From a virus: a DNA stretch of 22,412 nucleotides. Both the position numbers and the translations under genes were made by a program. Within the stretch, counting starts at the first letter, position 1; each line of letters opens with the position of its first letter. The stretch is from positions 1 to 22,412 of IMG/VR virus record IMGVR_UViG_3300006810_000439; one strand, written 5' to 3'. The notes under the pieces are model-generated. The model did no database searches. It was not told the DNA's origin and was given only the letters and a program-made list of their open reading frames with translations. Shown piece after piece: positions 1 to 22,412 of the stretch.

Positions 1-1830
1 TTCTAACATTCTAAGAGTTGCTCTTTTAGTTTTTGTGTCACCATGTTTTTCATTATGGTCATCTACCTTTTTTTGTAATCCTTTTTTCACACTACCTGAT
101 AAAGCTTTTTCATCTTCCTTGCTTTCTACATGGTCTTGTAATGCAAACTCTTTATCTTCTTCAGTTATTATTTGTTGACGTTTTCTTTTTGCCCAAGCAA
201 AGCCTGAATCACCACCCCAAAGCAACCATGCAATCTTTCCTGCACTTGGATATCCTTCTTCACCTTGTCTAAAACCTTGTGCTTCTTTATCTACTTCATG
301 TCTACTAAAAAAACTGTACATTCTTTTAACTGTAGATATAGATAGTCTTTCTCTTGCTATTAATTGATTTGCACGAGCAACACCGACAGCAGTGCCACCC
401 CTATTGAACTTTTTTCTAAGTTCAAGCCCTCTCTTAGCTTCTTCTGCCATTTCACTGGTAGGAATTGTGTTTATATCTGATAATGCTTTTTCTTCTTGTA
501 AAAAGAAATCAATCTCTTTATCTATTTCATCTTCATCATAATCTTCAAGGTCTTCTTCATTGATTGGGTTTTCAGGTTTTTCTACTCCTTCGTCACCTAT
601 AGGGAATAAGTTGGCTGATATATATAAATCATCAGCACCTTGTACTGGTTCTAATCCAATAATCTCTCTAGCTTCGTTTCTTGTCATAATGCCTTCACGA
701 ACTGCTGATGTTACATTCTCATACGTCTTTCTTTTTCTTTCAGCTAAAGCAGGTATTGAATCAATATCAAATTCAATAGATAGTCTTTCATCAAACATAG
801 GCACTAACCATTCATTCAGGTCTGATGATATCTTTCTTAAATGTGGGATAATTGTTTCTTCATATAAAGCAAGTCTTGCTTCAGCTATATTAGAATAAGT
901 TTGTGAATCAGGAACACCAACTAATTGACTTGGAACACCAAAACACAAAGCTATATCAGTGGTTGCCATATTCTTTAATGCATGGAAATCCATATCTTTT
1001 GGACTTAAACCCATTTCTTTCCAGTCAAAGTCACCTTCAAGAAGCATAGGTCTACCTGCATTACCTGCACCACTAAATCGGTTGTTTAGGTCTGTTAGTA
1101 ATTGTTGTCTTTGTGATTCTGTAAGGTTAACTGCAAATCCTGAATCATCTTGTGGTTTAAATATTACAGCACCACTTGGTCTTGCACCATTCTGCAATAA
1201 ATTGACATTATGTTTACTAGCCATATTAAACTGGTCTACTTCAACAGCAGCAGCACTCATTGGACTTAATCCATAATAATCATCTAAAGGATTCCAAAGT
1301 TTTACATGCTTAACTTCACTAAAACCATTTTCTTGGTCAACTTCATATACTTTTTGTATTTTTCCATTTATGACATATTCGTATTTATCAGGAATAGCAT
1401 TACCGCTTCCTTTGATATTAATTCTGTCAGGTCTTAATTGATGTAATTCTTTAGGTGTTCCAGTAACACCACCTACTTTAAGAATGTAAGCATTACCACT
1501 AAGCAACACATAACCAAATAAGGAGTTAAAAAACTCTGAGTAGGACTGTAAAGGATTGGGTCTGTTAAGTAAGTCAATAAGTGGATGTTGTTCAATTATT
1601 TGTTCTCCTGCTTTAACAATAAAAGGCACAGCACTTGCACCTTTAGATATTTCATTTACACATCTGTAAACGATTGCGTTCTTTAAATATCCTTCTTTTG
1701 CTAAGTCTTGATATTTGTAGTTTTTAGGTTCTTCTGTGCCTACTCCAAAATAACCCATCATATTTGAGTTCTTTTGTTCTTGTGCAGGTTGTATGTTAAA
1801 AAGTCTTTGAAAAAATGTTTGTTGTGCCAT
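1..1830 (-). CDS. HK97-type phage portal protein with long C-terminal extension (partial, runs off left edge)
   Basis: The frame is open from an ATG at 1830 to base 1, giving 610 codons with no stop, so the C-terminus is outside the window. The first ~415 residues read as an HK97-family portal, the dodecameric ring through which DNA enters the capsid: N-terminal FFQRLFN, then YRCVNEIS, LLSGNAYI, GLSPMSAA, and LCFGVPSQLVGV followed by TYSNIAEA. A very acidic linker follows (about residues 423-445). The next ~165 residues contain GGTAVGVARA, SFFSRHEVDK (near residue 510) and IAWLLWGGDSGFAWAKRK (near 530-545). From memory this module recurs in marine-type phage structural genes; its function is not known to me. 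The start codon overlaps the TerL stop by one base (TGATG), which indicates translational coupling in the packaging operon. A usual portal is about 400 residues, so this one is clearly longer, possibly a fusion. Confidence 0.85.
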   Translation of the reverse strand, partial: MAQQTFFQRLFNIQPAQEQKNSNMMGYFGVGTEEPKNYKYQDLAKEGYLKNAIVYRCVNEISKGASAVPFIVKAGEQIIEQHPLIDLLNRPNPLQSYSEFFNSLFGYVLLSGNAYILKVGGVTGTPKELHQLRPDRINIKGSGNAIPDKYEYVINGKIQKVYEVDQENGFSEVKHVKLWNPLDDYYGLSPMSAAAVEVDQFNMASKHNVNLLQNGARPSGAVIFKPQDDSGFAVNLTESQRQQLLTDLNNRFSGAGNAGRPMLLEGDFDWKEMGLSPKDMDFHALKNMATTDIALCFGVPSQLVGVPDSQTYSNIAEARLALYEETIIPHLRKISSDLNEWLVPMFDERLSIEFDIDSIPALAERKRKTYENVTSAVREGIMTRNEAREIIGLEPVQGADDLYISANLFPIGDEGVEKPENPINEEDLEDYDEDEIDKEIDFFLQEEKALSDINTIPTSEMAEEAKRGLELRKKFNRGGTAVGVARANQLIARERLSISTVKRMYSFFSRHEVDKEAQGFRQGEEGYPSAGKIAWLLWGGDSGFAWAKRKRQQIITEEDKEFALQDHVESKEDEKALSGSVKKGLQKKVDDHNEKHGDTKTKRATLRMLE

Positions 1831-3143
1831 CAGCTTATTCTCCAGTTTACTTGTCCTTTAGATTTACTTAGTTCGGTCAATCCCCATACTAAAGCATCTA
1901 ACCTATCAGGTGAACTATTTGTTTCGCCAGTATAACTGCACATTTGCGATTCTAACTCAGGGAATATACCTATATGGTGTACCCTTCTCTGTTCATACAA
2001 AGCTGCTATTGGTTCTGCTCTAAGAATTTTACCTCTTGTTGCTCTTACACTTCTATAAGAAACATTATAATCTATATTCCTTATAAGTCTTTCTACCAAG
2101 TCGCCACCATTGTTCACTTCAGCTACTATTCTATCTGCTTCCCATTCATAAAAAGCATTAATAGCTATTCTACCCCATTTATCTGCACTGTGCCTACCAC
2201 TTAAATCTTCAAGAACATAATATTCATTATTACTATCTTTTCCTACTACTACTATACCAGTTTCATCAGAATCTGCATTAGCTGTAACAGCAGGGTCTAT
2301 AGCTACTATTATTTGTGTTAGTTCCTTTTCAGTATCATCACTCATTCTTGCTTCATCAATCAAATCAGTATTCCACAAAGCACCATCAAGATTGTCAATA
2401 ATCTCTGCATATAATTCTTGTCTGCCTAAAGTCGTACCTTCATATTTATCTTTTAACATTGTCAAAGCACTTTCTGCTAAATTATCTTCGTTTTCAAAAG
2501 TATTACCTGAAGTTACGTGTACATCATCTCTAACTACTAACTCTTTAATTAATTTAGTTGGTTTAGGTGTTGTAGTTATTACGCATTGTGGATTGTCACC
2601 AAGTCTTAACCCAAACATCAATTGGTCAAAGGCTTCAGGATAACGCCATGCAGCTACTTCGTCACACCATGCTCTATGAAACTGTGGTCCCCTTAATCTA
2701 TCAGGCTCTTGAGCAGCGTATCCAGTTATCTTAGAACCATTAAACAATCTTATCTCTGATGTACTTGATGAATATCCTTTCATGTCAACTGAATCTAAAA
2801 AACATTCTTTGGGTATGATAGAAAGTAAACCTGATTGACCGCCAAAACAAACACGTCTTAAATCTCCATGTGTTGGAGCAACAACAGCACAATTTACATT
2901 GTTGTTACGTAGAGCATAAAGAGCAATGTCTTGAGCACCTGTTCTAGTTTTACCCCAGCCACGACCAGCTAATATTAACCAAATATAATGTTTAATAAAT
3001 TTGGGTTGAAGCTGTTTATCCCTTGCTGTTTCTAACCAACTAATGCGTAGATTGTATGCTTCTGACTCTGCTGTCCTCAACTTCGTCAAGGAGTTCCATA
3101 GCTCTTCGGAACGCTTCGTTTGTGTTTTCGTTGATTGTTGCAT
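1830..3143 (-). CDS. terL: Terminase large subunit (TerL), ATPase-nuclease of DNA packaging
   Basis: This 437-residue protein would be the motor that translocates phage DNA into the prohead and cuts it. The ATPase domain has Walker A LAGRGWGKTRTG (residues 58-69), Walker B AWCDE (158-162) and the coupling motif TTTPKPTK (190-197). The RNase H-like nuclease domain has acidic residues in VAIDPAV (D283), AEVNNGG (E342) and PDRLDAL (D415). The pattern fits the Terminase_6 type found with HK97-like portals, and the length is normal. The ATG at 3143 gives a 104-base overlap with TerS, and its nearest AGGAGA lies about 17 bases upstream, so the true start could be further in, for example a TTG about 30 residues downstream. 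The Walker A position near residue 58 is compatible with either. Confidence 0.95.
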   Translation of the reverse strand: MQQSTKTQTKRSEELWNSLTKLRTAESEAYNLRISWLETARDKQLQPKFIKHYIWLILAGRGWGKTRTGAQDIALYALRNNNVNCAVVAPTHGDLRRVCFGGQSGLLSIIPKECFLDSVDMKGYSSSTSEIRLFNGSKITGYAAQEPDRLRGPQFHRAWCDEVAAWRYPEAFDQLMFGLRLGDNPQCVITTTPKPTKLIKELVVRDDVHVTSGNTFENEDNLAESALTMLKDKYEGTTLGRQELYAEIIDNLDGALWNTDLIDEARMSDDTEKELTQIIVAIDPAVTANADSDETGIVVVGKDSNNEYYVLEDLSGRHSADKWGRIAINAFYEWEADRIVAEVNNGGDLVERLIRNIDYNVSYRSVRATRGKILRAEPIAALYEQRRVHHIGIFPELESQMCSYTGETNSSPDRLDALVWGLTELSKSKGQVNWRIS

Positions 3144-3603
3144 CTATATTATGTGTTGCTTCTCCTAAAGCCAGTTTTGAAACTCTTTGTGTAATTGCTA
3201 TTGCTTGTGCTATTGACGTTATCTGATTAGGTGCTAAACCTTTTTTATTATTTTGTATGTCGTTATTATTTTGTTGTAATGTTTGTGCGATGGTTACAAA
3301 TACAGCGTCAGCAAGTTGTAAAGTTCTATCGTCAGTTTTCATGGATTTATTAGCCATGTCTTTACTACGTTTTTTATCAAGTTCTTTTACATATTCTGCT
3401 TGTAGTTGTTCCTTTTGAACTTTCCACCCTTCAGTTCTTGCAACTCTATAGACTGTGCTTTTTGCTACGTTATATTGTTTGCACAATTCATCAAGTGTTG
3501 GAAATATTTTTTTTTCTTCACCATCAATACCATGAACAAAATCATTTCTGATTTTTAACTTTTTTGTGTCTGTAAGTTTTGTTTGTTTAGTTTTAGTGAC
3601 CAT
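3040..3603 (-). CDS. terS: Terminase small subunit (TerS), HTH DNA-binding protein
   Basis: This 187-residue protein precedes TerL in the same operon, the usual place of the DNA-recognition subunit. Residues ~36-60 form a helix-turn-helix: TLDELCKQYNVAKSTVYRVA followed by RTEGW. A lysine-rich N-terminus (1-20) precedes it. The middle (95-150) is predicted helical and could be the oligomerisation core, and the C-terminus (AFRRAMELLDEVEDSRVRS) is helical and charged, as expected for the portion that contacts TerL. Sequence similarity among small terminases is poor, so the call rests on HTH plus position. The start ATG at 3603 has GAGAA five bases upstream. Its last 104 bases overlap TerL in another frame if TerL starts at 3143. 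Confidence 0.75.
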   Translation of the reverse strand: MVTKTKQTKLTDTKKLKIRNDFVHGIDGEEKKIFPTLDELCKQYNVAKSTVYRVARTEGWKVQKEQLQAEYVKELDKKRSKDMANKSMKTDDRTLQLADAVFVTIAQTLQQNNNDIQNNKKGLAPNQITSIAQAIAITQRVSKLALGEATHNIDATINENTNEAFRRAMELLDEVEDSRVRSIQSTH

Positions 3604-3613
3604 AATTTCTCAT

Positions 3614-3648
3614 ATATTATCAGATAAATATTCCAAAAACGCTTAATT
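3614..3648 (-). promoter_or_regulatory. Candidate packaging-operon promoter (minus) beside a degenerate copy of the phage operator
   Basis: Reading the minus strand, TGATAATAT (3622-3614) is an extended -10 box just 11 bases before the TerS start. No good -35 is visible. On the plus strand, 3630-3648 reads ATTCCAAAAACGCTTAATT, which keeps the ATTCCAAAAA half of the repeated phage element but loses GGGTTTAC. It lies 51 bp from the intact copy at 3681, so the two elements are tandem in this 165-bp divergent intergenic region. A regulator bound here would cover the -35 region of the minus promoter. The motif copy is seen directly; its function is inferred. Confidence 0.4.
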
Positions 3649-3680
3649 TTACGATAAATAGTAAAAAAAACATAATTATT

Positions 3681-3722
3681 ATTCCAAAAAGGGTTTACTT
3701 TTACATAAATATGAGCAATACT
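3681..3722 (+). promoter_or_regulatory. Shared phage promoter/operator, copy B
   Basis: ATTCCAAAAAGGGTTTACT occupies 3681-3699, and TTTACT (3694-3699) is a credible -35 box. After 17 bp comes AATACT (3717-3722) as the -10. Downstream, TATAAATTGATAAAACGC and a small hairpin (3744-3755, GCT/AGC stem) sit immediately before AAGGA (3756-3760) and the ATG at 3769. The same arrangement recurs at 13392 and on the minus strand at 20079, so it is a true repeated regulatory unit and not chance AT-richness. Confidence 0.75.
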
Positions 3723-3768
3723 ATATGTATAAATTGATAAAACGCTTTAATTAGCAAGGAAAAATAAA

Positions 3769-3954
3769 ATGACAAACCAAGAAAAAAATCAAACATTACA
3801 AACTCTTAATGAAATAACTGTTCTCTTAGAAAAAGCTAAGTCTAAATTTGAAAAAGAATTATCACAAACTGCAAGAGTTAAATATGCTTTTACTTATGCT
3901 GATATAACAAAAGCAGAAGAAAGCCTTATTAATATCAATTATGAATTATTTTAA
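3769..3954 (+). CDS. Unknown small helical protein, first early gene
   Basis: This 61-residue protein is not recognised. It is mostly charged and helical (LNEITVLLEKAKSKFEKEL, then TKAEESL), with coiled-coil character in residues 10-35. No signal peptide or membrane segment is seen. It is the first gene behind the shared promoter at 3681-3722 and has a good AAGGA ribosome site nine bases before the ATG. The next gene's ribosome site overlaps its stop codon, so the two are probably coupled. Promoter and position suggest early expression. Confidence 0.7.
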   Translation: MTNQEKNQTLQTLNEITVLLEKAKSKFEKELSQTARVKYAFTYADITKAEESLININYELF

Positions 3955-3964
3955 GGATAATAAA

Positions 3965-4228
3965 ATGAAAACAATTACAACAAGACAAACGTACACGTTC
4001 CAAGAAGCTAAGAAAAAGTTTCTACTAAAAGCAACTAGGCTAGTAGATGGATATGACAAAGTGCCAAGTGAAGATTACTGCTCTGAAAGAATGGGTGGGT
4101 GGTTAATATATGACCTTAACAATATGATGATTGGTTGGGTTGGTAATCTAGGTGAAGTTACTGTTTATGACTACGAGCCAACTACAAAGCAAAATGCAAA
4201 TGCAAAAAACTTTAAAGGAGTTAAATAA
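3965..4228 (+). CDS. Unknown early protein, 87 residues
   Basis: I do not recognise this protein. The chosen ATG at 3965 has AAGGAT nine bases upstream, over the previous stop; an earlier in-frame ATG at 3941 lies inside the upstream gene and has no ribosome site. Sequence features are an N-terminal TTRQTYTFQEAKKKFLLKA helix and a tryptophan- and glycine-rich middle (ERMGGWLIYDLNNMMIGWVG), suggesting a small globular alpha/beta domain. The stop (TAA) abuts the next gene: the final A of the stop codon is the A of the following ATG. Likely an early accessory protein. Confidence 0.65.
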   Translation: MKTITTRQTYTFQEAKKKFLLKATRLVDGYDKVPSEDYCSERMGGWLIYDLNNMMIGWVGNLGEVTVYDYEPTTKQNANAKNFKGVK

Positions 4229-4830
4229 TGAAATATGAATTTTATGTTTACACTCAAGAAGGTGATGATGTTTGGCATTGGGATTTAAAACAAACTGATA
4301 AAGTCATACAAGATATTAATAATAACAAACATGATAATTCTTTTAGTGTTGAAGTCTTACATTGGTTAAGTGAAAACGACTGTGATTACATACAAATTTA
4401 CCCTATTGATAATTCTAAAGATTTGCCTAAGTATGTACAGAAGCAAGTTGAAAAAATATATCAAGCGATAAAAGAAAAGGACAGGTTTTATAACATATTT
4501 AGATATTTCATTGATTATTACAGTCAAGATAAATTTGATGAAAATTATGAAAAAGCTAGAACAAGAGAATTAGAAAAGTTTGGAGTAAACCTGTCAAAAA
4601 AAGATTACGAATCACACGATGGTTACTCAAATGCTTTTGTGACCACTGATTACATAGAAGATATACACATCGCAAGAAAACAAGCACTAGAGTTAAGTAT
4701 ACAAACTAATAATGATGCTTATATAAGGAGGGAATACGCTTATGTTGATGAAAAAAATAATATAGATTGGGAATATGATGAAGATTATATTGAACATATT
4801 TCAGAAGAACTAACTAAGGAGTATTTATGA
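4228..4830 (+). CDS. Unknown early protein, 200 residues, acidic
   Basis: This is not a family I recognise. It is soluble and strongly acidic, rich in aromatic residues and D/E (DDVWHWDLK near residue 15, FDENYEKARTRELEKFG in the middle, and WEYDEDYIEHISEEL at the end). The N-terminus MKYEFYVYT resembles the start of the small gene at 14302 (MKYELWVYL), so a shared small N-terminal domain is possible but weakly supported. A ribosome site AAAGGAG lies just before the ATG, and the 3' end overlaps the next gene by four bases (ATGA). Small acidic early phage proteins are often inhibitors or DNA mimics, but nothing here proves that. Confidence 0.65.
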   Translation: MKYEFYVYTQEGDDVWHWDLKQTDKVIQDINNNKHDNSFSVEVLHWLSENDCDYIQIYPIDNSKDLPKYVQKQVEKIYQAIKEKDRFYNIFRYFIDYYSQDKFDENYEKARTRELEKFGVNLSKKDYESHDGYSNAFVTTDYIEDIHIARKQALELSIQTNNDAYIRREYAYVDEKNNIDWEYDEDYIEHISEELTKEYL

Positions 4831-5198
4831 TAAATGAAATGGTAATGAAAAACGTATGGAAGATTGAACTGCGTTCTGCTAATAAACTTTCTTACGATAA
4901 AATTAAAGAATATTTTGAATCACATGAAATACCTTTAACACCTGTTAGAGGAAAATTTGACACCTACTGGATAACGCCAAAATTACAAGTAGAGTTTGGT
5001 GTTGATTGTTTTTTTATTGGCTCTCACGGTGATTTTAAAGCGTTCAATGGTGCAGGTTGGTTATTTGAATCTTACATTGCTAAAGACTTTCCTTTTTCAA
5101 ATTTAAGACAAGTCAAAACTGATATCACTAAAGATGAATATTATGAAGAAGGTGTAGAAAATAAAATTGCATACGCAAGAGATGTAAGAAATAAATAG
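4827..5198 (+). CDS. Unknown early protein, 123 residues
   Basis: This protein is not recognised. It starts with an ATGA overlap with the preceding gene and has AAGGAG eight bases upstream; later in-frame ATG codons at the start (MINEMVMK) are possible alternatives. The sequence looks like a compact alpha/beta domain: KIEYFESH-type helix after residue 25, PVRGKFDTYWIT, and FGVDCFFIGSHGDFKAFNGAGWLF. No catalytic signature stands out and there is no membrane segment. It is the last gene before the next copy of the shared promoter at 5200. Confidence 0.65.
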   Translation: MINEMVMKNVWKIELRSANKLSYDKIKEYFESHEIPLTPVRGKFDTYWITPKLQVEFGVDCFFIGSHGDFKAFNGAGWLFESYIAKDFPFSNLRQVKTDITKDEYYEEGVENKIAYARDVRNK

Positions 5199-5199
5199 T

Positions 5200-5241
5200 A
5201 TTCCAAAAAGGGTTTATTAATTATTTAAAATAAATTATCAT
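5200..5241 (+). promoter_or_regulatory. Shared phage promoter/operator, copy C, driving replication genes
   Basis: ATTCCAAAAAGGGTTTATT (5200-5218) begins two bases after the preceding stop codon. The -35 is TTTATT (5213-5218), then 17 bp, then TATCAT (5236-5241) as the -10. Unlike copies B, D and E, the leader lacks the AAATTGATAAA stretch and the hairpin; a simple GGAG site (5260-5263) serves the ATG at 5270. So the operator is conserved while the leader is not. Confidence 0.65.
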
Positions 5242-5269
5242 TGAATCTACGTTGAAACTGGAGAAATAA

Positions 5270-5896
5270 ATGTCAATTGAATATCTTAACCACGCCTTGA
5301 AAGTTGATGGTCTTACACCAACAAAAAAACTGATACTAGTCATACTAAGTAATTATGCCGATGAGAAGGGAACTTGTTACCCTTCTTATGGACATATAGC
5401 TAAGATGATAGGATTAAAAGACACTAAAGGAATACAAAAAGCAATTAAAGAATTTGAAGAACTTGGTTATCTGCGTATTGAACACAGAAAAAGTGAGAAT
5501 GGTAGTTTTACAAGTAATAGATATCATATTTTATTAGGTAGGGGTGTAGATACCCCTAGGGGTGTAGAAACCCCGAGGGTGGGGGTGTCAGAACCCTACA
5601 ATACTAAAGATAATACAAAAACTAATATTGATGAACAGTCTGAAAAGTTTTTTAACGAATTTTGGGAAATATATCCTAGAAAAGTAGGAAAACATCAAGC
5701 TAGAAAAAGTTTCTTAAAAATTAAAGATAAAGACTTTAAAAAAATAATTTATGCAACTAAAGTATTTGCAAAAGAAAATGAATCTACAGAAATTAAATTT
5801 ATTCCACACCCAACCACGTATCTCAATCAACACAGATATGAAGATTTTATAAATAAACAAATTAAGGATAAAACCCTTAACAACCTTGCAGGATAA
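5270..5896 (+). CDS. Phage replication initiator, O-like, winged-helix protein
   Basis: The protein has 208 residues. Residues ~1-90 form a winged helix-turn-helix of the type found at the N-terminus of phage O-like and DnaD-like replication proteins: LNHALKVDGLTPTKKLILVIL, NYADEKGTCYPSYGHIAKMIGL, then a recognition helix and the wing YLRIEHRK with NRYHILL. A linker with three short repeats (RGVDTP, RGVETP, VGVSEP) follows; the DNA encoding it is the candidate origin. The C-terminal part (FNEFWEIYPRKVGKHQARKS and PHPTTYLNQHRYEDF) matches the C-terminal region common in such loaders. Expected role: bind the origin and recruit the helicase encoded by the next gene. It is separated from that gene by only a few bases. 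Confidence 0.8.
   Translation: MSIEYLNHALKVDGLTPTKKLILVILSNYADEKGTCYPSYGHIAKMIGLKDTKGIQKAIKEFEELGYLRIEHRKSENGSFTSNRYHILLGRGVDTPRGVETPRVGVSEPYNTKDNTKTNIDEQSEKFFNEFWEIYPRKVGKHQARKSFLKIKDKDFKKIIYATKVFAKENESTEIKFIPHPTTYLNQHRYEDFINKQIKDKTLNNLAG
5539..5597 (+). repeat. Three GC-rich dyad iterons inside the initiator gene; candidate replication origin
   Basis: GGGGTGTAGATACCCC (5541-5556), GGGGTGTAGAAACCCC (5559-5574) and a degenerate third copy GGGGTGTCAGAACCC (5582-5596) stand out in otherwise very AT-rich DNA. The first is a perfect stem with TAGGGGT pairing with ACCCCTA (5539-5558) around a six-base loop. Spacings are 18 and 23 bp. As in the lambda O gene, iterons in the linker of the initiator gene suggest an origin bound by its own product. 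Direct evidence is the repeat structure; origin function is inferred by analogy. Confidence 0.5.
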
Positions 5897-5900
5897 TATT

Positions 5901-7607
5901 ATGACAATAGAACAAACATTAAATGAAAACAGAATACAACTCAAACATCATCAAGAAGGAAATCAAAAAGTTAAATGTCCTCAATGTCAGCCACCTCATA
6001 ATCCAAAAGATAACCCTTTATCAGTTACTATTAATGAAGATGGGGTGGTTTGGAATTGTCATCACTGTGATTTTAAAGGTGGAAAAAAAACTGGAAATAT
6101 ATTTAGACCTTATCAAAAACCTGTTTATGTTGCACCAACAAAATTAGAACCGAAACAAGAATCTTTTATGGTTAACTTTTTTAAACAAAGAGGTATAAGT
6201 GAATCTACGATAAACGAATATAAAATCTATAATGAAAATAATTGGATTGGTTTTCAATACTTTGATGAAAACGGAAAATTAACAAACATTAAATACAGGA
6301 CTGTTGACAAACAGTTTAGACAATCAGCTAACACTAAATCTATCCTCTACAACTATGACAAAGTATGCAAAGAAGAAACAGTTATATTTACTGAAGGCGA
6401 GATGGACGTTTTATCTTTAGCTGAGTGTGGTTTTAATAATGCCACCACTTTACCCAATGGTGCTCCTAAAGAGTTTAAGGGCGATGAAAAAGATGCTAGA
6501 TATAAAGCATTAGAAAACTGCAAACTTAAAGCAAAAAAAATAATTTTATTTACAGATAATGATGAAAGCGGTAAAGCATTACACAAAGAACTATTACACA
6601 GGTTTGGCAAAGACTTATGTTGGTTTGTACGCATACCTGATAATTGTAAAGACGCCAATGAAGTATTAATAAAACATGGTGCTTTAAAACTTAAAGAAAT
6701 TATAGACAACGCTGAACCTTATCCTATAGACGGCTTATACACTGCAAGAGATTATTTTGCACAAGTGAATGATTTATATGAAGGTAATTATGAAAAGCCA
6801 ACAGAGATAGGCTTAGAAGGTCTTGATGACATTTATAAACCAATGACTGGTACGTTTACAGTTATAACAGGTATTCCCAATCATGGTAAATCTGCTTTTC
6901 TTGACCAATGCTTGTTAAAACTTGCTGTAAATCATGGTTGGTCTTTTGCTTTGTTTTCACCTGAACATTCAACATCAATGCATATAAGAAGACTGGTGCA
7001 GATGTATTTAGGAAAATCATTTGATGAAGGTTTTTCTAACCGCATGACAAAAGCGGAACTAAACAAAGGATTAGATTTTATTCATAAACATTTTTATTTC
7101 ATAGAAACAAAAGATAGCATTCCTTCAATTGAATTAATTTTAAATATTGCTAAGAGTGCTATATACAAGCATGGTGTTAAAGGATTAGTCATTGACCCTT
7201 TTAATGAAGTGTCTGCTGTAAGACAAGGCAACCAAAGAGAAGATGAACATATTAGAGATTTTATTTCTTTATGCAAAAGATTTACTAGAGTATACGAAGT
7301 TATATGTTGGGTTATAGCACACCCAACTAAATTGCCTAAATCTAATGATGGTTCTTATAGCCCTCCTACTGCTTATGATATAAGCGGTGCTGCACATTGG
7401 CATAACCAAGCAGACGCGGTTTTAACAGTTCACAGAGACTTTGATGAAAACTCAACAAGCGTTATAACTAGAAAAATAAGAGAACAAGGTTTATATGGAA
7501 AGATTGGGGAAGCCAAATTTACTTATAATTTAAACACCCATGGCTTTACTAAGTATGAAGAAAAAGATGCAGACTGGGAAGATTATACAGCTAGTTGGGA
7601 TAATTAA
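5901..7607 (+). CDS. T7 gp4-like bifunctional DNA primase-helicase
   Basis: The 568-residue protein would unwind DNA and lay down primers at the fork. The N-terminal zinc ribbon has C26-P-Q-C29 and C53-H-H-C56. The Toprim primase fold follows with FTEGEMD (163-169, E165), LPNGAP and LFTDNDESG (216-224), and DANEVL (251-256). The RecA-like hexameric helicase has Walker A TGIPNHGKS (323-331), LFSPEHS (351-357), Walker B LVIDPFNE (429-436, D432) and a late HWHNQADAVLTVHRD region (499-512). All key residues look intact. The ATG at 5901 is preferred over an in-frame TTG at 5886 because GCAGGATA precedes it. Its stop overlaps the stop of the converging glycosyltransferase gene. Confidence 0.93.
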   Translation: MTIEQTLNENRIQLKHHQEGNQKVKCPQCQPPHNPKDNPLSVTINEDGVVWNCHHCDFKGGKKTGNIFRPYQKPVYVAPTKLEPKQESFMVNFFKQRGISESTINEYKIYNENNWIGFQYFDENGKLTNIKYRTVDKQFRQSANTKSILYNYDKVCKEETVIFTEGEMDVLSLAECGFNNATTLPNGAPKEFKGDEKDARYKALENCKLKAKKIILFTDNDESGKALHKELLHRFGKDLCWFVRIPDNCKDANEVLIKHGALKLKEIIDNAEPYPIDGLYTARDYFAQVNDLYEGNYEKPTEIGLEGLDDIYKPMTGTFTVITGIPNHGKSAFLDQCLLKLAVNHGWSFALFSPEHSTSMHIRRLVQMYLGKSFDEGFSNRMTKAELNKGLDFIHKHFYFIETKDSIPSIELILNIAKSAIYKHGVKGLVIDPFNEVSAVRQGNQREDEHIRDFISLCKRFTRVYEVICWVIAHPTKLPKSNDGSYSPPTAYDISGAAHWHNQADAVLTVHRDFDENSTSVITRKIREQGLYGKIGEAKFTYNLNTHGFTKYEEKDADWEDYTASWDN

Positions 7608-8380
7608 GTTCTAGAACTAGCGTATGCTTTTTTCCATGATATGACTACGTCTTTTCTTGAACCCCAACCCCATGCTGTTTTTGTTTCTTTTTCAACAACT
7701 CTTACAAATTCAGGATGCATAAGTTTCATTTTTTCAGCAGCTTTTGCTTGAACTTCTTGGGTTCTATACGTTGAACAACCGCCATCAGCGTTTGACTGTA
7801 CTTGTCCTTGTGCATAAAAATAACTAACAATATTTGGAACGCCATTCCTTAATAACTGTAAAGCAATATCAAAATCTTCCATAACTTCAACACGACCATG
7901 TTTCGCCCTGCCTTTACATATATTTAAGTCATAAGCCAACACTCTGATATATCTTGTATTTTCCTCAAAAAGTTCTTCAACACTATTTCCTACTTTTCTA
8001 TTGTTACCATTTCTATCACTTATACCGCAATGCCCATAACCCATGTCCATATATCTATCAAGTAATTCAAATATTTTGTAATATTCGTTTGGTTCACAGT
8101 TTCTTAACTTATGACCATCACCTGAACGAATATGAAATTTTAAATCATCATCAAGCATACATATTCTTGGGTCATCACTTGTGTCCCATATATATTTTCT
8201 CACTGCTGAAATACCTTTTAGATGACTTGGAACAACAAGTAAGTTTTTATGCACTTTTCTATAATCATCAGCTTCGTTTTTATCTACCACAAGAACGCAT
8301 TGTTCCCTTAAGTCTTCAGGCATAAACTTAAGGGTTCTTTGGTTATCTACTCTGCTTTTAGTCGGTATGAATATCTTCAT
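7604..8380 (-). CDS. TET-associated-type glycosyltransferase (GT-A fold), predicted DNA base glycosylation
   Basis: The protein has 258 residues, with the start set at the ATG at 8380 behind AGGAG. It opens as a GT-A nucleotide-sugar-binding fold (MKIFIPTKSRVDNQ), carries the metal-binding acidic motif MLDDDL (residues 75-80), then VMEDFDIALQLLRNG (166-180) and GGCSTYRT (200-207). This set matches my memory of the TET-associated glycosyltransferase family found beside TET/JBP genes in phages, where it is predicted to add sugar to hydroxymethylated bases in DNA. A TET/JBP gene is two genes upstream in the same operon, which strongly supports that reading. It overlaps the upstream gene by 23 bases and is the last gene of the operon. 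Sugar and base identity are unknown. Confidence 0.8.
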   Translation of the reverse strand: MKIFIPTKSRVDNQRTLKFMPEDLREQCVLVVDKNEADDYRKVHKNLLVVPSHLKGISAVRKYIWDTSDDPRICMLDDDLKFHIRSGDGHKLRNCEPNEYYKIFELLDRYMDMGYGHCGISDRNGNNRKVGNSVEELFEENTRYIRVLAYDLNICKGRAKHGRVEVMEDFDIALQLLRNGVPNIVSYFYAQGQVQSNADGGCSTYRTQEVQAKAAEKMKLMHPEFVRVVEKETKTAWGWGSRKDVVISWKKAYASSRT

Positions 8381-9137
8381 AATAATTTCTCCTGAAAATG
8401 TCATCTTCTGTGCATTTTGCACCATATTGTATTTCAATGATTTTACATACTACGCTATATGGATTAGTTATTTGGTGCCATGTTCCTACTGGTACGATAA
8501 AATAGTCATGTTTATGCAAGGTTAATTTTTCATCATCTACATTGTTTTGATTATGAAAGATATCGCACTTACCTTGACTGACTAACCATATTTCTGAACG
8601 TTTATCATGTTTTTGATAACTCATACCCTTGTAAGGTTCAACAATTAATTCTTTAACTTTGACACCATCATCTTCGTATAAATTAAAATATTCTCCCCAT
8701 ACTTTATCGTATTTATCGTATTTCCAATCTTTGAGAATCCAAGATGATGAATTTTGTTTTACATTACCGCCAATACCTGATAATAATTTTATACCTGATA
8801 CTAATATTTCAGGAACATTGTTATTGTTTCTGTCTCCGCCATTACAAAATAAAATATTATCTTCAGGGTATCTTCTTTTTATTTCTTCAAGCCCATTAAT
8901 TGCTGTTCCGTGTTCATCATTTTCATTTTTAATAACTTGGTCAACATTTTTTATAGACTCTAATATTTTTTTTCTTTCAGAAAAAGGCATAAACGCTTTA
9001 CCCTTTTTATTTATTAACCAATCATCATCATTTAACAAAATTATAAGTATATTGCCTTTCTTTGACGCTTCTTCTATTAATGAAATATGTCCTGAATGTA
9101 CAGGGTCAAATCCACCGCTTATAACAGCAATGTTCAA
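8358..9137 (-). CDS. Nucleotidyltransferase-cupin fusion, predicted activated-sugar supply
   Basis: The protein has 259 residues and two domains. Residues 1-~135 are a cytidylyltransferase-like (HIGH superfamily) domain: VISGGFDPVHSGHISL with H14xGH17, MPFSERKKIL (50-59), CNGGDR (98-103) and a serine-rich SSSW (130-133) where the family has its second nucleotide-binding motif. Residues ~160-245 are a cupin resembling the C-terminal domain of GDP-mannose pyrophosphorylase/mannose-6-phosphate isomerase: GMSYQKHDKRSEIWLVSQG (H177, E182) and VPVGTWHQITNP (H221). The combination suggests making or isomerising a nucleotide sugar, and its place between TET/JBP and glycosyltransferase genes suggests that it feeds the latter. 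The start is TTG at 9137, with TTGA overlapping the TET stop; GGGGAT lies upstream at somewhat long spacing. The substrate is not predictable. Confidence 0.75.
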   Translation of the reverse strand: MNIAVISGGFDPVHSGHISLIEEASKKGNILIILLNDDDWLINKKGKAFMPFSERKKILESIKNVDQVIKNENDEHGTAINGLEEIKRRYPEDNILFCNGGDRNNNNVPEILVSGIKLLSGIGGNVKQNSSSWILKDWKYDKYDKVWGEYFNLYEDDGVKVKELIVEPYKGMSYQKHDKRSEIWLVSQGKCDIFHNQNNVDDEKLTLHKHDYFIVPVGTWHQITNPYSVVCKIIEIQYGAKCTEDDIFRRNYYEDIHTD

Positions 9138-10051
9138 TTAATTTTATCCCCTTCTTTTCTATTTTTAGCCCTGTCAAGCTCTTGTTGCATGGTTCCGCAA
9201 TGTTTTATATTTTCTCTGTAATAACAAACAACTGAAATCCTTTCAAATGGTGCTTTAGATGTCATTTTTGTATTTCCATGAACTTCATGCACGTCAAAAT
9301 AACAAACATCACCACTACTTAAATCAAAAGCACAATCATACCTTGGCATAACTGTATATCCGCCTTCATACTTACCTGCACTTAAAACTGCTAAATTTCC
9401 TAAACCTTCTTTCAAGTCACCTGCATCTGTGTGATAAGCAGTTTGAAAATTTTTATTGACTGTTACTGTGCTAAAAACTGTATCAGTAATAATAAAATCT
9501 TTGCTACTTTGGTCTACAACTTTTTTTTGTGCTTCATATCTTTCAGGACACGCTTCTTCAAACATATGACTGATATATTTTAAAAAAGGTATTGAGTTAC
9601 TAAATAATTCTCTATTTTTTTCAGTGAATGCAGTTTGTCTACAATAAGGAAACCTTGTGTTTCTATCAAAATAACCTGCGATACCTGAATTAACTTTTTT
9701 AGCACGCATGACCTTACTTAATGTGCCGTCTTGTTTTATTTCTCTGTATCTGTGCCTAGAAATAGTTTTATGTCCAACTTGGTCATCACTATCTAGAGGA
9801 CCTGCTGCTGTACCTCTATTTTCTGATTTAGTTGCTGCCCCTCTTAGATTATAATAAGCAGTTTCACATACTTTTTTGGGTATCTTACCTTTTCTAAAAA
9901 AGAATAATGGTTCGCCATCTTCGGTATAAGCATTACAATCATCATTAATTAAAATAGAATAATCATCATCTGTAGCATAACGACCTTTTAAATCATTGGC
10001 TTCTTCTTTTGTTAATTTGGGTTTCAAATAATATTTAGGTACTTCTTTCAT
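9134..10051 (-). CDS. TET/JBP-family 2-oxoglutarate/Fe(II) dioxygenase acting on DNA bases
   Basis: The 305-residue protein carries the TET/JBP signature. Fe(II) ligands are seen in TAYHTDAGD (H207, D209) and FDVHEVHGN (H258). The 2-oxoglutarate-binding arginine is R271 in FERISVVCY. KYEGGYTVMPRYDCAFDL and SSGDVCYFDV fit the double-stranded beta-helix between them. The N-terminal part is basic, with a GAATKSENRGTAAG loop. This family oxidises the 5-methyl group of thymine (JBP) or 5-methylcytosine (TET) in DNA; phage members pair with glycosyltransferases to build hypermodified bases. The start overlaps the ParB-like gene by 17 bases. Catalytic residues are complete, so an active enzyme is expected; whether it acts on T or 5mC is open. 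Confidence 0.88.
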   Translation of the reverse strand: MKEVPKYYLKPKLTKEEANDLKGRYATDDDYSILINDDCNAYTEDGEPLFFFRKGKIPKKVCETAYYNLRGAATKSENRGTAAGPLDSDDQVGHKTISRHRYREIKQDGTLSKVMRAKKVNSGIAGYFDRNTRFPYCRQTAFTEKNRELFSNSIPFLKYISHMFEEACPERYEAQKKVVDQSSKDFIITDTVFSTVTVNKNFQTAYHTDAGDLKEGLGNLAVLSAGKYEGGYTVMPRYDCAFDLSSGDVCYFDVHEVHGNTKMTSKAPFERISVVCYYRENIKHCGTMQQELDRAKNRKEGDKIN

Positions 10052-10667
10052 GTTCTTTTTTAACTGCTGTAAAAACTATATCTGAATAATTATCTACTTT
10101 ATATTTTTCTTTAAGATTCATCAACATACTTTTAAATTCTTCCAGAGTTTCAATATCATATAAAAGCATAAATTGTTTTATGTTTGTTTCAGGTATATCA
10201 AAATCTGAGCTTATGTTTAGGCTTTCAAATTCTTCATCAACATCAGGTTCATCAAATTTTAAAAAATTTTCTTTTGTGATTTTTTGTATTTCATCAAAAT
10301 CAAATCCTGTTAATTTTAAATCAAAATCGCCTTCAACTAATTTATTAAACTCTAATGACAAAGATTCAGAATCCCATTCTGAAAAATCTTGTGCTTTATT
10401 ATCCATAATTCTAAAAGCAGTTTTTTGTTCTTCAGATAACCCTGAAGCTATTTTTACTGGAACTTCATCAATTTCTAATAACTTGGCTGCTTTTATTCTT
10501 GAATGACCTGCAAGAATAACCATATCTTCATCTACAACTATTGGTACTTGCCATCCAAAGTTCTTAATGCTTTCAGCAACCCTTTGCACAGTTTTTTCAT
10601 TTAACCTTGGGTTGTTTTCATAAGGTATTATTTTTTCAACTTTTGTTAAAGTGGTTTTAAATTCCAT
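10035..10667 (-). CDS. ParB-like (ParB/sulfiredoxin fold) protein of the DNA modification operon
   Basis: The protein has 210 residues. Residues ~8-95 form a ParB-N domain: IIPYENNPRLNEKTVQRVAESI, then FGWQVPIVVDE, ILAGHSRIKAAKLL (around 50-64) and EEQKTAFRIMDNKAQDFSEWD. In phages this domain usually sits at the N-terminus of a DNA methyltransferase, but here the rest (~110-210, acidic, ending in KYKVDNYSDIVFTAVKK) has no methylase motifs such as DPPY. ParB-like domains are also known companions of TET/JBP genes. Possible roles are DNA targeting or NTP/DNA processing for the modification. The start overlaps the HTH gene stop (TAATG), with GGAG upstream. Fold confidence is high; function is uncertain. 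Confidence 0.8.
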   Translation of the reverse strand: MEFKTTLTKVEKIIPYENNPRLNEKTVQRVAESIKNFGWQVPIVVDEDMVILAGHSRIKAAKLLEIDEVPVKIASGLSEEQKTAFRIMDNKAQDFSEWDSESLSLEFNKLVEGDFDLKLTGFDFDEIQKITKENFLKFDEPDVDEEFESLNISSDFDIPETNIKQFMLLYDIETLEEFKSMLMNLKEKYKVDNYSDIVFTAVKKEHERST

Positions 10668-10897
10668 TAGTCTCTACTCCAAATAGGTGGTGTTACATCA
10701 TAAAAATCGTTTGGTTGTACTTTACCTTCAGTAACTTCATAAAGCAAAAGCATATCTTTTTTTCTTGGAATACGAGCTCCCAATATCCATTTAGCTAAAG
10801 TACCCTGTGGAACTTTTATTCCTTTTGCCATTTCAATCTCATCAATAAATGACATTTGTGTATGTTCTTGTATTTCTAAGTATTCTTTAAGTTTCAT
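10667..10897 (-). CDS. Cro/C-protein-like HTH regulator, first gene of the modification operon
   Basis: This 76-residue protein is a single XRE-type helix-turn-helix. Helices 2 and 3 are seen in MSFIDEIEMAKGIKVPQGTL and AKWILGARIPRKKDMLLLYEV, with typical Cro/YdaS-style recognition-helix residues. There is no extra sensor or cleavage domain, so it would act as a simple repressor or activator. It heads the five-gene modification operon, like controller proteins of restriction-modification systems. The region just upstream holds overlapping promoters for both directions and a degenerate ATTCCAAA element, suggesting autoregulation. The Shine-Dalgarno is weak (AAAAGA). Confidence 0.8.
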   Translation of the reverse strand: MKLKEYLEIQEHTQMSFIDEIEMAKGIKVPQGTLAKWILGARIPRKKDMLLLYEVTEGKVQPNDFYDVTPPIWSRD

Positions 10898-10979
10898 AAA
10901 AAAATCTTTTAATTATTCCAAATATGAATTATACTGAATAATTATTAAGTTGAACACCCCAAAAGGGGAGGAAAATAAA
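10898..10979. promoter_or_regulatory. Divergent control region with overlapping -10 boxes between modification and recombination operons
   Basis: On the minus strand TATAAT spans 10933-10928, and on the plus strand TATACT spans 10930-10935, so the two -10 boxes share four base pairs and cannot be occupied at once. A plus -35 could be TTTAAT (10908-10913, 16-bp spacer); the minus -35 is weak. ATTCCAAA (10915-10922), half of the phage operator, lies inside the plus promoter spacer. In the plus leader CCCCAAAAGGGG (10957-10968) is a hairpin whose 3' arm is part of the GGGGAGG ribosome site of the gene at 10980, so it could limit translation. Confidence 0.55.
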
Positions 10980-11750
10980 ATGAATAGTAATAATCCATTT
11001 GAAACGCATGATATAACACATCTATCAGCATCATCTATTAATACTTACATACAAGACCCATGTATGTTTATTATGAGATATCTATACAATCATAAGGGTG
11101 CTAGTAATCCTGCTATGTGGCGAGGAACAGTAGTTGATGAAGGCATAGGAGAAGCACTTACTTCAAATAAATCAAATAAAAAAATAATTGCTAATTCTAT
11201 TGCTAGATATGATGGCTTGTACAATTATCATAAACAAAATACAAATATTAATTTAGATAAATTAAGCAAAGAAAGAGAATTAATACCTAGATATCTTGAT
11301 ATAGCTATACCCTATTATCAAGAAATGGGTGAACCAGTTTCCTATCAAAAGGAAGTCAATTTGTTCCTTGATGATATCCCAGTTCCTATACTGGGTTACA
11401 TTGATGTTCAATATGAAGGATTAGTGCGAGACATAAAGACTGTTAGTCGTTTGCCTAGCGTTATTCCTGATACTGTAAATAGGCAGTTATCTATATATGC
11501 TGTAGCTGAAGATTGCGATGCTATGGTTGACTATGTATATGTAACTACCAAAAAAGCAGAAATGATAAGTATGCAAGTTAAGAATATTGATGAGCATATA
11601 AAAACTGTAAGAAGCGTGGCTAATGCAATCATGAACCTGCTTTCTTATTCAAATGATAAAAACCAAATAGCTAAATTATTTTATCCAAACTTTGACTCAT
11701 GGTTATGGGGTGAAGATGAAATTAAATTAGCTAAAACTATATGGAGATGA
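10980..11750 (+). CDS. RecB/Cas4-like PD-(D/E)XK exonuclease of phage recombination
   Basis: The protein has 256 residues. The start is taken at ATG 10980, eight bases after GGGGAGG, rather than an in-frame TTG at 10950. Motifs of the RecB-type nuclease fold are LSASSINTYIQDP (15-27), GTVVDEGIGEAL (49-60), GYIDV (139-143, D142), VRDIKT (149-154, D151 and K153) and RQLSIYAVA (168-176). It probably resects duplex ends to give single-stranded tails for the annealing protein encoded next (two-base gap), like the Red alpha/beta pair. The four cysteines of a Cas4 iron-sulfur cluster are absent, so Cas4 is not the right name. It is the first gene of the rightward recombination operon. Confidence 0.8.
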   Translation: MNSNNPFETHDITHLSASSINTYIQDPCMFIMRYLYNHKGASNPAMWRGTVVDEGIGEALTSNKSNKKIIANSIARYDGLYNYHKQNTNINLDKLSKERELIPRYLDIAIPYYQEMGEPVSYQKEVNLFLDDIPVPILGYIDVQYEGLVRDIKTVSRLPSVIPDTVNRQLSIYAVAEDCDAMVDYVYVTTKKAEMISMQVKNIDEHIKTVRSVANAIMNLLSYSNDKNQIAKLFYPNFDSWLWGEDEIKLAKTIWR

Positions 11751-11751
11751 A

Positions 11752-12393
11752 ATGAAATTAATTGATGTAATTAATGAAATAGCAAACTTACCTAAAGAAG
11801 ATAAAGTTCTTATCAAAGGTAAGCATTATACAACTGTAGATACTCGTCTACAGTGTTTTAGAAAAGTGTTCGGTAGTGATGCTAGGGTATCTACTGAAAT
11901 AATAATAAATGACCTAGAAAGAGTTGTTATAAAAGCAACTGTTTCAATATATCAAGATGGTGTGTGGCGTGATATAGGTAATGATTTTGCTGAAGAATTT
12001 AGAAATCAAGGACCTGTTAACAAAACAAGTGCATTAGAAAACTGTACAACATCAGCTATAGGTAGGGCTTTGGCTAACTGCGGTCTTGGTGGCGGTGAAT
12101 ATGCTTCAGCTTTTGAAGTTGATAACGCTATTAATAATAAAGCAACTGCTCCTGACTTATCTAAAGGTTATATATTTGTAAACCTTGATGGTCACAAAAT
12201 AGGTCATAGTGCTGATGAAAGTGCCTATCTTGATAAATGTAGACAATATTTAAGCGACCCTGCTGACCCTGACCAACACGCTCTATTCAGAAAAAATAGT
12301 GATGAGATTGAAAAAGCATATAACAACACTGCTGAAGGTAGCGTTGAAAGAACTGCTTATGAAAAACTTGTTGAAATCTATGTAAGAAAATGA
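11752..12393 (+). CDS. Single-strand annealing/recombination protein (Rad52/Sak-like)
   Basis: The protein has 213 residues. The conserved core is YTTVDTRLQCFRKVFG (around 26-41), a beta-rich stretch with VVIKATVSIYQDGVW, and the signature NKTSALENCTTSAIGRALAN (around 97-116) followed by GLGGGEYASAFEV. This pattern is typical of phage annealing proteins of the Rad52-like superfamily next to RecB-type exonucleases. It would coat resected single strands and pair homologous tails during replication or repair. The C-terminal ~70 residues are charged and variable, as usual. GGAGATGAA precedes the ATG, and the 3' end overlaps the next gene by four bases (ATGA). Confidence 0.75.
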   Translation: MKLIDVINEIANLPKEDKVLIKGKHYTTVDTRLQCFRKVFGSDARVSTEIIINDLERVVIKATVSIYQDGVWRDIGNDFAEEFRNQGPVNKTSALENCTTSAIGRALANCGLGGGEYASAFEVDNAINNKATAPDLSKGYIFVNLDGHKIGHSADESAYLDKCRQYLSDPADPDQHALFRKNSDEIEKAYNNTAEGSVERTAYEKLVEIYVRK

Positions 12394-12653
12394 AAAAACT
12401 TACATTAGATGATTGCGTATATTTATGTATGCGAAATGGTAAGTGGTGGACTTTTTGGAAACTACAAGAAACCATTAAAAACAAGACTGGTAAATTTTAT
12501 GGTGAGCCTTCTATAAGTGCTGCTATAAGAGATTTGAGAAAAGAACCACAAAGGGAAAAATATAAATTAGAACCTTATGGTGAAGTTATTGAAAAAAGAA
12601 GATTATTCAACAGCAATGGCTATGAATATAAATTATTAATAAAAGGAGAATAA
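12390..12653 (+). CDS. Small winged-helix DNA-binding protein
   Basis: The 87-residue protein has the layout of a small phage winged helix: KWWTFWKLQETIKNKTGKFY (helices 1-2), EPSISAAIRDLRKE (recognition helix), then EKRRLFNSNGYEYKLL as the wing. I know similar stand-alone wHTH proteins in replication/recombination operons, where their role is undefined. It overlaps the annealing-protein gene by an ATGA junction and is followed by AAAGGAG, the ribosome site of the next gene, inside its own last codons. DNA binding is likely; a regulatory role is only inferred. Confidence 0.6.
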   Translation: MKKLTLDDCVYLCMRNGKWWTFWKLQETIKNKTGKFYGEPSISAAIRDLRKEPQREKYKLEPYGEVIEKRRLFNSNGYEYKLLIKGE

Positions 12654-12654
12654 A

Positions 12655-13038
12655 TTGGATAAATTTGAAATGAAAGAAGGTACAGGTAGTTTGTGGCATG
12701 AAACTAATTGTACAGTTGTAAGAAAAGGTAAAATTAAAATTGATGGTCAAGAACGTTATGCTTCAATTTTAAAATATACACATCAAGGCGTTGATAAATA
12801 TGAACTATCAATAAGCATTGGTCTATTGCACATAAATGAACCTGAAAACAAACAATCAGAAAAAAGTCCTGATATTGGAGGTAAGGTAACTTTTAATAAT
12901 GTGCCATATAGATTTGGAGGTTGGAGAAATATACAGGATAATGGTGAAGAAAGAACAGGAGTTAAACTTTCACCTATTGAAGATGATGAAAACAACTACC
13001 AAACAACTCAACAAGACACGCAGAAAGCACCCTTCTAA
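12655..13038 (+). CDS. Unknown beta-rich protein in recombination operon (DUF736-like?)
   Basis: The protein has 127 residues and starts at TTG 12655, which sits at the correct distance from AAAGGAG; the first ATG is four codons later and lacks its own site. The sequence is beta-rich: GTGSLWHETNCTVVRKGKIKIDGQERYASIL, then KVTFNNVPYRFGGWRN and GEERTGVKLSPIEDDEN. The layout (GTGSL..., G.I.IDG..Y, GGWR, TGVKLSP) faintly resembles DUF736 proteins, and the acidic, Q-rich tail ending in APF recalls the end of single-strand-binding proteins. Position between an annealing protein and an HNH nuclease suggests nucleic-acid handling. Identification is weak. Confidence 0.5.
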   Translation: MDKFEMKEGTGSLWHETNCTVVRKGKIKIDGQERYASILKYTHQGVDKYELSISIGLLHINEPENKQSEKSPDIGGKVTFNNVPYRFGGWRNIQDNGEERTGVKLSPIEDDENNYQTTQQDTQKAPF

Positions 13039-13375
13039 AAAAAGATTAGAAGATAAAAAGCATTTAATGTGGGTTAGAACCCTGCCTTGTTTTATAAGCA
13101 GGTCAGGGTTTATAAGTTGTCAAGGTGTTATTCAAGCACATCATTTATTAAAACCTAGTGATGGTAAACGTGGTTGGTCACTAAAAGCAGGTGATGACCA
13201 AGTTATACCTTTGTGTTATTTCCATCATGCACAATTACATACCAAGTTTGGTAATGAGTTTAAATTTTTAAAGCACTATGGTTTTAAAGAAACAGCAGCC
13301 CAAGAATATGCTGAACAACTGTGGAATAAAAACTCTGACTGGATTTGTGAAAAAGATGACGATTTACCATTCTAA
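12986..13375 (+). CDS. HNH endonuclease with SSB-like C-terminal tip
   Basis: About 129 residues long if started at 12986; the frame is open from 12899, and ATG codons at 12983 and 13067 are alternatives, none with a convincing ribosome site. The HNH/beta-beta-alpha-metal core is visible: WVRTLPCFI, CQGVIQAHHLL (metal/catalytic His pair), DQVIPLCYFHHAQLHTKFG with the second His cluster. This resembles small phage HNH nucleases of the DUF968/Ref-like type found in ninB-like positions. The last residues, KDDDLPF, closely mimic the DDDIPF end of bacterial SSB. Nuclease role in recombination or packaging is inferred from context. Confidence 0.7.
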   Translation: MKTTTKQLNKTRRKHPSKKRLEDKKHLMWVRTLPCFISRSGFISCQGVIQAHHLLKPSDGKRGWSLKAGDDQVIPLCYFHHAQLHTKFGNEFKFLKHYGFKETAAQEYAEQLWNKNSDWICEKDDDLPF

Positions 13376-13391
13376 AAATAATTAAATAAAT

Positions 13392-13466
13392 ATTCCAAAA
13401 AGGGTTTACTTTTAAAAATAGTTCAGGCATACTGACTTTATAAATTGATAAAACGCCTAGAAAGGC
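13392..13466 (+). promoter_or_regulatory. Shared phage promoter/operator, copy D, with leader hairpin
   Basis: ATTCCAAAAAGGGTTTACT spans 13392-13410, with -35 TTTACT (13405-13410), a 17-bp spacer and CATACT (13428-13433) as -10. The leader TATAAATTGATAAAACGC is the same as in copies B and E. The hairpin GCCTAGAAAGGC (13455-13466) has a GCCT/AGGC stem where copies B and E have GCT/AGC and GCTTT/AAAGC; changes on both arms keep pairing. AAGGA follows directly and the ATG is at 13479. Confidence 0.75.
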
Positions 13467-13478
13467 AAGGAAATAAAA

Positions 13479-13763
13479 ATGATAAACTACTTAACTAAAA
13501 AAGAATACACAGGTCAAAATATAGATATATTAATGGCTAGTGGTTACCAAGAGGGAGATTCATTCCTCACTTTTAAACAAGCATTAAAATTAGATGGCGT
13601 TACTGGTCAAACTATGAAAGGTTTGAAAAAGTGTGCTACTTTAATGTTCGTTAAAGAATATGAAGATAAAGAAACAGGAAAGATGGTTAAAAAGCCAAAA
13701 TATTTTTCTGTATTTGATGCTAACCAAATATTAGCAAGAATTGAAAACAACAAGGCATCTTAA
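13479..13763 (+). CDS. Stand-alone ArdC N-terminal-like domain (predicted antirestriction ssDNA-binding protein)
   Basis: The 94-residue protein lines up, from memory, with the ArdC N-terminal domain over nearly its whole length: EYTGQNIDILMASGY (family Y.G.N...L), SFLTFKQALKLDG (family W.T..QA..LGG), MKGLKKCATLMFVKEY (family kGekg..v.f) and KKPKYFSVFDANQI (family f.VFN..Q). The family's zinc metalloprotease half (HExxH) is absent and no room exists for it. ArdC N-domains bind single-stranded DNA, and ArdC protects incoming DNA from restriction. Here the gene has its own shared promoter and a terminator overlapping its stop codon, so it is an independent cassette. No other assignment fits as well, but the similarity needs a profile search. 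Confidence 0.6.
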   Translation: MINYLTKKEYTGQNIDILMASGYQEGDSFLTFKQALKLDGVTGQTMKGLKKCATLMFVKEYEDKETGKMVKKPKYFSVFDANQILARIENNKAS

Positions 13764-13778
13764 TTGATGCCTTTTTTA
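13752..13778 (+). terminator. Rho-independent terminator of the ArdC-like cassette
   Basis: AAGGCATC (13752-13759), loop TTAATT, GATGCCTT (13766-13773) form a perfect eight-base stem followed by TTTT and TATA. The stop codon TAA is inside the loop. The loop and most of the stem are the same as in the minus-strand terminator at 19487-19513. Confidence 0.85.
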
Positions 13779-13791
13779 TATAGGAAATAAA

Positions 13792-14154
13792 ATGAAAAAA
13801 TTAGACTTAATATTAATAGACCCATATGACCAAAGTATTAGCAGAGTTGATATAGATGGTAGCTTAGAATCCATATATGAAGTTCTACAATGTAGAGTTA
13901 TAGATATTATGAATCTTGCTGATAATGGTGAATATAACATTGATTTAATTATGGACGATGAAGGTCGCCTTATAAATAACAATAGATGGTTCTCATGGGG
14001 TGGTAATTCTTTTGCAGGTAGATGCCTTGTAGCAAGTCATAATGATGATGGTGATACTGATTCATGTCCTTTACAAATATCACAAATTAAAAACCTTGAA
14101 TTTTTAGAAGAAGGATATTCTGAAGAACCATACATGGAGTTCAGACCGCTATGA
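13792..14154 (+). CDS. Unknown small protein, possibly DUF3846-like
   Basis: The protein has 120 residues, soluble. The start has TAGGAA seven bases upstream, right after the terminator, so expression needs readthrough or its own promoter. Sequence layout (LDLILIDPYDQSISRVDIDG, SLESIYEVLQCRVIDIMNL, IDLIMDDEGRLINNNRW, then GRCLVASHNDDGD) recalls the DUF3846 group of small phage/plasmid proteins: a beta strand, a helix, an 'I.DEGk' strand, and a 'G.a.v...dd' strand. That likeness is weak and gives no function. It overlaps the next gene by ATGA and opens a run of eight tiny genes. Confidence 0.55.
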   Translation: MKKLDLILIDPYDQSISRVDIDGSLESIYEVLQCRVIDIMNLADNGEYNIDLIMDDEGRLINNNRWFSWGGNSFAGRCLVASHNDDGDTDSCPLQISQIKNLEFLEEGYSEEPYMEFRPL

Positions 14155-14300
14155 GAGTTCAAATAAAAAATACAACAATCTTCGGAACTTTTCTAGGATA
14201 CGATAAAAAAGGAAAGGCAGTAGTTCTTGAAGAAGAAACTAATAAAATAAAAAAATATTGTAAAACTAAATTAAAAATAACAATTGAAAAAGGAGTATAA
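14151..14300 (+). CDS. Tiny unknown basic protein, 49 residues
   Basis: The gene begins with an ATGA overlap of the previous stop and reads MRVQIKNTTIFGTFLGYDKK..., ending IEKGV. The sequence is a short beta-rich, lysine-rich chain (TIFGTFLGYDKKGKAVVLEEE) that could form an SH3-like barrel. Its last codons (AAAGGAGTA) make the ribosome site for the next gene. The coding case rests on the tight overlap at both ends and the ribosome site it supplies; no function is recognised. Confidence 0.55.
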   Translation: MRVQIKNTTIFGTFLGYDKKGKAVVLEEETNKIKKYCKTKLKITIEKGV

Positions 14301-14301
14301 A

Positions 14302-14463
14302 ATGAAATATGAATTATGGGTTTATTTAGAAAAAAATGATTTTTGGTTTAAAGCATTAACCACATCAAATCAAAATGTTTTAGAAAGTAAAAAACAAAGA
14401 TTAAATAATCAAGGTCATAAAGTAAAAGAAAGTATAAATTACATAGGAGTTGTAAATGTTTAG
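14302..14463 (+). CDS. Tiny unknown protein, 53 residues
   Basis: ATG at 14302 lies six bases after AAGGAG. The product begins MKYELWVYLEKNDFWFKAL and ends INYIGVVNV. The start resembles the first residues of the 200-residue protein at 4228 (MKYEFYVYT), hinting at a shared small fold. The gene overlaps the following one by eight bases, and its 3' end contains the ATAGGAG ribosome site for it. No domain is recognised. Confidence 0.55.
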   Translation: MKYELWVYLEKNDFWFKALTTSNQNVLESKKQRLNNQGHKVKESINYIGVVNV

Positions 14464-14671
14464 CACAAAAGAACAGATACAAGAACTTAATGACGAACTA
14501 GGTGAAATGGAAGTATGGGATTATATGCGTTCTAAGAACGATTTAATCAACATAATAGAAAAGCGTAGACTCTTTAACAAAACGCTAGGTGAGACACCTG
14601 AGAGTGTCCTAAATGCATATATTAAGTACAAGGAACAGGAAGAATTAGATAATTACAGGAGTATGCTTTGA
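14456..14671 (+). CDS. Unknown helical protein, 71 residues
   Basis: The product is charged and helical (STKEQIQELNDELGEMEVW, KNDLINIIEKRRLFN, ESVLNAYIKYKEQEELDNY), with no membrane part and no known motif. ATAGGAG sits seven bases before the ATG. The stop TGA overlaps the TTG start of the next gene. Small helical proteins like this are common in phage early accessory blocks; function unknown. Confidence 0.6.
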   Translation: MFSTKEQIQELNDELGEMEVWDYMRSKNDLINIIEKRRLFNKTLGETPESVLNAYIKYKEQEELDNYRSML

Positions 14672-14829
14672 AACACAAAATAAAAAAATTATTTATAAGA
14701 TTAGATAAAATTATAGATAGTTTTTATAGACCTTTAGCAAATTGGTTAACATCTCTAAATAACAAACAAGATATAGACTGGTTAAATATGCAAAAAAATA
14801 TACAGAAGGATAGAAAAAATGAAGATTAG
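14668..14829 (+). CDS. Tiny unknown protein with TTG start, 53 residues
   Basis: AGGAG (14657-14661) is followed seven bases later by TTG (14668), which overlaps the preceding stop as TTGA. The product is basic at the start (MKHKIKKLFIRLDKIID) and has SFYRPLANWLTSLNNKQDIDWLNM, an amphipathic stretch that could lie on a membrane or protein surface. The 3' end overlaps the next gene. The evidence is the ribosome site plus coupled overlaps; no ATG alternative explains this 148-base gap. Confidence 0.5.
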   Translation: MKHKIKKLFIRLDKIIDSFYRPLANWLTSLNNKQDIDWLNMQKNIQKDRKNED

Positions 14830-15064
14830 AAAACTATTAGAGATTCAATCTATTATAGAAAACAGAGCAATACCGCATGACTTAGAAAATTTAGAACCAT
14901 ATCATTCTAAATCAACAGGTGAATTAATAAATGTTTTAGATATGGATTTGATACACTTATTAAGAGCGTACAATAAAATAGATAAACATGAACATTTATC
15001 TGAAAAAGAAATGTTTAAAAAATTTAAAAATAAATTTGATAGGTGGTTTGCCAATGAAAATTAA
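14819..15064 (+). CDS. Unknown helical protein, 81 residues
   Basis: The ATG at 14819 follows AAGGATAGAAAAA. The product is helical and charged (MKIRKLLEIQSIIENRAIP, STGELINVLDMDLIHLLRAY, SEKEMFKKFKNKFDRWF). The SIIENRAIPHDLENLEPYHSK part is the only non-repetitive segment. It is part of the coupled tiny-gene run and overlaps the next start by 11 bases. No family recognised. Confidence 0.6.
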   Translation: MKIRKLLEIQSIIENRAIPHDLENLEPYHSKSTGELINVLDMDLIHLLRAYNKIDKHEHLSEKEMFKKFKNKFDRWFANEN

Positions 15065-15203
15065 AGCATGGAGTGTTAACATTGTATGGGAAGATGGAAC
15101 TGAAGATGTTATAACAGATGTACCAAATTATGTTGCTAATTCTATTGACAATATGTGTGACGATTTGGATGAAGATGATGAAGGAGAAAATAATGAATAT
15201 TGA
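15054..15203 (+). CDS. Tiny acidic protein, 49 residues
   Basis: The start is set at ATG 15054 (MKIKAWSVNIVWEDGTEDV) behind GATAGGTGG; the frame is open further upstream but only inside the previous gene. The first half is a beta-hairpin-like W.VN..WEDGTE segment and the second half is very acidic (DNMCDDLDEDDEGENNEY). Net charge is strongly negative for its size. The 3' end carries GAAGGAG for the next gene. Function unknown. Confidence 0.6.
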   Translation: MKIKAWSVNIVWEDGTEDVITDVPNYVANSIDNMCDDLDEDDEGENNEY

Positions 15204-15381
15204 AATCTTTAATTATGATGATGATGCACCATATAGTGTAAACTTTAACAGGTGGTATCATGCTAATACAGTTGAAAGAGAGATGTACAAAGAACCAAAA
15301 TTAGATATAGATTCTGCTGAACTAACATTCAGAAAAATGTGGGGTTTTAAACAACTAGAAAATAAAGTTATTGTAAATTAA
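15193..15381 (+). CDS. Tiny unknown protein, 62 residues, last gene of the rightward block
   Basis: ATG at 15193 lies six bases after GAAGGAG and overlaps the previous stop by 11 bases. The product reads MNIEIFNYDDDAPYSVNFNRW, then ANTVEREMYKEPKLDID and a final FRKMWGFKQLENKVIVN. No motif is recognised. It ends 13 bases before the stop of the converging minus-strand gene, and no clear terminator lies between them, so rightward and leftward transcripts probably run into each other here. Confidence 0.6.
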   Translation: MNIEIFNYDDDAPYSVNFNRWYHANTVEREMYKEPKLDIDSAELTFRKMWGFKQLENKVIVN

Positions 15382-15394
15382 AAGTTAGTGCTGA

Positions 15395-15622
15395 TTATGT
15401 ACTACTCTTTTTTTCTGAAGAATACATAATATTTAGACCTGCTAAAGTACAAAGACGATTCTTTTCATCTAATCCTTTTTCAGTCAAATTATATTTTTGA
15501 CCTTCTAGTTTGATATAACCTTCTGTTATCAGATTAGTCAATAAGTCACTTGGTATATCATCACCAAACATCACTGTTAATATACCACCTAATCTTTTGG
15601 TCTGTGTTTTACTTAATGCCAT
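15395..15622 (-). CDS. Unknown small protein, 75 residues, end of the lysis operon
   Basis: The product has a winged-helix flavour: TQTKRLGGILTVMFG, SDLLTNLITEGYIKLEGQKY and NLTEKGLDEKNRL read like helix, helix and wing of small 'transcriptional regulator' domains, but the match is not firm. The ribosome site before ATG 15622 is weak. The gene is last of eight in the minus-strand lysis operon and converges on the rightward block. It may be a late accessory or regulator. Confidence 0.55.
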   Translation of the reverse strand: MALSKTQTKRLGGILTVMFGDDIPSDLLTNLITEGYIKLEGQKYNLTEKGLDEKNRLCTLAGLNIMYSSEKKSST

Positions 15623-15628
15623 TTCAGT

Positions 15629-15886
15629 TTATTTGTCATCATCACATACAGGAACAAAAAATCTACCTTTATCAACAATAACATTACCTTTTTTTATATC
15701 CTTTTCTAACTCTAAAATTTCATCAACTGACATATTTACAACATCTAATTCATCAAACCATTCCATGTCTTCCTCGTTGAAAACCCCATGTCGGTAAAAA
15801 ATCATTACTTTGTGTTGTATCAATAACCATTTATGGCTAAGCCATGCCAAAAATCTTTTTAAATCTTCAATAATCACTATTTCCAT
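15629..15886 (-). CDS. Unknown protein, 85 residues, next to lysozyme
   Basis: The start is ATG 15886 behind AGGAG, which lies in the last codons of the lysozyme gene. The product reads MEIVIIEDLKRFLAWLSHKW, LLIQHKVMIFYRHGVFNEED, and an acidic end with DVVNMSVDEILELEKDI and FFVPVCDDDK. The hydrophobic, Trp-rich middle (LAWLSHKWLLIQ) might be amphipathic but is not a clear membrane span. No family recognised. Position suggests late expression with the lysis genes. Confidence 0.6.
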   Translation of the reverse strand: MEIVIIEDLKRFLAWLSHKWLLIQHKVMIFYRHGVFNEEDMEWFDELDVVNMSVDEILELEKDIKKGNVIVDKGRFFVPVCDDDK

Positions 15887-15887
15887 A

Positions 15888-16331
15888 TTAAACTCCTGAC
15901 CAATCATGTCCTTGAAACAATAATGATTCTGCTAATCTTCTTCTTGTTAATCCTTCAAGAACTTTGCCACCTGCTTTGTTCCATCTTTTCATCTGATAAG
16001 GCACATCTTCATATGCACCTCTGTTCAAAACTTTTAACATAGTTGAAGCATTTAGATTTGCACCACCAAGATTAAATGTCCAAGAGACTAATGCATCAAA
16101 TTGGTGTTGACTTAATGGAACTGTTACAGATTTTTCTACTGCATCTTCATAGACTTCTAAATCTTCTAGCAATAATTCTTCTGCACGTTCTTGTGATATG
16201 GTCATGCCCATTTCTATACCTTTAGTTGAACCATAACCAATGGTAGGAACATTAGCAGCACATAAGTAACTTTCTAATTTGCACCCTTCAAACTTTTTGA
16301 TAAGTGCGATTCCTTCTTTTGATATCTTCAT
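15888..16331 (-). CDS. Endolysin, T4-type lysozyme (GH24)
   Basis: The 147-residue enzyme would cut peptidoglycan for lysis. The family catalytic pattern E-8-D/C-5-T is present: E15 in KKFEG, C24 in SYLCAANVP and T30 in PTIGYG. Further family features are VPLSQHQFDALVSWTFNLG (around 91-109), LNASTMLKVLN and GLTRRRLAE near the C-terminus. It starts at ATG 16331 after GGAGAATAAT. There is no signal or SAR sequence, so it should need a holin for export. The upstream thermonuclease gene ends one base before this start. Confidence 0.92.
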   Translation of the reverse strand: MKISKEGIALIKKFEGCKLESYLCAANVPTIGYGSTKGIEMGMTISQERAEELLLEDLEVYEDAVEKSVTVPLSQHQFDALVSWTFNLGGANLNASTMLKVLNRGAYEDVPYQMKRWNKAGGKVLEGLTRRRLAESLLFQGHDWSGV

Positions 16332-16332
16332 A

Positions 16333-16728
16333 TTATTCTCCCCATGTTCCATCTTCACGAACTTTGGCTTTTTTTGTGCCACCCCAGTATTCAACTGCGT
16401 GTCCTTCTTTGATAAGCATTTTGCAAATGTCTTGATTATTTTCATTATATGGTATTCCCAGTATTCTTCCGTACTTGCCTTTTCCTAATGATTGAACTTT
16501 AAAAGCACCAAAACAAAGTTCTTTAAGTCTTTGTTTTGCTTTTAAACCTAGTGCTTTTTCCTCTAAATTTTTTGTACGAGATTCAGGTGTATCAATTCCT
16601 GCTAATCGTACTCTTTGTTTGTGGAGTTTGACATCAAAACCTAAATCTAGAGTCACGTCTATGGTGTCTCCATCTACTACCCTTTCTAGTATAGCGTTGT
16701 ATACGAATGGCGTGACTGATTTAGACAT
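16333..16728 (-). CDS. Thermonuclease-like (SNase family) nuclease
   Basis: The 131-residue protein has the staphylococcal-nuclease OB-fold: RVVDGDTIDVTLDLGF (16-31, acidic ligands D19/D21), QRVRLAGIDTPES (38-50, R41, D46, E49), EKALGLKAKQRLKEL and KYGRILG (85-91, R88), then MLIKEGHAVEYWGG. All catalytic positions of the family are filled. Phages encode such nucleases for host DNA degradation or packaging-related cleavage. Here it lies inside the lysis operon between a holin-like gene and lysozyme, and lacks a signal peptide. The Shine-Dalgarno before ATG 16728 is weak. Confidence 0.88.
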   Translation of the reverse strand: MSKSVTPFVYNAILERVVDGDTIDVTLDLGFDVKLHKQRVRLAGIDTPESRTKNLEEKALGLKAKQRLKELCFGAFKVQSLGKGKYGRILGIPYNENNQDICKMLIKEGHAVEYWGGTKKAKVREDGTWGE

Positions 16729-16734
16729 AGCTTT

Positions 16735-16902
16735 TTACTTTTGTTTAGCTTTGCCAATGTTGAGTGCAAGTAATTCAATAAGTTTGTATAACTTAGCAAT
16801 CATTGCATCATCTTTAGGTGTAGGAGTTAAAGCACAGATTATGGATGCACCGCAAACAACACCTGTAATTATTCCTAACCATTCTCCTATCATTCCTATC
16901 AT
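16735..16902 (-). CDS. Small one-span membrane protein, candidate holin
   Basis: The gene gives 55 residues from ATG 16902 behind TAGGAG. A hydrophobic helix, GEWLGIITGVVCGASIICAL (residues 6-25), is followed by TPTPKDDAMIAKLYKLIELL and ALNIGKAKQK with a basic tail. The TPTPKDD...IE..ALNIGKAK layout is one I recall from small phage membrane proteins annotated as holin-like. Its location between the spanins and the lysozyme supports a holin role: timed membrane pores that release the endolysin. The call rests on size, one membrane span and position. Confidence 0.6.
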   Translation of the reverse strand: MIGMIGEWLGIITGVVCGASIICALTPTPKDDAMIAKLYKLIELLALNIGKAKQK

Positions 16903-16943
16903 ATTAATCTCCTATATAATGAATGAACCTCAAGTCTATCAAA

Positions 16944-17333
16944 TTATTTGTTCTCTGACACCTTTTCTTCTTCATTATCTTTTTTATCATAGTCTCTATA
17001 ATATTTCACAATTGATAAAGTATCTCTTAGATATCTTTTTATTTCTGCCATATTCATAGATAGATTTTCATATTCTTTACTGGTTAAAGAGTAATAAGCT
17101 ATGGCAGGAGCAGAGCCATTCTCGTAATTTTCTAGGTACTCTTTCATTAAATCAGGAGTTAATATTTCCCAGTCAATATCAACCAATCCAACTTCTAGGG
17201 GTAAAGGTGGATGGTAAAGGGGGACTGGCTCTGCAATCGTTACGACCTCAACAGGTTTAGCAGTGGGCATCATAGAACAGTTTGCAATAACAAAAAGACA
17301 TGATATTAATATTATGCTTTTAACTTTCATCAT
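16944..17333 (-). CDS. Outer-membrane lipoprotein, candidate o-spanin (Rz1-like)
   Basis: About 129 residues from ATG 17333 (an in-frame TTG and another ATG flank it). The N-terminus is a lipoprotein signal: KVKSIILISCLFVIANCSMM, with the lipobox IANC. A proline-rich segment follows (AEPVPLYHPPLPLEVGLV), then an alpha region WEILTPDLMKEYLENYENG and LTSKEYENLSMNMAEIKRYLRDTLSIVKYYRD, as in marine-type o-spanin proteins I recall. It would sit in the outer membrane and join the inner spanin encoded just upstream, whose gene it overlaps, to fuse the membranes at lysis. Confidence 0.7.
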   Translation of the reverse strand: MMKVKSIILISCLFVIANCSMMPTAKPVEVVTIAEPVPLYHPPLPLEVGLVDIDWEILTPDLMKEYLENYENGSAPAIAYYSLTSKEYENLSMNMAEIKRYLRDTLSIVKYYRDYDKKDNEEEKVSENK

Positions 17334-17715
17334 CAAACTGGTTTGGGTCTGTTAAGGCTATTATTTCTTCTTTGACTTTTTTAGTTCCCTTGTTCACAAT
17401 ATTTTCTATTAACTTAGGTTTATTCAATGCTAAATTATCTAAATCATGTTTTGCAAAGGTTGTTCGTAGTTTGTTTACTTCTCTTACTGCTTCCTGTTTT
17501 TCTTTTTCTATTGCTTGTATCTGCTTTTGTGCCTTCTCTTGGTTGGCAAGATAAGTTTTAATTGATTCGTTTTGTTGTGCTATGGATTGTTCTAAGGCTA
17601 TCTGATTGCCCTTTAAAGTAGAAATAATGTCTTGTAATCTATCAATATACCAAAATGAACCACTAGCAGTAACTAGCAATAAACCGCCTAGTATTATTGA
17701 TAACTTGAATCCCAT
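17320..17715 (-). CDS. Inner-membrane spanin (i-spanin, Rz-like)
   Basis: The 131-residue protein has one N-terminal membrane anchor (FKLSIILGGLLLVTASGSFWYI), then a long periplasmic coiled coil (SIAQQNESIKTYLANQEKAQ, KQIQAIEKEKQEAVREVNKL) and a conserved end FAKHDLDNLALNKPKLIE with NKGTKKVKEEIIAL. This is the classic i-spanin layout; the HDL...KP.LIE..NKGT end is common in marine phages from memory. It overlaps the cyclase stop by 22 bases at its start and the o-spanin start at its end. AGGTG is seven bases before the ATG. Confidence 0.75.
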   Translation of the reverse strand: MGFKLSIILGGLLLVTASGSFWYIDRLQDIISTLKGNQIALEQSIAQQNESIKTYLANQEKAQKQIQAIEKEKQEAVREVNKLRTTFAKHDLDNLALNKPKLIENIVNKGTKKVKEEIIALTDPNQFDDES

Positions 17716-19472
17716 GTATACACCTGTAATTTCTCGCTTTTACCTTTAGCTTCTATTGGTTCTAAAGGTATCAAATCAAATTCTATCGCATTTTCTGTGG
17801 TTTGACCAATAAGCAAATCTACACCTGCTGCTTTTGTACCTGATTCAAGTCTTGCAGCCACATTTACTGCATCACCTATAGCTGTATAATCAAATCTATT
17901 TTCACTACCCATATTTCCTATAACCGCATATCCAGTATTGATTCCTATGCCTATAGTGACTGGTTTAATTCCTTTATCTACAAGAACATAATTTAGTTCT
18001 TCCATATTTTTTTGTATATCCATAGCACAAGCCAAAGCCTTAGTTTCATGGTTTTCTAAATCAAGAGGTGCATTAAATATTGCCATCATTGCATCACCAA
18101 TATATTTGTCTACCATACCGCCATGTTTTTGAACTGCTTTTTGTTGAGCAGTAAGTGCTTGATTCATAATGTAAGTTACTTGTTCAGGTTCTAATGATTC
18201 TGACAAAGCTGTAAATCCACGAACATCTGTAAATAAAAAAGTAGCGTATCTTTTTTCTCCACCAAGTTTTAAAAGTTCAGGATTCTTCTGTAACTGTTTA
18301 ACTTGTCTTGGGTCAAGATAATGTTCAAATTGTTTTTTAATTTGCAACCTCAGTTTAAATTGTTCTCTAAATCTGAGGTAGAAAGCTATAGAACCAGTTA
18401 TAAACTGTGATATTAAAGTCCATGTAACATCAATTAATAAACCCCTGTGGATAAGTTCATATCCTGTATAAGCTGTTGATAACATTATTCCTAGACCTAA
18501 TACTAAACCCCATGTTATGCCTAAAGTGTTTAATACAAGCCATATCATGCTAACTGATACTACAAATATAAGTATTTCTAGTGCTAATGCCCAATCAGGA
18601 ATATAAGGGCTATCTTGTATTAAGATTGATTCTGCTAAAGCACTTTGTATTTTATGTGGTTCTAATAAACCAACTGGAGTTGCTATCTGTGGCATAACAC
18701 CATTAGCGGTTACTCCTACAAACACAAACTTACCTGCTACATTCATTTCTTTTAAATCAGTTTGTGGCGTATCTACCCAACTTATCCACTTACGACCAAG
18801 ACTATCTGTTTTGACTGGTGGTATTCCTCTAATTGATATTTCCTCTATACCATTATCACCAGTTTTTATAATGTAAGTTTTTACATCAAATAATGCTTTA
18901 TAGATTTGTGTGCCAAATGATGGTATCCATTCTTTTTCAGGTGTGCTTACAAGTAATGGGATTCTTCTAACAAGTTGGTCAACTTCGGTGGGAGCAATGG
19001 CTAAACCCTGCAATGTATTATTTGTTAGAGTGTTCAGGTTTTCCTTAACTCCCATAGATACTATACCATCAACATGGCTGCCTTTGACAACAGTTCCTGT
19101 AGCTTTTGGATATTTATTTTTCCCATCCTCAAACATGGCTATAACAGAAGGCACATAACCTAGCGTAGTCGCAAAGACTTCATCACCACCCATTCTGTCT
19201 GCTTGTGGAAAAGATATAATCCAACCAACACCAATAGCACCTTGATTAATTAAGTCTACTTGTATTTCTGCTAATCTTCTTCTTGGAAAAGGATAACCAC
19301 CTTCGTTTTCTACATCTTCTTCTGTGATGTTTAATATTACAAAGTTACCTGATGGCTCATATTTTTTTACAAAGGCATCAAAGGTTTTTAGTTTTAATAT
19401 TTCAGTTGGTGTGCTTTGAAATATAAGTGGGAGTGATAATAGTATTATTATCGGAAGCAGAAATCTTTTCAT
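17694..19472 (-). CDS. CHASE2-domain class III adenylate cyclase, first gene of the lysis operon
   Basis: The protein has 592 residues from ATG 19472 (MKRFLLPIIILLSLPLIF, a membrane anchor). Residues ~25-290 are a periplasmic CHASE2 sensor (KTFDAFVKKY, LNITEEDVE, PFPRRRLAEIQVDLINQGAI, FVFVGVTANG). Membrane helices follow at about 295-315, 320-340 and 346-366. The cyclase domain (400-592) has FLFTDVRGFTAL (metal D416), MVDKYIGDAMMAIFNAP (K456 for adenine, metal D460), DYTAIGDAVNVAARLES (T530, N537, R541). All residues for catalysis and ATP choice are present, so it should make cAMP. Such genes are common in bacteria and unusual in phage lysis operons. No Shine-Dalgarno is visible: a terminator ends just upstream. 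Confidence 0.93.
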   Translation of the reverse strand: MKRFLLPIIILLSLPLIFQSTPTEILKLKTFDAFVKKYEPSGNFVILNITEEDVENEGGYPFPRRRLAEIQVDLINQGAIGVGWIISFPQADRMGGDEVFATTLGYVPSVIAMFEDGKNKYPKATGTVVKGSHVDGIVSMGVKENLNTLTNNTLQGLAIAPTEVDQLVRRIPLLVSTPEKEWIPSFGTQIYKALFDVKTYIIKTGDNGIEEISIRGIPPVKTDSLGRKWISWVDTPQTDLKEMNVAGKFVFVGVTANGVMPQIATPVGLLEPHKIQSALAESILIQDSPYIPDWALALEILIFVVSVSMIWLVLNTLGITWGLVLGLGIMLSTAYTGYELIHRGLLIDVTWTLISQFITGSIAFYLRFREQFKLRLQIKKQFEHYLDPRQVKQLQKNPELLKLGGEKRYATFLFTDVRGFTALSESLEPEQVTYIMNQALTAQQKAVQKHGGMVDKYIGDAMMAIFNAPLDLENHETKALACAMDIQKNMEELNYVLVDKGIKPVTIGIGINTGYAVIGNMGSENRFDYTAIGDAVNVAARLESGTKAAGVDLLIGQTTENAIEFDLIPLEPIEAKGKSEKLQVYTWDSSYQ

Positions 19473-19486
19473 CACAAAATAATAGC

Positions 19487-19513
19487 ACAAAAAAAGGCTC
19501 AATTAAGAGCCTT
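19487..19513 (-). terminator. Rho-independent terminator (minus) between the 152-residue gene and the cyclase
   Basis: On the minus strand AAGGCTC (19513-19507), loop TTAATT, GAGCCTT (19500-19494) form a perfect stem followed by T-rich sequence. It stops leftward transcripts from the gene at 19991 and lies only about 20 bases before the cyclase start codon. It shares its loop and most of its stem with the terminator at 13752, which ends the ArdC-like cassette. Confidence 0.85.
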
Positions 19514-19532
19514 GATTTGCTTGACCTTTTTA

Positions 19533-19991
19533 CTAGGCTCTTGCAGATAGTATTTCTTTAGAAATATTAATATGTTTTTGTCTTTCTTCTATTGAAAGTG
19601 TTGAAACCTTGTTATTTTTATCTTCTAAATATTTAAGGTAATTTACTAAAACTTCGCTATCTGTTTCTGCAAGAGTTTGTTCTATAGATTTTTTTGCATC
19701 TTCTTCCATTTTTTTAGTAAATAAATCATCCATATATCTTGCAACTTCGCTGTGTAGTTTTTTAAAGTATTTAGTTCTTGCATACCAATTTTTCATATCT
19801 CTTTCTGCTTCTGCTTCTAAAAAGTAAAGTTCAGTTTCTCTTTCATCAATGCTGTCCATAGTAGTTCCGTAAAGTTCTGATATAGAATCATCATCTAATG
19901 AAAAGATTTCCTTTCTAAGATTTTTATATTCTTGATATGACATATAGTCATAATTTGCTATTTTGTTTTTGATTTCGTTTAAGTTTTTCAT
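19533..19991 (-). CDS. Unknown helical protein, 152 residues, in its own expression cassette
   Basis: The product is not recognised. It is soluble, highly charged and nearly all helical, with coiled-coil-like stretches (ETELYFLEAEAERDMKNWYA, SEVARYMDDLFTKKMEEDAK, KSIEQTLAETDSEVLVNYLK). The ribosome site AAGGA and leader hairpin (20005-20016) match those of the genes at 3769 and 13479, so the expression signals are shared although the protein is not. The gene runs from the shared promoter copy E to the terminator at 19487-19513. It lies between lysis and FecR genes, suggesting a recent insertion of an early-type cassette. Confidence 0.65.
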   Translation of the reverse strand: MKNLNEIKNKIANYDYMSYQEYKNLRKEIFSLDDDSISELYGTTMDSIDERETELYFLEAEAERDMKNWYARTKYFKKLHSEVARYMDDLFTKKMEEDAKKSIEQTLAETDSEVLVNYLKYLEDKNNKVSTLSIEERQKHINISKEILSARA

Positions 19992-20004
19992 TTTATTTTT
20001 CCTT

Positions 20005-20079
20005 GCTTTTTAAAGCGTTTTATCAATTTATATAACTTAGTATAATGATTTTGCAACAGAAGTAAACCCATTTTGGAAT
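20005..20079 (-). promoter_or_regulatory. Shared phage promoter/operator, copy E (minus), with leader hairpin
   Basis: On the minus strand ATTCCAAAATGGGTTTACT spans 20079-20061, with -35 TTTACT, a 16-bp spacer and TATACT (20044-20039) as -10. Then TATAAATTGATAAAACGC leads to the hairpin GCTTTAAAAAGC (20016-20005) and AAGGA. This is the best-formed copy of the shared unit and controls the gene starting at 19991. Confidence 0.78.
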
Positions 20080-20097
20080 AATAATTTAATTATTTTA

Positions 20098-20769
20098 TTA
20101 ATCTAATATTTCTATTTTTGTTGGTCTTTTGAAAAATCCAAAAGATTTATCATTTTTTGAAACTTGAACACTTGCTATAAATTTAATTTTAAGATTCTCT
20201 AAATTTTCTTCAATCAATTTATTTGGTACTGAACCCCATAATTTAAAACCTCTTTCGTCTTGAAATAACATTTTAAGAGTTCCACCATATTGATTTTCTT
20301 GATATTTTGTATTTAAAATTTTACCTGAAAACTCCAATCTATCTTCTGTGAATGGAACAACCTCAGACCATTCTAAATCTTTATATTGAGATAAGTAATT
20401 ATTAATAATTTCTGCTGACTTTCTTTCCCATTGTAATTTTTTTCTTAATAATTCTTCTTCTTTGTTATTAAAACCTTCTCCCCAAGCATTCATTTCTTTT
20501 TTAGGAGTAATTTTTAAATTATGATTATTTGTGATTTCTTTAGCTTTATTGATAGCTTTGTTGTAATCAGTAGATAAATTTTGGATATGTGTAGAATCTA
20601 TAAAAGGTTGTGCAATACCATCAAAATATCTTGTGTTAATAAATGTTTTTCTTAATGTATAAAATACATCATTTGAATTTTCAGTATGCCCTGTAGAAAT
20701 AAAATAATAACTTGGATTGTTATTAGCAAATTCTAATTCTATTTTATTGTTCATTTGATTTATATTCAT
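20098..20769 (-). CDS. Unknown protein with a possible C-terminal OB-like domain, 223 residues
   Basis: Not recognised as a named family. The N-terminal two thirds are mixed alpha/beta (NPSYYFISTGHTENSNDVFY, DYNKAINKAKEITNNHNLKI, WERKSAEIINNYLSQYKDLE). The last ~80 residues (EFSGKILNTKYQENQYGGTL, KMLFQDERGFKLWGSVPNKL, IKFIASVQVSKNDKSFGFFK) look like an OB-type nucleic-acid-binding fold seen in unnamed phage proteins. The start ATG at 20769 has no Shine-Dalgarno, and the leader lacks the hairpin found in other copies of the promoter. A second ATG five codons in also lacks one. Early expression is suggested by the promoter. Confidence 0.6.
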   Translation of the reverse strand: MNINQMNNKIELEFANNNPSYYFISTGHTENSNDVFYTLRKTFINTRYFDGIAQPFIDSTHIQNLSTDYNKAINKAKEITNNHNLKITPKKEMNAWGEGFNNKEEELLRKKLQWERKSAEIINNYLSQYKDLEWSEVVPFTEDRLEFSGKILNTKYQENQYGGTLKMLFQDERGFKLWGSVPNKLIEENLENLKIKFIASVQVSKNDKSFGFFKRPTKIEILD

Positions 20770-20797
20770 TTTATTAATTTATCAATTTATATAACTT

Positions 20798-20838
20798 AGT
20801 ATAATGATTTTTACAGGAATGTAAACCCTTTTTGGAAT
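20798..20838 (-). promoter_or_regulatory. Shared phage promoter/operator, copy F (minus)
   Basis: On the minus strand ATTCCAAAAAGGGTTTACA spans 20838-20820, with -35 TTTACA, a 16-bp spacer and TATACT (20803-20798). The region around the -10 is identical to copy E over about 34 bases, ending at the shared AAATTGATAAA, after which F lacks the hairpin and the ribosome site. The ATG follows at 20769. Confidence 0.75.
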
Positions 20839-20926
20839 ATTTATTTAATTAATTTTTATGCTATAATTTTTGTGGGTGTTGTTGACATATCTGCAGCGTG
20901 TTAAAAAAAATTGTTGATAACGCCCT
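20839..20926. other. Short AT-rich intergenic stretch after the FecR-domain gene
   Basis: This stretch separates the stop of the FecR-domain gene from promoter F. On the minus strand GTTATCAACAATTTTTTTT just after the stop is a feeble terminator-like pattern (three-base stem then a T run). On the plus strand TATAAT (20862-20867) and TTGACA (20882-20887) occur in the wrong order to form one promoter. I see no gene here. Confidence 0.35.
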
Positions 20927-22024
20927 CTAATTTTCTTGAGTTATTTTTATTGTACTACCCTCACCACCATTAATGGTAACAACATTGGACACACCATTTT
21001 GAATAAAGATAACTGTATAACTTGCACTACCATCTATATCAACTCTTGCTGTACTGTCTACACTTCTTAATAAAGCCAACTTTTCACCAGTATAAAATGT
21101 TGTTATTTGCGTATCTAAATCTTGACCTAGTTTTGTTCCTTTAATATTTGTTGATATACCATCTTGAGCTAAAGCGTCTTCTTCTTTTACAACTTGCAAA
21201 GCATCAATAACATCAAGCAAATCTTCTAAAAAGTTTACGTCAAGATAATTAATATCAAGTTCTGTAAATTCTAGTTCATCTTCTTTTAAAAAATCTTCTT
21301 CTAGGTAATCTATATCTAAATCATCAAAGTCTAGTATATTTTTTTTCTGTGAAACAACTTCTTCACCTTCTATGATTTCTTCTTCAGGCGGATTGACAAT
21401 TAACATATTGTCAATAATATCTAATGTTAAATCTAAGATAACTGGTTTACTTGGTGCATTCTCAAATACTGAAACTGTTGTAGCTTGAAAGGGTTTGTTT
21501 AAAAGCACACTACCAGTTGCTGTAATGACTTCTATTTCACCGCTTGATAAACCATAAGCATTAGGTAGTAAGACAATAAGACTGCGACCTAGCTCATCTA
21601 CTGTAGCTGTGAAATCTGTACCTCTAATGGCAATATTTGCTGTAGGTGTTTTAAGTTGTATGTTTTGTTTATCTATTCTATTTAGATTGCCTGTAATAAA
21701 TCTTGCTGTACCAAGACTAAAGGTAAGAGCCATCTTTGATTTAGATGGGTTAGGGTCATAGATATATTCATCTATAAGTAGTTCAGAGTGTTCTGTAAGT
21801 CTTACTGTAGAATCATCAAGAAAAGTAATAGCCATACGACCATTAGTTGTAATGGCTTCATCATTACTTTGTATGCCTAGATTAACTTCAGCTTTTAAAG
21901 GTTCATCTCTTACTATTTGTGCAGAACCATTAAGTTCTGAAATATCCCCAATATCAACAGCCTGTTGCTGTTCCCCCATCATTTTGAGTGATACAAATAT
22001 TAGAGTTAGATGTAGTAGTTTCAA
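20927..22024 (-). CDS. Secreted FecR-domain protein with acidic repeats and curlin-like tail
   Basis: The protein has 365 residues from a TTG at 22024, chosen because it gives a signal peptide (MKLLHLTLIFVSLKMMGEQQ) with likely cleavage near residue 22; ATG codons at 21982 and 21979 would lose it. Residues ~24-145 are a FecR domain: ISELNGSAQIVRDE, ITTNGRMAITFLDDSTVRLT, SELLIDEYIY, LGTARFITG, LKTPTANIAIRGTDFTATV. There is no anti-sigma HTH or membrane span, so it is a secreted or periplasmic binder. A very acidic middle has two similar units, LDIDYLEEDFL (236-246) and LDINYLDVNFL (256-266). The tail has VIFIQNGVSN and STIKITQEN, curlin-like patterns. FecR-domain genes often neighbour CHASE2 cyclases in bacteria. 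It overlaps the gene upstream by about 70 bases. Confidence 0.75.
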   Translation of the reverse strand: MKLLHLTLIFVSLKMMGEQQQAVDIGDISELNGSAQIVRDEPLKAEVNLGIQSNDEAITTNGRMAITFLDDSTVRLTEHSELLIDEYIYDPNPSKSKMALTFSLGTARFITGNLNRIDKQNIQLKTPTANIAIRGTDFTATVDELGRSLIVLLPNAYGLSSGEIEVITATGSVLLNKPFQATTVSVFENAPSKPVILDLTLDIIDNMLIVNPPEEEIIEGEEVVSQKKNILDFDDLDIDYLEEDFLKEDELEFTELDINYLDVNFLEDLLDVIDALQVVKEEDALAQDGISTNIKGTKLGQDLDTQITTFYTGEKLALLRSVDSTARVDIDGSASYTVIFIQNGVSNVVTINGGEGSTIKITQEN

Positions 22025-22412
22025 TTTTTAACCAATCCCTTGCTAGTGTAGATGATTGTATGATGTTAAAAGTATTACTGCTACCATCTAAATCCATGTA
22101 AAAATAAGCTGAATCAGATGATGTATTTCCTGCATATCCACTACCTGTAAAGTTTATAGTGTTTGAACCACCATTAACATCCATATAATTAATTGCATTG
22201 GCATAATCAATATCAAAATCAAATTGATTAGAACTACCTAATATAATCCAATCTAAGTCAAGATAAGATGAATCAGCATTTTCTGCAATTTTAATATCAA
22301 AGGTATTGCTACTACCTGTAACATCTATATTCATATCAATATAGTCAGCAGATATTAAACCAGTGCTATTAAGTAATATATCCATAACATTACTATCACC
22401 ATCAAATTCAAA
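21954..22412 (-). CDS. Curlin-like / beta-solenoid repeat protein (partial, N-terminus off right edge)
   Basis: The frame is open from base 22412 to the stop at 21954, so only the C-terminal ~152 residues are seen. They contain a loose repeat of about 26 residues: GSSNTFDI, GSSNQFDFDID, GGSNTINFTG and GSSNTFNIIQ, alternating with YLDLDW, NYMDVN, YFYMDLD and DWLKIET. The end reads SNICITQNDGGTATGC, close to the S-x-I-x-I-x-Q pattern of curlin repeats. Serine, asparagine and aspartate are abundant and charged basic residues scarce, typical of an exported beta-solenoid or amyloid-type repeat. It could be a fibre, an adhesin or a surface protein. The gene is upstream of, and overlaps, the FecR-domain gene. 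Confidence 0.6.
   Translation of the reverse strand, partial: FEFDGDSNVMDILLNSTGLISADYIDMNIDVTGSSNTFDIKIAENADSSYLDLDWIILGSSNQFDFDIDYANAINYMDVNGGSNTINFTGSGYAGNTSSDSAYFYMDLDGSSNTFNIIQSSTLARDWLKIETTTSNSNICITQNDGGTATGC

Follow-up and report, generated by a model that had tools for sequence, protein, structure and literature searches.

A ParB-TET phage operon predicted to place a glycosylated, hypermodified pyrimidine in DNA

The window, as we call the whole 22,412-nt stretch of DNA analyzed here, carries a set of leftward genes that includes a dioxygenase of the TET/JBP type, a glycosyltransferase and a nucleotidyltransferase, and this raises the question of what these proteins make together, and on which base. 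TET/JBP enzymes are thought to be of phage origin. On balance, the gene content suggests that the operon encodes a post-replicative pathway that hypermodifies and glycosylates a pyrimidine of the phage's own DNA, probably thymine by way of 5-hydroxymethyluracil.

A five-gene operon and its predicted products

The first-pass annotation had described five leftward genes with overlapping ends, and the ORF map bore this out, with five open reading frames on the minus strand at the coordinates first given. The features are as follows.

10667–10897, minus strand: small HTH protein (76 aa), first gene of the operon and likely its regulator
10035–10667, minus strand: ParB_N/Srx-type protein (210 aa), constant partner of TET on its upstream side
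9134–10051, minus strand: TET/JBP 2OG-Fe(II) dioxygenase (305 aa), the predicted base-oxidizing enzyme
8358–9137, minus strand: fusion of an HxGH nucleotidyltransferase and a type II mannose-6-phosphate-isomerase-like cupin (259 aa, TTG start)
7604–8380, minus strand: TET-associated glycosyltransferase (TAGT) with GT-A fold and DDD motif, likely true start ATG 8380
10898–10949, unstranded: divergent intergenic region of 52 bp between the operon and a rightward exonuclease-like gene, a probable control region

The five-gene operon is real. Four of its five proteins passed curated Pfam cut-offs, and comparison with one related contig indicated purifying selection on the genes (dN/dS 0.03–0.10, with 0.03 for TET and 0.06 for the HTH gene, where, however, dS is saturated), which together exclude chance. 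A promoter scan of the 52-bp region found no sigma-70-like sites above chance. The window is a 22.4-kb fragment of a marine phage, and a methyltransferase gene could be missing from it through truncation.

Profile searches upheld the families assigned earlier to the four larger proteins (Tet_JBP, TAGT, CTP_transf_like with MannoseP_isomer, and ParB_N). For the 9134–10051 protein, membership in another dioxygenase family had been named as the alternative, and the search returned PF12851 (Tet_JBP) at 91.6 bits against a cut-off of 34.9 (4e-26). The family profile matched human TET2 at 3e-5, and the top Foldseek matches were all TET enzymes (NgTET1, CcTET and human TET2; E 4e-5), obtained with a model whose mean pLDDT is 57 and whose active site has low confidence. 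The catalytic residues H207, D209, H258 and R271, previously described as intact, are indeed there and do not vary among 19 close relatives or among 25 divergent sequences; the first three are predicted to bind iron and R271 to bind 2-oxoglutarate.

The TAGT matched PF20691 (79.7 bits against 27.5, 3.8e-22) and phrog_842, a beta-glucosyl-HMC-alpha-glucosyltransferase family (5.7e-51). Both motifs named earlier for this GT-A protein, LDDDL and VMEDFDIALQLL, were found, and the first two aspartates of the DDD motif are invariant in 21 homologues, with the third kept in 18. Its longest reading frame starts at TTG 8437 (7604–8437), the start implied earlier, and this is probably wrong: homologues begin about 19 residues later, and ATG 8380 is preceded by a strong Shine-Dalgarno sequence (AGGAGAA) while TTG 8437 has none, so the gene probably spans 7604–8380.

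Both halves of the fusion were recognized, the first by PF01467 (CTP_transf_like, 48 bits against 21, 1.9e-12) and the second by PF01050 (MannoseP_isomer, 66.6 bits against 23.6, 2.8e-18). H14-x-G-H17 is kept in all 92 alignment rows that have letters there. Among the cupin metal ligands (QxH..E..H), Q175, E182 and H221 are invariant and H177 is found in 94 of 95 rows, the remaining row having an X. The closest solved relative is glycerol-3-phosphate cytidylyltransferase (1.7e-11), and the scores against the NCBIfam equivalogs for that enzyme (57 bits, cut-off 165) and for the HldE-type heptose-1-phosphate adenylyltransferase (49 bits, cut-off 181) lie below their cut-offs. We propose the fusion as the putative maker of the activated sugar donor. 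At 57% identity it had pointed to SAR86 as host, a candidate rejected since, in the tree, the window's copy has no close partner and falls into a clade where phages and bacteria are mixed; TerL gave no host either, its best match being 50% to a Microcystis phage.

The small HTH protein is a probable regulator of the operon. It matched HTH_3 with 15.6 bits, below the Pfam cut-off of 23, and phrog_35 ('transcriptional repressor') with an E of 0.0017, and the earlier label of a C-like regulator is thus not established. The gene occupies the same place in close relatives (L003–L014) and is missing from more distant ones.

In the pathway that we propose, the TET/JBP enzyme would act on thymine that is already part of the DNA and oxidize its 5-methyl group to give 5-hydroxymethyluracil, helped by the ParB-like protein, which would bind DNA or target the enzyme; the fusion would isomerize and activate a sugar phosphate to an NDP-sugar, and the TAGT would move the sugar from this donor onto the hydroxymethyl group. 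The likely purpose would be to shield the DNA against host DNA-cleaving defenses. We infer the thymine substrate, the role of ParB, the order of the steps and the protective purpose; the more general idea put forward earlier, a glycosylated base made by TET and TAGT with a phage-borne sugar-activating enzyme, is supported by profiles, fold comparison and gene neighborhoods.

The ParB-TET pair and its changing tailoring genes

The ParB-like protein scored just over the cut-off for PF02195 (ParB_N; 26.8 against 26.3 bits) and matched phrog_620 (3.7e-48), and the ParB_N domain alone was found: the full-length ParB partition family TIGR00180 scored 31.8 bits against a cut-off of 58.45. The protein also aligns to the N-terminal part of phage ParB-DNA-methyltransferase fusions (phrog_498, 3e-42) and matched PADLOC MTase_II (6e-28). 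Unlike these fusions, the window's protein has no methyltransferase domain, and its partner gene encodes an oxidase. Reading the operon as a defense system was rejected, as PADLOC returned just this ParB-methyltransferase match and a weak mad1 match outside the operon.

A ParB-like protein without a methylase had at first been part of a combination that seemed unfamiliar. It is not odd in this setting, because ParB is the constant partner of the window's TET clade: in 96 of 98 related loci its gene immediately precedes that of TET, with a median overlap of 20 nt. IMG/VR contains more than 570 homologues. What stays constant in these loci is the ParB-TET pair, while the tailoring genes behind TET vary. 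They fall into glycosyltransferase cassettes, cassettes with a P-loop kinase and an amino acid:DNA transferase (ADDT), and those with an FkbM methyltransferase; among isolates, P12024L has TET with TAGT and HTVC112P has ParB, TET and FkbM. On the TET tree the tailoring class changes nine times, and well-supported branches make seven to eight of these changes unavoidable. The TAGT clade of the window falls together with kinase/ADDT clades (support 99). The window itself has neither kinase nor ADDT, and both occur in sister phages whose TET is 66–69% identical. In the nearest sister phages, TAGT stands with a second, unrelated sugar-activation set (an EcbF-like phosphatase and a nucleotidyltransferase), which indicates that a sugar-donor maker and TAGT were paired more than once.

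Thymine and the competing substrates

Thymine is favored over 5-methylcytosine (5mC) as the predicted substrate because the clade has no C5-methyltransferase and because its cassettes exchange with ADDT cassettes. PF00145 found a C5-methyltransferase in 0 of 61 clade records, a count that includes the window, itself a fragment, and in which 17 records span 25–54 kb; HTVC112P and P12024L, both isolates with complete genomes, had none. Records of the Melnitz-type TET clade, by contrast, held the gene in 39 of 39 cases (Fisher 1e-28 against the window's clade), and in 58 of 66 loci it lay directly upstream of TET. N6/N4 methyltransferases were absent from 31 of 32 clade records, and 15 records held no thymidylate-synthase-family enzyme (dUMP/dCMP hydroxymethylase) over cut-off. 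Thus, no phage route to 5mC, 5-methyl-dCMP or a hydroxymethyl nucleotide was found. ADDT, an enzyme of the thymidine-hypermodification type that is accompanied by GATase, GNAT and kinase genes, was present in 19 of 40 records of the window's clade and in 0 of 40 of the C5-methyltransferase clade.

Other candidate markers of thymine were dropped. The C5-methyltransferase clade also has the P-loop kinase (27 of 71) and TAGT (10 of 71), and Melnitz, of that clade, is one of the phages with a kinase, so neither gene is specific to thymine. The residue after HxD, which contacts the base in TET2 and NgTET1, was rejected as a discriminator, since it is an aspartate in both clades and sequence at this site therefore has no power to separate T from 5mC. 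Base specificity could not be argued from the AF2 structure of TET either (mean pLDDT 57), since its active site is modeled too weakly.

The main rival keeps the operon and the glycosylation and changes the substrate to host-made 5mC, which TET would oxidize to 5hmC and TAGT would glycosylate, converting the host mark to glycosyl-5hmC. We regard this as unlikely, while noting that 5mC is the substrate of the phage TETs characterized by experiment (Burke 2021, as cited in PMC12730594), that the TAGTs of T2 and T6 act on glucosyl-5hmC (PMC13216743), and that the HxDxxD motif is shared with the C5-methyltransferase clade. C5-methyltransferases in 5 of 23 SAR86/SAR11 genomes make host-made 5mC possible, yet this distribution is patchy for plausible hosts of a phage whose TET is so strongly constrained, and both the missing C5-methyltransferase of the clade (0/61 against 39/39) and the restriction of ADDT partners to the window's clade, among those tested, speak for thymine.

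It is improbable that TET alone modifies DNA and that the fusion and TAGT serve another acceptor, such as cell-surface or virion glycans. Nucleotidyltransferase-cupin genes are frequent in phages and bacteria that lack TET, so their product is not necessarily destined for DNA, and in SAR86 and other marine genomes they have polysaccharide genes nearby (sugar dehydrogenase, Wzz, GDP-mannose dehydratase). Against this stand the single operon with overlapping genes, the fact that in many loci, from several lineages, TAGT immediately follows TET, and the similarity to phrog_842, a family that transfers sugar to DNA. Least probable is action on 6mA, 4mC or RNA for demethylation or regulation instead of protection: CcTET was solved bound to 6mA DNA (Foldseek match 7w5p), methyltransferases are found fused to ParB domains of this type, and in P12024L the second gene after TET encodes an N6/N4 methyltransferase, but such a gene occurs in only 1 of 32 records, and coupling to TAGT and kinase/ADDT fits a hydroxymethyl acceptor and not demethylation.

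Relation to known hypermodification systems

The operon is a variant of an already known, largely predicted kind of system, and its combination of genes is less odd than first thought. In kinetoplastids, JBP1 and JBP2 oxidize thymine in DNA and JGT adds a sugar to give base J, with extra domains that help to target the oxidase (PMC11065753). The window's gene architecture fits the same proposed logic of a TET/JBP enzyme acting on thymine in DNA and a separate glycosyltransferase; it differs in having a separate ParB-like protein and no J-binding or SNF2 domain, in using the TAGT family, in bringing its own sugar-activating enzyme, and in the exchangeability of its cassettes. With the 5mC hypermodification of Melnitz-type marine phages (Burke et al., 2021), it shares a predicted TET/JBP fold and TAGT or kinase tailoring genes, and ParB takes the slot upstream of TET that the C5-methyltransferase fills there.

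Phages M6, ViI and phiW-14 start from 5hmdU and build their thymidine hypermodifications with a 5hmdU DNA kinase and transferases (PMC6449724). Genes of the kinds associated with such modification, encoding kinase, ADDT, GNAT and amidotransferase, are also the most frequent multi-gene cassette that follows ParB-TET in the window's clade, whereas the window has sugar genes instead. In M6, ViI and phiW-14 a TS-family enzyme supplies 5hmdU at the nucleotide level, ahead of replication, while the window's TET would make 5hmU in DNA. A comparable five-gene set belongs to the Rhodococcus phage Tonitrus, with genes for ParB-like, tet-like, aGPT-Pplase2, 5-hmU DNA kinase and hypothetical proteins; a 2025 genome announcement already called this ParB-TET-kinase set a thymidine hypermodification system, by annotation alone (PMC11955845). 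Tonitrus shares the ParB-like and TET-like pair followed by tailoring genes, and its cassette differs from the window's.

By analogy with these systems, we tentatively suggest that ParB-TET could be a two-component phage thymine hydroxylase, in which ParB may load or aim the oxidase as J-binding and SNF2 domains do and would stand in for the C5-methyltransferase of the 5mC-type clusters, with an exchangeable tailoring slot behind it that in the window might yield a base-J-like nucleotide with an unusual sugar. To our knowledge, all characterized phage TETs act on 5mC. If thymine is indeed the substrate, this large marine phage clade, with ParB-TET and without C5-methyltransferase, would fill in the thymine branch that is lacking so far, as a counterpart of base J in prokaryotes, and would offer new enzymes with which to write hydroxymethyluracil and sugars on DNA. 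The joining of the same oxidizing pair to other decorating sets in relatives makes a phage version of trypanosome base J testable.

Architecture of the putative hypermodification operon

The window covers the whole of a 22,412-base IMG/VR record that is probably an incomplete tailed-phage genome; its other genes include portal, terminase, replication-initiation, primase-helicase, endolysin and spanin genes. We computed dN/dS for five leftward genes at 7604-10897 against the comparison contig L003 and found purifying selection on all of them; together with ORF ends that overlap throughout, this confirmed that they form a real operon, as the first-pass annotation had proposed. The rightward primase-helicase gene meets the operon at 7604-7607, while an exonuclease-like gene on the opposite flank diverges rightward from it.

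Operon genes (7604-10897, minus strand, in gene order) and dN/dS against L003
HTH protein: 0.06 (dS saturated)
ParB-like protein: 0.09
TET/JBP dioxygenase: 0.03
Nucleotidyltransferase-cupin: 0.10
TET-associated glycosyltransferase (TAGT): 0.05

Elsewhere, 13479-13763 weakly matches anti-restriction family phrog_7245 (E 1.4e-5) and could possibly be a second counter-defence gene.

Profile searches upheld the family assignments made on first reading. The dioxygenase matched PF12851 (4e-26), with iron ligands and 2-oxoglutarate arginine invariant across the compared homologues, and its family profile reached human TET2 (3e-5); the closest folds to a low-confidence predicted model (mean pLDDT 57) were NgTET1, CcTET and human TET2. 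The TAGT matched PF20691 (3.8e-22) and the DNA glucosyltransferase family phrog_842, and its true start is probably ATG 8380 rather than TTG 8437, since a correctly spaced AGGAGAA precedes the former and homologues begin there. ParB_N was the sole domain found in the ParB-like protein, which is akin to the N-terminal portion of proteins that fuse ParB with a methyltransferase, and the family match of the HTH protein was weak. Both expected domains were found in the nucleotidyltransferase-cupin, namely an HxGH cytidylyltransferase-like domain and a type II mannose-6-phosphate-isomerase cupin, with catalytic and metal residues kept over 95 homologues; no equivalog profile reached its cut-off.

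Several public phage records (HTVC112P gp18 of a Pelagibacter phage, L031:7599-8507, and L034, L035 and L037) label their TET/JBP proteins 'SNF2 DNA repair protein' or 'DnaJ chaperone', names under which an annotation search would miss the family. The nucleotidyltransferase-cupin fusion is common in SAR86 and SAR11 genomes (L118-L197: SAR86, Pelagibacteraceae and others), sometimes close to polysaccharide genes, and occurs in at least 588 viral stretches (among them contigs L198-L275). One phage contig (L030:1334-4639), which also encodes an apparent DNA polymerase of its own, places it beside a DruA-domain protein and a glycosyltransferase-like protein.

Probable substrate and proposed pathway

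No PF00145 C5-cytosine methyltransferase was found in any of 61 window-clade records, 17 of which span 25-54 kb, and two complete isolate genomes, those of Pelagibacter phage HTVC112P and Nonlabens phage P12024L, lacked it as well. In Methylophilales phage Melnitz, an HhaI-like gene precedes TET; among Melnitz-related records, our positive comparison, PF00145 was present in 39/39, and at 58 of 66 loci it lay directly upstream of TET. No TS-family enzyme exceeded the cut-off in 15 window-clade records, and N6/N4 methyltransferases occurred in 1/32. Amino acid:DNA transferases (ADDT) were found in 19/40 window-clade records versus 0/40 of the Melnitz-type set, which includes many short records; no control genome gave a match in the ADDT search, though window-clade records did. 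Because of these absences and the ADDT distribution, we consider thymine in DNA the probable substrate. This is not proven, since a kinase and TAGT are common to both TET clades, the base-contact residue is identical in both, and C5-methyltransferases occur in 5 of 23 plausible-host genomes.

In the proposed mechanism, ParB and TET would convert T to 5hmU in DNA, the nucleotidyltransferase-cupin would turn a sugar phosphate into an NDP-sugar, and the TAGT would place the sugar onto 5hmU. This logic resembles that of the base J pathway, with JBP1/2 and JGT (PMC11065753). Phages M6, ViI and phiW-14 form 5hmdU before their DNA replicates and build hypermodified thymidine from it via a DNA kinase (PMC6449724). 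The operon's function is well predicted in kind, with glycosylated 5hmU as its putative product.

Iyer et al. 2013 reportedly predicted that the products of phage TET/JBP enzymes are modified further. Phage systems combining TET, C5-methyltransferase and glycosyltransferase are already known (Burke 2021, as summarised in PMC12730594), T2/T6 TAGT acts on glucosylated 5hmC (PMC13216743), and one phage announcement labelled a ParB-like, tet-like and kinase set a thymidine hypermodification system (PMC11955845). A literature search that did not take in the field's main papers found no earlier report of the window's cassette or of the C5-methyltransferase dichotomy between TET clades.

Tailoring cassettes behind TET

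We took TET relatives from IMG/VR (573 confirmed of 600 candidate stretches, best 80 kept). ParB was the next gene upstream of TET in 96 of the 98 loci having an upstream gene (median overlap 20 nt). The genes behind TET varied, and the window type was found at four loci.

Genes behind TET (identities from Pfam and NCBIfam), number of loci
FkbM-type methyltransferase: 22
ADDT + GATase + GNAT + kinase: 20
TAGT: 16
Kinase alone: 13
ADDT + kinase: 11
TAGT + EcbF-like phosphatase + nucleotidyltransferase: 6
Nucleotidyltransferase-cupin + TAGT (window type): 4

On a quick TET tree with SH-aLRT support only, built from non-independent loci, some on overlapping contigs, tailoring class switches nine times, 7-8 of these forced by well-supported branches, and the window group joins kinase/ADDT groups in one clade of 10 (support 99).

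Two contigs (L009:6868-9006, L011:8908-11046) encode behind TET a protein of 712 aa: ADDT occupies its C-terminal half, and some 370 N-terminal residues lack a Pfam match and by eye resemble a fold-type II PLP enzyme. In SAR11-type phages (L015-L025, L031 and others), the genes behind ParB-TET encode an FkbM-family methyltransferase and an Xre-like HTH protein, an arrangement that may point to O-methylation or another acceptor. In Synechococcus phage S-CBWM1 (L037:3729-7921), TET precedes TAGT, a capsule phosphatase and a glucose-1-phosphate thymidylyltransferase; this adds a third type of sugar-donor set next to TET-TAGT.
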